The notes below the pieces were generated by a model. That model was not told the DNA's origin. It worked only from the letters and a program-made list of their open reading frames with translations, and did no database searches. A program made the position numbers and the translations under genes. From Candidatus Terasakiella magnetica (GTDB lineage Bacteria; Pseudomonadota; Alphaproteobacteria; Rhodospirillales; Terasakiellaceae), in assembly GCF_900093605.1 (NCBI RefSeq), contig NZ_FLYE01000023.1:146224-210223 (forward strand): 64,000 bases of DNA. The letters are read 5' to 3'. This document shows, in pieces, positions 1-64,000 of the stretch (its first letter is position 1; each line of letters begins with the position of its first letter).

Positions 1-446
1 CCTCCATTGATACCTCGCCAAGCTACTCACCTGATGGGGATCAGATCACATTTAACTCCGATCGCGGGGGCTCTCAGCAGATCTATGTTATGGATTCGAA
101 TGGAAAAAATGTCCGTCGTATCAGTTTTGGCAAGGGTCGGTACGCTACACCGGTGTGGTCACCGCGTGGTGATTTAATCGCTTTTACAAAAATGTTACAG
201 GGTAAATTCTACATTGGTGTGATGCGTACAGACGGGTCTGGTGAGCGTCTGTTAGCCGATGGTTATCTGGTCGAAAGCCCAACGTGGTCGCCCAATGGAC
301 GCGTTTTGATGTTCTTTAGAGAAACCCTTCGCGGGGGTGAAAAAACAACCAAACTTTATAGTGTTGATTTGACTGGATATAACGAAAGAGAGATGATTAC
401 GCCGCTTGAAGGATCAGATCCTGCGTGGTCCCCCTTGATTCCTTAG
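1..446 (+). CDS. tolB: TolB, Tol-Pal system beta-propeller protein (3' part only)
   Basis: The reading frame is open from the left edge, so only the C-terminal part is present. The translation shows successive beta-propeller blades of the TolB/WD40-like type: [13 protein letters not shown], then [12 protein letters not shown], then [13 protein letters not shown], ending in DPAWSPLIP. TolB is a periplasmic protein that docks on Pal and TolA and takes part in outer-membrane constriction at division. The following gene is pal, the usual order. The N-terminal signal peptide and the TolA-binding region lie outside the window. Confidence 0.95.
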
Positions 447-565
447 AAAGGTGCGCATATAGTCTTTGCCAAGGCTATGGACGTATTTCTTATTTACAGG
501 GGGCGCGTCGTAAGGTCTGGTTAATTTAATGGTTAAAATATAATAGTCCTACAAGGGGATTGCTC

Positions 566-1054
566 ATGCGTAAGTTTCTCGGTCTGGTTGGTGCTGTAGC
601 CCTTCTCGCTGCTTGTGAAACCGCACCACAAGATGGTGCAAATGCTTCTGGTGCAGCTGCTGCTCAAAAACTGGGCCCAGCTTCTGGTACAGCTCAAGAT
701 TTCGTTGTTAATGTCGGTGACCGTGTGTTCTTCGGCTTTGATCAGTACAACCTCACAGCTGATGCTCGTTCCACTTTGGAAAAGCAAGCTATGTGGTTGA
801 AAAAATACCCGAACGCGACAATCGCGCTCGAAGGTCACTGCGACGAACGCGGTACACGTGAATATAACTTGGCACTCGGTGAGCGCCGCGCGAATGCTGC
901 CAAAGAATTTTTGGTAAGTCTTGGCGTTGATGCAATGCGCGTCAAAACAATCTCTTTTGGTAAAGAACGTCCGGTAGCACTGGGCCACAATGAAGCGGCT
1001 TGGGCTCAAAACCGTCGCTCTGTGACTGTTGTGTCTATGGGCGCTGGTTCCTAA
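566..1054 (+). CDS. pal: Pal, peptidoglycan-associated outer-membrane lipoprotein
   Basis: A 162-residue lipoprotein. The signal peptide ends in a lipobox (LLAAC) with the acylated cysteine at residue 17. An OmpA-type peptidoglycan-binding domain follows, with the motif GHCDERGTREYN and the ending NRRSVTVV. Pal anchors the outer membrane to peptidoglycan and partners TolB, whose gene is immediately upstream. I chose the ATG at 566 over a TTG at 560 because an AAGGGG ribosome site at 553-558 sits 7 bases before it and because the protein then starts MRKFLGL as a normal signal peptide. A strong terminator follows. Confidence 0.95.
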   Translation: MRKFLGLVGAVALLAACETAPQDGANASGAAAAQKLGPASGTAQDFVVNVGDRVFFGFDQYNLTADARSTLEKQAMWLKKYPNATIALEGHCDERGTREYNLALGERRANAAKEFLVSLGVDAMRVKTISFGKERPVALGHNEAAWAQNRRSVTVVSMGAGS

Positions 1055-1086
1055 TTTCTAGGAATTTACCCTAAAAGACTTCGAAT

Positions 1087-1129
1087 AAGGCGTTTGCTGC
1101 ATATCTTGTGGCAAACGCCTTGTTTTTTT
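1087..1129 (+). terminator. Rho-independent terminator after pal
   Basis: A perfect 11-bp stem (arms 1087-1097 and 1111-1121) with a 13-base loop is followed by a run of seven T. It lies 33 bases after the pal stop and would end the tolB-pal transcript, or reduce read-through into cpoB. Confidence 0.9.
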
Positions 1130-1184
1130 GTGCAAGAAAAGGCACAAAGGCTGAAACGCGAAATTTGATGCAGGTTTGATTACC

Positions 1185-2210
1185 ATGAAGATATCTTTCA
1201 AGACACTCCTTACGACAACATTCCTCGTGATAGCGAGCGCCATGCCCGCCATGGCGCAGGATGCAGATATGCAAGCCTTAATGGATCGTCTGGAAAGAAT
1301 GGATCGTGACATCAAAGCGCTGAACTTAAAAGTCTATCGCACAAGTGGTTCAGAAAGTTCTTCCATCACCCCAAGCGCGGGTGAGGATGTTTCTGGCCCG
1401 TTAGGCGCGCGTCTTAGTGTGCGCATTAATGAGCTGGAAAGCCAGATGCGCCAAATGACAGGCCAGATTGAGGAAACTTCATATCGCATTTCGCAAATGA
1501 CCACGCGTTTGGACAAGCTGATTGTCGATATTGATTATCGCCTGACAGCCCTTGAAGGTGGTACGCCTACAGGTCAGCCGCAAAACGCCCTTGGGCAAAC
1601 AGGCACAGAAGGCCAAGTGAAATTACCAAGTGGTATGAGCGGTCAGCAATTGGCCCCACCAAGCGGGCAAGCCCCAGCCCAACAAGTGACGGGCACTAAG
1701 CCCGGTACATTGGGCACATTATCTGGCTCTGATCTTAAGAATCCTTCTTTGGCAAATAAGCCATCACCAACACCAGCACCGGTTTCAACAACGCCAGCCC
1801 CTGCGGCGACTGAGACTGTCCAGCTAAACCCTGAAGCGCTTTATCAAAGCTCGCGCCAAATGCTCATGCGTGGTGAGTTTGTGAATGCAGAGAAAAACTT
1901 TAAGTCCTTCTTGGAAACAAATAAGGACCATAAGCTAACAGGCAATGTGCGCTATTGGTTGGGGGAAACCTATTATGTGCAGGGCAACTACGCCCAAGCA
2001 GCTTCCACCTTCCTTGAAGGTTATCAAAAGTCTTCTCGTGGGGCCAAGGCACCTGATAGCTTGTTAAAGCTTGGTATGTCTTTGACACGTATGGAAAAAT
2101 TACGTGAGGCTTGCGCGACATTTGGTAAACTACGTGCTGATTTCCCAAAAATGCCAGCTCATCTGTCCAAAACGCTTGAGCGTGAGCGTTCTTCGGCAAA
2201 ATGCAACTAG
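1185..2210 (+). CDS. cpoB: CpoB (YbgF), Tol-Pal associated TPR protein
   Basis: A 341-residue periplasmic protein that coordinates the Tol-Pal machine with peptidoglycan synthesis at division. A signal peptide ends in AMPAMAQ. It is followed by a short coiled coil (about residues 25-115, with LMDRLERMDRDIKAL and later amphipathic helices), a Pro/Gly/Thr-rich linker (about 125-220) and a C-terminal TPR domain with the family pattern ALYQSSRQMLMRGEFVNAEKN and GNVRYWLGETYYVQGNY. The ATG at 1185 is preferred over a TTG at 1176. The 3' end overlaps tilS by 10 bases, which suggests translational coupling. Confidence 0.93.
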   Translation: MKISFKTLLTTTFLVIASAMPAMAQDADMQALMDRLERMDRDIKALNLKVYRTSGSESSSITPSAGEDVSGPLGARLSVRINELESQMRQMTGQIEETSYRISQMTTRLDKLIVDIDYRLTALEGGTPTGQPQNALGQTGTEGQVKLPSGMSGQQLAPPSGQAPAQQVTGTKPGTLGTLSGSDLKNPSLANKPSPTPAPVSTTPAPAATETVQLNPEALYQSSRQMLMRGEFVNAEKNFKSFLETNKDHKLTGNVRYWLGETYYVQGNYAQAASTFLEGYQKSSRGAKAPDSLLKLGMSLTRMEKLREACATFGKLRADFPKMPAHLSKTLERERSSAKCN

Positions 2211-3439
2211 GAACGGATGAATTTTCTCATCTAATGGTGGCCCTGCCCACGGTGGGGAAACGATTTGCTGTGGCTGTATCAGGCGGGGCGGATAGTCTTG
2301 CACTTTGCTTGCTCTGTGCTGAGTGGGCTGTACAACATGGCAAAAAACTTATTGCCCTCAGTGTAAATCATGGCTTGCGGGCAGAGGCTGAAGGCGAATG
2401 CCAGTGGGTTTCTCAAGCTTTATCGCATTATAATGTTGAGCATCATATTTTAACAGGGACGAGTGAAGCCCCTAAAAGTGATATTCAGGCGGCTGCGCGC
2501 GAGCTGCGCTATCAGTTGATGCAAGATTTTTGTATTGATCATGATATTTCGGACCTGTTTTTAGCGCATCATCAAGATGATCAGGCCGAAACCTTCTTGT
2601 TACGTTTGGCCCGTGGCAGCGGTGTTGATGGGCTTTCTGCTATGAAACCTGTGACGCAAAGGGGGCATCTCAGGCTTTTGCGCCCCCTTTTAACTGTACC
2701 TAAAGCCAGCCTTGTCTCTTATCTTGAAGAGCGAAATCAAAGCTGGATTGAAGACCCGTCAAATGAAAATACCGCCTTTGAGCGGGTGAAAATGCGAAAA
2801 GCCATGGGGGCTTTGGCTGAACTTGGCTTAACGCCACACCGTTTAAGCCAGACCGCAGGCACTATGCAGCGTGTTAGTGGCGTGATGACACGGCTGTCTC
2901 AGGACTGGCTTGCGCAGAATTTTCGTTTATTTGAAGAAGCATATGGTGAGTTTTCCCACTCAGCCCTTAGTCAAGGTGAAGAAGAAGTTATCTTAAGGTG
3001 CTTATCGCGAATCGGTATGGCGATAAGCGGTGAAATTTACCCGCCACGATTTGAAAAATTACAAAAGCTTTTGGGGAAACTATTAGCCAAACAGGACGCA
3101 ACCTTGATGGGTTGTCGCTGGATAAATCAGGGTGAGGATATTTTAGTTTGTCGCGAAGTGCGTTTAAACGAAGTATCATCAAACATCTATCAAATTGATA
3201 ATCATCATTCTAAATCAGCATATTACGTGCGTATGTTAGGTCAAGATGGCTGGGCTGAGATTATCAAATGTGATGAGACGTTACGTCAATCGCCTTTGGT
3301 TAAGCCTGTGCTTTATAGCCTGATTTCCTTCTGGGATGACAAGGGTGTTCTGGCTGTACCGCATTTGGACTATGTGCGTGAAAATGAGTCATTTGAGGTG
3401 GATTTAGCTTTAATTGCTAAAAAACGGCTATTTTCATAA
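2201..3439 (+). CDS. tilS: TilS, tRNA(Ile)-lysidine synthase
   Basis: A 412-residue ATP-pyrophosphatase that converts the wobble C34 of the AUA-reading tRNA-Ile to lysidine, making it read AUA instead of AUG. The PP-loop SGGADS is at about residues 28-33, followed by NHGLRAEA and the HHQDDQAET motif typical of TilS. The C-terminal half is less conserved, as usual in alphaproteobacteria. The start codon lies inside the end of cpoB. The pairing of tilS with tol-pal upstream and ftsH downstream is a common alphaproteobacterial and gammaproteobacterial arrangement. Confidence 0.95.
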   Translation: MQLGTDEFSHLMVALPTVGKRFAVAVSGGADSLALCLLCAEWAVQHGKKLIALSVNHGLRAEAEGECQWVSQALSHYNVEHHILTGTSEAPKSDIQAAARELRYQLMQDFCIDHDISDLFLAHHQDDQAETFLLRLARGSGVDGLSAMKPVTQRGHLRLLRPLLTVPKASLVSYLEERNQSWIEDPSNENTAFERVKMRKAMGALAELGLTPHRLSQTAGTMQRVSGVMTRLSQDWLAQNFRLFEEAYGEFSHSALSQGEEEVILRCLSRIGMAISGEIYPPRFEKLQKLLGKLLAKQDATLMGCRWINQGEDILVCREVRLNEVSSNIYQIDNHHSKSAYYVRMLGQDGWAEIIKCDETLRQSPLVKPVLYSLISFWDDKGVLAVPHLDYVRENESFEVDLALIAKKRLFS

Positions 3440-3518
3440 GTTTCGCCTTGCGCAAGGCTGAAAATAGCTTATCTCTAATTCACAACGAATTGAGTATACG
3501 ACGAAAAGGAATTCAAAC

Positions 3519-5444
3519 GTGAACTTTAGCAGGAACCTAGCGCTGTGGGTCATCATCGCACTGTTGATCTTTGCGCTGTTCAATCTGTTCCAAAGCTCTA
3601 ACCAGCATATGGACCAGTCGACTGTACCGTTCTCTACTTTCATTGATGCAGTGGAAGAAGGCAAAGTCCAGGAAGTTACCATTCAGGACAATACGATTAC
3701 GGGTACATATCGTGACGGCATCAAGTTCCATTCTTACACGCCAAACGATCCGAACCTGATCACCACTTTGCGTGACAAAGGGGTCAAGATCACGGCGATG
3801 CCAAAGGATGATAGCGTTTCATTCTTCTCGATCCTGATCAGCTGGTTCCCTATGCTGTTGTTGATAGGTGTCTGGATTTTCTTCATGCGCCAGATGCAAG
3901 GCGGTGGCGGCAAAGCCATGGGCTTTGGTAAATCCAAAGCGCGCCAGCTTACTGAACAGCAAGGCCGCGTGACATTTGAAGATGTTGCAGGCATTGAAGA
4001 AGCCAAGCAGGAATTGGAAGAAGTTGTTGAATTCTTAAAAGATCCAAGCAAGTTCCAACGCCTTGGTGGTAAAATTCCACGCGGTTGTCTGCTGGTTGGC
4101 CCTCCGGGGACAGGTAAGACACTGCTGGCACGCGCCATTGCAGGTGAAGCCAACGTTCCGTTCTTTACGATTTCCGGTTCTGACTTTGTTGAAATGTTTG
4201 TTGGTGTTGGTGCATCGCGGGTTCGTGACATGTTTGAACAAGGTAAAAAGAATGCGCCTTGTATCATCTTCATTGACGAGATCGATGCGGTGGGTCGCCA
4301 TCGTGGTGCCGGTCTTGGCGGTGGTAATGATGAGCGTGAGCAAACGCTCAACCAGTTGCTGGTTGAAATGGATGGCTTTACCGATAATGAAGGTGTGATC
4401 CTGATTGCAGCGACCAACCGTCCTGACGTTTTGGACCCTGCTTTGTTGCGCCCGGGTCGTTTTGACCGCCAAGTTGTGGTGCCAAACCCAGATATCCAAG
4501 GCCGTGAACATATTCTTCTTGTACATATGAAGAAAGTGCCTTTAGGCCCGGATGTTGATCCTCATACAATTGCACGCGGCACGCCTGGTTTTTCTGGTGC
4601 AGACCTTGCCAACCTTGTTAACGAAGCCGCCCTTTTGGCTGCGCGTCGCAACAAGCGTCTGGTCACAAATGCAGAGTTTGAAGATGCCAAAGACAAGGTC
4701 ATGATGGGTGCTGAGCGCAAATCTATGGTCATGTCGGAAGAAGAGAAAAAACTCACAGCCTTCCACGAAGCGGGTCACGCCTTATGTGCCCTTCATATGG
4801 AAGCCTCTGATCCAATCCATAAAGCCACCATCATTCCACGTGGTCGCGCGCTTGGTATGGTGATGCGCCTGCCAGAAGCAGACCGTGTTTCTCTTTCCAC
4901 GGAAAAACTGCGTGCTGATTTGGTTGTTGCCATGGGTGGTCGTGTTGCTGAAGAGTTGGTCTTTGGTAAAGATAAGGTCACAACGGGTGCCTCAAACGAT
5001 ATCAAGCAAGCCACAAACATGGCCAAACATATGGTTATGGAATGGGGCATGTCTGAGAAGCTTGGCCCGATTGCTTATAGCGAGAATGAACAGGAAGTTT
5101 TCCTTGGTCATTCCGTGACGCAAACGCAGAATAACTCTGAAGAAACGGCAAAAGCCATTGATTCAGAAGTGCGCCAGATCATTGAAACCGCTTATGAGCA
5201 TTCAACTGAAATCCTCACTAAATATCGCAATGAATTGGATATCATCGGTGATGGTCTCATTGAATATGAAACACTCACAGGTGATGAGATTAAAGACCTG
5301 ATTGATGGCAAACCACCTCAGCAAGGTGGGAATGGTTCGGCAAATGGGGACGGCAAGCGCCGCAGCTCCATTCCAACAGCAGGTCATAAGAAAGACTCCT
5401 CTGATGATAATGGTGTTGAGCCAGAACCACAGCCTGGTGAGTAA
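3519..5444 (+). CDS. ftsH: FtsH, membrane-bound ATP-dependent zinc metalloprotease
   Basis: A 641-residue AAA+ protease of the inner membrane that degrades unassembled membrane proteins and short-lived regulators. Two membrane segments (about residues 8-24 and 103-123) flank a periplasmic domain. The AAA module carries Walker A GPPGTGKT (194-201), Walker [10 protein letters not shown] (249-257) and the second region of homology ending RPGRFDRQ. The zinc site HEAGH is at 416-420. The C-terminal tail is acidic and low complexity. The start is GTG at 3519 with AAAGGA at 3505-3510. Confidence 0.98.
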
Positions 5445-5470
5445 ACTTTACCTGTGAAAATAGGTATTTA

Positions 5471-5505
5471 TGAGCCCCTGTTTTTGCAGGGGCTCATTTG
5501 TTTTT
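5471..5505 (+). terminator. Rho-independent terminator between ftsH and folP
   Basis: A perfect 10-bp stem (5471-5480 with 5487-5496), a 6-base loop and a T-rich tract up to 5505. It separates ftsH from folP, whose start is only 13 bases further on, so folP depends on read-through or on a promoter within this short gap. Confidence 0.88.
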
Positions 5506-5517
5506 AGGGGAAATCCT

Positions 5518-6603
5518 ATGACTGTTTATGAAAAAGATTTTAATCTAAGCGCACTGCCGCGCGGGTTTTGCACGCCTGAGTGCGACCTTGGAAAAATGAT
5601 TTACCTGCGCCCGCTTGCACGCTTTCGCCAAGGCCGTTTTGACTATCCTCTTTATGAGCTCTCTCTTCGCATAAAAGGTGAGGTTCAGCGTTTTAAAGCC
5701 AGTCAAAGTGATTTGATGGTTTGGGCTGAAAATGAGGGTGAAGACGTGATTGTACAAGTAGGTAAACTGCTTGAACATTGTGAAATACCTCGTCCCTCTT
5801 TTGCCGGGCTTAAGGTTGAAAAACGTCCGCTCATTATGGGGATTGTGAATGTCACGCCCGATAGTTTTTCAGATGGCGGGGATAATTATAATCCTGAAGT
5901 TGCCATTGCCCATGCCAAGGAAATGGTCGCAGCAGGCGTGGATATCCTTGATATCGGCGGCGAGTCAACTCGACCGGGCGCAGCTGCTGTTGCGCGTGAA
6001 GACGAATTAAAACGCGTCATTCCAGTGATTAAGGGGATTAAAGACTTAGGGGTAAAAATTTCCATTGATACCCGCCACAGTGCGGTGATGCGCGCCGCCA
6101 TTAATGCGGGGGCTGATATTATTAATGATGTCACGGCTTTAGAAGGGGAAGGCTCGCTTGAAGTGGCCGCTGAACTTGATGTGCCGGTCATGCTTATGCA
6201 TATGCAAGGTGAGCCCCAGACCATGCAGGAAAACCCCATTTACGAAGACTGCGTGCTTGATATTTATGACTATCTTCATGAACGGGTGCGCGCGTGTGAA
6301 AATGCTGGCTTAAAGCGTGAAAATATCTGTGTCGATCCGGGTATTGGCTTTGGCAAAACGCTGGATCACAATATGGAGATCATGAACCAGTTGGCACTTT
6401 ACCATGGTCTGGGCTGTAGTGTGCTTCTTGGGGCATCGCGCAAAAGCTTTATTGCCAAAATCTGTGGTGATGTGGCGGCAAAAGACCGTTTGCCCGGTTC
6501 TTTGGTTGCTGCCCTTCAAGCTGCGCAAGCAGGTGTGCAGCTCGTGCGCGTTCATGATGTGGCACAGACCAAGCAGGCCCTTGATGTGTGGGAATGTATT
6601 TGA
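5518..6603 (+). CDS. folP: FolP, dihydropteroate synthase with N-terminal extension
   Basis: Condenses 6-hydroxymethyl-dihydropterin diphosphate with 4-aminobenzoate in folate synthesis; target of sulfonamides. From the ATG at 5518 (AGGGG at 5506-5510) the protein is 361 residues. The TIM-barrel domain begins only near residue 105 with IMGIVNVTPDSFSDGG, followed by DIGGESTRPGA, the loop DIINDVTALEG and the ending LVRVHDVAQTKQAL. The roughly 100-residue N-terminal extension (PRGFCTPECDL and following) has no obvious motif; such extensions occur in alphaproteobacterial FolP proteins. An upstream in-frame start at 5470 would lie in the terminator and is rejected. Confidence 0.95.
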   Translation: MTVYEKDFNLSALPRGFCTPECDLGKMIYLRPLARFRQGRFDYPLYELSLRIKGEVQRFKASQSDLMVWAENEGEDVIVQVGKLLEHCEIPRPSFAGLKVEKRPLIMGIVNVTPDSFSDGGDNYNPEVAIAHAKEMVAAGVDILDIGGESTRPGAAAVAREDELKRVIPVIKGIKDLGVKISIDTRHSAVMRAAINAGADIINDVTALEGEGSLEVAAELDVPVMLMHMQGEPQTMQENPIYEDCVLDIYDYLHERVRACENAGLKRENICVDPGIGFGKTLDHNMEIMNQLALYHGLGCSVLLGASRKSFIAKICGDVAAKDRLPGSLVAALQAAQAGVQLVRVHDVAQTKQALDVWECI

Positions 6604-6667
6604 TCTGCGAATCGTGAGATGCTAAACCTTATTTAACAGTTATCCACGAACAGAATCGAACATCTAG

Positions 6668-8014
6668 ATGACACGTAAACTCTTTGGCACAGACGGTATT
6701 CGCGGGGCCGCCAACCTGCATCCGATGACGGCAGAAATCGCTATGAAAGTCGGGATGGCAGCGGGGCATTATTTCGTGCGTGGGGATCACCGCCACCGTG
6801 TGGTGATTGGTAAAGATACCCGTCTTTCCGGTTATATGATCGAACCTGCACTTGTTGCTGGTTTCACCGCCATGGGGATGGATGTGTTACTGGTTGGCCC
6901 TATGCCCACGCCTGCGGTTGCCATGTTAACAGATTCCATGCGTTGTGATCTTGGGGTGATGATTTCAGCCTCTCATAACCCGTTTTATGATAACGGCATT
7001 AAGTTGTTTGGTCCTGATGGTTATAAGCTGCCCGATGAGGTTGAGCTTAAGCTTGAAGAACTGATTGGAAGTGATCTTTCTTCCATGTTTGTAGCCCCTG
7101 AAAAATTGGGCCGTGCTAAACGTTTGGAAGATGCCTCTGGGCGCTATGTGGAATTTGCCAAAAATACCTTCCCGGATGATTTACGCCTTGATGGGCTTAA
7201 GATCGTGGTCGATTGTGCCAACGGGGCGGCCTATAAGGTTGCACCGGAAGTCTTGTGGGAATTGGGCGCAGAAGTAATCCCGGTTGGGGTTGCGCCAAAC
7301 GGTTTTAACATCAATAAAGAGTGCGGTTCGACCTCAACCAGCACATTGAGCGAACAGGTGATCGCCCATAATGCGGATATCGGTATTGCGCTAGATGGTG
7401 ATGCGGATCGTGTGATCATTTGTGATGAAAAAGGCCAAGTGGTTGATGGTGATCAGATCATGGGGCTGGTGACAACTCATATGCATAAGCGCGGCCTGTT
7501 AAAAGGCGGCGGCTTGGTTGCAACCGTCATGTCCAATATGGGCTTGGAAAAATACCTTGAAGGCAATGGCCTTAGCCTTGAGCGCACCAAAGTGGGTGAT
7601 CGCTATGTGGTTGAAAAAATGCGTTCAGATGGCTTTAACGTAGGTGGTGAGCAATCCGGCCATATTGTTTTAGGTGATTATGCCACAACAGGGGACGGCC
7701 TTGTCGCCGCCCTTCAAGTACTCGCCGTGGTTATTGAACAGGGCAAACCGACTTCACAGGTGTGTAAATTGTTTGAGCCTTACCCGCAGATTTTAAAGAA
7801 TGTACGTTATGGGGCGGATAGCTATCCACTGGATGAAGACAGCGTAAAACAGGCGATTTCAACAGGTGAAGACCGTCTTAATGGCTCAGGTCGTGTGTTG
7901 ATCCGCAAATCCGGCACAGAACCTTTAATCCGCGTGATGGCGGAAGGCCAAGATTCGCAACTGGTGGAACAAGTGGTTGATGATATCGTTGCTGCGGTTA
8001 CGGCTGTGGCATGA
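6668..8014 (+). CDS. glmM: GlmM, phosphoglucosamine mutase
   Basis: A 448-residue alpha-D-phosphohexomutase that converts glucosamine-6-phosphate to glucosamine-1-phosphate for peptidoglycan and LPS precursors. The N-terminus [13 protein letters not shown] is diagnostic of GlmM. The phosphoserine loop ISASHNPF has the active serine at residue 102, the metal loop is DGDADRV, the sugar-binding loop is GGEQSGH, and the C-terminal phosphate-binding loop is [12 protein letters not shown]. The stop overlaps the thiD start (ATGA). Confidence 0.98.
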
Positions 8015-8814
8015 AGGGGCGCGTGCTGATCATCGCTGGTTCTGACAGTGGTGGCGGGGCAGGCATTCAGGCTGATCTTAAGACCGTTACCTGCCTTGGT
8101 GGCTATGGGATGACAGCCATTACAGCCCTGACGGCACAAAATACCCAAGGTGTTAGCGCTATTCATGATGTGCCAGCTGATTTCATTAAAGAACAAATCC
8201 GTGTTGTGCTGAGCGATTTGGGTGCGGATTGCATCAAAACAGGTATGTTAAGCCAACCTGCCACCATCCATGCCATTTGTGATGTGTTAGATGAGCTCGA
8301 TATGGACATCCCCATGGTGGTTGATCCGGTCATAGTGGCAAAAGGCGGGGCCTCCTTGCTGGCTCAAGAAGCCATGGCAGCACTAAAAACCCGCCTGATC
8401 CCGCGCGCAACCATGCTCACCCCCAATGTACCAGAAGCCGAAGCCTTAACCGGCATAAGCGTTATGACAGCAGATGATATGGCAAAAGCTGCTGAGAAGC
8501 TGTTCGAGTTGGGACCCAAAGCTGTGTTGATGAAGGGCGGGCATTTGGATGAAACGGGCGAGCAAGTGACCGATTATTTATTTGAAGCTGGTGGGGGGAG
8601 CCATCACTTTTCAGGCAAGCGCATCCAAAGCCGCCATACCCACGGTACAGGCTGCACAACCGCCTCAGCCATTGCCTGTGGAATTGCTCAAGGACTAACA
8701 GTGGTTGAGTCTGTACAACGGGCAAAAGACTATGTTTTTGAAGCCATTAGAACCGCACCGGGATATGGCTCAGGCCATGGGCCGCTTAATCATGGTCATA
8801 CAGTCAAGGCCTAG
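8011..8814 (+). CDS. thiD: ThiD, hydroxymethylpyrimidine (phosphate) kinase
   Basis: A 267-residue ribokinase-fold enzyme that phosphorylates HMP and HMP-P for thiamine synthesis. Family marks are the N-terminal [18 protein letters not shown], the central [15 protein letters not shown], the motif [10 protein letters not shown] and the anion-hole segment [13 protein letters not shown] near the C-terminus. It overlaps glmM by 4 bases and should be translationally coupled to it. No TPP riboswitch or other thiamine gene is nearby. Confidence 0.95.
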
Positions 8815-8955
8815 GGGCAAGCTGTGCGAAACAGGGATGCTTTTCGTCAAGAATAAAATACCCCTACTTATTGCTGGTTTTTGACCTAAGTTATTTAGGG
8901 TACTATGGCAATCAGGTACAAATTGTCGAAAATAAACAGGACGTCGAGTTTTGCC

Positions 8956-9945
8956 ATGAAGGATACCTTCGGTCGCACCATTACATATTTACGTGTCTCT
9001 ATCACAGATCGTTGTGATTTTCGCTGTACCTATTGTATGGCAGAAGATATGACGTTTTTACCGCGCCAAGAAATCCTGTCTTTTGAAGAGATGGAACGTA
9101 TCTGCACCGCCTTTATCAATCGCGGTGTGACGAAAATTCGCTTAACGGGCGGCGAGCCGCTTGTGCGCCGTGGCGTAATGGATTTGATAAAACAGCTCAG
9201 CCGCCATTTAGAGACAGGGGCGCTTAAAGAGCTTACGCTTACGACAAATGGCTCTCAATTGACCAAATATGCCGATGATTTGGTTAAATACGGTGTGCGT
9301 CGCATTAATGTCTCGCTTGATACCTTAGACGCGCAGCGTTTTGCCGATATTACCCGCCATGGCAAGCTTGATACGGTGCTAAACGGCTTGGAAGCTGCCA
9401 AAAAGGCCGGGCTGAAAGTCAAAATCAACACGGTGGCGCTTAAAGGCCAGACCGATGAAGAACTTGATGATTTACTGGAATTTGTTGGGGATAACGGGTT
9501 TGACCTGACCTTTATTGAAACCATGCCGTTGGGTGAAATTGGTGGCTCGCGCGTTGATCATTACCTACCACTGACTGAAGTGCGCGAACGTATTTCAAAA
9601 AGATGGACAATTTCGGATACGGATTATGTAACGGGTGGGCCTGCGCGTTTTGTCGATGTGGCAGAAACAGGCAATCGCATTGGTTTTATCACACCACTTA
9701 GCCACGGTTTTTGTGAAAGCTGTAACCGCATGCGCTTAACCTGTAAGGGCGTGCTTTATATGTGCTTGGGCCAAGATGGCAATGTGGACTTGCGCGAGGT
9801 GGTGCGCTCTAGTGAAAGTAACGAGCCATTACAAGCCGCTATTGATAAAGCCTTGAACCTGAAACCAGAAGGCCATGAGTTTATTATTGAAGAAGGCCGC
9901 GACGGTCCGGCACTTAATCGTCATATGAGCGTGACAGGCGGCTAA
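8956..9945 (+). CDS. moaA: MoaA, GTP 3',8-cyclase (molybdenum cofactor synthesis)
   Basis: A radical-SAM enzyme starting molybdopterin synthesis. With the ATG at 8956 it has 329 residues. The SAM cluster motif CDFRCTYC gives cysteines 20, 24 and 27. The C-terminal second cluster segment is [14 protein letters not shown], and the protein ends in the catalytic GG tail. An alternative ATG at 8905 has AGGG four bases before it and adds 17 residues; homologues normally begin close to the later start, but I cannot decide firmly. No moaC, moaD or moaE is in the window. Confidence 0.93.
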
Positions 9946-9989
9946 AGCTGAGTCATATTAGGGCGAAACTTCACTGAAGGATGAGGCAG

Positions 9990-10757
9990 ATGGCTGATCC
10001 CAAAATTGCATTTGTTGCTGGAAAATCAGATACCGCACAAGATGCAATGTCGCGTTTATGCGGTATGTATGACCATGTTACCCCAGATAAGGCTGATGTC
10101 ATTGTGGCCTTGGGCGGGGATGGCTATATGTTGCGCACCCTTCATAAATATCTGCATCTTAATAAACCTGTCTTTGGTATGAACCGGGGATCTGTCGGGT
10201 TTTTGATGAATGAATATCGCGAAGATGACTTAATGGAGCGGATTTCACGCATGGAATCCTTTGAAATCCACCCTTTGCGCATGGAAGCGCAATGTAAGGG
10301 CGGCAAAATCCATGAAGCCATTGCCTTTAACGAGGTCTCGCTTTTTCGCGAAACAGGCCAAGCAGCACACATCCGCGTCAGTGTCGATGGTGTCGTGCGT
10401 CTTGATGAAATGGTCTGTGATGGTCTGTTGATTTCAACACCTGCAGGCTCAACGGCTTATAACATGTCAGCCTATGGCCCGATCTTGCCTTTGGGTGCGG
10501 GGGTTTTGGCCCTTACGGCGATTTCAGCCTATCGCCCCAGACGCTGGCGCGGCGCAATTTTGCCCCATAGTGCCTCGGTTAATTTTGAAATCATCAATGA
10601 TGAAAAACGCCCGGTGGGTGTTTCTGCCGATTTTAACGAGTTTCGTGATGTGCTTAATGTGAAGGTCTATGAAGACCGCAGCCTTTATTCCATGGTGCTG
10701 TATGATCCTGAACATAATCTGGAAGAGCGGATTTTACAGGAACAGTTTATGGGCTGA
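9990..10757 (+). CDS. nadK: NadK, NAD kinase
   Basis: A 255-residue ATP-dependent NAD kinase that supplies NADP. It shows the GGDGYMLR motif (the GGDG nucleotide loop), then [15 protein letters not shown], the NE-containing stretch [10 protein letters not shown] and the glycine-rich [14 protein letters not shown] prefer the ATG at 9990 (MADPKIAF) because GAAGGA at 9974-9979 is correctly spaced for it and too close to the ATG at 9981. It ends 13 bases from the convergent gene on the minus strand. Confidence 0.95.
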
Positions 10758-10770
10758 GCTCAGCCTTAGC

Positions 10771-12015
10771 TCAGCGCAGCAGGGAATGATGCGCGCTGAT
10801 CACCGTGATTTTTTCATCAACCAATTGGGCTTTGATCTTTTCCCAATCCGGCTTTTTAGCCCCAAAACTTGTGCGCAACATGCGATTAACCGCTTCGCTT
10901 AATGGGCTGCTGGACGCGAGGGCAACCACACGGTAATCAATAGAGTTATGAATGTTTTTCGGCAAAATCATACGCCAGCCGATGAGGCCTTTTTGCATTT
11001 GGGCTTGCATCAATCCTTCACGATCAGCCAGCAGGAAATGCCCATCGCTTAAACGCTGGGCAAAGGCCCACATATAGGCAGGCGCGCCGATGTTATTCAC
11101 CGAAATTTCCAAAGCACATAGGCCGTTAAGCGAACTTGATGGGAAGCTTTGCCCATCGCGCATGAGCGGGATGGTATCAGGGGCCTGGCAGCCCTGATTG
11201 GCATTGGCGCGTAGCTCAGAAATACCAAGTTTCAGGCTGCCTGCGCGCAAGGCGATGATATTGTCTTCAAACTGAAGGTAAAGCCCAATGCCAAGGGCAA
11301 AGAGACAGACGACCAAAGCAATGATTTTTGCAAAACGATTATCTTTAATGGGGGGCGGTGCATTGGGATCAGGCTTGTAAAGATCAATCTCTTGCTCAGC
11401 ACTTTCCTCTTCATCCTCTTCTTCAAGCTCATCAGGTAAGGGATCGTTCAGGTTAAAGCGTTGAATGATGCGTTGAATGTTGGGCAGGGATTCTAGATGG
11501 AGCAGCTCGCCATCTACATGTAAGTTTTCAAGAAACTCATCATCAGGCACAAGGCCAGCCCCGCCGGGAATAAAGCAGAAAAGGCGCACATTATCAGCGC
11601 GCAGCTTTTCAAAAATCTCTTGTGAGGCCAGTAGTTTTTCTTTGATATGATTAACAGGGCGCACATTTAGATCACGGTCTAGCTCGCCTGTTAACCAAAT
11701 GGCATTTTCAACTGTTTCTTCAGGTTTTGCGAGAAGGTCTTCTGCAAAAAGGGCGTGGGCGGCAAAGGCACCGAGTTGCCAACTGTTACCATCGGTAATG
11801 GGGGCAGAGAGGTCCATGCGATATGAGGGGTGATCATAAGAGCGTTGGATTACGCCTGTGGGCTCTTTGACAAAACTGTCATAAGCTCGTGAAATCGGCA
11901 AAGCCTTGGCGGTGCCGTTTTCACAAACAACGCTGCGCACATCTGGGTCTTCGCGCGTAATGCGCTGAACTTCAACCGGGCCTTCGGTGGTAGCGATATA
12001 AACTCTGATACTCAT
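10771..12015 (-). CDS. Membrane-anchored protein with Lon (S16)-like peptidase domain
   Basis: A 414-residue protein of no named family. Residues about 65-190 read like the proteolytic domain of Lon. TDGNSWQLGAF matches the Lon catalytic serine segment (DGPSAG-type), with Ser78 in position. WLTGELDRDLNVRPVNHIKE, continuing as KLLAS, matches Lon's TGEI...V.P.GGLKEKLLAA, with Lys125 in the place of the catalytic lysine. No AAA+ domain is present. An acidic linker (196-211) leads to one membrane helix (about 229-249), and a C-terminal domain of about 160 residues should face the periplasm; its end, YRVVALASSSPLSEAVN, loosely recalls DUF4384. The start ATG overlaps the upstream stop (TAATG), so it is coupled to the gene before it. 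The peptidase assignment is my own reading and needs a profile search. Confidence 0.6.
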   Translation of the reverse strand: MSIRVYIATTEGPVEVQRITREDPDVRSVVCENGTAKALPISRAYDSFVKEPTGVIQRSYDHPSYRMDLSAPITDGNSWQLGAFAAHALFAEDLLAKPEETVENAIWLTGELDRDLNVRPVNHIKEKLLASQEIFEKLRADNVRLFCFIPGGAGLVPDDEFLENLHVDGELLHLESLPNIQRIIQRFNLNDPLPDELEEEDEEESAEQEIDLYKPDPNAPPPIKDNRFAKIIALVVCLFALGIGLYLQFEDNIIALRAGSLKLGISELRANANQGCQAPDTIPLMRDGQSFPSSSLNGLCALEISVNNIGAPAYMWAFAQRLSDGHFLLADREGLMQAQMQKGLIGWRMILPKNIHNSIDYRVVALASSSPLSEAVNRMLRTSFGAKKPDWEKIKAQLVDEKITVISAHHSLLR

Positions 12016-12542
12016 TAGCTGAGAATGACTTCACTTTTTACATTACGCAAGGCTTTGACGATATCATCATCACTTGAAAGCAGGATTTGTGCCTCACCAT
12101 CATAAAAGTCATCAATGACAAGGCGCAAAATCGGGCCATCTTCTTGATTGATGAAAAGCAGGCTTGGCGTTTCATCGCGATCAATGGCTTCAATCAGTAG
12201 ATAAATCTGACTTGCATCGGCTTTTGAGGGTTTCAGGCTGATCTTAAACCCATCGGCTTCGCGTATATCAATATCACCTGTACTGGCGGCGGCTGCGCGT
12301 GCCATATGGACAATGGATTGTTTTTCAAGCAAGCGTTTTAAACCCCGGCGTAGCTTCAGGTCATTTAAAAGTGCAGCTTGTAGGACTGGCGAGGATGTAT
12401 GGTTTGGGTCATGGGCATAGGCAAAGAGCTCACTAAAGGCGACTTTTTGCGCTGCCTCATCGGGAGGGCCCATGAGATGGTCATAATTATGCAGGGCCTG
12501 AAATATCTTTGCGGCATCTTTGCGTGAAGATTTAGTCATCAA
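12015..12542 (-). CDS. Hypothetical protein, middle gene of coupled operon
   Basis: A 175-residue soluble protein that I do not recognise. Residues 1-85 are helical and rich in Lys, Arg and Asp (LNDLKLRRGLKRLLEKQS). The second half alternates hydrophobic and acidic residues, as in a beta-sandwich or barrel (SQIYLLIEAID, PSLLFINQEDGPILRLVIDD). There is no signal peptide, membrane segment or cysteine motif. The start overlaps the end of the 541-residue gene by 4 bases and the stop overlaps the next start by 1 base, so all three products are probably made together and may form a complex. Confidence 0.75.
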   Translation of the reverse strand: MMTKSSRKDAAKIFQALHNYDHLMGPPDEAAQKVAFSELFAYAHDPNHTSSPVLQAALLNDLKLRRGLKRLLEKQSIVHMARAAAASTGDIDIREADGFKISLKPSKADASQIYLLIEAIDRDETPSLLFINQEDGPILRLVIDDFYDGEAQILLSSDDDIVKALRNVKSEVILS

Positions 12543-14164
12543 AACCCTCCATAAATTTTGCTGAACTGCCCGCTAAAGACGGTGCGGTCATAAGAAAATT
12601 GTGATTGCCAGCCCCCACCTGCGAGGGAGAGATTATCAAGGCGCTCTAAAAAAGCATCGATATCGCGCGAAATATCCAACAATAAATCGGCCCCTTGTGA
12701 AAACGCGAGGCTTAGTTCTGGAGCTTGGCTGACGTCTTCTTTAAAGCCTTTGCGCGAAAAACCGTTATAGGCTTGCTCGGCATCGACCATGAGCTTTGCA
12801 ATATCTGGCCCGACGGTTTCTTCATCATGGATGATCTCAATAAAATGCTGTGTGATGGAGGTGCTTTGCAGGGTGACAACATTGCTACCCTCGTCACTCT
12901 CTTCAATCAAATGCTGGGCCAGCGGGGCAAAATCAATGCCGGGTTCCAACTTTAACATCACATCCACAGTTTCTTTTTGGCGTGCTTTAGCAAGAGCATG
13001 CAGGCTGGCATAGATGGCTTTTTGAATATGTTTGTGCATGGATTGATAGGTGATTTGGCGTTCTTGATAAGTCTCCTGCGGGCCTTCATCAATAATCTCA
13101 TCAAGCTCATTTTTTTCAACATGGCGGCGCAGGGCTTGGGTCAGGCGGGCTTGTGGCTTGGTGAAAATATCACTGCGTAAAATGGAAAGCGGCAGGCGCA
13201 GGGCCAAGCCACCCGCATTAAGCAGACCTTCAAGGTTAGCGCATTCCTGTTTATTGAGGAACTTAACCAGATTAAGCGGGCTGGAGTTGAGCTCTATTAA
13301 GGGGGAGAGGGTTTCTTCAACGCTTTCAAGTGTTTCGGATAATAAATCAGGGGCGATCTCACCGGCTTCATGATCCCCGCCAATGGAGCCTGCATGGCGC
13401 ATGGCCGCAAGGTCTCTGGCGCTTTCAACGGCTTGTATGGCGCGCACAAAAGTTAGCAACACACTGTCATAGGTCTTGAAATCAACGCCTTTTTCTTTTT
13501 CTAATGAGGCGGCCTGCCAAAAATCCAAAATCATTGGGTCATCAACACTATCCACATCATCATTACAATAGGCGAGAATTTTGCGAAATTTTCGTTGGGA
13601 TTGGGCTGTGGGCAGATGTTCACCCAAATATTTATAAAGCTGGCGCGATAAGGTATTTGCGGCCTCTGAAACAGACTTGCGCGTGAGTTCTTCACTAAGG
13701 AGATTTTGTAAGACCTGGTCAATATCGCTATAGCCAAGGGCGGTAAGGAGAAATTCCAATAAGGCGGAAAGGACGGGCATCCGGCTATATTGGATTGAAA
13801 ATTCACCATCAGGGTAGGAGAGGGTTAGCCCATTTTCACTGAGGCTGAGGGTTGAACCGTTATAGTCTGCATAAGCATGGTGGCAATAGCTTTGATAGCT
13901 GGAGCTGCGCGCCACCCCACTGTCCCAAAAGAAAAATTCATAGCGACCCTTTTGGAAAGAAAGCTCACTTGCAGCCACAATCAGGTGGGAAAGTTCCATC
14001 AAAGGGGTGGCATAGGTGCGACAGACAACAAGCTTGCCGATTTCGCGACAAATCATCGGGGAGAATTTGGCTTCCCCGTCTATCTCACTTTCAGCCATGG
14101 TATGTAATACGGCTGTTAGCTCACCGCTTTTTCCTGCCTCAAGCAGCAGTTCTTCGGATCCCAT
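12539..14164 (-). CDS. Hypothetical 541-residue cytoplasmic protein, first gene of coupled operon
   Basis: An unrecognised protein without signal peptide or membrane helix. Residues 1-130 look beta-rich (GRYEFFFWDSGVA, STLSLSENGLTLSYPDGEF), and the rest is mostly helical with long charged helices, as in a scaffold or adaptor. No nucleotide-binding, protease or nuclease motif is evident. It heads an operon with two further genes joined by 4- and 1-base overlaps, the last encoding a membrane-tethered Lon-like domain. A 9-bp inverted repeat at 14185-14208 lies just upstream of its start. It follows two diguanylate cyclase genes on the same strand with a 90-base gap. Confidence 0.75.
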   Translation of the reverse strand: MGSEELLLEAGKSGELTAVLHTMAESEIDGEAKFSPMICREIGKLVVCRTYATPLMELSHLIVAASELSFQKGRYEFFFWDSGVARSSSYQSYCHHAYADYNGSTLSLSENGLTLSYPDGEFSIQYSRMPVLSALLEFLLTALGYSDIDQVLQNLLSEELTRKSVSEAANTLSRQLYKYLGEHLPTAQSQRKFRKILAYCNDDVDSVDDPMILDFWQAASLEKEKGVDFKTYDSVLLTFVRAIQAVESARDLAAMRHAGSIGGDHEAGEIAPDLLSETLESVEETLSPLIELNSSPLNLVKFLNKQECANLEGLLNAGGLALRLPLSILRSDIFTKPQARLTQALRRHVEKNELDEIIDEGPQETYQERQITYQSMHKHIQKAIYASLHALAKARQKETVDVMLKLEPGIDFAPLAQHLIEESDEGSNVVTLQSTSITQHFIEIIHDEETVGPDIAKLMVDAEQAYNGFSRKGFKEDVSQAPELSLAFSQGADLLLDISRDIDAFLERLDNLSLAGGGWQSQFSYDRTVFSGQFSKIYGGF

Positions 14165-14184
14165 CTTATGCGTCCCTGATTTTC

Positions 14185-14208
14185 GTTTTCCTTATTGTAA
14201 AGGAAAAC
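14185..14208. repeat. Short inverted repeat upstream of the 541-residue gene
   Basis: A perfect 9-bp inverted repeat (14185-14193 and 14200-14208) with a 6-base loop, ending 20 bases before the ATG on the minus strand. No T-run follows, so it is not a standard terminator. It may be an operator or a leader hairpin; I see nothing that decides. Confidence 0.4.
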
Positions 14209-14254
14209 AACTTTAGGTCTAGAGTATATCTATGAAAGGGTTAGGGCGTTTTTT

Positions 14255-15226
14255 TCAAGAAGACGTCACTTGGTTGCGACCATTTTCTTTGGACTGATAG
14301 AGCGCTTTATCTGCACGGCTAAACATATCATCAAGAGTATCGCCTTTTTGATAAGTCGTAACCCCAAAACTGCCTGTGACCTTGATGGAATGCTCACCAC
14401 TTTTAATGAGGGTTTCTTCAAGTTGCTTGCGGATGCGCTCAGCAAAGCCCATCGCACTTGTCACATCTGTTTCAGGCAAGGTTACAGCGAACTCTTCCCC
14501 GCCAATGCGCGCAAGATGGCTGTCATTATTGCGCTCGTCACTGATGTTGAGATGACGTGAGTTTTCATGCCACAGGCTCACAATCATTTTCAAAACATCG
14601 TCACCAGCTTCATGACCATAGGTGTCATTGATATTTTTAAACCAATCCAGATCAAAGATAATCAGGCTTAAAGGGTGGTCATTTTCATTTGCATGTTCCA
14701 ACACTTTGACGGACTCTTGCATGAAATAGCGCCGGTTATAGGCTCCAGTTAGGGGGTCTGTCATGGAAAGGCGCACCAACTCGCGCTCTTTCATGATCAG
14801 TTCTGTGACATCTTGCAGCACAATTTGCACACAGTTTAGACCTTCCCAAGGCAGTTTACCGATGCTGATATTAACAATATGGCATTTGCCATCACTGGTA
14901 TGGAGGTCAACTTCAGTAAGGTTAATGGGTTCTGGGTTATCAAAGGCCTGCATGAATAGGGGCAAAAGCCGCTCGCGCAGCTCATCAGTCATGAAATCAA
15001 GCAGGTGTTTGCCGAGCATATCATCATGACTGGTGTTAAACATGCGACAGATTTCATTATTGACGAAGAGCATGGCTTGGGGTTGATGGATTAAGAGCCC
15101 CATGGGAATAACATTGGGCAGCAAATCCAGCAGGGCGCCCATGCGTTCTTGTGTATCAATTAAATGTTGTTGGGTTTGAACGGCTTGTTCGGTACCGTCG
15201 GTGTCATCCCAAAAAAAATCCGTCAA
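14255..15226 (-). CDS. PAS-GGDEF diguanylate cyclase
   Basis: A 323-residue soluble protein predicted to make cyclic di-GMP. An N-terminal helix (LIDTQERMGALLDLLPN) leads to a PAS domain (about 45-150) and a GGDEF domain with DLDWFKNINDTYGHEAGDD and the active site RIGGEEFAVTLPE. An Arg-x-x-Asp is present near the active site but is displaced by one position from the usual inhibitory site. There is no in-frame ATG upstream; the start appears to be TTG at 15226, giving MTDFFWDD, which aligns with the neighbouring paralogue. It is a tandem duplicate of the gene at 15272-16237 and probably shares its transcript. Confidence 0.93.
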   Translation of the reverse strand: MTDFFWDDTDGTEQAVQTQQHLIDTQERMGALLDLLPNVIPMGLLIHQPQAMLFVNNEICRMFNTSHDDMLGKHLLDFMTDELRERLLPLFMQAFDNPEPINLTEVDLHTSDGKCHIVNISIGKLPWEGLNCVQIVLQDVTELIMKERELVRLSMTDPLTGAYNRRYFMQESVKVLEHANENDHPLSLIIFDLDWFKNINDTYGHEAGDDVLKMIVSLWHENSRHLNISDERNNDSHLARIGGEEFAVTLPETDVTSAMGFAERIRKQLEETLIKSGEHSIKVTGSFGVTTYQKGDTLDDMFSRADKALYQSKENGRNQVTSS

Positions 15227-15271
15227 TGGTTGCTCATCTCATATATAGCTATGTAAAATATTGAGTAATAT

Positions 15272-16237
15272 TTACTCAAATTCAACCCTGTTGCGCCCGT
15301 TTTCTTTCGCCTTATAAAGGGCGAGATCAGCACGTCTGATCAGGTCATCAAGACTTTCATCGCCATGTTTAAGGCTTGTTGCGCCAAAGCTTGCCGTAAT
15401 CTTAAAACGCAGGTCTTTAAAAATAACTGTGTTTTCTGCAATTGCACTGCGGATGCGCTCTGCAATGGCAGTCGCACCATCTTGGTCCACATTTGGCAGA
15501 TAGATTGCAAATTCTTCCCCGCCAATGCGCGCAAGGGTGCTGTCGTTTTTGCGGTTATCAAATTCGTTTTGGCGGGTGTTTCTTTGCCAAACGGCGCTAA
15601 TGGTTTTTAAGGCTTCATCACCAGCCTGATGACCATAGGTGTCATTTACTTTTTTAAACCAGTCCACATCAAAAATAAGGAGGCTGAACGGTTTAGCTTC
15701 ATCAAGGGCATATGCAACACTTTCTGAGGCATGTTGTATGAAGTAGCGACGGTTAAATGCCCCTGTCAGTACATCATTAAAGGTCAGCTTTTCCAACTCT
15801 TTGGCTTGCTGCTTAAGCTCTGTGACATCTTCCAGCATAATCTGGATGACGCTGGTGCCTTCCCAAGGCAGGCGACCAGCGGAGACTTGGATGTGAGACA
15901 GGCTACCGTCTGATCTTTTTAAAGTCAGTTCAGGAAAGCGCACCGGTTCATCACGCATGAAGGTGGACATGAACATTTCAGACCATTTTTCACGCGCATC
16001 ATCTGGTGCATAATCCAAAATATGCTTGCCGACCATGGCTAAATGGTCTTTTTCAAACAGATGTAATGCTTGTTGATTGGCAAAAAGCACGCCTTGCATC
16101 TGATGGATAATAAGGCCTGTAGGCATTAAATCCAGCAGTGCGCCCAGTTTCTCCTGAGTATCAATAAGGGTCTGATGGGTTAAAACCGCATCAGTGGTGC
16201 CCTCATTGTCGTCGAAAAATACTACGTTTTCTACCAT
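15272..16237 (-). CDS. PAS-GGDEF diguanylate cyclase (tandem paralogue)
   Basis: A 321-residue soluble PAS-GGDEF protein with the same layout as the gene downstream. It shares the linker helix LIDTQEKLGALLDLMP, a PAS domain containing NQQALHLFEKDHLAMVGKH, and a GGDEF domain with DVDWFKKVNDTYGHQAGDE and RIGGEEFAIYLPN. There are no membrane segments, so any signal is read in the cytosol. The start is ATG at 16237. An 8-bp AT-rich inverted repeat (15261-15279) overlaps the stop codon. Divergence between the two PAS domains suggests that the copies now respond to different cues. Confidence 0.94.
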   Translation of the reverse strand: MVENVVFFDDNEGTTDAVLTHQTLIDTQEKLGALLDLMPTGLIIHQMQGVLFANQQALHLFEKDHLAMVGKHILDYAPDDAREKWSEMFMSTFMRDEPVRFPELTLKRSDGSLSHIQVSAGRLPWEGTSVIQIMLEDVTELKQQAKELEKLTFNDVLTGAFNRRYFIQHASESVAYALDEAKPFSLLIFDVDWFKKVNDTYGHQAGDEALKTISAVWQRNTRQNEFDNRKNDSTLARIGGEEFAIYLPNVDQDGATAIAERIRSAIAENTVIFKDLRFKITASFGATSLKHGDESLDDLIRRADLALYKAKENGRNRVEFE

Positions 16238-16314
16238 TGTCTCACTACTTGTATAGTTAAGACTAGGATAGCCTGCTTCTAGCCTTTATGCAAAAAGTAG
16301 TTGGACTAGATGAG

Positions 16315-16340
16315 TAAAAAAGAGGGGGATAACCCCCTCA
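16315..16340 (-). terminator. Rho-independent terminator of the 17-kDa-like lipoprotein gene
   Basis: A 7-bp G/C-rich stem (16322-16328 and 16333-16339) with a 4-base loop. On the minus strand it is followed by a run of six T (complement of 16316-16321). It would end transcripts of the exported-protein cluster 26 bases after the lipoprotein stop and isolate it from the GGDEF genes. Confidence 0.85.
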
Positions 16341-16366
16341 AAACTAAAATAAATCCGAATTTAGCC

Positions 16367-16912
16367 TTACCAACCGGCGTTATTTCGCGGGCCGAAGTCA
16401 TCATTTGAGTTATTCGCCGGATTTCCTCCTAACTCATCTGAAAGATTCTCCCACCTGCCACGGTTGTTATTATCATCTCTTCTGCGATCAATGCGTCTAT
16501 CTCGATCCGCTGTCGGGCGACGGTCCCATCGGTTTGAAATCAGATACCAAGCAATATTATCTTCCCGACATGCAACAGCGGTTGAATTATACCACTGGGA
16601 ACTCATCATCACACCAAAGCGAAAACGCCGACAATCACGATCGCGACGATCACGCACATTTCCAGTTGGGCGCAAGCGCGCACTTGATCCGGCATACCAG
16701 CTGGTTGTCAGCCCGTTATTAGAGAAAAACAGGGCCTTTTCAATTTCACTGTTCATTTTATCTTCATTGGCGATGCTGAGATCAAGGTTGGCTTCGGATG
16801 CTAAAATAGAGCCAATATCCGTGCCATATACTTCGCCGGGGCGCAGGGAACCTGTTGTTTGGCAGGCACTTAAAAGGGCAATGGCACAAAAGCCGAGAAG
16901 TGTCTTTTTCAT
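16367..16912 (-). CDS. Putative outer-membrane lipoprotein, 17-kDa surface antigen-like
   Basis: A 181-residue lipoprotein. The signal peptide ends in a lipobox (LLSAC, cysteine 17). The segment around FFSNNGLTTSWYAGSSARLRPTG and TAVACREDNIAWYLIS resembles the C-terminal domain of the rickettsial 17-kDa surface antigen family, where a normally short sheet ends in a cysteine-containing strand. The tail (about 125-165) is dominated by Arg and Asp (RRPTADRDRRIDRRRDDNNN) and is probably disordered. It follows the lytic transglycosylase gene by 35 bases on the same strand. Its role is unknown. Confidence 0.75.
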   Translation of the reverse strand: MKKTLLGFCAIALLSACQTTGSLRPGEVYGTDIGSILASEANLDLSIANEDKMNSEIEKALFFSNNGLTTSWYAGSSARLRPTGNVRDRRDRDCRRFRFGVMMSSQWYNSTAVACREDNIAWYLISNRWDRRPTADRDRRIDRRRDDNNNRGRWENLSDELGGNPANNSNDDFGPRNNAGW

Positions 16913-16947
16913 CTTATGACCTCATTCTTAGAAAATATATTTAAACA

Positions 16948-18210
16948 TCAGGCATCCCAACTGGCGAAAGTCTTGGTGTCTTTACTCACGCGCGAGAGAT
17001 AGGTTTTGGTTTCCCCATAAGGGAGATGAGCTTGAAGGTGATTGTAAATTTCCTGTGCACTCATGCTATTTATCTTTTTAATGGCAGGGCGCAATTTCAT
17101 TTTACCGGTAAAGGCTTTGGCCACATTGCCTGCCCCGGTGTTATAGGCGCAGATGATAAGATACTGGCGGGCTTTTTCATCTTTGACCTTGCCGAAATAT
17201 CGGGTGTTGAGCAAATGCAGGTAGGTTGCGCCTAACATGATGTTTTCATAAGGGTTATAAAGCACATCAGGCCCCGGTGTGGCCTCTTTACCCAACAGAT
17301 AACTATAGGCTTCCTTGCCCCCGCTTGTGGCGACCAGTTGCATCAAGCCCATAGCATTGGCATGAGAACGTGCACGCGGGTTAAACGAGCTTTCATTTTT
17401 AATGACCGAGAGAATAAGCGAGCGGGGCAAACGGTATTTTTGCGCAGCTTCCAAAATAGGGCCGCGCAGGGATTGGGCACTTAATTGGTCACGCTCAGGG
17501 CGCAATGGAATGGTGATGCGGGCCATTTTTGCCATTTTGCCTTTGGCAAGGCGTACATCGCGTTTAACAAAAACAGGGCGCACACGCGGGGCAATCAGGG
17601 TGGAAAGCTCGCGGTGGCGTTTCCAGTTGATTTTGGGGCGTGCTGGTTTGGTTTCTACGCGTTGTTTTTCAACCTGTTTTTCCTCAAAACTTTCTTCAGG
17701 GATATCTTTAAAACGGTCATTTTGGGGGCGTTTTTCACGGACGTCTCGTCTCGGGCGAACGGGGGCGTCCTCATTCCAGAATTCATCGGCCTTTTCTTGA
17801 AGCTTGCGACGCAATAGGGCGCGCTCATCAAGGGTGTCACTATCTTCTATCAGGATTTCTTGAAAGTCAGTGAAGAGGTCTTTTTCTTCTTTATCAAGCC
17901 CTTCAATGGACATTTCACCGCGCTCATAATCCACAATGATCCGGCTGGTACGGTCTTTGCTGTAGCCCACCCAGACTTTGGGTTCTGGCAGTTGGCGGCT
18001 TTCCCCCCAAATCTCTGCAAGTTCGCGGTCTAATTCTTCAACACCTTCGCGCATGGCACGATCAAAGGCTTTATCGGTTTGTTCGAAGGTATCTTCAAAT
18101 TGGCTATCAATTTTATCGAGCCAATCGGTTTCAGCCTGAACAAGGTTGGGTGCAATCAGGCTAAAGGCGAGAGCAGAACAGAGCAGCTTATAGGTGAGGG
18201 CTCGTTTCAT
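16948..18210 (-). CDS. MltC-like membrane-bound lytic transglycosylase
   Basis: Predicted to cleave peptidoglycan glycan strands with formation of 1,6-anhydro ends. From the ATG at 18210 it is 420 residues, with a signal peptide ending VQA. An N-terminal DUF3393-type domain (about 30-120) includes PKVWVGYSKDRTSRIIVDYE, as in MltC. A basic, Pro/Arg-rich linker (150-240) follows. The SLT domain carries the catalytic glutamate E273 in IKNESSFNPRA, then AMGLMQLV, NIMLGATYLHLL and AYNTGAGNVAKAF. There is no lipobox, unlike E. coli MltC. It lies directly after the FlgP/LPP20-like gene, with 4 bases between stop and start. Confidence 0.9.
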   Translation of the reverse strand: MKRALTYKLLCSALAFSLIAPNLVQAETDWLDKIDSQFEDTFEQTDKAFDRAMREGVEELDRELAEIWGESRQLPEPKVWVGYSKDRTSRIIVDYERGEMSIEGLDKEEKDLFTDFQEILIEDSDTLDERALLRRKLQEKADEFWNEDAPVRPRRDVREKRPQNDRFKDIPEESFEEKQVEKQRVETKPARPKINWKRHRELSTLIAPRVRPVFVKRDVRLAKGKMAKMARITIPLRPERDQLSAQSLRGPILEAAQKYRLPRSLILSVIKNESSFNPRARSHANAMGLMQLVATSGGKEAYSYLLGKEATPGPDVLYNPYENIMLGATYLHLLNTRYFGKVKDEKARQYLIICAYNTGAGNVAKAFTGKMKLRPAIKKINSMSAQEIYNHLQAHLPYGETKTYLSRVSKDTKTFASWDA

Positions 18211-18214
18211 CAGT

Positions 18215-19057
18215 TTAATCCAATGCCACAATCAAGCGGCCCTGTTTGACCGCCTCTAAGGGGCGCATCATCTGGGCATCTTTATTTGATAAAACAATCT
18301 GATTATCTTTTGAAATACGCAAAGCTGAAACGACAAGTGGATTTTCACCCGTGATCTCAAGCGTTTTGGCCTTTTCAACGGATTTTGAATAATGGATTAA
18401 GCCTTTTTCCATAACCGCCGCTGGATCAACACTGTCTTGTGAATAGACCATTTCTTGTTTTTCATTAATGACTTGCGGGGCCAAGGCGGGCAGATACATG
18501 GCCTGTTCCAGATCAATGATGACCGCACTATAGCGCGATGTGGAGGCAGGGGCTTTAGGCGTAGTTTGAGGGGCAGTCGGTTTAAGGTCTAAGCTCGCGT
18601 TGGTCAGGTTCTGCTTTGTATCCTGACAGGCAGGGCTGATACAGACACGCATGGTGACTTCAGCCATGACCACTTCGCCGCGCCTGCTCGAGCTATCTTT
18701 ATGCCATGTGATTTTTTCATCAATGGCACGTGCACCACGCAAGGTACCTTTGATCCGAGTGGCTGCGCGTGTATCGCCTGCACCATGGGTGCCAATTGTG
18801 GTAAGGCCTGTTAGGCGTATACCTTTGATGATTTCAAGCAAGCGCGCCTGTGCGGTGGTGCGTGCAGCCTGTTTTGCCATCAGTTCTTCTTGAACGCGAT
18901 TTCCCATATAACGCGAGGTGCCTTGGGCGCTGGCTTCCACATAACCTTGTGACCAGTTTGTGGTTGCATCATCACTGGCCTCAACCCAGCCATCAAGGGC
19001 CCATGATTGAGAGGCAAGGCACATGGCAAATACGGCAGTTAATAGGGATCGTCTCAT
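18215..19057 (-). CDS. Exported LPP20/FlgP-like protein
   Basis: A 280-residue secreted protein; a strong AAGGAAAAT site precedes the ATG at 19057. The signal peptide ends SWA, with no lipobox. Residues about 45-150 match the LPP20 pattern seen in FlgP: repeated Ala-rich helix AKQAARTTAQARLLEIIKGI, then TRIKGTLRGARAI and a strand with VVMAEVTMRVCI. The C-terminal half (SRYSAVIIDLEQAMYLPALA to the end) is a second domain typical of large LPP20 proteins. In Vibrio, FlgP belongs to the flagellar H-ring; here no flagellar gene is nearby, so the role is inferred only from the FlgT- and FlgO-like neighbours. Confidence 0.7.
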   Translation of the reverse strand: MRRSLLTAVFAMCLASQSWALDGWVEASDDATTNWSQGYVEASAQGTSRYMGNRVQEELMAKQAARTTAQARLLEIIKGIRLTGLTTIGTHGAGDTRAATRIKGTLRGARAIDEKITWHKDSSSRRGEVVMAEVTMRVCISPACQDTKQNLTNASLDLKPTAPQTTPKAPASTSRYSAVIIDLEQAMYLPALAPQVINEKQEMVYSQDSVDPAAVMEKGLIHYSKSVEKAKTLEITGENPLVVSALRISKDNQIVLSNKDAQMMRPLEAVKQGRLIVALD

Positions 19058-19176
19058 TTTATTTTCCTTAAAAAACAACATCACAATCAGTCTTATGAAT
19101 GGATGTGGGGTATTTTAAAGGGCAAGGGGGAGAAGAGAAGACAGCGATGATGCCGCCTTCTCTTCTTGTGTAACGT

Positions 19177-20163
19177 CTACCACTTGGCGCCATCTTGATA
19201 ATAACGACTGCGGCGTTTGTTTACCTTGGAAACTGTAAACTCTTTACCTTGATATTTTACACGACCAGACATGCCGAGATATTCAAGCGCGCGAATGAGG
19301 TTGCGCTTCATTTTACCCGTATGCAGGCGCGTTTTATAAACATATTCATGGGTGCGACCGTGTGATGCAGCGGGGCGGTGGTCCACATAGCAGGAGAATT
19401 TGGCGAGAATGACATCTTCCATATCGAGCATTTCTTGTTCAGTAAAGTTCTGGAAGTTAAGGAAAACGTCTTGTACGCGACCACGACATCCATCATTGCC
19501 GCGACGGCGTGCCATATCTTTTGTAGAGCCCTTGTCATAACCATCGCGATCATCGTAATCATCACGATCATCATAGCCATAATCAACTTCATCCCCGAGT
19601 TTTTGCACCAAAACATCAGCCACATCACGTGCCAGCAGGCGGGCATTGTTGCCGACGGTTTCAAGGATACATTCACGGTTACAATTGACCGGTGCGCGGA
19701 AATTGCGCGGGGAGGAAACTTCAAAGTTACCCAAGCGGCGACCGGAATGAACATCAAGCAGGCGACCAGATAAACGGGTGCGTACCTTTGTTGTGTAATC
19801 TAAACGTTCCGCACTGGCGTAGACTTCAAAAAGGACGACTACATCAATGGGCGGGCGTTTTACAGAACGGGCAATATCGATTAATTCCGCATCAGAACGG
19901 CGCGAACGCCCCTGAGCATAATCATCAAGGGAAACAGCGGTTTCATCATAGACATCAAAACCATCTGCATTCATGGCATCGGCGAGTTCATTAAGGACCC
20001 GGCGAAAAACACGACTGTCGCGTGGAATGGCATCTCTGTCGTTATCTTCACCCATGATCATGAGATAAGGCAACTCAGCAGCTTGTGCAGAGTTCGCGCT
20101 GAGGCCGATGAGTGAGACAAGCCCCATCATGGTTAGGAAAAAGGATATGGTTAAACGTTTCAT
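19177..20163 (-). CDS. Exported protein, possibly FlgO/CsgG-like fold
   Basis: A 328-residue secreted protein; AAGGGGG lies just before the ATG at 20163, and the signal peptide ends AQA. Residues 30-200 follow the pattern of FlgO, LpoB and CsgG type alpha/beta domains: VFRRVLNELADAMNADGFDVY, then IDVVVLFEVYASAE, then TRLSGRLLDVHSGRRLGNFEV. A very acidic repeat-like stretch follows (YGYDDRDDYDDRDGYD). The last 110 residues (CRGRVQDVFLNFQNFTEQ to the C-terminus) form a separate cysteine-containing domain ending in a basic tail. The FlgO link is a weak fold-level inference. It is the second gene of the exported cluster. Confidence 0.6.
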   Translation of the reverse strand: MKRLTISFFLTMMGLVSLIGLSANSAQAAELPYLMIMGEDNDRDAIPRDSRVFRRVLNELADAMNADGFDVYDETAVSLDDYAQGRSRRSDAELIDIARSVKRPPIDVVVLFEVYASAERLDYTTKVRTRLSGRLLDVHSGRRLGNFEVSSPRNFRAPVNCNRECILETVGNNARLLARDVADVLVQKLGDEVDYGYDDRDDYDDRDGYDKGSTKDMARRRGNDGCRGRVQDVFLNFQNFTEQEMLDMEDVILAKFSCYVDHRPAASHGRTHEYVYKTRLHTGKMKRNLIRALEYLGMSGRVKYQGKEFTVSKVNKRRSRYYQDGAKW

Positions 20164-20188
20164 TTCGTCCCCCTTGAGACAATAAAAA

Positions 20189-21295
20189 TTATTCAAACAT
20201 CGGATCGTCGTAACGATATTTTAGTGTGCGCCCTTCAAGTCTAAAATCAAAAGAGATGTCTTGTGCCTTTAAAAGGGCTGAAATCTCTTGATTTAACGTG
20301 CCGGGCTTTAATAATGACCAATAGGAAAGGCTCAGAGCCTTTTTTTTCTGCACGTCCAGTTTATGACGTACATAGCCGCTCAGGGCGCTTAGGTCGGTTT
20401 CAAGAAATTTGATGGTTTTTTCATCAAAACGTTGGAAAGACAGCCGATAGCGCTGGCCTTCCTCATAGACTTCTTTGCGGATATTCTCAATCAAGGCGGC
20501 GGCGACCTGCGCACTTGGGCCATAGATATGGTCTTTGGCTTGGTTGATGATGGCTGCGTGATTACTTTTTTCATCCCGTGTCCAGTCGCTCATGGCAAAA
20601 CCGACTTCTTCTTTGGCAAGGGATCGGTTAGTGGCGACTTCAACGCTTTCAAGGCGTAGCTTATAGGGATGATTGCGTGCTTTAATCACTTCAACAAAAA
20701 TGATGAAATCAACCTTGTTGCGTCTTGCGCGCTTTAAGTTATTTTTGCGATCCGTATAACGGTATTTGTCTTTGGCCTTTAGGCGCGTGGCTTCAAAATC
20801 CAGTGTTTCAAAACGAAAATCTTCGCGCAAAGTACTTTCAACAGCCTCACTTAACAGGTGGAAATCATCACTTAGGCTGGAAAGAGAATCAAAATCTTCA
20901 TCAATGGGCGCGACCAGAACGCGTGGATGTGCCGCCATTTTCATTAAGGTGGATAGTGCAATACTGCTGTCCTTGAGGGATTGCTCATCAACCTCAGCCT
21001 CAATCGTGACTTCAACCATGCCTGATGGATCGACTTTTTTATCAAGGATTTTATAAGAACGCACAAAGCCTTTTGTGTGGCTGAGTATTTGTTGGCGCAC
21101 GACCTGAAAGTTTTCAACCAATGTGTTGTTTTCAATTTCAGTGCCCAAGGTCATTTCAACAGCTTGGCGCAGCGCATTATTCAACGCTTGGCGCTGGTTG
21201 CTGCCTTGCGCACTGACTTGCAGGGCATGGGCACTGGAGAGTGACATGAAACTTGTAATCAAAAGTGCCGACAACAAGATAAGAGAACGTTTCAT
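20189..21295 (-). CDS. Exported FlgT-like protein
   Basis: A 368-residue secreted protein with a signal peptide ending AHA (ATG at 21295). The first domain contains QALNNALRQAVEMTLGTEIE, then QQILSHTKGFVRSYKIL and MVEVTIEAEVD. This is the pattern of the N-terminal domain of Vibrio FlgT, a flagellar H-ring protein. A middle domain begins HPRVLVAPIDEDFD and includes NKVDFIIFVEVIKA. Because the two following genes look like FlgO and FlgP, and Vibrio keeps flgOPT together, I read this as a related outer-membrane assembly. It is the first gene of the minus-strand cluster. The function is not demonstrated. Confidence 0.65.
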   Translation of the reverse strand: MKRSLILLSALLITSFMSLSSAHALQVSAQGSNQRQALNNALRQAVEMTLGTEIENNTLVENFQVVRQQILSHTKGFVRSYKILDKKVDPSGMVEVTIEAEVDEQSLKDSSIALSTLMKMAAHPRVLVAPIDEDFDSLSSLSDDFHLLSEAVESTLREDFRFETLDFEATRLKAKDKYRYTDRKNNLKRARRNKVDFIIFVEVIKARNHPYKLRLESVEVATNRSLAKEEVGFAMSDWTRDEKSNHAAIINQAKDHIYGPSAQVAAALIENIRKEVYEEGQRYRLSFQRFDEKTIKFLETDLSALSGYVRHKLDVQKKKALSLSYWSLLKPGTLNQEISALLKAQDISFDFRLEGRTLKYRYDDPMFE

Positions 21296-21457
21296 AAGAA
21301 AGAGACCTGTTTTCAAACCAAGAATTTAATGTTGTTACACTTATGAGAGGGTTAGGCGCGTTTTCATTTATGCGAACGTTATCATTTCTTTTTGCACGTT
21401 AAAAGATATCTTTGTCGGTCTTTGGTTGTTTTTTACATCTTTTTGCACTGTAAATGA

Positions 21458-21494
21458 AAAAAGCCGCAAGACCATGACAGTCTTGCGGCTTTTT
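21458..21494. terminator. Bidirectional-looking terminator below the cytochrome c gene
   Basis: A 14-bp perfect stem (21458-21471 and 21481-21494) with a 9-base loop, T-rich on both sides because the arms begin and end in A/T runs. On the minus strand it lies 31 bases after the stop of the cytochrome c gene. The gap 21317-21525 holds this hairpin and presumably the promoter of the FlgT-like cluster; nothing else is visible. Confidence 0.88.
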
Positions 21495-21525
21495 GAAAAG
21501 AAACTCTTCAGCTTCTAGACGTTAC

Positions 21526-21924
21526 TTACTTGTTTTCTTTCAAGTAAGCGATTACGTCAGCACGAGCTTTTTCTTTTTTCAGTTTGAAAGTCATTTTAGA
21601 TTTAACTTTCTTACCTGCTTTAGAAGACAGGTATTTAGATGGGTCTTTGAGGTATTCCATCAGGGCAGCGTCGTCCCAAGTCAGGCTAGGGGCCGCAGCC
21701 ATGTAACCTTTAGAATATTTGTAACCATCAGCAGAACCGCCAGATTTACCAACAACGCCAAAGAGGTTAGGGCCTACTTTGTGTTTGCCGCCGTCTTTGA
21801 TTGTGTGGCAAGACTTACATTTTTTGAATACTTTTTTGCCCTTTTTAGCATCGCCTTCTGCAAGAGCAGAACCGCTAGCAAATGCAACCATGCCAGCAAC
21901 GGCCAGTGCTACAACCTTACGCAT
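21526..21924 (-). CDS. Class I cytochrome c (cytochrome c2-like)
   Basis: A 132-residue periplasmic monoheme electron carrier. The signal peptide ends ALA. The mature protein begins [11 protein letters not shown] and carries the heme motif CKSCH, then [12 protein letters not shown] and a distal methionine candidate in [12 protein letters not shown]. The layout is that of small cytochromes c2/c550 with a shortened C-terminal loop. It is very Lys-rich, so the surface is strongly basic, as expected for docking to an acidic redox partner. It is monocistronic with its own terminator, so probably well expressed. Confidence 0.93.
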
Positions 21925-22188
21925 ACTTATTCTCCTAAGCTTAGAATACTTTTGAATCGATCAGCGACATATTATCAAGCCAATCGGGTTTGGCAATACC
22001 TTAAACCTGTAATTTAGCAAGTTTTTGGAAGGTATATTCATCTTGTCTTATTCTCCTCCGTTTCACTGTGATTATAAGAATTTAACCATTGTCTTGATCT
22101 TTTCTTTGTTTATGGGGGATACAGAGGCCGTTTTTTGCTATGATTGAAAAAAATAAATAAAAATTGCGCCAATTTGGAATGAAACGAG

Positions 22189-22926
22189 ATGTCTAAGCGT
22201 CGGCTTATAAATAATTTTATAGGGCTGGTTGCTGTCCTTTTACTCTGTTCAACGCAGGTAAAGGCAGAACAATACAGGCTTGTCACAGGCTACCTGCCGC
22301 CCTGGAGCATGTTGGGTAACCAGCAGTATCCCGGTTTTTTTGTTGAGATCGCACGCGAGATGGTCAAACGCGCAGGGGATGATATTTCAGTGGAAGTTCA
22401 CCCATGGGGGCGTGCCCAGACCATTGCCCAGACCGATGCCAATATCGTGGTTTTTCCAATGGCACGCCTTGAACATCGCGAAAAACAATACCAATGGATC
22501 GCCCCGATTAAAGAAATGAAAATGTCTTTTATCACTGTGAATGGCGAGAAGTTGCAGGTTCAGGCCGCCAAAAAACTGAGCCGGGTTTTAGTACATCAGG
22601 CCGCACCGCCAGAGATGATGTTGAAAAAACACGGTTTTAAAAACCTTGTTCCCATCCATGATATCAACCCCAACGTAATTAGAATGATGCAATATGGGCG
22701 TGTGGATGCATGGTTTACGCCTTTGGATATGGCAAAATGGATGTGGAAATTAACACCAAATGCCCCAAAGGCAACCCATGGTCAACCTTTAACCCAACAT
22801 ATGCTTTATGTGGCCGCTTCTCTTAAAACGCCTAAGTCCGTAGTGGGGAAACTTTCAGCTATTTTGGAAGAAATGCATGGCGATGGGACGATCAAGAAGA
22901 TAATCAGCCGCTATCGCCCTAATTAA
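22189..22926 (+). CDS. Periplasmic solute-binding protein, family 3-like, orphan
   Basis: A 245-residue exported protein (signal peptide ending VKA). It has the fold signs of amino-acid-type binding proteins: LVTGYLPPWSM, PGFFVEIAREMVKRAG, VEVHPWGRAQ, and a C-terminal YVAASLKTPKSVVGKLSAIL. It resembles the YLPPWS...E..R...P..R subgroup often found without permease genes. No ABC permease or ATPase is adjacent, so a sensory or redox role is possible. Its 3' end overlaps the convergent response regulator gene by 8 bases. Confidence 0.85.
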   Translation: MSKRRLINNFIGLVAVLLLCSTQVKAEQYRLVTGYLPPWSMLGNQQYPGFFVEIAREMVKRAGDDISVEVHPWGRAQTIAQTDANIVVFPMARLEHREKQYQWIAPIKEMKMSFITVNGEKLQVQAAKKLSRVLVHQAAPPEMMLKKHGFKNLVPIHDINPNVIRMMQYGRVDAWFTPLDMAKWMWKLTPNAPKATHGQPLTQHMLYVAASLKTPKSVVGKLSAILEEMHGDGTIKKIISRYRPN

Positions 22927-23275
22927 GGAGCTGATCAATGACGGTGATGAGCCTGTGGGGCTCAAATGGTTTGGGAAGAAACTGATCAACCTGAAGGCTG
23001 TGTGAGAGTTCTTTTTCACTAAGGCGATCTTTCATCACACCGGAAACAGCAATCACGGGCATTCTATTGTTAATTTTGGCAATGGTCTCAATGCCGCCGC
23101 TTCTGGGCATAAACAGGTCGACAACGGCAATGTCGAAACTTTGCTTTTCCATAAGCTCTACGGCCTCAATTCCATCATGAGCGATAGTAACTTGATAATC
23201 ATTGGCTTCTAAAAAGACTTTTGTGCTGTCCAAGATCATTTGGTCGTCATCTACGATAAGAACGTTAATCATCAT
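22919..23275 (-). CDS. Single-domain response regulator (CheY-like receiver)
   Basis: A 118-residue protein consisting only of a receiver domain. The acidic pocket is VDDD, the phosphoacceptor is Asp53 in VVDLFMP, a serine follows in AVSG, and the conserved lysine is in FLPKPF. It has no output domain, so it should act by binding a partner such as the flagellar motor or a histidine kinase. No cognate kinase is adjacent. It is transcribed towards the solute-binding gene and overlaps its end; two consecutive ATG codons make the exact start uncertain by one residue. Confidence 0.92.
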   Translation of the reverse strand: MMINVLIVDDDQMILDSTKVFLEANDYQVTIAHDGIEAVELMEKQSFDIAVVDLFMPRSGGIETIAKINNRMPVIAVSGVMKDRLSEKELSHSLQVDQFLPKPFEPHRLITVIDQLLN

Positions 23276-23364
23276 GAACTTCTTTTAACTAAAGATTATG
23301 GAAGATAGTTTTAATGATATCTTTAGCTGAAGCCGTGGTAATCACCTATATAGGTGAATGATTT

Positions 23365-24528
23365 TTAATAATCAGCCGTTTCTTGCTTAATAACGCTCAT
23401 TTCCTGCCAAGTTCTTCTCGTTTTAAGGAAACTTTTTAAATCTTCCCATGTTTCACGAAAAGTCTGGTTGCGTCGGGCTTCTTCTGCCAGAACCTTTTTC
23501 CACGATTCGTGTAACGGCTCAATAACGTAAAGTGGTAGCTTTTGCAGTTTAACTTCCTGTTTCACAATTTCACTGAGACCGTCAAATTGTGCTTTAGCAG
23601 CCTTTGCATGGCTAAGAGATGTATGTTGGTCACATGAGGCTTTGAGCAGGGATTTGCGTTCTTGATCAAGTTTTTTCCATGCCCGTGCATTCACCAGTAA
23701 TAACAGGGGCTGGCCTTGGTTTTGCCAACCCGGATAGTAATAGTTTTTGGCAAAACGGCTAAAGCCGGATTTTGCATCCATATCAGGGGAGGAAAAGACA
23801 GCCCCGTCAATTTGGTCTTGGTCAAAGGCCGCCATGATTTCTTCAGGTGTAATGGTTGCGACATTAGCCCCAGCTTTTTCCCAGACCTTTGCCCCCAAGC
23901 CCGTGATGCGTAGGCGCAAATCGCTAAGCTGTTCTGCATTATTGATTTCATTGGTAAACCAACCGCTGGATTCAGCAGGCAGATACCCACAGACCAAAGC
24001 ATGGATATTGTGGTTTGCAAACATGTCGCGCAGTTTCTTTGTGCCATTGCCTGCTTGTAGCCACGCCAAAGTATCTTGGGGCTTAGGCCCAAAAGGAATG
24101 GCGGAATAAAGCGCAAGGGCTGGTTCTTTATCAATGGCGATATCTGCTGTGGTAAAGAGGGCATCAATGCGCCCTGAAGCAATGGCACCAAATAAGCGAT
24201 CAGCGGCAATAACGTCTTTGGCAGGCAGAACCGGCAAAATCATCTTTTCACCTGAAAGAATGGTCAATTGCTTGGCAAAATCGCGCGCCTGATTAGCAAC
24301 GTTGGGACGATCAGATGGAAAAGGAGGGGCTGAGCGCCAATGAATGGCATCGCCTTTTTGCAAAGATGTCAGCGCAATGGGGGCTTGCGATACGTCCTTA
24401 TCGAGATCACGCTCGCTTAAAACAGCTTTTGAGGCTGCATGTGTTTTGATTTTGGGTGTTAAAATCGTGACCCCTAAAACCACACCGACAACAAGCCCGA
24501 TGACCAGACCGATGACAACGTTACGCAT
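23365..24528 (-). CDS. Orphan TRAP-type (DctP/TakP family) binding protein with membrane anchor
   Basis: A 387-residue protein with an uncleaved-looking glycine-rich membrane helix (about 3-25, VVIGLVIGLVVGVVLGVTIL), then a DctP-type domain. It is clearly paralogous to the DctP at 35392-36444: shared landmarks are IPFGP, AESSGWF, LRITGLGAKVWEKAG and YYYPGWQNQG. At the usual ligand position it has FSSPDMDAK where TRAP proteins of the TakP type have TEW/TEF and an acidic pair, so the ligand pocket has changed. No dctQ or dctM genes are nearby. It may be a tethered sensor or scavenger rather than a transport component. Confidence 0.88.
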   Translation of the reverse strand: MRNVVIGLVIGLVVGVVLGVTILTPKIKTHAASKAVLSERDLDKDVSQAPIALTSLQKGDAIHWRSAPPFPSDRPNVANQARDFAKQLTILSGEKMILPVLPAKDVIAADRLFGAIASGRIDALFTTADIAIDKEPALALYSAIPFGPKPQDTLAWLQAGNGTKKLRDMFANHNIHALVCGYLPAESSGWFTNEINNAEQLSDLRLRITGLGAKVWEKAGANVATITPEEIMAAFDQDQIDGAVFSSPDMDAKSGFSRFAKNYYYPGWQNQGQPLLLLVNARAWKKLDQERKSLLKASCDQHTSLSHAKAAKAQFDGLSEIVKQEVKLQKLPLYVIEPLHESWKKVLAEEARRNQTFRETWEDLKSFLKTRRTWQEMSVIKQETADY

Positions 24529-24670
24529 TTTTCTTATCCATTATAAATTATCCGGTTTTAAACCTGGCAAGAAGGTAACTGAAGCAAAGAAAAACGGCAA
24601 GCTCTTGTAAAACAACTTGTCAGTCCCAAGCTTCACTTATGTGGAATAGATACATATTTTGGAGTAAATT

Positions 24671-25474
24671 ATGTCTGGTTTTGGAAAAGTTCTTATTCTA
24701 GCAGTTGCGATAAATTGCGCCCTTTGGTCTTTTGCGCAGGCTAAAGTCGTGGGTGAAGAAATTAAATATAGTGTGGATGGGCAAGAGTTTACGGGTTATT
24801 TGACCTATGATGATGCCATGGAGGGCCCACGCCCCGGGGTGTTGGTTGTCCATGAATGGTGGGGGCATAACCCTTATGCCAGAAAACGGGCTGAAATGCT
24901 GGCAACATTGGGATATACCGCACTTGCACTAGATATGTATGGAACGGGGAAACTGGCAAATCACCCTAAAGATGCCAAAGCCTTCATGATGGCGACGATT
25001 TCAAATATAGCGGTTGCCGAAAAAAGATTTGATGCCGCCCATGATTTATTAAAAAGCCAATCAATGGTAAATGAAAAACAAACCGCTGCCATTGGCTATT
25101 GCTTTGGCGGGGGCATGGTTTTACATGCTGCCAGAACAGGGCGAGATTTAAAAGGTGTGATCAGTTATCACGGCTCATTAAAAACGCAAACACCTGCCAT
25201 GATGGGGGCGGTAAAGGCAAAGGTGCGTGTCTATAACGGGGCGGCTGATCCATTTATCAAGCCAGAACATATCAGTGCTTTTAAGGCAGAAATGCAGGCT
25301 GCAGGGGTTGATTATAATTTTGTGAATTATGAAGGCGCTTTACATAGTTTTACCAACCCTGATGCAGATGCCTTTGCCAAGAAGTTCAAGATGCCCGTGG
25401 GCTATGATGCGATGGCTGATGGTGATAGCTGGATGCGCACACGTGCTTTCTTAAGTGATATCTTTCAAAGGTAA
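24671..25474 (+). CDS. Periplasmic dienelactone hydrolase family protein
   Basis: A 267-residue alpha/beta hydrolase with a signal peptide ending AQA. The nucleophile elbow is GYCFGGG with cysteine as nucleophile, the aspartate lies in NGAADPFI, and the histidine is in GALHSFTNP. These are the landmarks of the DLH family. The substrate is unknown; most such exported enzymes in proteobacteria have no tested activity. An ATG-proximal GGAG site fits the start. The gene stands between an orphan TRAP binding protein and an ABC exporter. Confidence 0.9.
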   Translation: MSGFGKVLILAVAINCALWSFAQAKVVGEEIKYSVDGQEFTGYLTYDDAMEGPRPGVLVVHEWWGHNPYARKRAEMLATLGYTALALDMYGTGKLANHPKDAKAFMMATISNIAVAEKRFDAAHDLLKSQSMVNEKQTAAIGYCFGGGMVLHAARTGRDLKGVISYHGSLKTQTPAMMGAVKAKVRVYNGAADPFIKPEHISAFKAEMQAAGVDYNFVNYEGALHSFTNPDADAFAKKFKMPVGYDAMADGDSWMRTRAFLSDIFQR

Positions 25475-25504
25475 CTTGCTCTTATAGCCATAGCGGCCTA
25501 TCTA

Positions 25505-25544
25505 AGAAGCCACTTTTATAAAAGGAAAATGCAAAGTGGCTTCT
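25505..25544 (+). promoter_or_regulatory. Hairpin enclosing the ribosome site and GTG start of the ABC exporter gene
   Basis: A perfect 12-bp inverted repeat (25505-25516 and 25533-25544) with a 16-base loop. The loop holds the AAAGGA ribosome site (25521-25526), and the second arm contains the GTG start codon at 25536. In RNA the stem would pair the start codon and could limit translation. No T-run follows, so it is not a terminator. Confidence 0.55.
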
Positions 25545-27323
25545 AATTCCCGTATGATTGATCGCCCTAAAAGTAAAAATATCCACGTGCTCGTGCGTCT
25601 TTTTGCTTTTTTAAAGCCCTATAAAATGCGTGTTGTTATCGCATTTTTTGCGCTCACAACGGTGGTGGTCGCCACCTTGGGCTTAGGTCAAGGTTTAAAG
25701 CACCTTATTGATGGCGGTTTTTCTTCCAAGAACCCTGAAGCCCTTGATACGGCATTGATGATGCTCATTGGCCTCTCTGTGGTGATGGCGGCAGGGACTT
25801 TTTTGCGTTTTTACATGGTGTCTTGGATTGGCGAGCGTGTGGTTGCAGATATTCGCCAAGCGGTATTTAGCCGTATCTTATCGCTACACAGTGCCTTTTT
25901 TGAAGTCACCAAAACCGGTGAAATCCTCTCGCGCCTGACAACCGATACGACCTTGTTACAATCGGTGATTGGCTCTAGTGCCTCTATTGCCTTGCGCAAT
26001 TTAATGAATTTGGTTGGTGGCTTGGTGATGCTCTTTATCACCAATGTGAAGCTGACAGGCCTTGTCTTGCTGGTGGTTCCACTGGTGGTGGTGCCTATCA
26101 TTGTTTATGGGCGACGTGTGCGCAAACTGTCAAAGGAAAGTCAGGACCGTGTGGCAGATGTGGGTGCCTTTGCAGAAGAAAGCATCAATGCCATTTCTAC
26201 CGTGCAGGCCTTCACCCATGAAAAAGAAGATGCCCGTCGCTTTTTTGGCGAGGTGACTGGCGCGTTTGATGCTGCGGTTCGCCGCATTCAAGCTCGAAGT
26301 GTGCTTACCGCAACGGTAATTTTATTAGTGTTTGGTGCCATTGGCGCGGTCATGTGGGTTGGTGGACGCGATGTGATGGAAGGTGCCATTACAGGGGGCG
26401 AGTTGGCGGCCTTTTTATTTTATGCCACCATGGTTGCCTTTAGTGTGGGTGTTATCAGTGAGGTGATGGGGGAATTACAACGCGCAGCAGGCGCAACGGA
26501 GCGCTTGATTGAATTGCTTGATACGGAAAGTGAGATCAAAGCGCCAGAAAACCCAATAGCCTTGCCCGATAACCATAATGGGCGGGTAAAGTTTGATTAT
26601 GTGAATTTCCGCTATCCCTCTCGCCCCGATCTTGCAGCGCTTAGCAATGTGTCTTTAGCCATTCAACCGGGGGAAACTGTTGCCCTTGTGGGGCCAAGTG
26701 GGGCGGGTAAGACGACCTTGATGCAATTGATGTTGCGTTTTTATGATGTGGAAAGCGGCGTGATTGAAATCGACGAGGTGGATATTTCACAGGCCGACCC
26801 CATTGAAGTGCGCAACCGCATGGCCCTTGTGCCGCAAGACCCGGTGATTTTTTCTGCCAATGCGTGGGAGAATATCCGTTATGGTCGTCCTGAGGCCAGT
26901 GACGAAGACGTACGCCGTGCCGCAGATGCAGCCCAAGTGACAGAGTTTATTGAAAAGCTGCCCGATGGGTTTGATACGTTTTTGGGTGAAAAAGGCACGC
27001 GCCTATCTGGTGGGCAGCGCCAGCGTCTTTCCATTGCACGTGCTTTGTTGCGCGATCCCAGTATTTTATTGCTGGATGAGGCCACAAGTGCGCTGGATGC
27101 GGAAAATGAACGTATCGTGCAAGAAGCCCTTGATCGTTTGATGGTCGGGCGCACGACCTTGATCATTGCGCACCGTCTGGCAACTGTTGTGAATGCGGAT
27201 CGGATTTGTGTGATTGATCAAGGCCGCATCAAGGCTGTGGGCAGCCATCAGGAGCTTTTACAAACAAGTGATCTTTACGCAAAACTTGCAAAGTTGCAGT
27301 TTTCTACCGATGTGACACAATAG
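25536..27323 (+). CDS. ABC transporter, fused permease-ATPase (MsbA-type exporter half)
   Basis: A 595-residue half-transporter. Six membrane helices (about 25-320) precede a nucleotide-binding domain with Walker A GPSGAGKTT, Q-loop ALVPQDPVIF, signature LSGGQRQR, Walker B ILLLDEATSALD and H-loop IAHRL. It belongs to the lipid/multidrug exporter group and should work as a homodimer in the inner membrane. The substrate is not evident. The likely start is GTG at 25536, with an alternative ATG at 25554 lacking a ribosome site. The start region is inside a perfect hairpin (see separate entry). Confidence 0.95.
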   Translation: MASNSRMIDRPKSKNIHVLVRLFAFLKPYKMRVVIAFFALTTVVVATLGLGQGLKHLIDGGFSSKNPEALDTALMMLIGLSVVMAAGTFLRFYMVSWIGERVVADIRQAVFSRILSLHSAFFEVTKTGEILSRLTTDTTLLQSVIGSSASIALRNLMNLVGGLVMLFITNVKLTGLVLLVVPLVVVPIIVYGRRVRKLSKESQDRVADVGAFAEESINAISTVQAFTHEKEDARRFFGEVTGAFDAAVRRIQARSVLTATVILLVFGAIGAVMWVGGRDVMEGAITGGELAAFLFYATMVAFSVGVISEVMGELQRAAGATERLIELLDTESEIKAPENPIALPDNHNGRVKFDYVNFRYPSRPDLAALSNVSLAIQPGETVALVGPSGAGKTTLMQLMLRFYDVESGVIEIDEVDISQADPIEVRNRMALVPQDPVIFSANAWENIRYGRPEASDEDVRRAADAAQVTEFIEKLPDGFDTFLGEKGTRLSGGQRQRLSIARALLRDPSILLLDEATSALDAENERIVQEALDRLMVGRTTLIIAHRLATVVNADRICVIDQGRIKAVGSHQELLQTSDLYAKLAKLQFSTDVTQ

Positions 27324-27352
27324 TGCATCGGTAAAAAAGATGAGAGTGCCCC

Positions 27353-28039
27353 ATGAGACTGTTAGTATTTATATGTCTGTTCTTCAGTCTGGGGACAGCT
27401 CAGGCCCAAAGTGAGACCCTCACCCTAAAAAAGCTCATTGATCAATTTAATTCGGTTGTGTTTATCCATGAACATGGCAAGCAAGGGCGTGAACCTAAAC
27501 CGATTATCAAATGGGAAAAGCCGATTGTCTATTCACCGTCGGGCACCTTAACGCGCGATCAGGTGAAAAAGTTCTTTGACTTAATGAGTCGGATCAAACG
27601 CTTGACCAAGCTTGATATGCGCATGGCGCAACGCGGTGAAAAGGCCAATTTAATCATTAATTTCTTACCCAAAAAAGCCTTGGCGAAAAAGACAAAACCG
27701 GGGATTAACTGTTTTGGCAATATCAAGGTGGATAAAAAGACATACCGGATTAATGGGGCCAAGGCCTATATCCCTTCTGATCGCCCAGATAAGACCGATC
27801 ATTGCCTGATTGAAGAAACAGTTCAGCTTTTTGGGCTGACCAATGACAGTACGGTTTTGAAAAACTCCATGTTTTATGAACATTCAAAACGCACAAGCTT
27901 GTCTGTTTCAGACCAAATCCTATTAAAAGCCTTATATGACCCCCGCTTTAAATCAGGCATGAAAAAGGATGAAGCCCAAGGGGTTGTGCGAACTGTGATC
28001 AGTGAAATCGTTAAAAAAGCCAGTAAAAAGAAAAAGTAA
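27353..28039 (+). CDS. DUF2927-type exported protein
   Basis: A 228-residue protein with a signal peptide ending AQA. The segment CLIEETVQLFGLTNDS is the core of the DUF2927 family, which is found in exported proteins of alphaproteobacteria and whose Glu/Gln pattern hints at a metallopeptidase-like fold. Other landmarks are NINFLPKKAL-like strands and DQILLKALYDPRFKSGM. The C-terminus is very Lys-rich. It sits 29 bases after the ABC exporter gene and 6 bases before glycerate kinase, so the three may be co-transcribed. The function is unknown. Confidence 0.85.
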   Translation: MRLLVFICLFFSLGTAQAQSETLTLKKLIDQFNSVVFIHEHGKQGREPKPIIKWEKPIVYSPSGTLTRDQVKKFFDLMSRIKRLTKLDMRMAQRGEKANLIINFLPKKALAKKTKPGINCFGNIKVDKKTYRINGAKAYIPSDRPDKTDHCLIEETVQLFGLTNDSTVLKNSMFYEHSKRTSLSVSDQILLKALYDPRFKSGMKKDEAQGVVRTVISEIVKKASKKKK

Positions 28040-28045
28040 GCTTTC

Positions 28046-29287
28046 ATGAAAACCTTATTACAAAATGCCTTTAATGAAGCTATCCGTGTAGCTGATGCCC
28101 ATGAAGTGATGAAAGACTATTTGCCTAAAGAACGTTCAGGCAAAGTCACCGTCATTGGCGCTGGCAAAGGCGCTGCAAAAATGGCCCAAGCCTTTGAACA
28201 ATACTGGTTAGGTGAGATAAATGGCTTGGTGATCACCCGTTATGGTCACAGCGTTCCAACGAAGCATATTGAGGTTGTGGAAGCCGCCCATCCCGTACCT
28301 GATGAGGCAGGCCTTAACGGGGCAAAACGTATTATGGAGATGGTTAGCCCCCTTGGCGAAGATGACCTTGTTTTCGCGCTGATTTCTGGTGGTGGCTCCG
28401 CCTTGTTATCTTTGCCTATTGAAGGGGTAGAGATGGCTGAAAAGCAGGCGGTAAATAAGGCCTTGCTTCAATGTGGGGCAACGATTGATGAGATCAATTG
28501 TGTGCGCAAACATCTCTCTGCCATCAAGGGTGGGCGCTTGGCAAAGGCCTGTTATCCGGCACAGCTTATGACCTTATCCATATCAGATGTACCCGGTGAT
28601 GATGCCTGCGTCATTGCCTCTGGCCCAACTGTTGGGGACCCAAGCACGACTGAGCAGGCCTTGGATATCCTTAAACGATATAAGATTAAAGGGTATGATG
28701 AGAAGTTGGTGGAAAGCATCAAGCTTGATGATGAATGTTTTAAAAATTCGGTTTATGAGCTGATTGCAACGCCGCAGAAATCTTTACAAGCCGCCAGTGA
28801 TTTTCTGGCCTCTAAAGGAATTGCGAGCCTGATCTTAAGTGACCGCATCGAAGGCGAGGCCTGTGAAATGGCAAAAATGCACGCAGCCATCGTGCGCCAA
28901 ATTATTGATCACGGCCAACCGATCAATGCGCCTTGCGTGTTGTTAAGTGGTGGGGAGGCAACGGTTAGTCTTAAAAACCTGAAAGGCCGTGGCGGGCCTA
29001 ATGGTGAGTTTATGCTCAGTTTTCTTGATCAGATCCGCGGGCTTGATAATGTTTATGCGCTGGCGGCGGACACCGATGGCATTGACGGGTCTGAAGATAA
29101 CGCCGGGGCGTGGGTTGATCCAAGCTCACAGGTGCGCATGGAAAAACTTGGGCTTAATCTGCATGAGTATCTTGAAAATAACCTGTCTTATGACTTTTTT
29201 GAAAAGATGGGGGACCTGTTTAAACCGGGCCCGACCCTGACAAATGTCAATGATTTCAGAGTGATCTATATTGCAGGCTCGAAATAG
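28046..29287 (+). CDS. Glycerate 2-kinase (MOFRL/GckA family; TtuD-like)
   Basis: A 413-residue enzyme of the DUF4147 plus MOFRL architecture, which phosphorylates D-glycerate to 2-phosphoglycerate (older annotations call it hydroxypyruvate reductase). Landmarks are VIGAGKGAAKMA, the serine/glycine loop LISGGGSALLSLP, then VRKHLSAIKGGRLA and SDVPGDD. The MOFRL domain has GRGGPNGEFML and ALAADTDGIDGSEDNAGAW. It would feed glycerate from photorespiratory-like, tartronate or serine pathways into lower glycolysis. No glyoxylate or tartronate genes are adjacent. Confidence 0.93.
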   Translation: MKTLLQNAFNEAIRVADAHEVMKDYLPKERSGKVTVIGAGKGAAKMAQAFEQYWLGEINGLVITRYGHSVPTKHIEVVEAAHPVPDEAGLNGAKRIMEMVSPLGEDDLVFALISGGGSALLSLPIEGVEMAEKQAVNKALLQCGATIDEINCVRKHLSAIKGGRLAKACYPAQLMTLSISDVPGDDACVIASGPTVGDPSTTEQALDILKRYKIKGYDEKLVESIKLDDECFKNSVYELIATPQKSLQAASDFLASKGIASLILSDRIEGEACEMAKMHAAIVRQIIDHGQPINAPCVLLSGGEATVSLKNLKGRGGPNGEFMLSFLDQIRGLDNVYALAADTDGIDGSEDNAGAWVDPSSQVRMEKLGLNLHEYLENNLSYDFFEKMGDLFKPGPTLTNVNDFRVIYIAGSK

Positions 29288-29437
29288 CTTGTGAACTAGG
29301 CAAATATTGCCTCTTGAGGGGGCTTGTAACTACATATAGAGTTAAAGAAAAACAAAGCTCAGAATGGGCTTTATGAAGACACTTTTGGTGGGAACCTATT
29401 CATCTTAATGTGACAGAATGTCATGGGAGTTGTTCCA

Positions 29438-29587
29438 ATGTTGAATATTTATCAGAATAAAACAGACTCAAAACAAAACCCCGGTGTGATGATCGGGCAG
29501 AAAGAGCTTGCCAAATTTCTCAAGTTCTTTGAAGAAGTCTCTCAAGTAAAAGAAAAAGAAGACCTTAAGCTACGGGAAGTTACTTAA
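29438..29587 (+). CDS. Very small protein, member 1 of a tandem pair
   Basis: A 49-residue ORF beginning MLNIYQNKTD, with GGGAG at 29425-29429 eight bases before the ATG. It is mostly charged, with one amphipathic helix (ELAKFLKFFEEVSQVKEKED). Its core NPGVMIGQKELAKFLKF is matched by the next small ORF (DPGMMIGRVEMEKFLAF). This match between two separate frames argues that both are real genes. There is no signal peptide or membrane helix. The function is unknown; a small regulator or adaptor is possible. Confidence 0.65.
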   Translation: MLNIYQNKTDSKQNPGVMIGQKELAKFLKFFEEVSQVKEKEDLKLREVT

Positions 29588-29652
29588 GTCAGAGCGATAT
29601 ATTCTTTAGCATATCTTGCTTAGGTGTTTTTGCATCTGTAGTTTTGCTTGCT

Positions 29653-29808
29653 ATGGAACAGATGACACAGATATCAGATAAAGACCTTCGCTTGCTTGCG
29701 CTGACACAGGACCCGGGCATGATGATTGGGCGCGTTGAAATGGAAAAATTTCTCGCTTTTGTGGCTGATATATCTGCACGTAAAACTGTGACCAAAGGTG
29801 AAATGTAG
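29653..29808 (+). CDS. Very small protein, member 2 of a tandem pair
   Basis: A 51-residue ORF (MEQMTQISDKDLR to KGEM). It shares with its upstream neighbour the pattern [N/D]PG-x-MIG-x-x-E-[LM]-x-KFL-x-F followed by a V/I-S and a lysine. No clear ribosome site precedes the ATG at 29653; a TTG at 29644 is an alternative and the upstream frame is open but lacks a good start. Both lie between glycerate kinase and the torC-like gene in a region of about 700 bases that otherwise shows only short inverted repeats. Confidence 0.6.
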   Translation: MEQMTQISDKDLRLLALTQDPGMMIGRVEMEKFLAFVADISARKTVTKGEM

Positions 29809-29987
29809 ACAGCCTGTCTCGTTTTAGCCTGCCTCTTTCAAAAATTATTGATTGTGATGCCAATCAACTCGCATCCCCTCTCTTTCCCTGCTAAAAGAAA
29901 CAATGCCTCTTTTGGGTATGTGTCAGCATGTGAGATAAGAACTGCAGATGCGCGAAAAAGGCGACCTCAAACGTTAAAGAGTTATCG

Positions 29988-31136
29988 ATGAAAGATCTTT
30001 GGAACTGGTTTTGGACTTCAAGCAATCGCCTGTTTTTTGCAGGTGTCTTATTTATTGCAGGCGTTGTGGCTTGGGGCTCTTTCAATACATTTATGGAATA
30101 TACAAACCGTATGGATTTTTGTATTTCCTGCCATGAAATGGAAGAAAACGTCTATGCGGACTATAAACGCACAATCCATTTCCAAAATGGCTCTGGCGTG
30201 CGTGCAAGTTGTTCTGATTGCCACGTTCCAAAGGAATGGGGGGCTAAATTGGTGCGAAAGATCAAGGCCTCCAGAGAGTTAGTTTCTACGATGACGGGGA
30301 AAATCAGCACGCCTGAAAAATTTGAAGAGCATCGTTTTGAGATGGCGCAAAATGTCTGGAGAGAAATGCGCGCAAATGGCTCGCGTGAGTGTAAAAACTG
30401 CCACTCCTATGAGGCGATGCATGCTGATAAGCAAAGTAAACGCGCCCAAAAAGCCATGAATGAAGCGGCAACAACGGATGTGGCTTGTATTGATTGTCAC
30501 AAAGGGATTGCGCACAGACTGCCAAGATTTGATAAAGTTTATGAAAAATGGGCCGTTGATGTGAAAAAAGCAGTGGCGGCCAATAGCCTGTCTGCTTCAA
30601 AAGCCTTTGTCGCAGCTTCGGTGAATATCCATCTTGAGCAAAATGAAGCATCTGCTGTGCTTGCTCAAGTCAATCCACTTTCAGAGCTTGAAGTGCTTGA
30701 AAAATCAGGTGCTTGGGCGAAAGTGAAGCTGAACGCATGGGGGCGTGACGATAGCTTTAAGTTATATGCCAAAGCAGGGCCTCAATATGATGTGGCTATG
30801 CTGGAAAGCGTTGAATTTGATGTTGTAAAACAGGCTGAACAAAGGGTTGATGAAGAAACCGGGCTTACATGGCATAAGGCAACGCTTGAAGGTTGGGTGA
30901 AATATGCTGGTAAGCTAAGCGATGATTCTGTTGTGATTAAGGATTATGCGCGCAAATTGTGGGAGGCTGATTGTGGCCTGTGTCATACAATTTACAAAAC
31001 AACAGGTTACAGTGCTCGTGATTGGACAAAGCATATGAAATCTATGAGTTTCTATAGCACTCTTGATAATGATCAGCTGATATTGGTCTTAAAATTCCTG
31101 CAATCGCAATCTTCTGATGTGATGGCAAAAAAATAA
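29988..31136 (+). CDS. torC: TorC-type pentaheme c-type cytochrome (NapC/NirT family)
   Basis: A 382-residue membrane-anchored quinol dehydrogenase. One N-terminal membrane helix (about 14-33) is followed by four NapC-type heme motifs, CISCH (45-49), CSDCH (75-79), CKNCH (135-139) and CIDCH (167-171). Then comes an SH3-like region (about 210-255) and a fifth heme, CGLCH (329-333), in a C-terminal monoheme domain. This five-heme layout is that of TorC, which passes electrons from menaquinol/ubiquinol to the periplasmic TMAO reductase TorA. No torA, torD or torR is in the window. Molybdate transport genes follow directly, in keeping with a molybdoenzyme partner elsewhere. Confidence 0.88.
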   Translation: MKDLWNWFWTSSNRLFFAGVLFIAGVVAWGSFNTFMEYTNRMDFCISCHEMEENVYADYKRTIHFQNGSGVRASCSDCHVPKEWGAKLVRKIKASRELVSTMTGKISTPEKFEEHRFEMAQNVWREMRANGSRECKNCHSYEAMHADKQSKRAQKAMNEAATTDVACIDCHKGIAHRLPRFDKVYEKWAVDVKKAVAANSLSASKAFVAASVNIHLEQNEASAVLAQVNPLSELEVLEKSGAWAKVKLNAWGRDDSFKLYAKAGPQYDVAMLESVEFDVVKQAEQRVDEETGLTWHKATLEGWVKYAGKLSDDSVVIKDYARKLWEADCGLCHTIYKTTGYSARDWTKHMKSMSFYSTLDNDQLILVLKFLQSQSSDVMAKK

Positions 31137-31210
31137 ACGTGAAAAACTTTGCATTGTGATAGCGGCGTTGCTTAAATGCGCTGTGATTTAAAATGAAAGA
31201 ATTTTCCTAA

Positions 31211-31903
31211 ATGAAAGCCTTGTTCGCCCTTGTTGTTGTACTGCTCACCTCTTTTGAGGTTTGGGGTGCAACTGTGCATGTGGCTGTGGCATCAAATTTT
31301 GCTGCCCCAATAAAGCAAATTGCCAAAAGCTTTCAGGAAGAAACGGGCCATCTAGCAATTATCAGTCTGGGCTCAACGGGAAAGCTTTATGCACAAATTC
31401 TGCATGGTGCGCCCTATGAGGTTTTCTTAGCCGCAGACCAAAAACGCCCCGAAATGGCGATCGAAAATAAGCTTGCGATAGCAGGTTCGCGCTTTACCTA
31501 CGCCACAGGCAAACTCGCCATGATCCCTCATATTGATCTGGCAAAGGATGAGTTTTCAAAGCTTTCTATCGCTAACCCGAAAACAGCGCCTTATGGCAAA
31601 GCGGCCGTACAAACACTCACGGCCATGGGGTTTTATGACAAGGTCAAGGCGAAGTTGATTTTTGGTGAAAATATCGCCCAGACGTTCCAGTTTGCCCAAA
31701 GCAGTTCAAAGATCGTTGGGCTGGTTGCTTTATCTCAAGTGATCAATAAAAAAGATATCTGGGTGATCCCCGAGCAGCTTTATGACCCCATAGCCCAAGA
31801 TGCGGTGCTGATTAAGCAAACGGCTGGCGCGCGGGCTTTCATGAGTTTCTTAAAAAGTGATCAGGCAAAATCCATACTTAAGAACTTCGGTTATGGGATG
31901 TAG
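31211..31903 (+). CDS. modA: ModA, molybdate-binding protein
   Basis: A 230-residue periplasmic binding protein with signal peptide ending VWGA. Landmarks are [18 protein letters not shown], then [12 protein letters not shown], the ATGKL strand and a C-terminal [17 protein letters not shown]. It captures molybdate (or tungstate) for the ModBC permease, whose genes follow with spacings of 2 and -4 bases. No ModE operator or Moco riboswitch is evident in the 74-base gap before it. Confidence 0.95.
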
Positions 31904-31905
31904 AT

Positions 31906-32571
31906 ATGCTTGAAACCATTCTCCTCACGCTCAAACTGGCAAGTCTGACCACCTTGATTTTATTGATCTTGGGTACACCGCTTGCGTGGTGGTTGGCGCG
32001 CACGAATGTCTGGTTTAAAGAGGCCGTGGGCGCGGTTGTGGCCTTGCCTTTGGTTTTACCGCCCACGGTTTTGGGCTTTTACCTTTTGCTCGCCCTTGGT
32101 CCCAATAGCCCGCTTGGACAAATGGCGACCTCGATTTTTGGCCATAGTCTCCCTTTTAGCTTTGCAGGCCTTGTGGTTGGTTCGGTTATTTATTCCTTAC
32201 CCTTTGTGGTCCAGCCCGTGCGCAATGCGTTTGAGGCTATTGGTGATAAACCCCTTGAGGCCGCAGCCACCTTGCGTGCCTCTCCACTTGATACGTTTTT
32301 TTCTGTGGCTTTACCGCTGGCACGACCGGGCTTGTTAACAGGCGCGGTGTTGGGGTTTGCTCATACGGTTGGGGAATTTGGCGTGGTTTTGATGATAGGG
32401 GGGAATATCCCGGGGGAAACCAAGGTGCTGTCCATTGCTATTTATGATTATGTTGAAAGTATGGAATGGAGCCAAGCGCACATTCTTTCAGCAGGCATGC
32501 TGGTCTTTAGTTTCTGCGTTATTTTATGCATGATGGTGCTTGAAAAACGCTTAAGAAGGGGCCGCACATGA
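31906..32571 (+). CDS. modB: ModB, molybdate ABC transporter permease
   Basis: A 221-residue inner-membrane permease with about five to six helices. It contains the ABC EAA loop in the form [25 protein letters not shown], split here only for length in homologues, and the family start [20 protein letters not shown]. The proline-rich [17 protein letters not shown] is typical of ModB. It begins 2 bases after modA and overlaps modC by 4 bases. Confidence 0.95.
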
Positions 32572-33659
32572 ATGATATTCAGGTCCGTCTTTGCGGCAAG
32601 TTAGAAGAGTTTCACTTGGATGTGGATTTCACCATTCCTTCAAAAGGGGTGACGGCCCTTTTTGGGCAATCAGGCTGTGGTAAAACAACCGTGCTGCGTT
32701 GCCTTGCCGGGCTTCATCATATGAAAGACGGTGAGCTTCAGGTCTTTGGGCAGGTCTGGCAGGATCAGACCCAATTCATTCCCGCCCATAAACGCGCCAT
32801 CGGCTATGTGTTTCAAGATGCCAATCTGTTTGATCATTTATCGGTTAAGGGCAATCTTCTTTTTGGGCGCAAGCGGGTTAAGCAAAGCGATGGGCTTGAT
32901 TTTGACGAAGTGGTCGAGCTTCTGGGCTTAAAAGATTTATTGAACCGTAATCCCTCCACTTTGTCAGGGGGGGAGCGCCAACGTGTTGCCATTGGGCGTG
33001 CCCTTTTAAATGCACCTAAAATGTTGTTGATGGATGAGCCTTTAAGCGCGCTTGATCGTTTCAGCAAGGATGAGATTATTCCTTATCTGGAAAAGCTTAA
33101 TGACGTGTTGGATATTCCGGTGATCTTTATCTCTCATGATACCGATGAGGTGGAACGCCTTGCAGATCATCTGGTTTTGATGGAAAAAGGCTGCGTGCGT
33201 GCCAGTGGGCCTTTATTGGATATGCTGGCTGACCCAACTCTTTTCATTGCCAAATCTGCCAAAACCGCCAGTGTGATTGAAGCCACTATTGAGGGTTTTG
33301 ACGAAGAAGACCAGCTTAGCCAGCTTGATTTAAACGGTGCGAGCCTTTTGGTGCCGGGCAGGGTCGGGGATGTGGGGGAGAAAAGGCGTGTGCGCATTGC
33401 GGCAACTGATGTCAGCCTTGCTCTTGAAGAACCTTCCAAGACGACAATCTTGAATGTTTTGCAGGCAAAAATTTGTGATATTCACGCCATTGATGAGGCA
33501 CGGATTAATATTGTGTTGTGTTTGGGCGAGGGCTCAAAGGGGCGTTTGATTGCGCGGATTACCAAACGGTCCTTAAATAGTTTTGGCTTTGAAGTCGGGC
33601 AATCTGTTTATGCACAGGTTAAAGGCGTCTCCATGGTTGAGCGCAGGAGAGCAGGGTAA
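32568..33659 (+). CDS. modC: ModC, molybdate ABC transporter ATPase with TOBE domain
   Basis: A 363-residue ATPase. The nucleotide-binding domain has Walker [11 protein letters not shown], signature [15 protein letters not shown], Walker [13 protein letters not shown] and the H-loop FISHD. After residue 285 a TOBE/MOP domain ([19 protein letters not shown] to the end) should bind oxyanion and mediate trans-inhibition as in other ModC proteins. It overlaps modB by 4 bases and mobA by 1 base, so all are coupled. Confidence 0.95.
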
Positions 33660-34240
33660 TGGGCAATCAAATCGGATGTGTCTTGCTTGCAGGTGGCCTT
33701 GCCCGACGCATGGGTGGCGGTGATAAGGGGCTTAAAACCGTTCAGGGTAAACCGATTATTGAGCGTGTGCTTGAAACCATCACCCCCCAAGTCGGCCCGT
33801 TGGTGATTAATGCCAATGGGGATGGGGCGCGCTTTGCCCATCTCGGCCATGAGGTGGTCGGTGATAGTGTTGAAGGTTTCGTAGGTCCCCTTGCCGGGGT
33901 GTTAGCGGGCATGGACCATTTGGTTGGGCAATGTGAGTGGATATTAAGCGTGCCGACCGATACGCCATTTTTACCCGATGATCTGGTGACCCGTTTAAAA
34001 GAACCCCTTGATGAGGGCAACAAAATCGTTATGGCGCATTCGGGTGGGTTTGATCATCCTGTTGTGGCGCTGTGGTCGATGGATTTGCGCGAAGAGTTGC
34101 GCAAAGCCTTGATTGAGGAAGAAATGCGCAAGCTTAAGCAATGGATTAAACGCTACCCCCATGCCTCAGTTGAATGGGAAACTGATCCGCTTGACCCCTT
34201 TTTTAATGCCAATCGACCGGAAGATATCGCCGGGCTTTAA
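33659..34240 (+). CDS. mobA: MobA, molybdenum cofactor guanylyltransferase
   Basis: A 193-residue nucleotidyltransferase that attaches GMP to Mo-molybdopterin, making the bis-MGD cofactor used by the DMSO-reductase family (for example NasA, TorA and formate dehydrogenase). Signature LAGGLARRMGGGDKGL at the N-terminus, then SVPTDTPFLPDDLV and NANRPEDIAGL at the end. The start overlaps the modC stop by one base, joining molybdate uptake to cofactor maturation. Confidence 0.95.
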   Translation: MGNQIGCVLLAGGLARRMGGGDKGLKTVQGKPIIERVLETITPQVGPLVINANGDGARFAHLGHEVVGDSVEGFVGPLAGVLAGMDHLVGQCEWILSVPTDTPFLPDDLVTRLKEPLDEGNKIVMAHSGGFDHPVVALWSMDLREELRKALIEEEMRKLKQWIKRYPHASVEWETDPLDPFFNANRPEDIAGL

Positions 34241-34252
34241 GGCAAACGTTAG

Positions 34253-34320
34253 ATTCTGGCCTCGTGCCAGAATGACAGTAATACAAACGTCATGCTGGAC
34301 TTGATCCAGCATCCAGAAAT
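34253..34320. repeat. REP-like palindromic element between mobA and gntR
   Basis: Two adjacent hairpins: an 8-bp stem at 34253-34260/34266-34273 and an 8-bp stem at 34292-34299/34305-34312, whose sequence ATGCTGGA...TCCAGCAT is a repeat type widespread in alphaproteobacterial intergenic regions. It lies between convergent genes and may also act as a terminator or transcript stabiliser. Confidence 0.7.
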
Positions 34321-34329
34321 CGTAGCCCC

Positions 34330-35106
34330 TTATTTCTTTGCCTTATTCATATAGCGCTCAAGACGTTGTTGGGAGACTTTCTGGCGCATTTCTTCACGCT
34401 CTAAATCGCGCATGACATCTTGTACGTAACTTAAGTGCGCTTTTGCTGCCTTGCGTGCTTCATCCGGGTCCCCTGACATGACCGGATCATAAATCGCGCG
34501 GTGTTGTTTAAGCAGAAGGTCGCGCGCACCGCGGCGGGTATAAAGCTGCATACGGTTATAAAAAACACCTTCGCGCAAGACATTGACCATGGCGCGCATG
34601 ATATGGAGTAACACCACATTGTGAGAGGCTTCTGCAATAGCAAGATGGAAGTCTGCATCAATATCAGCTTCTTCATGAGGGTCATCATCCTCATGGGCGC
34701 GCTCCATCGCCTCAAAACAGTTTTTCAAAATTTCACGATCGGCATCAGTTGAACGCAGTGCTGCAAAATAAGCCGCATTTCCTTCAATGATGGATCGAAA
34801 CTCGACAAAGTCACTGGCCGTATCAGGGTGGGTTTGCAGCATTTCCATTAACGGGTCGGTCAAGGTCTGGGAGAGGAAATTGCGCACATAGGTGCCACCG
34901 CCTTGTTTGGTTTCAACCAATCCCTGCTTTTCCAATTGCTGAATCGCGGTGCGCAGACTCGGGCGCGAAACCGACATTTGAGTCGCCAAATCACGCTCAG
35001 CCGGTATGCGGTCACCGGGAACCCATAGACCTTGGAGAATATTGTTTTCCAATTTTTTTGCCACCACGTCGGCGACTTTTTCTTGTTTTACTTTTTCATA
35101 AGTCAT
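34330..35106 (-). CDS. GntR family regulator, FadR/LldR (FCD) type
   Basis: A 258-residue transcription factor. A winged-helix domain (about 10-75) includes PGDRIPAERDLATQMSVSRPSLRTAIQQLE, broken here only in description, and a C-terminal helical FCD effector domain (about 95-230) contains the family histidine/aspartate pattern DADFHLAIAEASHN. FCD domains bind small carboxylates through a metal. It is divergent from the TRAP-lldEFG operon, and three palindromic sites lie in the shared promoter region, so it probably regulates that operon in response to lactate or a related acid. I avoid the symbol lldR because the ligand is unproven. Confidence 0.93.
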   Translation of the reverse strand: MTYEKVKQEKVADVVAKKLENNILQGLWVPGDRIPAERDLATQMSVSRPSLRTAIQQLEKQGLVETKQGGGTYVRNFLSQTLTDPLMEMLQTHPDTASDFVEFRSIIEGNAAYFAALRSTDADREILKNCFEAMERAHEDDDPHEEADIDADFHLAIAEASHNVVLLHIMRAMVNVLREGVFYNRMQLYTRRGARDLLLKQHRAIYDPVMSGDPDEARKAAKAHLSYVQDVMRDLEREEMRQKVSQQRLERYMNKAKK

Positions 35107-35207
35107 TGAAAATCATCAAATAGTTTTTGGAGTTGGGCTGTAACTTAGTTCAATTCTAATGGTTATAGCAGAAAAAACAACATACCCAAAACTACTTAGC
35201 CTCCCTC

Positions 35208-35269
35208 TACCGATTAATTGGTAAATTAAATTTACCTATTTACAAGATTGGTAAATAAATATAACCAAT
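35208..35269. promoter_or_regulatory. Cluster of palindromic operator candidates in the gntR-dctP promoter region
   Basis: Three overlapping or adjacent dyads built on TTGGTAAAT: 35208-35223 (imperfect TACC...GGTA), 35220-35236 (a perfect 8-1-8 palindrome) and 35247-35269 (ATTGGT...ACCAAT). GntR/FadR-family operators commonly contain TGGT and ACCA half-sites. The position between the divergent regulator and dctP supports an operator role. Confidence 0.65.
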
Positions 35270-35391
35270 TTATATGAAATAGCTCAGAGGGCAACTTCCT
35301 CAAGGGCCAATAACAAGAAAAATCATCGTTTATTTTGTTTCAACGGTCATATTATTTGACCAATTCATGTAACCTTGGGAGGTTATATTTT

Positions 35392-36444
35392 ATGCGTAAG
35401 CTTATTCTTGCAACTGCTGCAGCCGCAGCACTCTCACTTACTGCAACAGCTCCGGCACAAGCAGGTAAAGTTCTTCTTAAAGCACCAATCGCTTTTGGTT
35501 CTCACCTACCGGGTCTGGGTACGCCGATCATTCGCGTGGCTGAAGAATTGAAAAATGCCTCTGGTGGCGACATTAAAATGAAAGTGTACGAGCCAAAGAA
35601 ACTCGTTGCTCCATTTGAAATTCTTGATGCTGTATCAACTGGTAAAGTAAATGCCGGTTACGCAACAGCAGGTTACTGGGCTGGTAAAATGAAAGCCGCT
35701 CCTTTGTTCTCTGCTGTTCCTTTTGGTCCAGAAGCTGGTGAATATATGGCGTGGTTGTACTACGGCAACGGTATGAAGCTTTATCAAGGCATGTATGATG
35801 AAGCAGGCTACAATGTAAAAGTTCTGCCATGTGCGATCATTGCACCAGAAACATCAGGCTGGTTCTCCAAGCCAATTGAAAAGCCAGAAGACCTTCAAGG
35901 CCTGAAAATGCGCTTCTTCGGTCTAGGTGGTAAAGTTATGCAGAAACTCGGCGTTTCTACATCCTTGCTACCCGGTGGCGAAATTTTCCCTGCACTTGAG
36001 AAAAAAGCAATTGATGCAACTGAATTCTCTATGCCTGCAATCGATAAGAAACTCGGTTTCCACAAACTGGTTAAATACAACTACTTCCCAGGCTGGCACC
36101 AGCAAGCAACAGTTTTCGAACTGCTGATCAATGGCGACACATGGAAGAAAATGGACAAAAGCCAACAAGCAACTGTTGAAAACGTCTGTAAAGCATCTAT
36201 GGCCCACTCTTTTGCTGAAGGTGAAGCTATCCAGTTTGAAGCTATGAAAGAAAACGTTGAGAAGAACGGCGTTAAAATCATGACTTGGAACGACACAATG
36301 CTCGCTACATTCAAAAGCACATGGGAAGATGTTGCTGCTGAAGAATCTAAAGATGCTAGCTTCAAGAAAGTTTATGACGATCTGACAACTTTCCGCGATG
36401 GCTATGCACTATGGAAAGCAAACGCTTTCTTGCCTCGTAAGTAA
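35392..36444 (+). CDS. dctP: DctP, TRAP transporter solute-binding protein (TakP-like)
   Basis: A 350-residue periplasmic binding protein; GGAGGT at 35378-35383 fits the ATG at 35392, and the signal peptide ends AQA. Landmarks are FGSHLPGLGTPIIRVAEEL, IIAPETSGWFSKP, LKMRFFGLGGKVMQKLG and PGGEIFPALEKKAIDATEFSM, then YNYFPGWHQQ. These put it with the TakP-type proteins that bind 2-oxo or 2-hydroxy acids. The genes downstream suggest lactate or pyruvate as ligand. A strong terminator after it would make the binding protein more abundant than the membrane parts. Confidence 0.92.
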   Translation: MRKLILATAAAAALSLTATAPAQAGKVLLKAPIAFGSHLPGLGTPIIRVAEELKNASGGDIKMKVYEPKKLVAPFEILDAVSTGKVNAGYATAGYWAGKMKAAPLFSAVPFGPEAGEYMAWLYYGNGMKLYQGMYDEAGYNVKVLPCAIIAPETSGWFSKPIEKPEDLQGLKMRFFGLGGKVMQKLGVSTSLLPGGEIFPALEKKAIDATEFSMPAIDKKLGFHKLVKYNYFPGWHQQATVFELLINGDTWKKMDKSQQATVENVCKASMAHSFAEGEAIQFEAMKENVEKNGVKIMTWNDTMLATFKSTWEDVAAEESKDASFKKVYDDLTTFRDGYALWKANAFLPRK

Positions 36445-36477
36445 GATACACCTCCCTAGAGTATCTGCTTAATCTTG

Positions 36478-36517
36478 GGCGCGGTGGATCAACGACGAAC
36501 ACCGCGCCTCTTTTTTT
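36478..36517 (+). terminator. Terminator between dctP and dctQ
   Basis: A perfect 9-bp G/C-rich stem (36478-36486 and 36500-36508) with a 13-base loop, then a T-tract of seven. It lies 34 bases after the dctP stop. Partial read-through would raise binding protein over permease, a common need in TRAP systems. Confidence 0.9.
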
Positions 36518-36530
36518 AAAGGCCCCATAT

Positions 36531-36595
36531 GTCATTCCCGCGAAAGCGGGAATCTTGCAAGGATCATATCAGGTCCCCGCTTCCGCGAGGATGAC
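36531..36595. repeat. REP-like palindromic element between dctP and dctQ
   Basis: Begins GTCATTCCCGCGAAAGCGGG (8-bp stem 36534-36541/36546-36553 with a GAAA tetraloop) and ends with a partial inverted copy GCTTCCGCGAGGATGAC. This form is very common in proteobacterial intergenic DNA. It differs from the element at 34253. Confidence 0.75.
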
Positions 36596-36627
36596 CATAG
36601 GGCACATAAAAACTGGAGGATCACCTG

Positions 36628-37209
36628 ATGGGTACACCCACCGATCTCCCCCCACATCCACATGTGGCAGAAAAAGTCGACGAACTAAAAATTCATGAGG
36701 ACGAAAAACACGTCCCGTTTCCCGACTTCCTTGACAATCTTATCCGCCATATCGGCCATGCTGTTTGCGGTGTAAATGCACTGTTAATCGCGGCCATCAT
36801 TGGCAACGTGGCACTGCGTTATGGTTTTTCAAATGGTCAGGTCTGGCTGGAAGAATTGCAATGGCACTTTTATGCCATCGGCGTGATGATGGGGCTTTCT
36901 TATGCGCAAGTAAATGACAGCCACATCCGTGTTGATATCTTACATGCGCGTTTTTCTGATCGCACCAAGCGCATTGTTGAAATTATCGGCATCTTGTTAT
37001 TCGTTTTGCCGTTTATCTGGGTGATTTTCTATCACAGCCTTGATTTTGTTTACGATTCATATCGCACTTCTGAGCGCTCAGACGCACCGCTTGGTCTGCC
37101 CTATCGCTGGCTCATCAAAGGCTTTATTCCCCTGTCATTTGGCTTGCTTGGGCTTGGTGTACTTTCCCGCCTCATCCGTGACGTTTACCTACTTGTGAAA
37201 GGACGTTAA
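36628..37209 (+). CDS. dctQ: DctQ, TRAP transporter small membrane subunit
   Basis: A 193-residue four-helix inner-membrane protein that scaffolds DctM and the binding protein. It has a soluble N-terminal 35 residues and then helices beginning IGHAVCGVNALLIAAIIGNV. The DctQ hallmark EELQWHFYAIGVMMGLSYA (Trp-containing E-x-x-x-W) precedes the conserved H-I-R-V-D motif. GGAGG precedes the start. It is followed by dctM with a 4-base gap. Confidence 0.93.
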   Translation: MGTPTDLPPHPHVAEKVDELKIHEDEKHVPFPDFLDNLIRHIGHAVCGVNALLIAAIIGNVALRYGFSNGQVWLEELQWHFYAIGVMMGLSYAQVNDSHIRVDILHARFSDRTKRIVEIIGILLFVLPFIWVIFYHSLDFVYDSYRTSERSDAPLGLPYRWLIKGFIPLSFGLLGLGVLSRLIRDVYLLVKGR

Positions 37210-37213
37210 GACC

Positions 37214-38596
37214 ATGGAAAATGAAATCATCGTCGGCGCAATGTTCGCAAGTTTCATCATCTTCTTATTCTTGGGCATTCCTGTTGCTTGGGTCTTGGGT
37301 GGTGTTGGTGTTCTCTTTGCTGGTGTTGGCTATTTTGCCGATATCTATCTTGATACAATGACCGGGCTGGACTTTCTAACCCTTGGCCTTGTGGTTAACC
37401 GTGTCTTTAAAATTATGGATAACTGGGTCCTTGTGGCCTTACCCATGTTTATCTTTATGGGGCTTATGCTTGATGAGTCCGGTATTGCTGAGCGTTTAAT
37501 GAAATCCATGCAGGAATTGTTCGGTAAAGTGCGCGGTGGTCTTGCCATCACGGTCACTTGTATCGGGATTATTCTGGCGGCCTCCACAGGCATTATCGGG
37601 GCCTCTGTTGTTCTGCTTGGCCTGTTGTCGTTGCAACCCATGTTGCAACAGGGCTATAATAAACAGCTTGCTGTGGGCACCGTTGCGGCATCGGGCTGTC
37701 TTGGTATCTTGATCCCGCCGTCTATTATGCTGGTGATCATGGCTGACCAGCTGGCCCTAAGTGTGGGTGACCTGTTTATGGGTGCTGTGTTCCCGGGGCT
37801 TTTGTTGGGTGCGCTTTATATCATCTATATTCTGGTCTACGGTTTGGTGAAGCCTGAAAATACCCCGCTTTCCCAAGATCGTCGCGATCTGGAACTTCAT
37901 GTTCTGTGGGATGTGGCAAAAGCTGTTATGCCTGCGGTTCTTTTGATCTTTGCCGTGCTGGGTTCTATCTTTGCCGGTATGGCAACTCCAACCGAAGCCT
38001 CCGGTGTGGGTGCGCTTGGTGCAACGCTTCTTGCAGCCTTTTATCGCAACCTTAACATCAAGGTCTTCTTTGAAGTCTGTAAGGCAACCTTTAACACCAC
38101 AGCTTACATCTTTGCCATCTTCCTTGGGGCGACCTGTTTTGCCCTTGTGCTTCGTGAACTCGGTGGGGATGAGATTATTGAGGGGATGCTCACAGGCCTG
38201 CCGTTTGGTCCATATGGCATTGTCATGGTGATCTTGGGCTTTGTCTTCTTGCTCGGCTTTATTCTGGACTGGATTGAAATCACCTTGATTGTCCTGCCGC
38301 TTTTGGCACCTGTGGTTTCTGCGCTGGGCTTGGATGTACCGGGCTATGGCGTGATTGATAATCCTGATCTGGTTTGGTTCGTGATGTTGGTGGCAATGAC
38401 CTTGCAAACCAGTTTCCTAACCCCACCTGTAGGTTTTGCCCTTTTCTATCTTAAAGGGGTCTGTCCGCCGGAAATTAAGCTGATGGATATCTATAAAGGT
38501 GTTGTCCCATTCATCATCTTGCAGCTGATCGGCCTATCAATTGTAGCCTTCTGGCCGACGATCGTAACCTGGTTACCATCCGTGGCCTATAACTAA
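37214..38596 (+). CDS. dctM: DctM, TRAP transporter large membrane subunit
   Basis: A 460-residue inner-membrane protein with about 12 helices, in the DctM family; it couples uptake to a sodium (or proton) gradient. Landmarks are FLFLGIPVAWVLGGVGVLFA, the helix-loop segment ASTGIIGASVVLLGLLSLQP and the GILIPPSIMLVIMADQ motif, then FAGMATPTEASGVGA and LGFILDWIEITLIVLPLLAP, with TPPVGFALFYLKGV near the end. It lies between dctQ and the lldE gene with 12 bases to the latter. Confidence 0.95.
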   Translation: MENEIIVGAMFASFIIFLFLGIPVAWVLGGVGVLFAGVGYFADIYLDTMTGLDFLTLGLVVNRVFKIMDNWVLVALPMFIFMGLMLDESGIAERLMKSMQELFGKVRGGLAITVTCIGIILAASTGIIGASVVLLGLLSLQPMLQQGYNKQLAVGTVAASGCLGILIPPSIMLVIMADQLALSVGDLFMGAVFPGLLLGALYIIYILVYGLVKPENTPLSQDRRDLELHVLWDVAKAVMPAVLLIFAVLGSIFAGMATPTEASGVGALGATLLAAFYRNLNIKVFFEVCKATFNTTAYIFAIFLGATCFALVLRELGGDEIIEGMLTGLPFGPYGIVMVILGFVFLLGFILDWIEITLIVLPLLAPVVSALGLDVPGYGVIDNPDLVWFVMLVAMTLQTSFLTPPVGFALFYLKGVCPPEIKLMDIYKGVVPFIILQLIGLSIVAFWPTIVTWLPSVAYN

Positions 38597-38608
38597 GGAG
38601 GGAAGCTT

Positions 38609-39367
38609 ATGAGCCGTATTTATCCTGATAAACCTCAATCCGTGTATTTTTTCGGCACCTGTCTTGTGGATTTATTTTATCCCAAGGCAGGGGTTGCGGG
38701 GATGGAATTGATCAAGCGCGAAGGCGTTGAGGTCATCTTTCCCCAAGGACAAAGCTGTTGCGGTCAACCGGCGTTTAATTCCGGTCACCGCGATGACGCC
38801 CGCGAAGTTGCACGCGCACAGCTGGGTTTATTCCCAAAAGATATTCCCGTTGTGCTGCCTTCTGGGTCTTGTGCAGGCATGATGCATAAACATTATCCAG
38901 AATTGTTTGAAGGTGATCGTGATTATGACAAGGCTTGTGAGCTTGCTTCGCGTGTTTATGAACTGAGCGACTTCTTGCTCAATGTGTTGAAGGTCGATCT
39001 TACTGATCAGGGGGATCCGCTTAAGATTACATGGCATGGTTCCTGTCATTCCCAACGTGAAATGGGTGTGCGCGAACAGCCAAAAGAACTGATCAAGCAA
39101 TTATCAAATGTGGAGCTGGTTGAGCTTGCCCGCGAAAAAGAATGTTGCGGTTTTGGCGGAACGTTTGCTGTACGCCAGCCTGAAATCTCTGCGGCTATGG
39201 TGTCTGATAAAGTTGATGATGCAGAAGCCACGGGTGCTGAGAAACTGATCTCGGGTGATTGCGGTTGCATGATGAATATCACAGGCCATATGGAACATCG
39301 CAGCAGCGAGCTCTCAGGCCAGCATTTAGCAGAGTTTTTATGGGAGCGTACCAATGGGAATCGTTAA
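38609..39367 (+). CDS. lutA: LldE/LutA, Fe-S oxidoreductase subunit of L-lactate oxidation
   Basis: A 252-residue soluble protein with two CCG domains (cysteine-rich, Fe-S/heme-reductase type): CCGQPAFNSGH at about 47-57 and CCGFGGTFAV at about 180-190. This is the YkgE/LldE/LutA family, which with LutB and LutC oxidises L-lactate to pyruvate in Shewanella and Bacillus. AAGGAGG precedes the ATG, and the 3' end overlaps lutB by 14 bases. Its placement next to a D-lactate dehydrogenase gene and a TRAP system supports a lactate role. Confidence 0.93.
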   Translation: MSRIYPDKPQSVYFFGTCLVDLFYPKAGVAGMELIKREGVEVIFPQGQSCCGQPAFNSGHRDDAREVARAQLGLFPKDIPVVLPSGSCAGMMHKHYPELFEGDRDYDKACELASRVYELSDFLLNVLKVDLTDQGDPLKITWHGSCHSQREMGVREQPKELIKQLSNVELVELAREKECCGFGGTFAVRQPEISAAMVSDKVDDAEATGAEKLISGDCGCMMNITGHMEHRSSELSGQHLAEFLWERTNGNR

Positions 39368-40790
39368 CGGTAAAAACTTTAAAGAACGTGCTTCAAAAGC
39401 GCTTCAAGACCAGCAGTTGCGCGGAAATTTCCGCAAAGCCATGGATGGCTTGATGACAAAGCGTGCCGCGCAGTTTGAAAATGGGGATGAATGGACACGT
39501 CTGCGCGCCCTTGGTGAAAGCATCAAGAAACGCGCCTTGTCCAAACTGCCAGAACTGCTTGTGCAATTGGAAGAAAACCTGATTAAAAACGGCATTAAGG
39601 TCCATTGGGCCGAGGATGTGGATCAGGCCAACGAGATTATTTTAGGGATTTTAAATTCCCATGATGTGAAAACCGTGGTGAAGGGTAAATCCATGGTGTC
39701 TGAGGAAATGGAGCTGAACCATTTTCTAGGCGATCACGGTATTAAGGCCCTAGAGGCCGATTTGGGTGAATATATCGTGCAGATGGCAGATGAAATGCCG
39801 TCTCACATTATTATGCCTGCCATTCACATGAACAAAGGGCAAATTGCCAAGCTGTTTACAGACAAGCTGCACACAGAATATTCTGAAGATGCAGCTGAGC
39901 TGACAGCCATTGCCCGCAAAGAACTCCGTCGTGAATTTGCCAACGCAGGCGCAGGCCTGTCGGGGGTGAATTTCGCGGTAGCCGAGACCGGAACGCTCTG
40001 CCTCGTTGAAAATGAGGGTAACGGGCGGATGGTGACGACAGTTCCCCCTGTCCATATCGCCGTCACCGGAATCGAAAAAGTGGTGGAAAACTTAAGTGAT
40101 GTCCCCGCACTCTTAAGCCTGTTGACCCGATCAGCGACGGGTCAACCCATCACGACTTATTTCAACATGATCAACAGCCCGCGCAAAGAAGGTGAAAAAG
40201 ATGGTCCCCAAGAGGTTCATCTGGTTTTGCTGGATAATGGGCGCTCTGATGTCTATCGCGATGTTGAGACCCGCGACACCTTACAGTGCATCCGTTGTGG
40301 GGCCTGTATGAACCATTGTCCTGTCTATACCCGTGTGGGCGGTCATGCTTATGGTGGGGTTTATCCCGGCCCTGTTGGGAAAATCCTCACCCCGCAACTG
40401 GAAGGTCTGGACCAATATCCAGAACATGCCAGTGCCTCAACATTGTGTAATGCCTGTGTTGAAGTGTGCCCGGTGAAAATCCCCATTGCCAAGATGCTGG
40501 TGCGTCTGCGCGATGAAAATTCCGGTAATTGTCCCCATGGAGAACATCCTGTGAAGGGCCGTGGTGCCAAATCATCCGCTGTTGAGCATGCCGGCTGGAA
40601 GGGATGGAAAGCCATGAATGCCAACCCAACCACCTACAAGGTTGCCACCAAAGCCATGAGCAAAATGGGCAATCTGATGCCGTCAAGTCTACCTATGTTG
40701 TCTGAATGGACCTCGGTACGTTCCAAGCCGAAGTTCGCCAAGCAAACACTACATGATCTTGTTAAAAAGATGGATGTGAAAAATGACTAA
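39354..40790 (+). CDS. lutB: LldF/LutB, iron-sulfur subunit of L-lactate oxidation
   Basis: A 478-residue protein. An N-terminal DUF162 (LUD) domain is followed by two ferredoxin-type motifs, CIRCGACMNHCPVY and CNACVEVCPVKIP, carrying two 4Fe-4S clusters. The C-terminal 100 residues are a DUF3390-like tail. YkgF/LldF/LutB family. It overlaps lutA and lutC at both ends, so the three subunits are made in step. Confidence 0.94.
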   Translation: MGIVNGKNFKERASKALQDQQLRGNFRKAMDGLMTKRAAQFENGDEWTRLRALGESIKKRALSKLPELLVQLEENLIKNGIKVHWAEDVDQANEIILGILNSHDVKTVVKGKSMVSEEMELNHFLGDHGIKALEADLGEYIVQMADEMPSHIIMPAIHMNKGQIAKLFTDKLHTEYSEDAAELTAIARKELRREFANAGAGLSGVNFAVAETGTLCLVENEGNGRMVTTVPPVHIAVTGIEKVVENLSDVPALLSLLTRSATGQPITTYFNMINSPRKEGEKDGPQEVHLVLLDNGRSDVYRDVETRDTLQCIRCGACMNHCPVYTRVGGHAYGGVYPGPVGKILTPQLEGLDQYPEHASASTLCNACVEVCPVKIPIAKMLVRLRDENSGNCPHGEHPVKGRGAKSSAVEHAGWKGWKAMNANPTTYKVATKAMSKMGNLMPSSLPMLSEWTSVRSKPKFAKQTLHDLVKKMDVKND

Positions 40791-41439
40791 TACAGCCCGA
40801 GAAAATATCCTAGCCAAACTGAATGCAGCCCAGCCTTCTAAAACATATGAAGCCTCAGACTTTAATGTGTTGAAAGAAAAACAGCTCAGTCCAGAAGAGC
40901 GCATCCGAAAATATAAAGAGGTCACAACAGCGGTAAATACGGTTGTGTTTGACCTTGATCGCGCCAATTGGGTGGAGCAGTTGGAAAAGCTGCTTGAAGA
41001 AAAAGGTATCCGTCATTTGATGTATGCCCCCTCTTGTGATTTGGGCCAAAACATCGAAGAAAAATGGTCGCAGAAATCCGCTGCCCTTGTCCCCTACAAC
41101 AAGGCGATGGAAGAATGCAAAGACGTGCTCTTTGATATTGATGCGGCTATTACCTCAACTCTGGGCGCGGTGGCTGAAACCGGTAGTGTGATCTTATGGC
41201 CCACTAAGGAAGAGCCTAGATTGCTCTCGCTCACACCGCCTGTGCATATCGCCGTGGTGCAGGCTGATAAATTCTACAATACATTTTATGAGGCGATTGA
41301 GAGCAGCAACTGGGCGTCAAACATGCCGACAAATGCTTTGTTGATTTCCGGTCCCAGTAAAACCGCCGATATCGAACAAGAGCTTTGTTATGGCGTTCAT
41401 GGCCCTAAAGAGCTGATCGTCCTCATCATTCACGACTAA
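40783..41439 (+). CDS. lutC: LldG/LutC, LUD-domain subunit of L-lactate oxidation
   Basis: A 218-residue soluble protein consisting of a LUD (DUF162) domain. Landmarks are TLGAVAETGSVILWPTKEEPR and a C-terminal GVHGPKELIVLIIHD, the family signature. It is the third subunit of the LutABC/LldEFG complex and overlaps lutB by 8 bases. Confidence 0.94.
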   Translation: MTNTARENILAKLNAAQPSKTYEASDFNVLKEKQLSPEERIRKYKEVTTAVNTVVFDLDRANWVEQLEKLLEEKGIRHLMYAPSCDLGQNIEEKWSQKSAALVPYNKAMEECKDVLFDIDAAITSTLGAVAETGSVILWPTKEEPRLLSLTPPVHIAVVQADKFYNTFYEAIESSNWASNMPTNALLISGPSKTADIEQELCYGVHGPKELIVLIIHD

Positions 41440-41459
41440 TTCATAAAAAGAGCTTTAAA

Positions 41460-44400
41460 ATGATCAACCGTCCTGAAAAAATCCGTCGTCTATTAGCTGC
41501 AAACCGTGGTGAAATTGCCATTCGGATCTGCCGTGCGGCATCCGAGCTGGGGATTGAGACCGTTGCGATTTATTCCAACGAAGACCGTTTTGCCCTTCAT
41601 CGTTTTAAAGCTGATGAATCATATCTGATTGGTGAAGGTAAAGGTCCGGTTGAAGCTTACCTTGATATTGAAACCATCATCCGTGTGGCAAAAGATGCCA
41701 ATGTGGATGCGATCCATCCCGGCTATGGCCTGCTTTCTGAAAATCCGACTTTTGCGCGCCGTTGTGAAGAAGAAGGTCTTATCTTTGTTGGGCCAAAAGC
41801 GGAAGTCATGGAAGGGCTTGGCAATAAGGTTTCTGCGCGCAATCTTGCCGTGCGCGCTGGTGCGCCAGTGGTGCCTGCAACAAACGCGCTGCCCGATGAT
41901 GAAGAGGTGATTAAGGCTGAGGCGGCAAAGGTCGGCTATCCCATGATCACCAAAGCCTCATGGGGTGGTGGTGGTCGCGGTATGCGCGAGATTGAAAGCG
42001 AGGCTGAGCTTTTACAACAGGTCGATGCGGCAAAACGCGAAGCCAAGGCCGCCTTTGGCAATGATGAGCTCTATTTGGAAAAACTTGTGCGCCGTGCCCG
42101 TCACGTTGAAGTGCAGATCATTGGCGATACCCATGGCAATGTGGTTCACCTGTTTGAGCGTGATTGTTCGGTCCAGCGTCGCAACCAAAAAGTCGTAGAG
42201 CGTGCCCCTGCACCTTATTTAAATGATGAAAAACGCACAGAGCTTTGTGAAGCCGCCTTGAAAATTGCGCGCACGGCGAATTATTCCTGTGCGGGTACCG
42301 TTGAATTCCTCATGGATGTGGATACAGAAGAATTCTACTTTATTGAGGTGAACCCACGTGTACAGGTGGAACATACTGTAACCGAAGTGGTGACAGGCAT
42401 TGATATCGTTCAGGCCCAAATCCGTATTTGTGAAGGGGCGATGATCGGGCGTGATGATAGTGGGGTCCCTGCCCAAGAAGACATCAAGCTTAATGGTCAT
42501 TCCATCCAGTGTCGTGTAACGACCGAAGACCCTGAAAATAACTTTATCCCAGATTACGGCAAAATCCTTGCTTATCGCGGGGCGACAGGCTTTGGTATTC
42601 GCCTTGATGGTGGGACGGCCTTTAGCGGGGCGTTGGTGACGCGTTATTACGATAGCCTTTTGGAAAAAGTCACCGCATGGGGTGCAAGCCCGAATGAGGC
42701 GGTGGCGCGTATGGATCGTGCCTTGCGTGAATTTCGTATTCGCGGGGTTGCAACCAATCTGACTTTCCTTGAAAATGTTCTGTCTCATGAAAAGTTCCTC
42801 ACCGGGGCTTATACCACCAAGTTTATTGATACCGCGCCTGAGCTATTTGATATGCCAAAGCGTCAGGATCGTGCCTCTAAACTGTTGAATTTCCTTGGCG
42901 AAGTGATGGTGAATGGCAATCCAGAAGTGGCTGGTCGTATCCATCCAAACCATATTCATCACCCAAGCGCGCCTAACTACGCCGTGCCCATTGGCGATGG
43001 TTTAAAGCAGAAATTGGCAAATGAGGGGCCAAAGGCTGTGGCAGACTGGATGCTTGCCCAAGATCGTCTGCTTCTCACCGATACCACCATGCGCGATGCC
43101 CATCAGTCCTTGTTAGCCACCCGTGTGCGCACCGATGATTTGGTTAAAATTGCACCAAGTTATGCAGCGCGTTTGCCTGAGCTGTTCTCCGTTGAATGTT
43201 GGGGTGGGGCGACCTTTGATGTGGCTATGCGTTTCTTAAAAGAATGCCCATGGGAGCGTTTGGAACGTTTAAGTGCAGCAATGCCCAACCATTTGACCCA
43301 AATGTTGCTACGTGCCAGCAATGGGGTGGGCTATACCAACTATCCTGATAATGCGGTGAAATACCTTGTTGAGCGCGCTGCAAATGCGGGCATGGATGTG
43401 TTTCGTGTGTTTGATAGCCTTAACTGGGTTGAAAATATGCGCGTTGCCATGGATGCGGTGCTTGATACGGGCAAGATGTGTGAAGCCACGGTTTGTTACA
43501 CAGGCGATACCTTAGATGCAAACCGTTCAAAATATGATCTAAAATATTATGTTGATATGGCAAAGGAACTGGAAGGTGCTGGTGCACATATCCTTGCCAT
43601 TAAAGATATGGCGGGCTTGTTGAAACCAGCTGCTGCCACGCAGCTCTTTAGCGCGCTTAAAAATGAAATTTCCATTCCGGTTCATTTCCATACTCATGAC
43701 ACTTCAGGAATTGCAGCTGCCTCCATTTTGGCAGCCGCAGAGGCCGGTGTTGACGCCGTAGACGCAGCCCTTGACTCAATGAGCGGTCTAACCTCTCAAG
43801 CAAACCTCGGCTCTATCGTGGCGGCACTGAAAAACACCCCGCGCGACACCGGCCTCGACCAAACAGCTTTGCGCAAAGTTTCTGATTATTGGGAAGCGGT
43901 GCGTGCCAATTATGTTGGTTTTGAAAGCGATATCCGTTGTGGCACAAGTGATGTTTATAACCACGAAATGCCCGGTGGTCAGTATACCAACCTGCGCCAA
44001 CAAGCGCGCAGCCTTGGCATTGAAGAACATTGGTCTGAAGTTTCAGACGCTTATGCTGATGTGAACCAGATGTTTGGTGACATCGTCAAAGTGACACCGT
44101 CTTCCAAGGTTGTGGGCGATATGGCCTTGATGATGGTGACGTCATCTTTAAGCCGTGATGATGTGGAAAACCCCGATAAAGAAATTGCGTTTCCAGACTC
44201 GGTTGTTTCTTTCTTCAAAGGCGAGCTAGGCCAGCCAACAGGTGGCTTCCCAAAAGCTTTACAAGATAAAGTCTTAAAAGGGGAAACGCCTATTACCGTG
44301 CGCCCGGGCTCTGTCATGGACCCGCTTGACCTAGATGCTGAGCGCAAGGCAGCAGAAGAAATCGCAGGTCGTACGATCAGTGAGAATGAACTTGCCTCTT

Positions 44401-44909
44401 ACATCATGTATCCAGCGGTGTTTCGCGATTATGTGAGCCATCAAAATGAATTTGGGGATGTGACTGTTTTGCCCACAGGTGCGTTCTTTTACGGGATGGA
44501 AGCGGGCGAAGAAATGGCGGTGGATATTGCCAAGGGCAAGACCTTGTTTATTCGTTTTCGCGCTATGTCAGATGCGGATGAAGAAGGGCGACGCACCGTC
44601 TTTTTCGAGCTAAATGGTCAACCGCGTAACGTTAAAATTACCGATAAGGCAACAGCACCGCAAAAAGAAGCCGCCCCTAAGGCCGAAGATGGCAATGAAA
44701 ACCATGTGGGTGCGCCCATGCCCGGCCTTGTGGTTTCTGTTGCAGTTAAAGAAGGTGATGAGGTTGAGCGCGGTGATGTGTTGTGTTCCATTGAAGCCAT
44801 GAAGATGGAAACCTCTGTGCTGGCTGAAAAATCCGGCACCATTGAGCGTGTTGTTTCAAGTGCTGGAACCCAAGTTGATACCAAGGACCTTCTTGTGGTC
44901 CTTGGTTAA
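41460..44909 (+). CDS. pyc: Pyruvate carboxylase (single-chain, biotin-dependent)
   Basis: A 1149-residue enzyme that carboxylates pyruvate to oxaloacetate. Domains in order: biotin carboxylase (about 10-460; GYPMITKASWGGGGRGM, EVNPRVQVEHTVTE), carboxyltransferase (about 530-830; TTMRDAHQSLLATRVRTDD, FRVFDSLNW, HFHTHDTSG), a PYC_OADA domain, and a biotin carrier domain (about 1080-1149) with the biotinylated lysine in EAMKMETS. It is 20 bases after lutC, in the same direction, so pyruvate made by lactate oxidation would be turned straight into oxaloacetate. A 9-bp hairpin (44881-44905) sits across the last codons. Confidence 0.97.
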   Translation: MINRPEKIRRLLAANRGEIAIRICRAASELGIETVAIYSNEDRFALHRFKADESYLIGEGKGPVEAYLDIETIIRVAKDANVDAIHPGYGLLSENPTFARRCEEEGLIFVGPKAEVMEGLGNKVSARNLAVRAGAPVVPATNALPDDEEVIKAEAAKVGYPMITKASWGGGGRGMREIESEAELLQQVDAAKREAKAAFGNDELYLEKLVRRARHVEVQIIGDTHGNVVHLFERDCSVQRRNQKVVERAPAPYLNDEKRTELCEAALKIARTANYSCAGTVEFLMDVDTEEFYFIEVNPRVQVEHTVTEVVTGIDIVQAQIRICEGAMIGRDDSGVPAQEDIKLNGHSIQCRVTTEDPENNFIPDYGKILAYRGATGFGIRLDGGTAFSGALVTRYYDSLLEKVTAWGASPNEAVARMDRALREFRIRGVATNLTFLENVLSHEKFLTGAYTTKFIDTAPELFDMPKRQDRASKLLNFLGEVMVNGNPEVAGRIHPNHIHHPSAPNYAVPIGDGLKQKLANEGPKAVADWMLAQDRLLLTDTTMRDAHQSLLATRVRTDDLVKIAPSYAARLPELFSVECWGGATFDVAMRFLKECPWERLERLSAAMPNHLTQMLLRASNGVGYTNYPDNAVKYLVERAANAGMDVFRVFDSLNWVENMRVAMDAVLDTGKMCEATVCYTGDTLDANRSKYDLKYYVDMAKELEGAGAHILAIKDMAGLLKPAAATQLFSALKNEISIPVHFHTHDTSGIAAASILAAAEAGVDAVDAALDSMSGLTSQANLGSIVAALKNTPRDTGLDQTALRKVSDYWEAVRANYVGFESDIRCGTSDVYNHEMPGGQYTNLRQQARSLGIEEHWSEVSDAYADVNQMFGDIVKVTPSSKVVGDMALMMVTSSLSRDDVENPDKEIAFPDSVVSFFKGELGQPTGGFPKALQDKVLKGETPITVRPGSVMDPLDLDAERKAAEEIAGRTISENELASYIMYPAVFRDYVSHQNEFGDVTVLPTGAFFYGMEAGEEMAVDIAKGKTLFIRFRAMSDADEEGRRTVFFELNGQPRNVKITDKATAPQKEAAPKAEDGNENHVGAPMPGLVVSVAVKEGDEVERGDVLCSIEAMKMETSVLAEKSGTIERVVSSAGTQVDTKDLLVVLG
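44881..44905 (+). other. Hairpin across the last codons of pyc
   Basis: A perfect 9-bp stem (44881-44889 and 44897-44905) with a 7-base loop, just before the stop codon at 44907-44909. There is no T-run. It may merely reflect codon choice for LLVVLG, or slow terminating ribosomes or shield the mRNA end. Confidence 0.3.
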
Positions 44910-44994
44910 TTCCACAAATAAAAAAACAGACGAAAGCGTCTCAAAAGCAATAATAATTTGTGTGTTAAGCCGTGTTTAATGAGGAGTATTGACC

Positions 44995-46248
44995 ATGAAT
45001 ATATCAGGTCAAGGGGAACAGGGAACGACTGCGCAACCAGCTATTTCGCTGGATGTGAATTATGCACAGGAAGTGTGTGATCTTATTGCGGATCAAACAG
45101 AATGCATCATTTCCTTTATGGGGGATAAAGGTGTCATTTTGGCCTCTTCCATTCATGAGCGTATCGGCGATATCCATGATATTGCCGGACGTATCATGCG
45201 CCATGATATGGATGTTTATGACGTCACCAAACAAGAAGCCGCCAAATCAGCAGGCATGCGCGAAGGGCGAAATATGGCCCTTGATGTAGAAGGCGCGCGT
45301 GTTTGCAGCATTGGAGTGGGCGGACCGTTAGATAAAGCGCGGGCTTATGCTGCCATTGTTCATCTTTCCATTCGCACCATGTTAGAAGCCCAGTCTATGG
45401 AAAGCCGCCATAAGGCAGAGCTCGCCGATATGTTGGAAGCGCGCCTTAATAGCAGCCTTGAGGCTATTCGGGGATCAATTCGCACACTTGATGAGACATG
45501 CCGTGAAATGGATGAGCGTATGACCTCAACGGTTTCATCAGGCCAAAATGTGTCGGATGCCAGCTTATCAACGCAACAAAATGTGGAAATGGTGTCAGCA
45601 GCGACCACAGAGCTCAGCGCCTCGGTTGGTGAAATTACAAGGCAAGTAAGCGATGTGGCAGGTGCGGTTGATGATATGCATGAAATATCAAATGATACCA
45701 GCTCCCAGATTGCACAGCTTGAAGCCGCGGCTGATCAAATCGGTCAGTTCATTCAAGTGATTACGGGGATTTCCAGCCAGACAAACCTGCTTGCTTTAAA
45801 CGCAACCATTGAAGCTGCGCGCGCGGGTGAGGCAGGAAAAGGTTTTGCGGTTGTGGCAAGTGAGGTGAAAAGCCTGGCAAAAGAAACCGATAAAGCCACC
45901 CAAGAAATCTCAGCCCAAGTAAAGCGTATTCAATCTCAAACCGGGCATTCGGTCAAAGCGATTAATAATATCGCTCATTCGGTCAATACCATTAACGAGA
46001 TTGTTGGTTCTGTTTCTGAATCAACCAATCAACAGGCTCAAGCCACCCATGAAATTGCAGAAAATTCAACACAAGCAGCAGGGGCGGCTGCGCAGATATC
46101 AACCGAGATTTCTGAAGTGATTGAGCTGGCTCAATCAACCGAAAGACGGGTGCAAACCGTTGCCCAAACCATGCAAAATTTACGACAGGACACACGATCG
46201 CTTTCAGAAGACATGAAAGAAGTGATACAGTCACTGCGTGTGCATTAA
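44995..46248 (+). CDS. Soluble chemoreceptor-like protein with CdaR-type sensor domain
   Basis: A 417-residue protein without any membrane segment; GAGGAG at 44981-44986 sets the ATG at 44995. Residues about 22-135 match the N-terminal diacid-recognition domain of CdaR/SdaR regulators ([20 protein letters not shown], then [20 protein letters not shown]). The rest is a methyl-accepting chemotaxis signalling hairpin with the CheW/CheA-contact tip [38 protein letters not shown]. There is no CheB/R-docking NWETF pentapeptide at the C-terminus (ends SLRVH). It stands between pyc and the D-lactate dehydrogenase gene, so a role in sensing a cytosolic carboxylate from this pathway is likely. CheA or a different partner must be supplied elsewhere. 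Confidence 0.88.
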
Positions 46249-46286
46249 AAAATAACAGGAAGTTCCACAGTCGAAAGAAGAATAAA

Positions 46287-49094
46287 ATGCTGAAATCTCC
46301 CTACAATGACCTCCATAAAGACTTGCAAAAAAACTTTGCTGAGGAACGGCTCATCACTGACCCGTTGCGCACCCTTGCTTATGGAACAGACGCCAGCTTT
46401 TATCGCTTGATCCCGCAAATTGTGGTGATTGTGGAAACTGAAGAAGAGGTTCAGGAACTTCTTTCACAATGTCGCAGCCATAACACGCCCGTGACCTTTC
46501 GCGCAGCAGGCACCAGCCTTTCAGGCCAAGCAGTAACCGATAGTGTTTTGGGCCTTCTTGGTGATAACTGGAATGGCTTTAGTCTGGCGGAAGATCATGC
46601 AACGGTTAGCCTGCAACCCGGTGTAATTGGCGGGCAAGCCAATGCCAAGCTGGCCCCCTTTGGTAAAAAGATCGGGCCGGACCCGGCTTCAATCAATGCG
46701 GCGAAAATTGGCGGGATTGCAGCTAATAACGCCTCAGGTATGTGTTGTGGAACTGCGCAAAATAGTTATCGCACGCTTTCTGCCATGCGCCTTATTTTAC
46801 AAGATGGCACGTTGCTGGATACGGGGGATCAAACCTCTATTGATCTTTTTCGCCAATCCCATTCAGAGCTGCTTAATGCACTGGCGGGTTTGCGCGATGA
46901 GATCAAGGCTGACCCGGTTTTAGCCGGGCGTATTGAAAAGAAATTCAAAATCAAAAATACTACGGGCTATAGTCTGAATGCATTGATTGATTATGAAGAC
47001 CCGATTGATATTTTGCAGCATTTGATGATTGGCTCAGAAGGTACCTTGGGCTTTATTGCAGAAGTTACCTATAAGACCTGTGTGGAACATAGCCATAAGG
47101 CTTCTGCCATGGTCTATTTTGAAACCACGCAAATTGCTGCGCGTGCCGTGCAGGCCTTGAAATCCGCACCTGTTTCAGCCGTGGAACTGGTGGACCGCGC
47201 AGGCCTTCATAGTGTTGAAGATAAGCCGGGTATGCCGTCTTTCTTAAAAGACTTACCTGAAGACGCTACTGCCTTGTTAATAGAGGTGCGTGGTGAAAAC
47301 TGTGGGGAGCTCACCGAGCTTATTGAAGCCGCTACACAGTCTTTTGCCCATATTGAAACGGTGCAACCTGTTGAGTTTTCAGATGACCCTGAAGTGTGCG
47401 CGCGCTACTGGGGCATTCGCAAAGGGCTCTTCCCGCTTGTGGGGGCTATGCGTGAAACAGGCACCAGTGTGATTATTGAAGATATTGCCTTTCCCATTGA
47501 ACATTTGGCTGATGGTCTGGAAGACTTGCACCATATTTTCAAAGACTACCATTATGACGAGGCGATCATTTTTGGTCATGCCTTGGAAGGGAACCTGCAT
47601 TTTGTTTTCACACAGGATTTCAACACCGAAAGTGAAGTTGAACGTTACGGCAAGTTTATGGATGCCGTCTGTGAAATGGTGGTTAAAAAATATGATGGCT
47701 CGCTTAAGGCTGAACATGGCACAGGGCGCAATATGGCCCCTTTTGTGGAGATGGAATGGGGCGCAGATGCCTTTGGCCTGATGAAGCGCATCAAGGCATT
47801 GTTTGACCCCCAAGAGCTGTTGAACCCAGGGGTGATTATCAATGAAGATAAAGAAATTCATGTCAAAAACCTCAAACCCCTGCCAGCTTCAGAAGCCATT
47901 GTGGATAAATGTATCGAATGTGGTTTTTGTGAACCTAAATGCCCGTCTCGTCACCTGACCTTAACACCGCGTCAACGCATCGTCGGCTGGCGTGAGATTT
48001 CACGGCGCGAGGATGCGGGTGAAAACAGTAAGGATTTGCGCGATCTTTATGCCTATCAGGGCATGGATACGTGTGCGGCTTGCGGGCTTTGTGCAACGGC
48101 TTGCCCGGTGGGGATTGAAACCGGGGCCTTGATCAAGCTTTTGCGTGGTAAAGAAGCTGGGGACAGTGCCGGCAAGATCGGTCAATGGTTTGCTGATCAT
48201 TACGGCACAGCCATGAGTGCGACCTCTATGGGGCTCAAAGCGGCAAACTTGGCCCATGGTATTTTAGGCTCAAAAGTCATGCAGGGCATGAGCGATGGGA
48301 TGCGCAAAATCTCAGGGGAACGCACCCCGCGCTGGACAGCTGCCATGCCCACAGGGATTTCCTTTAAGCCAGAACCTTCCCCAGCTACAGAAAAAGATGT
48401 GGTGGTTTATATCCCAAGCTGTGCGTCACGCACCATGGGGCCTGCGCGCGGGGATGATAAGAAAACCCCATTGCCCGTGGTGACTGAGCGCCTGCTTAAG
48501 CGCGCAGGCTATGCGGTGCGCTATCCTGAAGGTCTTAATAAGCTATGTTGTGGTCAGCCCTTTGATAGTAAAGGCCTAAAAGAAACCGCTGATCATAAGG
48601 CAGAAGAGTTGGAAGTTGCCCTGCTTCAGGCCTCAGAAGGGGGGAAGTATCCGGTTGTGTTTGATACCTCACCTTGCGCGTTTCGCATGAATGCCCTGAA
48701 AGGGGAAAAGCTGAAAAGTTATGACATGACAGAATTTATGCATGATCATGTGATGAGCCGACTCGAGTTAACCAAAATAGAACGCAAAGTTGCGATCCAT
48801 CCCACATGCTCCACACAGAAAATGGCCCTTGATGGCAAGATGAAAGCTGTTGTGCAAGCCTGTGTTAGTGAGGTGGTCATCCCTGAAGGGGTCGGCTGTT
48901 GTGGCTGGGCAGGTGATAAAGGCTTTACAACGCCTGAGCTAAACGCCCATGCCTTGCGCAAACTCCCAGATAGCCTTGAAGGCGTGGAGGAAGGATACTC
49001 AACCAGCCGGACCTGTGAAATAGGCTTATCAGAAAAAGCAGGCTTTCCTTATCGCTCAATCGTGTATCTTTTAGATGAGTGCACAAAAGGATAA
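46287..49094 (+). CDS. D-lactate dehydrogenase, FAD and Fe-S fusion (Dld-II type)
   Basis: A 935-residue protein in three parts. An FAD-binding (PCMH/VAO) domain has VTFRAAGTSLSGQAV and NNASGMCCGTAQNSYRT. A FAD-oxidase C-terminal domain extends to about residue 520 (GHALEGNLHFVF). A ferredoxin segment has CIECGFCEPKCPSRHL and CAACGLCATACPVGIE, followed by two CCG domains (CCGQPFDSKG, CCGWAGDKGF). This is the layout of Shewanella Dld-II, a respiratory D-lactate dehydrogenase next to lldEFG. The substrate could also be another D-2-hydroxy acid, such as D-2-hydroxyglutarate or glycolate. It is 38 bases after the chemoreceptor gene. Confidence 0.9.
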   Translation: MLKSPYNDLHKDLQKNFAEERLITDPLRTLAYGTDASFYRLIPQIVVIVETEEEVQELLSQCRSHNTPVTFRAAGTSLSGQAVTDSVLGLLGDNWNGFSLAEDHATVSLQPGVIGGQANAKLAPFGKKIGPDPASINAAKIGGIAANNASGMCCGTAQNSYRTLSAMRLILQDGTLLDTGDQTSIDLFRQSHSELLNALAGLRDEIKADPVLAGRIEKKFKIKNTTGYSLNALIDYEDPIDILQHLMIGSEGTLGFIAEVTYKTCVEHSHKASAMVYFETTQIAARAVQALKSAPVSAVELVDRAGLHSVEDKPGMPSFLKDLPEDATALLIEVRGENCGELTELIEAATQSFAHIETVQPVEFSDDPEVCARYWGIRKGLFPLVGAMRETGTSVIIEDIAFPIEHLADGLEDLHHIFKDYHYDEAIIFGHALEGNLHFVFTQDFNTESEVERYGKFMDAVCEMVVKKYDGSLKAEHGTGRNMAPFVEMEWGADAFGLMKRIKALFDPQELLNPGVIINEDKEIHVKNLKPLPASEAIVDKCIECGFCEPKCPSRHLTLTPRQRIVGWREISRREDAGENSKDLRDLYAYQGMDTCAACGLCATACPVGIETGALIKLLRGKEAGDSAGKIGQWFADHYGTAMSATSMGLKAANLAHGILGSKVMQGMSDGMRKISGERTPRWTAAMPTGISFKPEPSPATEKDVVVYIPSCASRTMGPARGDDKKTPLPVVTERLLKRAGYAVRYPEGLNKLCCGQPFDSKGLKETADHKAEELEVALLQASEGGKYPVVFDTSPCAFRMNALKGEKLKSYDMTEFMHDHVMSRLELTKIERKVAIHPTCSTQKMALDGKMKAVVQACVSEVVIPEGVGCCGWAGDKGFTTPELNAHALRKLPDSLEGVEEGYSTSRTCEIGLSEKAGFPYRSIVYLLDECTKG

Positions 49095-49219
49095 TTCTAA
49101 AGAAAGTTGTTATCTTTTTGCAAGTGTATCGCAACTGGAAGTTTAAGGTTTGACAAGCTGATATAGGCGGTTCATCATACGGCAAATAAGAAATAAATTG
49201 CCTAGGGAGAGACTGCGCC

Positions 49220-50221
49220 ATGAGGATGGATTTTTCCATTATTTTACCTCAGGTACGCGCTTGTCTGCTTGGTGGAGTTCTTGCCTCATCTCTTATGGTT
49301 CCTATGGCACATGCCAAGGATGATGCCATTGCTAAATATGAGAATGAGCCCATAACCCCTATTCCTCTCACGGTTGATCTCGATCGTGATGAGGTGGCGC
49401 TGGGGCGTGATCTTTTTCATGATGTGCGTCTTTCTAAAGACGACACAATCTCTTGTGCCTCCTGCCACCCTCTTGAAAATGGTGGTGTGGATGGCTTGCG
49501 CTTTTCTTTTGGCATAAATGGGCAGCAAGGCGCGATCAACACACCGACCGTGCTTAACAGTGGTTTGTTCTTTGCCCAGTTCTGGAATGGGCGCGCGCCC
49601 ACTTTGGAAGAACAAATTGAAGGCCCGACCCATGACCCAAAAGAAATGGGCAGCAACTGGGCTGAAATCATCTCAAAGCTTACTCAAGATGGCGGCTATA
49701 TTAAACGTTTTGCTAAGCTGTATCCTGAACAAGGCATTGCGCGTGAAACCATCAAGTCAGCCATTGCAACGTTTGAAAGATCGCTCCTTACACCCAATAG
49801 CCCGTTTGATCGCTTTTTAAGGGGCGAGGAAGACGCTATTTCTGCCCAAGCCAAAGAAGGCTATGTACAGTTTAAAGCCTATGGCTGTTCATCTTGCCAT
49901 CAAGGGGTGGCCGTTGGGGCAAATATGTATGAAAAGCTTGGCGTTCATAAAGATTATTTTGGGACGCGCGGCAATATTACCAAGGCTGATTTTGGGCGCT
50001 TTAATGTCACAGGCATAGAAGAACATAAATTTGAATTTAAAGTGCCTAGCCTGCGCAATGTGGCGATGACGGGACCTTACTTTCATGATGGCAGCATTGA
50101 AACATTACACGAAGCTGTGACGATCATGGCCCAGTATCAATTGGGTCGCACGATTAAAGAGCAGGATGTTGAAAATATCGTGGCTTTCCTTGAGAGCTTG
50201 AGCGGGGAACTCAAGCCATGA
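49220..50221 (+). CDS. Di-heme cytochrome c peroxidase family protein
   Basis: A 333-residue periplasmic protein; signal peptide ending AHA. Heme motifs CASCH (79-83) and CSSCH (223-227). Landmarks are ALGRDLFHDVRLSKDDTISC, NTPTVLNSGLFFAQFWNGRA, and the C-terminal FKVPSLRNVAMTGPYFHDGS with TIMAQYQLG. These place it in the CcpA/MauG superfamily, so it probably reduces hydrogen peroxide using cytochrome c. The stop overlaps the start of the following histidine kinase (ATGA), which is unusual for a peroxidase. Confidence 0.93.
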   Translation: MRMDFSIILPQVRACLLGGVLASSLMVPMAHAKDDAIAKYENEPITPIPLTVDLDRDEVALGRDLFHDVRLSKDDTISCASCHPLENGGVDGLRFSFGINGQQGAINTPTVLNSGLFFAQFWNGRAPTLEEQIEGPTHDPKEMGSNWAEIISKLTQDGGYIKRFAKLYPEQGIARETIKSAIATFERSLLTPNSPFDRFLRGEEDAISAQAKEGYVQFKAYGCSSCHQGVAVGANMYEKLGVHKDYFGTRGNITKADFGRFNVTGIEEHKFEFKVPSLRNVAMTGPYFHDGSIETLHEAVTIMAQYQLGRTIKEQDVENIVAFLESLSGELKP

Positions 50222-53022
50222 AGTGGAATACGGTTAAACCTATTGAGTGGGCCGTGGTGGGCGTTGTTGCCATCTTAATCGGGGCTATTTACGTCCTTAG
50301 CCCTGAAATTGATGGCGAACAACATGCTGATATTTTGCAGGATATTGCCGTTTTAGAAGAAGATAACAGTATTATCACCGCAATTGTTGTGGAAACCCGT
50401 TTTGGTATGTTGCCCAACTTTGACAGTTTGGTCACTGCGGTAAATACAGCTGCGCAAGAAGGTAAAGAGCTCAAAAGCAAGCTTCCGTTTGAGGAAGAAC
50501 AAAGCCTTGTGGAGGCGTGGCAGGCCTATCAAGAGACTTTTGATGGCAAGCTGGAAGTCATTGAAGATTTTAAATCCCATTCAGCCGTTTTAAAAAACTC
50601 GGTAAGCTATATCCCCATCGCCATTCGTGAATTTCTTGAAGTCGCCGCTGAGAATGACAGCGATCCCAAGCTTATTAATGCGGCGCAGACCTTGCTGATT
50701 GAAAGTTTGATCTTCTCTCAGGATTATGGATTTGAACATGTGGATAGTGTGCAGGAATCTGTACATATCTTGATGGCAAATCAGGATAAGGTTTCGGCTG
50801 ATTTACTTGATAAAATTCAGGGTGTTTTATTGCATGCCCAAGCCATCATTGATTTTAAATCTGAAGTGGATGGTCTGGTTAATACGATTTTCAAAACCCA
50901 GACAGATTTGAAAATTCAACAGGTCTTGGCTGCTTATCTGGTTGCCCATAACCGCAAGCATGAACAAGTTGATCGCTATCGTGCATTTTTGGTTATTTTA
51001 GCTTCATTGCTGGCTTTGATGATCATCAGCCTTTTGTTCCGCTTAACGCGAACCACAAATCGTTTGAAAAAATCATTAGATGAAGTGAACTTTCAAAAAT
51101 TTGCATTGGACCAGCACGCCATTGTCAGTATTGCCGATGTGAAAGGTAATATTGTTTATGCCAACAAAAAATTCTGTGAAATCAGTGGCTATAAATTAGA
51201 TGAATTGCTCGGGCGCGATCACCGTATTGTGAAGTCTAATGAGCATGACCCCGCTTTTTTTAAAGAGATGTGGAAAACCATTGCACAAGGCAAAGTTTGG
51301 ACCGGAACGATCAAGAATAAGGCCAAGGATGGAAGCATTTATTGGGTGAATTCCACCATTGTTCCTTTCCTTGATGAAAATAATAAGCCTTTTCGTTATG
51401 TCTCTATCAGGACAGATATTACCAACCGCGTTGAAATGGAAGCGGCCCTTGAGCAGGCCCGTGATGAAGCCGAACAGGGCAATCGTTCAAAAAGTGAATT
51501 CCTTGCCAATATGAGCCATGAGATCAGAACGCCGATGAATGCGGTGATCGGTCTTAGCCATCTCTTGCTCCATACAAAGCTTGATGAAACCCAGCATGAT
51601 TATGTCAGCAAGGTCCTGTCTTCGGGCAACCTATTGCTTGATATTATCAATGATATTCTGGACTTTTCAAAGATTGAGGCGGGTAAACTAGATTTTGAGA
51701 ATATCGAGTTCAATCTGGATGATGTGTTTGAAGAAGTCTTCACACTGATCAACATCAATGCCTTGAAAAAAGGCTTAAAGCTCTCTCTTGATCGCAAAAG
51801 TGATGTGAGGCACCATCTTATTGGTGATCCGTTACGTCTAAAACAGATACTGATTAATATCGCGAGTAACGCAGTTAAATTCACCCATAAAGGCGAGATT
51901 ACTTTTGTATTGGATGAAGTGAAGCGCGACAGTGACAAGATCAAGCTGCAATTTAGTATCACCGATACAGGGGTTGGGCTTTCTGAAGAACAGGCTGAGA
52001 AGTTATTTAGCTCCTTCTCTCAGGCCGATACATCAACAACACGCCAATATGGTGGCACGGGGCTTGGTCTTTCAATCTGCAAAAAACTTGTGGAGTTGAT
52101 GAAGGGAGAGATCAAGGTTGAAAGCACTATAGGTGAAGGCAGTACCTTTACATTTAGCGCAGAATTTGGCCTTGGTGAGGAAAAGACACAAAGTGCCAAA
52201 GAAATCACTTTTCAGGTTCAAGGGGCAAAAGTGATTGTTGTCGATGATGAGCAGACCTCGCTAGATATTTTCGAAGATATGCTTCAAGGCTTTGGCTTTG
52301 AGGTGACGACGTCTTTATCAGCAGCACAGGCAATTGGGGAGATTTCAAAAGCAAAAGAGGCTGGCGAGCCCTTTGAATATGCGGTTGTTGACTGGAAGAT
52401 GCCAAAGCAGGATGGCATTAGTCTGTGTGAAGAGATCAAAGATGATTTTCATAAGGGTGGAAAATCTCGCATCATTTTGGTGACGGCCTTTGATGCCGAT
52501 ATCGCAAGACGTTTGATTAAACGAGACCTTTATAATGAGCTTCTCTTAAAACCTGTTATGCCCTCATCGCTGTTAAATGCCATTCAGTCGTGCCAAGAAG
52601 AAGAGATTGTTAAGCAGGCTGAACATTTAGAATGTGTTGATGAAGGTAATGGCGTTAGTGGGGCAAAAGTGTTGGTGGTGGAAGATAACATCATTAACCA
52701 GAAAGTTGCTATTGGCTTGCTTAAAAGTTTTGGGGTGAGCTGTGATGTGGCAAATAACGGCCTTGAAGGGGTGCAGGCGGTTAAAGATAACCTGTATGAT
52801 GCGGTCTTGATGGATATCCAGATGCCTTTGATGGATGGTGTTGAGGCCACAACTGAAATTCGAAAAGACAGTGCGGACCTGCCTATCATCGCCATGACGG
52901 CTCATGCCATGAAGGAAGAACAGGATAAATGCAAAAAGGCGGGCATGAATGATTATGTCACCAAGCCTGTCAATCCAAGCAACCTGTTAGAGGCCTTGCA
53001 ACGCTGGGTCCGACAAGACTGA
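50218..53022 (+). CDS. Hybrid sensor histidine kinase with DAHL-type sensor, PAS and two receivers
   Basis: A 934-residue membrane kinase. Two membrane helices (about 11-28 and 255-275) enclose an all-helical periplasmic region of about 225 residues of the DAHL type. A PAS domain (about 295-405), HisKA with phospho-His in FLANMSHEIRTPMNAV, and a HATPase domain (NAVKFTHKG, DTGVGLS, GGTGLGLSICKKLVE) follow. Receiver 1 has VVDWKMPKQD and receiver 2 VLMDIQMPLMDG with the phosphoacceptor Asp in each. No HPt domain is seen. It is coupled to the di-heme peroxidase by a 4-base overlap, suggesting that the periplasmic sensor responds to something tied to that enzyme (for example peroxide stress or redox state). 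Confidence 0.92.
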   Translation: MKWNTVKPIEWAVVGVVAILIGAIYVLSPEIDGEQHADILQDIAVLEEDNSIITAIVVETRFGMLPNFDSLVTAVNTAAQEGKELKSKLPFEEEQSLVEAWQAYQETFDGKLEVIEDFKSHSAVLKNSVSYIPIAIREFLEVAAENDSDPKLINAAQTLLIESLIFSQDYGFEHVDSVQESVHILMANQDKVSADLLDKIQGVLLHAQAIIDFKSEVDGLVNTIFKTQTDLKIQQVLAAYLVAHNRKHEQVDRYRAFLVILASLLALMIISLLFRLTRTTNRLKKSLDEVNFQKFALDQHAIVSIADVKGNIVYANKKFCEISGYKLDELLGRDHRIVKSNEHDPAFFKEMWKTIAQGKVWTGTIKNKAKDGSIYWVNSTIVPFLDENNKPFRYVSIRTDITNRVEMEAALEQARDEAEQGNRSKSEFLANMSHEIRTPMNAVIGLSHLLLHTKLDETQHDYVSKVLSSGNLLLDIINDILDFSKIEAGKLDFENIEFNLDDVFEEVFTLININALKKGLKLSLDRKSDVRHHLIGDPLRLKQILINIASNAVKFTHKGEITFVLDEVKRDSDKIKLQFSITDTGVGLSEEQAEKLFSSFSQADTSTTRQYGGTGLGLSICKKLVELMKGEIKVESTIGEGSTFTFSAEFGLGEEKTQSAKEITFQVQGAKVIVVDDEQTSLDIFEDMLQGFGFEVTTSLSAAQAIGEISKAKEAGEPFEYAVVDWKMPKQDGISLCEEIKDDFHKGGKSRIILVTAFDADIARRLIKRDLYNELLLKPVMPSSLLNAIQSCQEEEIVKQAEHLECVDEGNGVSGAKVLVVEDNIINQKVAIGLLKSFGVSCDVANNGLEGVQAVKDNLYDAVLMDIQMPLMDGVEATTEIRKDSADLPIIAMTAHAMKEEQDKCKKAGMNDYVTKPVNPSNLLEALQRWVRQD

Positions 53023-53030
53023 GTGTTGTC

Positions 53031-53873
53031 TTATTCAGCCGCTTTTGAAGATGGTTTTTCAAGGTCAAACATAATGCGCCCCTGATGGCACAAGGCGATA
53101 AAGCGTTTGGGCCGTGCCCGTGAAATAAGTGTCAGGCCGGTTTTTTCTGCCAGCTCCACCGCCCATTGGGTGGCGCCAGAGCGTGAGATTAAAATCTCAA
53201 TCCCCATGATCACCGCCTTCATCACCATTTCACTGGTCATGCGCCCTGTGGTGTACAGGATATAATCCTCTTTGGGCAGATCGTTCAGATAAAGATAGCC
53301 TGCAATTTTATCAAGCGCATTATGACGCCCGACATCTTCCATATAAATTAGCGGCTTGTCTTTATGACACAGTACGCAGCCATGAATGGAACCTGCTTTG
53401 CGATAAAGAGACGGTGTTGCCTTTATCTTGTTTAATAAAAGTTCAAGCCATGAGGCTTTAAACTGGAAGGTTTGTGCAAGTGTGGTGTCTTCCAGCTTAT
53501 CCATTATATCGGCAAAAATAGTCCCCTGCCCACAGCCGGAGGTGAGGATTTTGCGTTTGAGCTTTTCTTCAAAATCCGTGACAACTTTTGTGCGGATTAC
53601 CACGGTATCAATCACGTCATCATAGTCAATAGACTCAATCTGGTCTTGGGGGCTGAGCATATTTTGATTGACCAGATAGCCAACTCCAAGAAGTTTGGGA
53701 TGATCGCCAATGCTCATCAGTGTGACAATTTCACGATTATTGAGAAAAACCGTTAAAGGGCGCTCATGAACGATATCAAGCTCAACCGGATTGCCATGGG
53801 CATCAACAGCCTTCATGGGCGAGGTGGAGGTGCCTGTCTCGGGTTGGGGCTTGATGATATAGTCATCGCTCAT
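53031..53873 (-). CDS. fdhD: FdhD, formate dehydrogenase accessory sulfurtransferase (variant)
   Basis: A 280-residue protein that hands sulfur from a cysteine desulfurase to the molybdenum cofactor of formate dehydrogenases. Family marks are PLTVFLNNREIVTLM, SGCGQGTIF, SIHGCVLCH, YMEDVGRHNALDKIAG and YTTGRMTSEMVMKA. In E. coli FdhD the sulfur relay uses a CxxC pair; here the corresponding segment SGCGQGT retains only the first cysteine, and a second pair occurs at HGCVLCH. It is convergent with the hybrid kinase (8 bases apart) and divergent from pxpB. No formate dehydrogenase gene is in the window. Confidence 0.9.
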   Translation of the reverse strand: MSDDYIIKPQPETGTSTSPMKAVDAHGNPVELDIVHERPLTVFLNNREIVTLMSIGDHPKLLGVGYLVNQNMLSPQDQIESIDYDDVIDTVVIRTKVVTDFEEKLKRKILTSGCGQGTIFADIMDKLEDTTLAQTFQFKASWLELLLNKIKATPSLYRKAGSIHGCVLCHKDKPLIYMEDVGRHNALDKIAGYLYLNDLPKEDYILYTTGRMTSEMVMKAVIMGIEILISRSGATQWAVELAEKTGLTLISRARPKRFIALCHQGRIMFDLEKPSSKAAE

Positions 53874-53944
53874 GGGTAAAAGCCTGTGAAATCTTTAGAT
53901 ATTATGAGTTTACGCCTTCGTATCAATAAAGTACAAAAACTTTT

Positions 53945-54640
53945 ATGCAATGTCGTGTCTTACATTTAGGCGATCGTGGGGTCACTTTTGAGTTTGGAAA
54001 TGAAATTTCCAAGGCGGTGAACCATCATGTTCTTGCGATCCATAGCCTGATGAAAGAGGCCCTTGCCCAAGGACAGCTTAACGGCATTATAGAAACCGTT
54101 CCAAGCTTTCGCTCCCTCACCATACATTATGACCCGCTTGTACTTTATCCCGATGAGGTTGAAGGGCTTGTCGCGCCCTTTCTGGATCAAGATTTTAGCG
54201 CGCGTGAAAGCGGGAAGCTTTGGGAGTTCCCTTGTTGTTATGAAGGTGAGTTTGCCCCTGACCTTGAAGAAGTCGCTAAAAGCTGTGGCTTAAGTGTGAG
54301 TGAGGTGATTAATATCCATTCTGCGCAATGCTATGATGTGTTCATGCTGGGCTTTTTGCCGGGCTTTGGCTTTTTAGGGCAATTAGATCCGCGTTTGGTT
54401 CTGCCCAGAAGGAGTGAACCACGCACAGCTGTCCCTAAAGGCTCAGTTGCCATTGCTGATCAATTAACTGCAGTTTATCCCTCCCAAAGCCCGGGGGGCT
54501 GGCATTTGATCGGGCGCACGCACATTGAGTTTTTTGACCTTTCAAAAGAAAATCCGGCCCTTTTACAAGCAGGTGATCAGGTACGGTTTAAGCCCGTTTC
54601 CCAAAGTGAATTTCTGCGCTTAACGGGTGAGGCATCATGA
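53945..54640 (+). CDS. pxpB: PxpB, 5-oxoprolinase subunit B (KipI family)
   Basis: A 231-residue protein. Family marks are LHLGDRGVTFEFGN, LGFLPGFGFLGQL, DPRLVLPRRSEPRTAVPKGS and YPSQSPGGWHLIGRT. Together with PxpC and PxpA it forms an ATP-dependent enzyme that opens 5-oxoproline (pyroglutamate), a spontaneous breakdown product of glutamine and glutamate. It overlaps pxpC by 4 bases. Confidence 0.95.
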   Translation: MQCRVLHLGDRGVTFEFGNEISKAVNHHVLAIHSLMKEALAQGQLNGIIETVPSFRSLTIHYDPLVLYPDEVEGLVAPFLDQDFSARESGKLWEFPCCYEGEFAPDLEEVAKSCGLSVSEVINIHSAQCYDVFMLGFLPGFGFLGQLDPRLVLPRRSEPRTAVPKGSVAIADQLTAVYPSQSPGGWHLIGRTHIEFFDLSKENPALLQAGDQVRFKPVSQSEFLRLTGEAS

Positions 54641-55683
54641 AGGCGCTGGAAATCATCAATGCGGGCCTGCAAGCCAGTGTGCAAGACCATGGGCGTTGGG
54701 GCTTTCAGGAATATGGCGTGCCCGTATGTGGCAGTGTGGCCCCGTATTGGCGTATCTTGGCAAACCATCTGGTGGGCAATGAGGCAGAGGCCGCAGGCAT
54801 TGAATTTCGCCTGATGGGACCAACCCTTAAGGCCGTGGGGGAGCCGTTAAAAATCGCTGTTTGTGGGCAGGTAACTTCAGAGCTGGTGATGAAAAATGCA
54901 TCTGGCTTAACCACACATAAAATACAGCCCTGGCGCAGCTTTACCTTAAAGCCGGATCAAGAACTTAAAATCGGCAGCCTTGAAGGAAGTGCCACAGGGT
55001 TTATTGCGGTTTTAGGTGGGGTTGAAACGCCGACAATAATGAAAAGCCGCTCCACTTATGCGCGCTCTCAAATCGGCAATTGGTTAGAAGGCGGTGATCT
55101 CTTGCCTGTTGGGGCAGGGGAAATGGCAGAGCAGGCTGATTGTGTTTTACCAAGCCCACCTATTATGCCTGCTTCACCACGCGTGCGTATTGTCTGGGGG
55201 CCACAGGATGATTATTTTGACCCAAGTGAAAAAGAAAAGTTCCTGAACGCGCCTTATGTCATTTCCAAAGCCTCAGACCGTATGGGCGCGCGCCTTGACG
55301 GGGCAGGCTTAAAACATAAGGCGGATAAAGGGGCCGAGATTGCCTCAGACGGTGTGGTCTTAGGTGCCATTCAAGTGCCGGGGAATGGACAGCCGATTGT
55401 GTTGCTTAATGATGGGCAGACGGTGGGGGGGTACCCAAAAATTGCCACGGTGATTTCGTCTGATCTTCACCTCATAGCCAATGGCTTGGCGGGGATGGAG
55501 ATTTCCTTTGAGCTGGTTACTGTGCGTGAGGCTTGTGATATTGCACGTGCTGAAAGCCAAAAGATTGAGCAGATGAAACGCTCAATCGTGAAAGCATCGG
55601 CAAATGGCTTTGTGGATTTATCCGCATTATATGAAAGCAACCTGATCGGCGGTGTGGTAGATATGAAGGACCCCCGCGTTTAA
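54637..55683 (+). CDS. pxpC: PxpC, 5-oxoprolinase subunit C (KipA family)
   Basis: A 348-residue protein of the biotin-dependent carboxyltransferase-like KipA family. Marks are IINAGLQASVQDHGRWGF, GVPVCGSVAPYW, VLGGVETPTIM, SDRMGARLDG, and PGNGQPIVLLNDGQTVGGYP. It is the partner of PxpB and lies between pxpB and pxpA with a 4-base overlap and a 12-base gap. Confidence 0.95.
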   Translation: MKALEIINAGLQASVQDHGRWGFQEYGVPVCGSVAPYWRILANHLVGNEAEAAGIEFRLMGPTLKAVGEPLKIAVCGQVTSELVMKNASGLTTHKIQPWRSFTLKPDQELKIGSLEGSATGFIAVLGGVETPTIMKSRSTYARSQIGNWLEGGDLLPVGAGEMAEQADCVLPSPPIMPASPRVRIVWGPQDDYFDPSEKEKFLNAPYVISKASDRMGARLDGAGLKHKADKGAEIASDGVVLGAIQVPGNGQPIVLLNDGQTVGGYPKIATVISSDLHLIANGLAGMEISFELVTVREACDIARAESQKIEQMKRSIVKASANGFVDLSALYESNLIGGVVDMKDPRV

Positions 55684-55695
55684 GAGGATTAAGCT

Positions 55696-56472
55696 ATGAA
55701 ACAGATCAACATTAATGCCGATATGGGCGAAAGTTTTGGTGCTTATACCATCGGTGATGATGAAGCCCTGATGGCCTCAATCTCATCGGCAAATATCGCA
55801 TGTGGTTTTCATGGCGGTGATCCACTGGTCATGCAAAAAACCTTGGCTTTGGCACAGGCTAATGATGTTTCTATCGGCGCACATCCATCATTTCCTGATC
55901 TTCAAGGTTTTGGTCGTCGTGCCATGCAGATGAACCTTGATGAAGTCTATGCCATGACGCTTTATCAAATCGGGGCGCTACAAGCTGTTGCTAAAGCCCA
56001 AGGCGTGCGCGTTAGTCATGTGAAACCCCACGGCGCACTTAACAATATGGCTTGTGAAGATGGAGAACTGGCTGGCGCTTTGGTGCGTGCGGTGAAAGAT
56101 GTAGATGACAGTTTGGTCTTTATGGCACCTGTCTTATCGCAATTATCGATTGAGGCGGCAAAGGCTGGTTTAAAAGTCGCCCAAGAAATTTTTGCAGATC
56201 GAGCCTATAGCGATACGGGCAGTCTTGTCAGCCGCAAAGAAAAAGGCGCGGTGATCCATGATGCACAAGCCTGTCTGGAGCGGGTTATTGATATGATGGA
56301 TAAGGGCGGGCTTGTGACGGCCTCAGGTAAGTTATTGCCTTGTGATATCCATAGTATCTGCGTGCATGGCGATACGCCTTCAGCCTGTGAAAGTGCAGCC
56401 TTTATTGCTGAGGGGCTAAGAGATAAAGGCTATGAACTTGTCGGTTTGGACCAGATGAGCTTTAGTGGATAA
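55696..56472 (+). CDS. pxpA: PxpA, 5-oxoprolinase subunit A (LamB/YcsF family)
   Basis: A 258-residue protein. It begins INADMGESFGAY and contains SANIACGFHGGDP, IGAHPSFPDL, GFGRRAMQM and VKPHGALNNMA, all typical of YcsF/PxpA. It acts on 5-oxoproline with PxpBC. GAGG precedes the start. The last 11 bases overlap the end of the convergent kinase gene. Confidence 0.95.
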   Translation: MKQININADMGESFGAYTIGDDEALMASISSANIACGFHGGDPLVMQKTLALAQANDVSIGAHPSFPDLQGFGRRAMQMNLDEVYAMTLYQIGALQAVAKAQGVRVSHVKPHGALNNMACEDGELAGALVRAVKDVDDSLVFMAPVLSQLSIEAAKAGLKVAQEIFADRAYSDTGSLVSRKEKGAVIHDAQACLERVIDMMDKGGLVTASGKLLPCDIHSICVHGDTPSACESAAFIAEGLRDKGYELVGLDQMSFSG

Positions 56473-58174
56473 GACCTGCGATAAAGATGAAATTGACCAG
56501 TAAGGATACAAGGGCGATCACCTGCCAGAAAAGCTTCGGATTGCTCGCCATCATTGGCTGATTGTCTTCTTTGGTAAAGGACGGGTTTGGCTTTTCCAAA
56601 TCTTTTAAAAACTCGCTAAAAACTGGATAGCGCTTGTTTCTTTCTTTATGAACAGCGCGCTCTAAGGCCTTGTCAAACCAGACAGGGATAGCCTCATTAT
56701 GTTCACTCGCAGGTGTGTAAACCAGCTTATGGACCGCGCTTTTTGAGCTAAAGCCTTTGTCATAAGGCAGTTTGCCTGTGAGCATTTCATAAGCAATGAC
56801 GCCAAGGGAATAAAGATCAACTTGCGATGTCCCTTTCGTGCCTAAGTGATATTCAGGGGCGGTGTAATCAACCGTGCCTAAGAGATCAAGCTGTTCAATT
56901 GGTGTGGAAACTTCTTCTAGCCCATAGATACGGGTAGAGCCAAAATCAATAATCTTAACCGTGCCGGAACGATCAATCACGATATTGTCTGGCTTTAAAT
57001 CCTGATGGACCATTTCTTTTCGATGAAAAGCGCGCAAACCCAAGGCGATTTGTTTGATGATTTTTCTGACTTCATCAAGGCTCGGGTTGGGGTTATCGCG
57101 CATCCATTGCCCAAGGGTCGGGCCTTCAATAAATTCACTGATATAATAGAGAAAGTTCTTACCCCTTGATGGTTCAAGCACCTTCATCACATGGGGGCTG
57201 CTCAGGCGCTTGCCGATCCATTCTTCGCGCAAGAACAGGTTAATAAAGGTCGGATCATCCTCATAATTAACCGATAAAGTCTTTAGGGCGACGAGCAAAC
57301 CTGTGTCTTGGTCTTTTGCCAGATAGACCTGTGATCTTTTTGAGGCATGAAGCTCGCGCTGAATTTCATAGCCATCTAGAATCATGCCCGGTTCCAACTC
57401 CGGCGGGAAGGGGAGTTCTTGCAGGCGGCGAATATGGGTGGCCTCATCATCAGGCGCTAAATTGGTAATCTCGACGATTTGACAAGTGAGATTATCATCA
57501 CTGTCATTTTCATAAGCCTGAGAGACAATTTCCTGCGCAGCATGATCGAGATTATCTTGATGCTGTTTAATAAGCTCGATCATATGGCGCTCAGGGATGA
57601 AATCATGCACCCCATCTGTTGTGAAAATGAAGATATCGCCTTTTTCAAGGGTGAGGGATTTATAATCAATATCTACATTAAGCTCGATCCCCATAGCACG
57701 GCTTAAATATTCTTTTTCAGCAGAGACACGCAGGCGGTGATCGCGGGTGATTTGTTCAATTACACCATCGCGCAGCAGATAGATACGTGAATCGCCCACA
57801 TGAAACACATGGCCCGTATTTGATTTGAAAATAAGGGCAGATAAGGTGCTGACCATGCCTTTTTCAGAACCAAAACGGCTTTGGCCTTGCCCATGGAGCC
57901 AACGGTTTAAGGCACTGAGAACCTTTGAAACCGATGTTGTGACACTCCAGCTTTCAGGGGTGGCAAAATAATCAGTGAAAAGTGTTTTAACACAGCTTTC
58001 AGAGGCTTCCTTACTGGCATCAGAGCCCGACATACCATCAGCAATGGCGGCTGCACAGCCTTTTGTCGTCAACAGGTTTCCTTCAGGTAACAAGACACCA
58101 TAGGAGTCTTGGTTTTCCTCTTTGCGCCCGCTTTGTGAGTGCTGACCGATCTTGAGTTCTATATCTGTGTTCAC
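56462..58174 (-). CDS. Fused PP2C phosphatase-Ser/Thr protein kinase, membrane-anchored
   Basis: A 570-residue protein with an N-terminal PP2C domain (about 1-235; IADGMSGSDASKEA, FHVGDSRIYLLRDG, FTTDGVHDF, NDSDDNLTCQI) and a C-terminal Ser/Thr kinase (about 265-520; K298 in VALKTL, HQDLKPDN with Asp392, DFG at 410, TAPEYH). One membrane helix is at the extreme C-terminus (about 548-568), so both catalytic domains are cytosolic. The kinase's glycine loop is degenerate (LHASKRSQVYL has no GxGxxG), and the catalytic HRD is HQD. The start is GTG at 58174 with AAGGAT before it. It follows narK; a kinase of this type also lies near nirB and a nitrate transporter in Pseudomonas, as I recall. Confidence 0.92.
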   Translation of the reverse strand: MNTDIELKIGQHSQSGRKEENQDSYGVLLPEGNLLTTKGCAAAIADGMSGSDASKEASESCVKTLFTDYFATPESWSVTTSVSKVLSALNRWLHGQGQSRFGSEKGMVSTLSALIFKSNTGHVFHVGDSRIYLLRDGVIEQITRDHRLRVSAEKEYLSRAMGIELNVDIDYKSLTLEKGDIFIFTTDGVHDFIPERHMIELIKQHQDNLDHAAQEIVSQAYENDSDDNLTCQIVEITNLAPDDEATHIRRLQELPFPPELEPGMILDGYEIQRELHASKRSQVYLAKDQDTGLLVALKTLSVNYEDDPTFINLFLREEWIGKRLSSPHVMKVLEPSRGKNFLYYISEFIEGPTLGQWMRDNPNPSLDEVRKIIKQIALGLRAFHRKEMVHQDLKPDNIVIDRSGTVKIIDFGSTRIYGLEEVSTPIEQLDLLGTVDYTAPEYHLGTKGTSQVDLYSLGVIAYEMLTGKLPYDKGFSSKSAVHKLVYTPASEHNEAIPVWFDKALERAVHKERNKRYPVFSEFLKDLEKPNPSFTKEDNQPMMASNPKLFWQVIALVSLLVNFIFIAGLIH

Positions 58175-58194
58175 AATTTTATCCTTAAAAAGAG

Positions 58195-58227
58195 GTCTTC
58201 CCTTTCAATATTCATGAAAGGGAAGAC
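58195..58227 (-). terminator. Terminator hairpin between narK and the PP2C-kinase gene
   Basis: A perfect 13-bp stem (58195-58207 and 58215-58227) with a 7-base loop; on the minus strand it is followed by a T-rich tract (complement of about 58186-58194). It lies just after the narK stop and ends close to the kinase ribosome site, so read-through, or a hidden promoter, is needed for kinase expression. Confidence 0.88.
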
Positions 58228-58251
58228 TTTTTCTTTAGCCTATGGGCTGGA

Positions 58252-59730
58252 TTAGGAAACGTCAATCAGTTGAACGGTGCCATCAGGCATCACTTCAGCG
58301 ATTTTACCTTCTGGTTCATCGAGCCAGAAATAAGTGGCAACCACGGTCACGATGGCGGCACCAGCAATCACCATGAAGAAGATATGAGCATCAACAAAGG
58401 ATAAAACGGTGAGGAAGAGAACCGCGCCAACGTTACCATAGGCACCAACCATACCAGCGATTTGGCCTGTCATGCGGCGTTTAATCAGCGGTACCATGGC
58501 AAAGACAGCGCCTTCACCAGCTTGGACGAAGAAAGAACAACACATTGTTGCAATAACAGCCATAGGCAGGAACCAGTCACTATCAATCTGTGACAGGGTC
58601 ATATAGCCGATAGACAGACCGATGAGCAAAATCAACAATGTTTTGCGACGACCAAATTTATCAGAAAGCAGACCACCACCCGGGCGTGCCACAAGGTTCA
58701 TAAAGGCAAAACCAGAAGCCAGTAGACCAGCCATAACGATGGAAAGGTCAAACGTGTCTTGGAAGAACATAGGCAGCATGGAAACAACGGCAAGCTCTGA
58801 GCCAAAAGTTACAAGATAAGCCAAGTCCAACACAGCAACTTGCTTGAAGTTATATTTGTGAATTTCAGGAACTTCTTCGCTTAAGACGTCTTTATTGACT
58901 TTGAAGATATGGATCAGTTGATAGACATAAAGCGCTGCAAGGATGGCATAAATACCATAAGAAATATCAGTGCTTAAAATCTTGAGGTTATCTGGACCCA
59001 GTTTCCAGTTTAAAAGCGCAAGGGCAAGAAACAAAGGCAGCTTCATGATGCAATAAAGGATCATGTCACTTTTTGAGGTCACTTCCATCGCACCGGCTTT
59101 ATTGGGCTTAAAGTATGTTGAGCCTTTTGGTGTGTCAGTTACGCTAAAGAAATAGATGACAGAATAAACAACGGCAACAGCACCTGTAAGTGCCATTGCA
59201 AGGCGCCAGCCTTCATCACCACCAAAGAATAGGGCGAGTGTTGGTAGCGACATGGCAGCAGCCGCAGAACCAAAGTTACCCCAGCCGCCGTAGATACCTT
59301 CGGCAACACCAACTTGTTTGGCGGGGAACCATTCCCCAACCATGCGAATGCCAATCACAAAACCGGCACCTACAAAGCCAAGCATAAAGCGCAAGATCGC
59401 CATCTCTTCAAAGGTGGAGGCTTGGGCAACAAAGGCACACAAGATACCGGCAAGGAATAAGAGGGAGGAATAGGTGATGCGCGGGCCTAACTTATCAACA
59501 AGAATGCCGATAATGATCCGTGCGGGAATGGTCAAGGCCACGTTTAAGATTAAAAGCGTTTTCACTTCTTGTGGGGTTAAACCCAGTGTGTCGCGAATGG
59601 AGGCCATTAAAGGGGCATGGTTAAACCAGACGAAAAAACTGATGAAAAAAGCAATCCACGTTAAGTGCAAAATACGCATATTGCCACTAAACGAGAATAT
59701 ATTTAAACGTGATGCTGAAGAGTTAGACAT
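58252..59730 (-). CDS. narK: NarK-type nitrate/nitrite transporter (MFS)
   Basis: A 492-residue twelve-helix major-facilitator transporter. The nitrate signature motifs are [11 protein letters not shown] (near residue 160) and [11 protein letters not shown] (near 440). The antiporter-type loop [15 protein letters not shown] is in the second half. It is divergent from nirB-nirD-nasA and upstream of the PP2C-kinase, so it probably takes up nitrate (and may expel nitrite) for assimilation. Confidence 0.95.
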
Positions 59731-59886
59731 CTTTTTCTTTCTCCTACTTCTAGCGAGCCGTTTTCAGGCTAAAGAATCAATTGGTACTAAAGTTACTGCA
59801 GTGCACAACGCAAAGGCTGTGCCAGTTTTAAAAAAGGCGGAAAACTAACGAACTTTAGGCTGAATTCTCATTTGAAAGCACTAATT

Positions 59887-59934
59887 ATGCCTATTATTTA
59901 ATCATACTTTTTTAATAGATTAAATAATAGGCAT
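59887..59934. repeat. Long perfect inverted repeat between narK and nirB
   Basis: Arms of 17 bases (59887-59903 and 59918-59934) are perfect reverse complements around a 14-base loop rich in T. It is AT-rich, has no flanking T-run, and lies in the 429-base divergent gap that otherwise holds the nirB promoter. It may be an activator site or a transcript hairpin upstream of narK. Confidence 0.75.
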
Positions 59935-60050
59935 CAAGGCGTTAAAAATTAGTCTTATACGCGCGTTCTTTATAATAAAGAAAAGAGGGTTTTTATATAA
60001 ATTACTGATTTTAATGAATTTATAATATTTTTCGCAGCTGCAGTATGAGT

Positions 60051-60065
60051 TGGCACGCTTGTTGC
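60051..60065 (+). promoter_or_regulatory. Sigma-54 (-24/-12) promoter of nirB
   Basis: TGGCAC, five bases, TTGC (60051-60056 and 60062-60065) matches the RpoN consensus, with GG and GC at the required spacing. Transcription should begin near 60076-60077, leaving a leader of about 83 bases before nirB. Activation by NtrC under nitrogen limitation is expected, though I see no clear NtrC site. Confidence 0.85.
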
Positions 60066-60082
60066 GAAATGAACGGCAACTT

Positions 60083-60126
60083 GGGTGTTTTCGCCTCCCC
60101 TACAAAAGGAAAACAGGAAAATACCC
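60083..60126 (+). promoter_or_regulatory. Possible 5' leader hairpin of nirB
   Basis: A 10-bp stem with one G-U pair (60083-60092 with 60117-60126) and a 24-base loop, inside the predicted untranslated leader. Nitrate-responsive antitermination leaders are known in nas operons; this could be one, but no terminator T-run follows. Confidence 0.35.
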
Positions 60127-60159
60127 GCCTTTATAGTCTTTTAAGAATGAGGTTCTGCC

Positions 60160-62616
60160 ATGAAGTCTAAACTTGTTGTTATCGGTAATGGAATGGCCGG
60201 TATGCGCGCTGTTGAAGAGATATTAAAGCGTGATGCTGATCAATTTGAAATCACTGTTTTTGGTGCAGAGCCATACGGCAACTATAACCGTATTATGCTT
60301 TCCCCTGTTCTTTCAGGCGAGAAGACATTTGATGAGATTATGATCAATTCACCTAAATGGTATGAAGAAAATAACATCAAGCTTCACACCAATGCAGAAG
60401 TGACCGAAATTGATCGCGACAATAAAATCGTTAAATCGGCAAATGGCATTGAAGAGTCTTATGACAAGCTGCTGGTCGCAACGGGCTCAGAACCTTTTAT
60501 CATTCCGGTACCGGGTAAAGACCTTGAAGGCGTAATCACCTTTCGCGACATGAACGATGTTGAGATTATGGATGAAGCAATTGGCAAATATAAAAATGCT
60601 GTTGTGATTGGTGGGGGCCTGTTGGGGCTTGAAGCGGCTTACGGTCTGCAACGCCGCGGCATGAAAGCCACTGTCATCCATTTGATGGATACATTGATGG
60701 AACGCCAGCTTGACCAAGCCGCAGGTTTCCTTCTTAAAACGGAACTTGAAGGGCGCGGTATTGATGTTCTGACCGAAGCCAATACCAAAGAGATCGTTGA
60801 AAAAGACGGTCGCGTTTCAGAAGTTCACCTTGCTGATGGTAGTGTAATCCCCGCCGACCTTGTCGTGATGGCTGTGGGTATTCGTCCTAATACGGCTCTT
60901 GCTGCATCATCTGGTCTTGAGGTTGAGCGCGGCATTATGGTTAATGACCAGCTTGTGACATCTGATGAAAATATCTACAGTGTTGGCGAATGTGTACAAC
61001 ACCGTGGTGATTGTTACGGTCTGGTGGCCCCGCTTTATGAAATGGGCAAGGTGTTGGCTGATCATATCACAGGCACCGATAATGCGTATCAAGGCTCTGT
61101 CACCTCAACCAAACTGAAAGTTTCGGGCGTAGATGTATTCTCAGCGGGGGATTTCTCCGGTGGGGATGATTGTGAAGATGTGGTTCTTCGCGATGCTGCG
61201 CGCGGTATTTATAAACGTGTTGTGCTTAAGGATGATAAAATCCAAGGTGCGGTTCTTTATGGGGATACGGCTGATGGTGCATGGTATTTCCAGATGCTTA
61301 AGGATGAGCAGGATATCAGCGATATCCGTGATTTGTTGATCTTTGGTCAAGCTTTTGCCTCAGGAGGGGGCGCATCTGCGGACCCCATTGAGGCCGTTGC
61401 AGCCCTTCCCATGGATGCGGAAATCTGTGGCTGTAACGGCGTATGTAAAGGCGATATCGTAACAGCGATTAACGACAAAGGCTTAACAAGTCTTGATGAG
61501 GTAAAAGCCCACACCAAGGCCTCTGCTTCTTGCGGAACATGTGCCAATTTGGTGGAAAATGTCTTGCAAGCCACATTGGGTGATGAGTTTGAAGCCGTAA
61601 CTGTAAAGCCCATGTGTGGCTGTACAGAACATACCCATGATGAAGTTCGTGCCGCTATTGTCGAGCAAGAATTAAAATCTATCCCCGCGGCCTATCAGGC
61701 TTTGGAATGGAAAACGCCAAATGGCTGTTCTTCATGTCGCCCGGCGATGAACTATTACATGCTCTGTGCATGGCCCGGTGAATATGTGGATGATGAGCAA
61801 TCGCGTTTCATTAACGAGCGTGCCCATGCCAATATTCAAAAAGATGGCACATATTCAGTTGTACCGCGCATGTGGGGTGGTCTGACCAACCCGAAAGAAT
61901 TGCGCGCCATTGCTGATGCAGCAGAAAAATTTGATGTGAAAACGGTGAAGGTGACAGGTGGTCAGCGCATCGACCTATTTGGCATTAAAAAAGAAGATCT
62001 CCCTGAAATTTGGAAAGACCTAAATGAGGCAGGCATGGTGTCTGGTCATGCGTATGGTAAATCCTTGCGCACGGTAAAGACCTGTGTGGGCCAAGAATGG
62101 TGCCGCTTTGGTACGCAACTGTCCATGGACTTGGGCGTGAAGCTTGAGAAAATGGCTTGGGGTTCCTACATGCCGCATAAATTTAAAATGGCGGTTTCCG
62201 GTTGCCCACGCAACTGCGCAGAAGCCACCATTAAAGATTTTGGTGTGATCTGTGTGGATAGTGGCTATCAGCTTTCTGTTGCGGGTAATGGTGGTATCCA
62301 TGTGCGCGCCAATGATGACCTTTGTTTGGTAAAAACCGAAGAAGAGGTTCTGGAATATTGTGGTGCTTACATCCAGCTTTATCGCGAAGAAGCACGTTAT
62401 TTGGAACGCACAGCACCGTGGATTGAACGCGTCGGCCTTGAATATGTGAAGTCGATCGTTGTGGATGATGAAAAACGCCGCAAAGAACTTAACGCGCGCT
62501 TCTTACACTCACAAACCTTCTGGCAGGATGACCCATGGGCAACCGCTGTTAATGAAGAGGCCGCAGGCCAGCAATTTAAACCATTGGCTGTTGTCACAGC
62601 ACAAGCTGCAGAATAG
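60160..62616 (+). CDS. nirB: NirB, NAD(P)H-dependent assimilatory nitrite reductase large subunit
   Basis: An 818-residue enzyme that reduces nitrite to ammonium. In order: FAD/NAD(P)H domain (VVIGNGMAGMRAVEEI at the start, VIGGGLLGLEAAYGL); a BFD-type 2Fe-2S region with cysteines in CGCNGVCKGDIV and CGTCANLVENV; and a sulfite/nitrite reductase repeat with the 4Fe-4S-siroheme cysteines in TCVGQEWCRFGTQ and SGCPRNCAEA. It follows a sigma-54 promoter and precedes nirD by 11 bases. Confidence 0.97.
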   Translation: MKSKLVVIGNGMAGMRAVEEILKRDADQFEITVFGAEPYGNYNRIMLSPVLSGEKTFDEIMINSPKWYEENNIKLHTNAEVTEIDRDNKIVKSANGIEESYDKLLVATGSEPFIIPVPGKDLEGVITFRDMNDVEIMDEAIGKYKNAVVIGGGLLGLEAAYGLQRRGMKATVIHLMDTLMERQLDQAAGFLLKTELEGRGIDVLTEANTKEIVEKDGRVSEVHLADGSVIPADLVVMAVGIRPNTALAASSGLEVERGIMVNDQLVTSDENIYSVGECVQHRGDCYGLVAPLYEMGKVLADHITGTDNAYQGSVTSTKLKVSGVDVFSAGDFSGGDDCEDVVLRDAARGIYKRVVLKDDKIQGAVLYGDTADGAWYFQMLKDEQDISDIRDLLIFGQAFASGGGASADPIEAVAALPMDAEICGCNGVCKGDIVTAINDKGLTSLDEVKAHTKASASCGTCANLVENVLQATLGDEFEAVTVKPMCGCTEHTHDEVRAAIVEQELKSIPAAYQALEWKTPNGCSSCRPAMNYYMLCAWPGEYVDDEQSRFINERAHANIQKDGTYSVVPRMWGGLTNPKELRAIADAAEKFDVKTVKVTGGQRIDLFGIKKEDLPEIWKDLNEAGMVSGHAYGKSLRTVKTCVGQEWCRFGTQLSMDLGVKLEKMAWGSYMPHKFKMAVSGCPRNCAEATIKDFGVICVDSGYQLSVAGNGGIHVRANDDLCLVKTEEEVLEYCGAYIQLYREEARYLERTAPWIERVGLEYVKSIVVDDEKRRKELNARFLHSQTFWQDDPWATAVNEEAAGQQFKPLAVVTAQAAE

Positions 62617-62627
62617 GGAGAAAGAAA

Positions 62628-62963
62628 ATGAGTAACTGGATTGAAGTCGGTCACGTAAATGATATCCCTAAGCTTGGGGCACGTGTTGTTAAAAGTGCAC
62701 GCGGTGATATTGCGGTTTTTCGCACCGCGGATGATGAGATTTTTGCCATTGTGGATGAGTGTCCCCATTCAGGTGGCCCGCTTTCTCAAGGTATTGTCCA
62801 TGGTAAGGCGGTGGCCTGCCCTTTACATAACTGGAATATCGATCTGGAAACAGGCGATGTGTTAGACCCGGACCACGGCTGTACACGTGTCATTCAGGTG
62901 GCCGTTACAGACGGGCTTATCCGTATTTTTGTTGAAGCGGAGGCAACAGGGACAAATGGCTGA
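62628..62963 (+). CDS. nirD: NirD, nitrite reductase small (Rieske-type) subunit
   Basis: A 111-residue protein with a Rieske motif intact: C-P-H in CPHSGGPLSQG and C-P-L-H in CPLHNW. Many assimilatory NirD proteins lack the cluster ligands, so their retention indicates a real 2Fe-2S cluster here. GGGAGAAAG precedes the start. It overlaps nasA by 8 bases. Confidence 0.95.
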   Translation: MSNWIEVGHVNDIPKLGARVVKSARGDIAVFRTADDEIFAIVDECPHSGGPLSQGIVHGKAVACPLHNWNIDLETGDVLDPDHGCTRVIQVAVTDGLIRIFVEAEATGTNG

Positions 62964-64000
62964 CCAAAAGCGTACAACGTGCCCATATTGCGGCGTTGGT
63001 TGCGGCGTCTTGGTCACAAAACAGGAAGACGGGTCTGTCCAAATTAAGGGCGACCCGGACCATCCCGCCAATTTTGGCAAGCTCTGCTCGAAAGGCTCTG
63101 CCCTTGGGGAGACGCTGGGGCTGGAAAATCGCCTGCTTGAACCTAAAATTGAAGGGCAGACGGTTAAGATGGACGAGGCGCTTAATGTTGTGGCGCAACG
63201 TTTTAAGGAAACGGCTGAAAAATATGGCCCAGACAGTGTGGCTTTTTACGTGTCCGGTCAACTTCTTAGCGAAGATTATTATGTGGCAAACAAGCTGATT
63301 AAGGGCTTTATCGGCACGGCAAATATCGATACCAATTCGCGCCTGTGTATGAGCTCCTCTGTTGTGGGGCATAAACGGGCTTTTGGTTCTGATACCGTGC
63401 CACAAACCTATGAAGACCTTGAAAAGGCTGATCTGGTTGTGCTGGTGGGCTCCAACCTTGCATGGTGTCACCCTGTATTATTTCAGCGCTTAAAAGCAGC
63501 ACAAAAAGAACGCGGCACCAAGGTTGTTGTCATTGATCCACGCAGAACGGCGACTTGTGAAATTGCCGACCTTCATCTGGCGGTTAAGCCGGGATATGAT
63601 GTGTTGCTTTTCAATGGCTTGTTGAATTATCTGGCGCAAAATGGTGCTCAAGATAGCGTATATGTTGATAATCATATTGAAGGTTGCGAGCAGGCCGTTG
63701 CTATGGCTGCTGAGCAGGCTTCGGACTATCAGGTGCTTGCGCGTCAATGTGATATCGCGTTGGCAGATTTGATGACATTTTATGACTGGTTCTTAAAGAC
63801 TGAAAAGACTTTGAGTATGTATAGCCAAGGCGTCAATCAGTCTTCTCAAGGCAGTGATAAAGTTAATTCCATTCTCAATTGTCACCTCTATACGGGGCGT
63901 ATCGGTAAAGAGGGTTGTGGCCCGCTTTCTGTTACAGGCCAACCCAATGCCATGGGCGGGCGCGAGGTCGGTGGCCTTGCCAATATGCTGGCGGCTCATA
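62956..64000 (+). CDS. nasA: NasA, assimilatory nitrate reductase catalytic subunit (5' part only)
   Basis: The first 348 residues of a molybdopterin oxidoreductase; the frame is open to the right edge. It begins TTCPYCGVGCGV, carrying three of the cysteines for a 4Fe-4S cluster, with the fourth in GKLCSKGSALGETLG. Next come NIDTNSRLCMSSSVVGH, VLVGSNLAWCHPVLFQR, VIDPRRTATCEIADLHL and NPNAMGGREVGG-like sequence near the edge. The cofactor is bis-MGD. It reduces nitrate to nitrite for NirBD. It begins within nirD, so the three are co-translated. Confidence 0.95.
   Translation, partial: MADQKRTTCPYCGVGCGVLVTKQEDGSVQIKGDPDHPANFGKLCSKGSALGETLGLENRLLEPKIEGQTVKMDEALNVVAQRFKETAEKYGPDSVAFYVSGQLLSEDYYVANKLIKGFIGTANIDTNSRLCMSSSVVGHKRAFGSDTVPQTYEDLEKADLVVLVGSNLAWCHPVLFQRLKAAQKERGTKVVVIDPRRTATCEIADLHLAVKPGYDVLLFNGLLNYLAQNGAQDSVYVDNHIEGCEQAVAMAAEQASDYQVLARQCDIALADLMTFYDWFLKTEKTLSMYSQGVNQSSQGSDKVNSILNCHLYTGRIGKEGCGPLSVTGQPNAMGGREVGGLANMLAAH

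Follow-up and report, generated by a model that had tools for sequence, protein, structure and literature searches.

A predicted membrane-anchored Lon-like protein encoded with two partner genes in an envelope-linked gene cluster of Candidatus Terasakiella magnetica and related bacteria

Background

Most Lon domains work together with AAA+ modules, but Lon domains that lack a motor have been described in CRISPR effectors activated by cyclic nucleotides. A Lon domain without an AAA+ module is thus not in itself new: CalpL, the predicted CARF-Lon and SAVED-Lon effectors and LonC, which has no ATPase activity, are already described. CalpL is reported to act on a partner protein. LonC is reported to have a large N-terminal fragment with a possible non-functional AAA-like domain and to break down unfolded proteins as a hexamer (PMC3391209). 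Here we analyse a three-gene locus located in a stretch of 64,000 nucleotides from Candidatus Terasakiella magnetica (contig NZ_FLYE01000023.1, positions 146,224 to 210,223; hereafter the window), in which a Lon-like domain with an invariant dyad is found in a non-CRISPR, predicted membrane-anchored and envelope-linked system that occurs in many genomes.

Organization of the locus

Three coupled open reading frames on the minus strand span positions 10771-14164 of the window in the ORF listing, located as in the initial annotation of this DNA:

10771..12015, minus strand: P1, 414 aa, Lon-like at its N-terminus, followed by one membrane helix and a periplasmic domain, both predicted (ORF)
12015..12539, minus strand: P2, 174 aa from the likelier ATG, of no known family, predicted soluble (ORF)
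12539..14164, minus strand: P3, 541 aa, mostly helical, of no known family, no P-loop (ORF and model)

Two start codons are conceivable for P2, the ATG at 12539 (174 aa), which has the sequence GGAGGG five bases 5' of it, and the TTG at 12542 (175 aa). The overlaps of 4 and 1 bases proposed initially apply if P2 starts at the TTG, whereas with the likelier ATG both junctions are 1-base overlaps (TGATG and TAATG). Tight coupling of the three genes is common across loci; with start codons picked mechanically, the P2-P1 overlap is 4 bases long in 42/75 loci and 1 base in 7/75, and the P3-P2 overlap is 4 bases long in 42/71. The numbers of predicted promoters (5 found, 5.4 expected) and terminators (6 found, 4.8 expected) are near expectation, and therefore no claim is made from them; a search for repeats found nothing of note.

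A Lon-like domain with an invariant Ser-Lys dyad

The domain begins at residue 1-3 of P1 and, together with its two putative catalytic residues, is located as follows:

11446..12015, minus strand: Lon (S16)-like domain, P1 residues 1-190 (Foldseek, PDB profile, hhalign)
11782..11784, minus strand: codon of Ser78, predicted nucleophile (GNSWQLG), S in 77/77 P1 proteins
11635..11637, minus strand: codon of Lys127, predicted general base (last K of PVNHIKEK), K in 77/77 P1 proteins

By prediction, residues 1-190 have the Lon (S16) fold. When the AlphaFold model of P1 (mean pLDDT 83.5, pTM 0.52) was searched against the PDB with Foldseek, ranks 1 to 6 were all Lon with a probability of 1.00 (best E 1.3e-5, rmsd 5.7-7.0, the query being a predicted model), and the S16 assignment made earlier thus came through a structural search. 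At the sequence level, all 25 PDB matches of a profile of 54 P1 rows were Lon or CalpL, with an ordinary Lon first at E 0.013 and CalpL at E 0.22, behind twelve ordinary Lon; an earlier profile of 25 rows gave Lon or CalpL in 14 of 17 matches, the other three being S100-A1 (E 1.2). Aligned to a Lon profile with hhalign, P1 scored 94.5% (E 7.6e-8 for a single pair, covering only residues after 99), and 85.7% if the alignment was forced across the whole domain, while six other alignments from the same cluster, used as controls, scored at most 0.2% each against this Lon profile. Because the PDB matches are exclusively Lon or CalpL (25/25) and the controls score so much lower, the Lon likeness of the P1 sequences is more than chance. 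The window P1 stays short of the curated Pfam Lon_C cut-off, with no Pfam match at all even when E values as high as 10 are allowed, and Lon_C is absent from the Pfam families listed for 25 single P1 proteins. Nor is there any AAA family in the window P1 or in these 25 proteins, in agreement with the Lon peptidase without AAA+ motor proposed initially, a description that was incomplete in view of CalpL and the CARF-Lon and SAVED-Lon proteins. Two weak matches, G619 and G824 (loci L195 and L196), are LonB-like proteins with AAA_32 and Lon_C and were removed from the counts.

The active-site stretch of P1 weakly resembles that of motor-less, CRISPR-linked Lon proteins most, a sequence likeness which is local. 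With residues 60-140 as the query, CalpL is the top PDB match, weak at E 0.11, with four agrin chains (E 0.84-0.92) placed between CalpL and Lon, and CalpL is not among the best 50 Foldseek rows for the P1 model. In PADLOC searches up to E 1, the only three matches of the window P1 were the models CARF-Lon, SAVED-Lon-TM and CRISPR-Lon (E 0.003-0.064); none was obtained with two other P1 proteins.

Conservation was assessed in 77 P1 proteins, which form 57 groups at <70% identity. Removal of sequences with identical last 120 residues reduced 69 P1 ORFs to 54; after addition of 16 loci and removal of identical last 100 residues, 67 P1 loci were obtained, and 10 loci from a phylum sample completed the set (the window P1 is counted in 54, 67 and 77 alike). 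Locus L194 was scored as one P1, its Lon domain being split between two matches, one with the serine and the other with the lysine; several P1 matches, for example G396 (with an internal stop), G255, G608 and G623, stand outside the 77. Ser78 and Lys127 are both kept in all 77 proteins, including the very divergent P1 of loci L137, L138, L191 and L192. Ser78 aligns with the serine of the Lon GPSA motif in a global profile alignment and Lys127 with the second lysine of Lon GGLKEK in hhalign; the two residues also align with CalpL positions 152 and 193, respectively, and S152 and K193 are what we take to be the catalytic residues of CalpL. The initial annotation had named Ser78 and Lys125 as the catalytic positions. 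The serine is borne out by its invariance and its alignment to the Lon serine, but Lys125 is ruled out, as a lysine is found there in only 4/54 P1 proteins; instead, position 127 is a lysine in 54/54. Seven further residues (R18, E22, S42, F48, R66, D68 and W79) are invariant in 54/54 P1 proteins; R18, E22, R66, D68 and W79 among them equal the dyad in conservation and are unaccounted for by Lon catalysis.

Membrane topology and the C-terminal domain

Downstream of the Lon-like domain, two further regions of P1 are predicted:

11242..11337, minus strand: predicted membrane helix region, P1 residues 227-258 (model helix H227-258)
10774..11235, minus strand: predicted periplasmic beta-rich domain, P1 residues 261-414, with Cys276 and Cys300 (model)

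A hydrophobic segment follows the Lon domain in 72/77 P1 proteins, exactly one being present in 68, and in 61 of these 72 proteins lysine and arginine are in excess on its N-terminal side; no membrane segment above threshold was found in 5/77, among them two short ORFs, 162 and 219 aa long. Judged from hydropathy and charge, P1 is predicted to be a single-span, N-in protein with a cytoplasmic Lon domain. The single membrane helix and the C-terminal domain suggested earlier are thus supported as predictions by the model and by the hydropathy of the 77 proteins, and the acidic linker between the Lon-like domain and the helix is plain from the sequence. This linker (residues ~195-225) is long, poorly conserved and modelled with low confidence, and no conserved motif was seen in it.

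The C-terminal part varies. Both cysteines of the window P1 are kept in 15/25 P1 proteins, and DUF4384 is matched in the C-terminal part of 10/25 (E up to 1). The paralogue encoded in the same genome has DUF4384, and one distant relative has a kinase plus TonB_C. No SAVED or CARF domain is among the Pfam domains listed for the 25 P1 proteins. The C-terminal domain is swappable, which fits a sensor role.

The partner proteins P2 and P3

For P2, any Pfam family that appeared did so in at most 2 of the 24 rows (best E 0.0054), 24/24 proteins lacked a hydrophobic segment over threshold, and PADLOC gave no match. An anti-sigma factor, suggested by analogy to CalpT and by a pattern seen by eye, was not supported for P2: the score was 0.65% against 17 zf-HC2 sequences (those of 30 loci where the motif search gave an ORF), and Pfam yielded no anti-sigma match. 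Without such likeness, the parallel to CalpT is one of position only. For P3, likewise, each Pfam family that appeared was confined to a single row out of 25 (best E 0.0051) and the model had no PDB fold at E <= 0.001; its assignment to a known fold or family was dropped. Its PADLOC matches are short and weak (HamB, E 0.0017, 81 residues; Cas8a, E 0.035, 66 residues) and fall on the same helical stretch. A P-loop motif is present in 0/25 P3, 0/24 P2 and 1/25 P1 proteins; with no Walker A in these 25 P3 proteins, the reading of P3 as an ATPase was rejected. P2 and P3 could be adaptors or regulators, as was proposed initially, and equally substrates.

Gene linkage and genomic context

P2 and P3 adjoin P1 at 62/66 testable loci, and P3 is present in all 19 genomes of a class sample that have P1; whether the three genes always occur together, a question raised by the initial annotation, can thus be answered as near-constant linkage. 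The trio is usually part of a larger envelope cluster, which comprises a lytic transglycosylase and lipoprotein-like and membrane proteins and which was found in Alphaproteobacteria and in other classes of the same phylum. Two members are present upstream of the trio in the window:

16948..18231, minus strand: SLT lytic transglycosylase, upstream neighbour in most loci (Pfam SLT, 5.1e-25)
19177..20196, minus strand: U3-family protein, often upstream of the trio (family recurrence across loci)

Among 51 loci with >6.5 kb of upstream sequence, 42 have an SLT homologue upstream of the trio and on its strand, and 35 have a U3-family gene within 9.5 kb; in all 67 loci, the U3 family occurs in 38, in 33 of these upstream on the same strand. 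In the window, three genes separate the SLT gene from the trio, two of them GGDEF-like and the third small and lipoprotein-like. Downstream cluster genes are present in 32-36 of 56 loci, and nine further envelope-cluster genes are all present in 27/48 loci with long flanks. The window trio is a reduced duplicate, a fuller cluster with a second trio being located elsewhere in the same genome, and each of the six genomes of the genus, this one included, encodes two copies of P1. The earlier interpretation, supported as to fold, Ser78, helix and linkage, had missed both the larger cluster and the second trio.

Except for the transglycosylase, none of the scanned cluster proteins reaches the Pfam cut-off. 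D4, a neighbour encoded outside the window, matches PF01618 in 4/28 members (best E 0.047) and Gaa1 in 8/28 (best E 0.011), and three ZorA models are its only, weak PADLOC matches (E 0.01-0.14). No MotA, ExbB or TolQ chain is among its 7 PDB matches up to E 10, and hhalign against MotA/TolQ/ExbB gave 0.6%, with the register as expected; D4 may be a MotA/ExbB-like channel but is not taken as a proven one. The cluster protein D6 has an N-terminal helix and a proline-rich stretch that by eye resemble TonB; its assignment as a TonB relative was dropped, there being no PDB match of this kind. Of the 48 long-flank loci, 18 have a gene of the caspase family within 9.5 kb, with both the H and C motifs in 16 of these; an example is found in the same genome as the window (PF00656, 6.6e-20).

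Proposed function and alternative explanations

In our best reading, to which we would give about an even chance of being right, P1 is a signalling protease of the inner membrane that senses the envelope, cleaves P2 or P3 and works in a CalpL-like manner. The fold, the invariant dyad, the topology, the linkage and the envelope context are supported by computation; proteolytic activity, sensing, the substrate and the output are what we infer in this reading. The cytoplasmic Lon-like domain would use its Ser78-Lys127 dyad without requiring an ATP-driven unfoldase, and would act by limited cleavage of a dedicated partner, not by wholesale protein breakdown. The periplasmic domain would sense a state of the envelope, probably one connected with the cell wall and with the lytic transglycosylase encoded nearby, and would turn on the cytoplasmic domain, most simply by a change in oligomeric state, as cA4 does for CalpL. 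P2 and P3 would form the cytoplasmic complex, and one of the two would be the substrate, the small P2 being the simplest candidate. A wider proposal, possible yet tentative, is a new kind of transmembrane signalling in which an ATP-independent Lon-type protease replaces the sensor kinase in an envelope machine of about 13 genes, possibly driven by the proton motive force, with a Hanks-type kinase and TonB fusion in one lineage.

That P1 cleaves nothing and its Lon fold serves as a binding or assembly platform, docking P2 and P3 at the membrane beside a cell-wall machine, appears rather unlikely to us. The seven invariant residues outside the dyad suggest a conserved binding surface, and both partners are kept at nearly all testable loci, as would be expected for such a scaffold; pseudoproteases, however, usually lose one residue of the dyad, and here both are retained in every P1, even in very divergent ones. 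Cleavage by P1 within its own linker, releasing a soluble Lon fragment or a P2-P3 complex, would make use of the long, poorly conserved and low-confidence segment that joins domain and helix, but the lack of a visible conserved motif there and the action of CalpL on a partner protein make this quite improbable.

The resemblance of the active-site stretch to CRISPR effectors, the caspase-family genes nearby and the weak ZorA matches of D4 would also be consistent with an anti-phage or cell-suicide system, in which the Lon domain fires upon envelope damage during infection and the neighbouring caspase acts as the executioner. We consider this unlikely: unlike a mobile defence island, P1 is present in two copies throughout the genus and the cluster carries wall and lipoprotein-like genes; 30/48 loci have no caspase of the same family in range, P2 has no counterpart in PADLOC and the P3 matches there are short and weak. 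Least plausible, and in our view very improbable, is that P1 carries out ATP-dependent quality control with an AAA+ motor borrowed in trans, as one would expect from the statement in the initial annotation that S16 peptidases normally carry or recruit an ATPase. Ordinary Lon comes closest among PDB entries when the whole P1 domain is compared, but neither P2 nor P3 has a P-loop, and by eye no AAA+ family is prominent among the recurrent neighbours except for an FtsH-like gene, which is found at 5 loci and on the opposite strand.

If P1 is an active protease as we propose, it would provide a new way, open to testing, of carrying information through the inner membrane, and the trio may represent an undescribed form of envelope-to-cell signalling by protein cutting; the surrounding cluster is a candidate for an unknown envelope machine.

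Comparison with known systems

No description of the module was found among the literature matches listed, most subscription papers being outside their scope, and a paper on conflict systems (PMC7159879) does not, in its accessible text, contain Lon, DUF4384, transglycosylase or TonB as a separate word. Caspase homologues are the subject of most DUF4384 papers among the matches listed; such caspase/DUF4384 proteins share DUF4384 with the C-terminal part of 10/25 P1 proteins, where, in contrast, it stands after a Lon-like domain and a membrane helix.

LonC (MtaLonC, PMC3391209) resembles P1 in its Lon-family proteolytic domain, which is reported to work without ATPase activity; P1 differs in lacking a large N-terminal fragment and in its predicted membrane anchor. 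LonA and LonB, the best whole-domain PDB matches, share with P1 the proteolytic-domain fold (predicted in P1), the positions of the serine and lysine, and the TGE and lysine segments, but P1 has no AAA+ module and no PKDGPSAG context, and Lon_C is not listed for its single sequences.

CalpL (CRISPR-associated Lon protease, Lon-SAVED; PDB 7qda, 8b0r), taken together with the CARF-Lon and SAVED-Lon effectors, has like P1 a motor-less Lon domain with GxS[YW]QL and PVNHxxEK motifs, and in both an N-terminal Lon domain is followed by another domain and dedicated partner genes lie alongside; the sequence likeness is weak and confined to the active-site stretch. In P1, no SAVED or CARF domain was found and a predicted membrane helix and periplasmic domain take its place, neither of the partners, P2 and P3, matches a known family, and the setting is an envelope cluster. 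If it is proteolytically active, P1 would be a possible relative of the CalpL-like proteases outside CRISPR.

Linkage and distribution of the trio

The genes for P3, P2 and the Lon-like protein P1 all lie on the minus strand, in head-to-tail order:

12539-14164, minus strand, P3 (541 aa)
12015-12539 (or 12542), minus strand, P2 (174 or 175 aa)
10771-12015, minus strand, P1 (414 aa)

The ATG at 12539, which has GGAGGG five bases ahead of it, is the more likely start of P2, and with this start the genes overlap by a single base at both junctions (TGATG and TAATG). Linkage of the three genes is almost constant: of 66 non-redundant loci whose sequence extends 2.7 kb or more upstream of P1, 62 have both P2 and P3, which bears out the expectation of the initial annotation that the three genes occur together, the four exceptions being partial. 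At one of these (L194) a 185-aa ORF lies at the expected place of P2; at the others (L135, L137, L138) P2 is in place and P3 is located elsewhere in the genome (G377, G319, G215). In a class sample of 385 genomes, P1 was detected in 19 and P3 in 20, with 19 common to both; in the single P3-only genome (G222) P3 lies 474 bases from a contig end. In a phylum sample of 398 genomes, P1 matched in 16, P3 in 13 and both in 12. Two of the 16 P1 matches were rejected as LonB-like proteins, and the two remaining P1 genomes show P3-like ORFs at their loci (E 1.8e-14 and 5.5e-5); one genome (G813) has a weak P3 match (E 3e-4) without P1. P1 was found in 23 of the 100 nearest-relative genomes, the window's genome counted, and the module is therefore patchy.

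Neither P2 nor P3 could be assigned to a Pfam or NCBIfam family. Both do not appear to be membrane-bound (2 of 25 P3 sequences exceed the hydropathy threshold), and P3 is modelled as mostly helical (mean pLDDT 84.2), with no match to PDB folds at E 0.001. A comparison of P2 with anti-sigma factors gave no support for such a role.

Predicted Lon fold and Ser-Lys dyad of P1

P1 is, by prediction, a Lon-fold protein. Its single sequence gave no matches in Pfam and NCBIfam. A 25-row P1 profile matched 17 PDB sequences at E <= 10, of which three were S100-A1 and the other 14 Lon or CalpL (the CRISPR-linked motor-less Lon protease); a 54-row profile yielded 25 matches, namely 23 Lon proteases and two CalpL (best E 0.013). 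The AlphaFold model of residues 1-150 has a mean pLDDT of at least 88 in every ten-residue block, and the top six Foldseek matches in the PDB are all Lon (probability 1.00, E 1.3e-5 to 5.4e-4), with none beyond these at E <= 0.001 among the matches listed. TM-scores are 0.47-0.50 on isolated Lon domains and 0.25-0.27 on the query (rmsd 5.7-7.0), low values because the whole P1 chain served as query. At the profile-profile level, comparison of P1 with Lon (15 sequences from related genomes) gave 94.5% (E 7.6e-8 for that single pair) for the part after residue 99 and 85.7% when forced across the whole domain, compared with at most 0.2% for six control families of the cluster, P2 and P3 among them.

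The global profile alignment places Ser78, as initially proposed, on the catalytic serine of Lon, and in the local one Lys127 falls opposite the second lysine of the Lon segment GGLKEK. Counted from printed coordinates, Ser78 and Lys127 align with CalpL positions 152 and 193, which we take to be its catalytic residues. Both residues are invariant in 54 of 54 P1 proteins and in 77 of 77 of a wider set (57 groups at <70% identity, the window's P1 counted). Lys125, named in the initial annotation as the catalytic lysine, has to be replaced by Lys127, as position 125 is a lysine in only 4 of 54 proteins. Because the dyad is invariant, the Lon-like domain is likely proteolytic. At L194:9271-10995 (+; G536) the domain match is split into pieces about 20 residues apart, with the serine in one and the lysine in the other.

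A PDB search with residues 60-140 ranked CalpL first (E 0.11), ahead of four agrin chains (0.84-0.92) and then of LonB-type chains (1.3-1.4). PADLOC gave three matches at E <= 1 for the window's P1, CARF-Lon (0.0029), SAVED-Lon-TM (0.05) and CRISPR-Lon (0.064), all covering the active-site stretch, and none for the same-genome paralogue and one other P1. With the whole domain, ordinary Lon (E 0.013) ranks ahead of CalpL (E 0.22), and CalpL is absent from the best 50 Foldseek matches listed. The active-site motifs thus show a weak resemblance to motor-less Lon domains of cyclic-oligoadenylate effectors.

Topology and C-terminal part

A hydrophobic segment follows the Lon domain in 72 of 77 P1 proteins (single in 68, two in 4), and in all 77 the stretch from the start of the chain to roughly residue 120 of the domain is free of such segments. 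Lysine and arginine are more numerous on the N-terminal side of the segment in 61 of the 72, equal in 9 and fewer in 2; judged from sequence, a cytoplasmic location of the Lon domain is therefore the most likely one. The C-terminal part is swappable: two conserved cysteines occur in 15 and a DUF4384 match in 10 of 25 P1 proteins, and in a genome that is less closely related, though of the same phylum (L188), P1 matches a Hanks-type kinase domain (3.8e-35) and TonB_C (2.5e-18). This 873-aa protein (L188:9123-11744, +; G787) combines the Lon-like domain, the Ser/Thr kinase, a membrane segment and the TonB C-terminal domain, and adjoins P2 and P3.

Genomic neighbourhood

A second trio lies on contig C47 of the window's own genome, inside a fuller cluster of about 13 genes (L034:3838-13409), from which the cluster families were seeded, so that L034 is complete by construction. 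The following counts refer to loci with >6.5 kb on the relevant side and include near relatives, so that loci are not independent. At the 51 loci with such an upstream flank, an SLT lytic transglycosylase (U1) was found at 42, the 148-aa one-helix protein U2 at 35 and a U3 protein at 35; at those with such a flank on the other side (n=56), D1, D2 and D3 each occur at 34, D4 at 33, D5 at 35, D6 at 36 and D7 at 32. Wherever present, the SLT and U2 genes are upstream of the trio on the same strand, and the D genes follow the trio on its own strand. Two loci differ: at L134 the D genes are on the other strand, and at L097 D5-D7 lie upstream. Of the 48 loci flanked on each side by >6.5 kb, 27 hold the complete set of U1, U2 and D1-D7 (30 of 67 loci overall), and 8 hold none of these nine (L047, L048, L050, L090, L130, L132, L137, L138). 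A caspase-family gene lies within 9.5 kb at 18 of 48 loci, with both catalytic motifs in 16. A Caspase (PF00656) and bacterial SH3 protein (L034:13983-15842, +) adjoins the fuller cluster.

Ten proteins of the L034 cluster were scanned, and SLT alone reached a Pfam cut-off. By eye, D1 and D7 are lipoprotein-like, D4 has four helices and D6 is Pro-rich. The likeness of D4 to MotA/ExbB is faint: PF01618 matches 4 of the 28 D4 members, with E 0.047 at best, and profile comparison gives 0.6%. D4 also matches ZorA models at E 0.01-0.14, and Gaa1 in more members (8 of 28); no MotA/ExbB chain is among its PDB matches. The L034-type cluster is a candidate for an unknown envelope machine.

The window copy has the following upstream genes:

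16948-18231, SLT lytic transglycosylase
19177-20196, minus strand, protein of the U3 family, which is near the trio in other genomes

Two GGDEF-like genes separate the trio from these, no D1-D7 were found, and a gene that by eye is NAD-kinase-like lies downstream on the other strand. The window copy is a reduced, separately kept duplicate, since each of the six genomes of the genus has P1 of both copies, and L035, L037 and L061 show the same neighbourhood as the window copy. The GGDEF-like genes (14255-16237, minus) encode two tandem related proteins whose C-terminal halves are GGDEF-like by eye. Near the transglycosylase region (19177-21316, minus), the U3-family protein is accompanied by a second protein, which matches FlgT_N/LPP20 weakly, below cut-offs. 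Further away, the gene at 29988-31136 (+) lies upstream of a molybdate-transport-like gene set; its product resembles multiheme c-type cytochromes and is, by eye, NapC/NirT-like.

Possible function and relation to known systems

We infer what P1 would sense, what it would cut and what would follow. Its periplasmic domain may be the outside sensor of a protease inside the cell, with P2 and P3 as two private partners. CalpL is activated by self-association and makes limited cuts in a partner protein. Following this precedent, the periplasmic domain would act as the switch of P1, which would then cut P2 or P3. A signalling protease system of this kind, which the parts fit, is the most likely reading of the trio, at about even odds. 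A P1 that acts as a non-catalytic scaffold is a rather unlikely reading, a defence role of the trio a less probable one, and cleavage of P1 by itself is more doubtful again; least of all do we expect P1 to work with a borrowed AAA+ motor.

The initial annotation held that a Lon domain as a rule has an ATPase of its own or recruits one, a statement to which exceptions are known: CalpL (PMC11417357, PMC12751052, PMC9704534, PMC11229360) and LonC (PMC3391209). The motor-less type of Lon domain is thus already known. No description of the P1-P2-P3 module was found among the matches listed from the PMC literature, and as far as the literature was searched, the arrangement is undescribed: in contrast to CalpL, the P1 system is predicted to be membrane-anchored, is non-CRISPR and envelope-clustered, and comes with P2 and P3.
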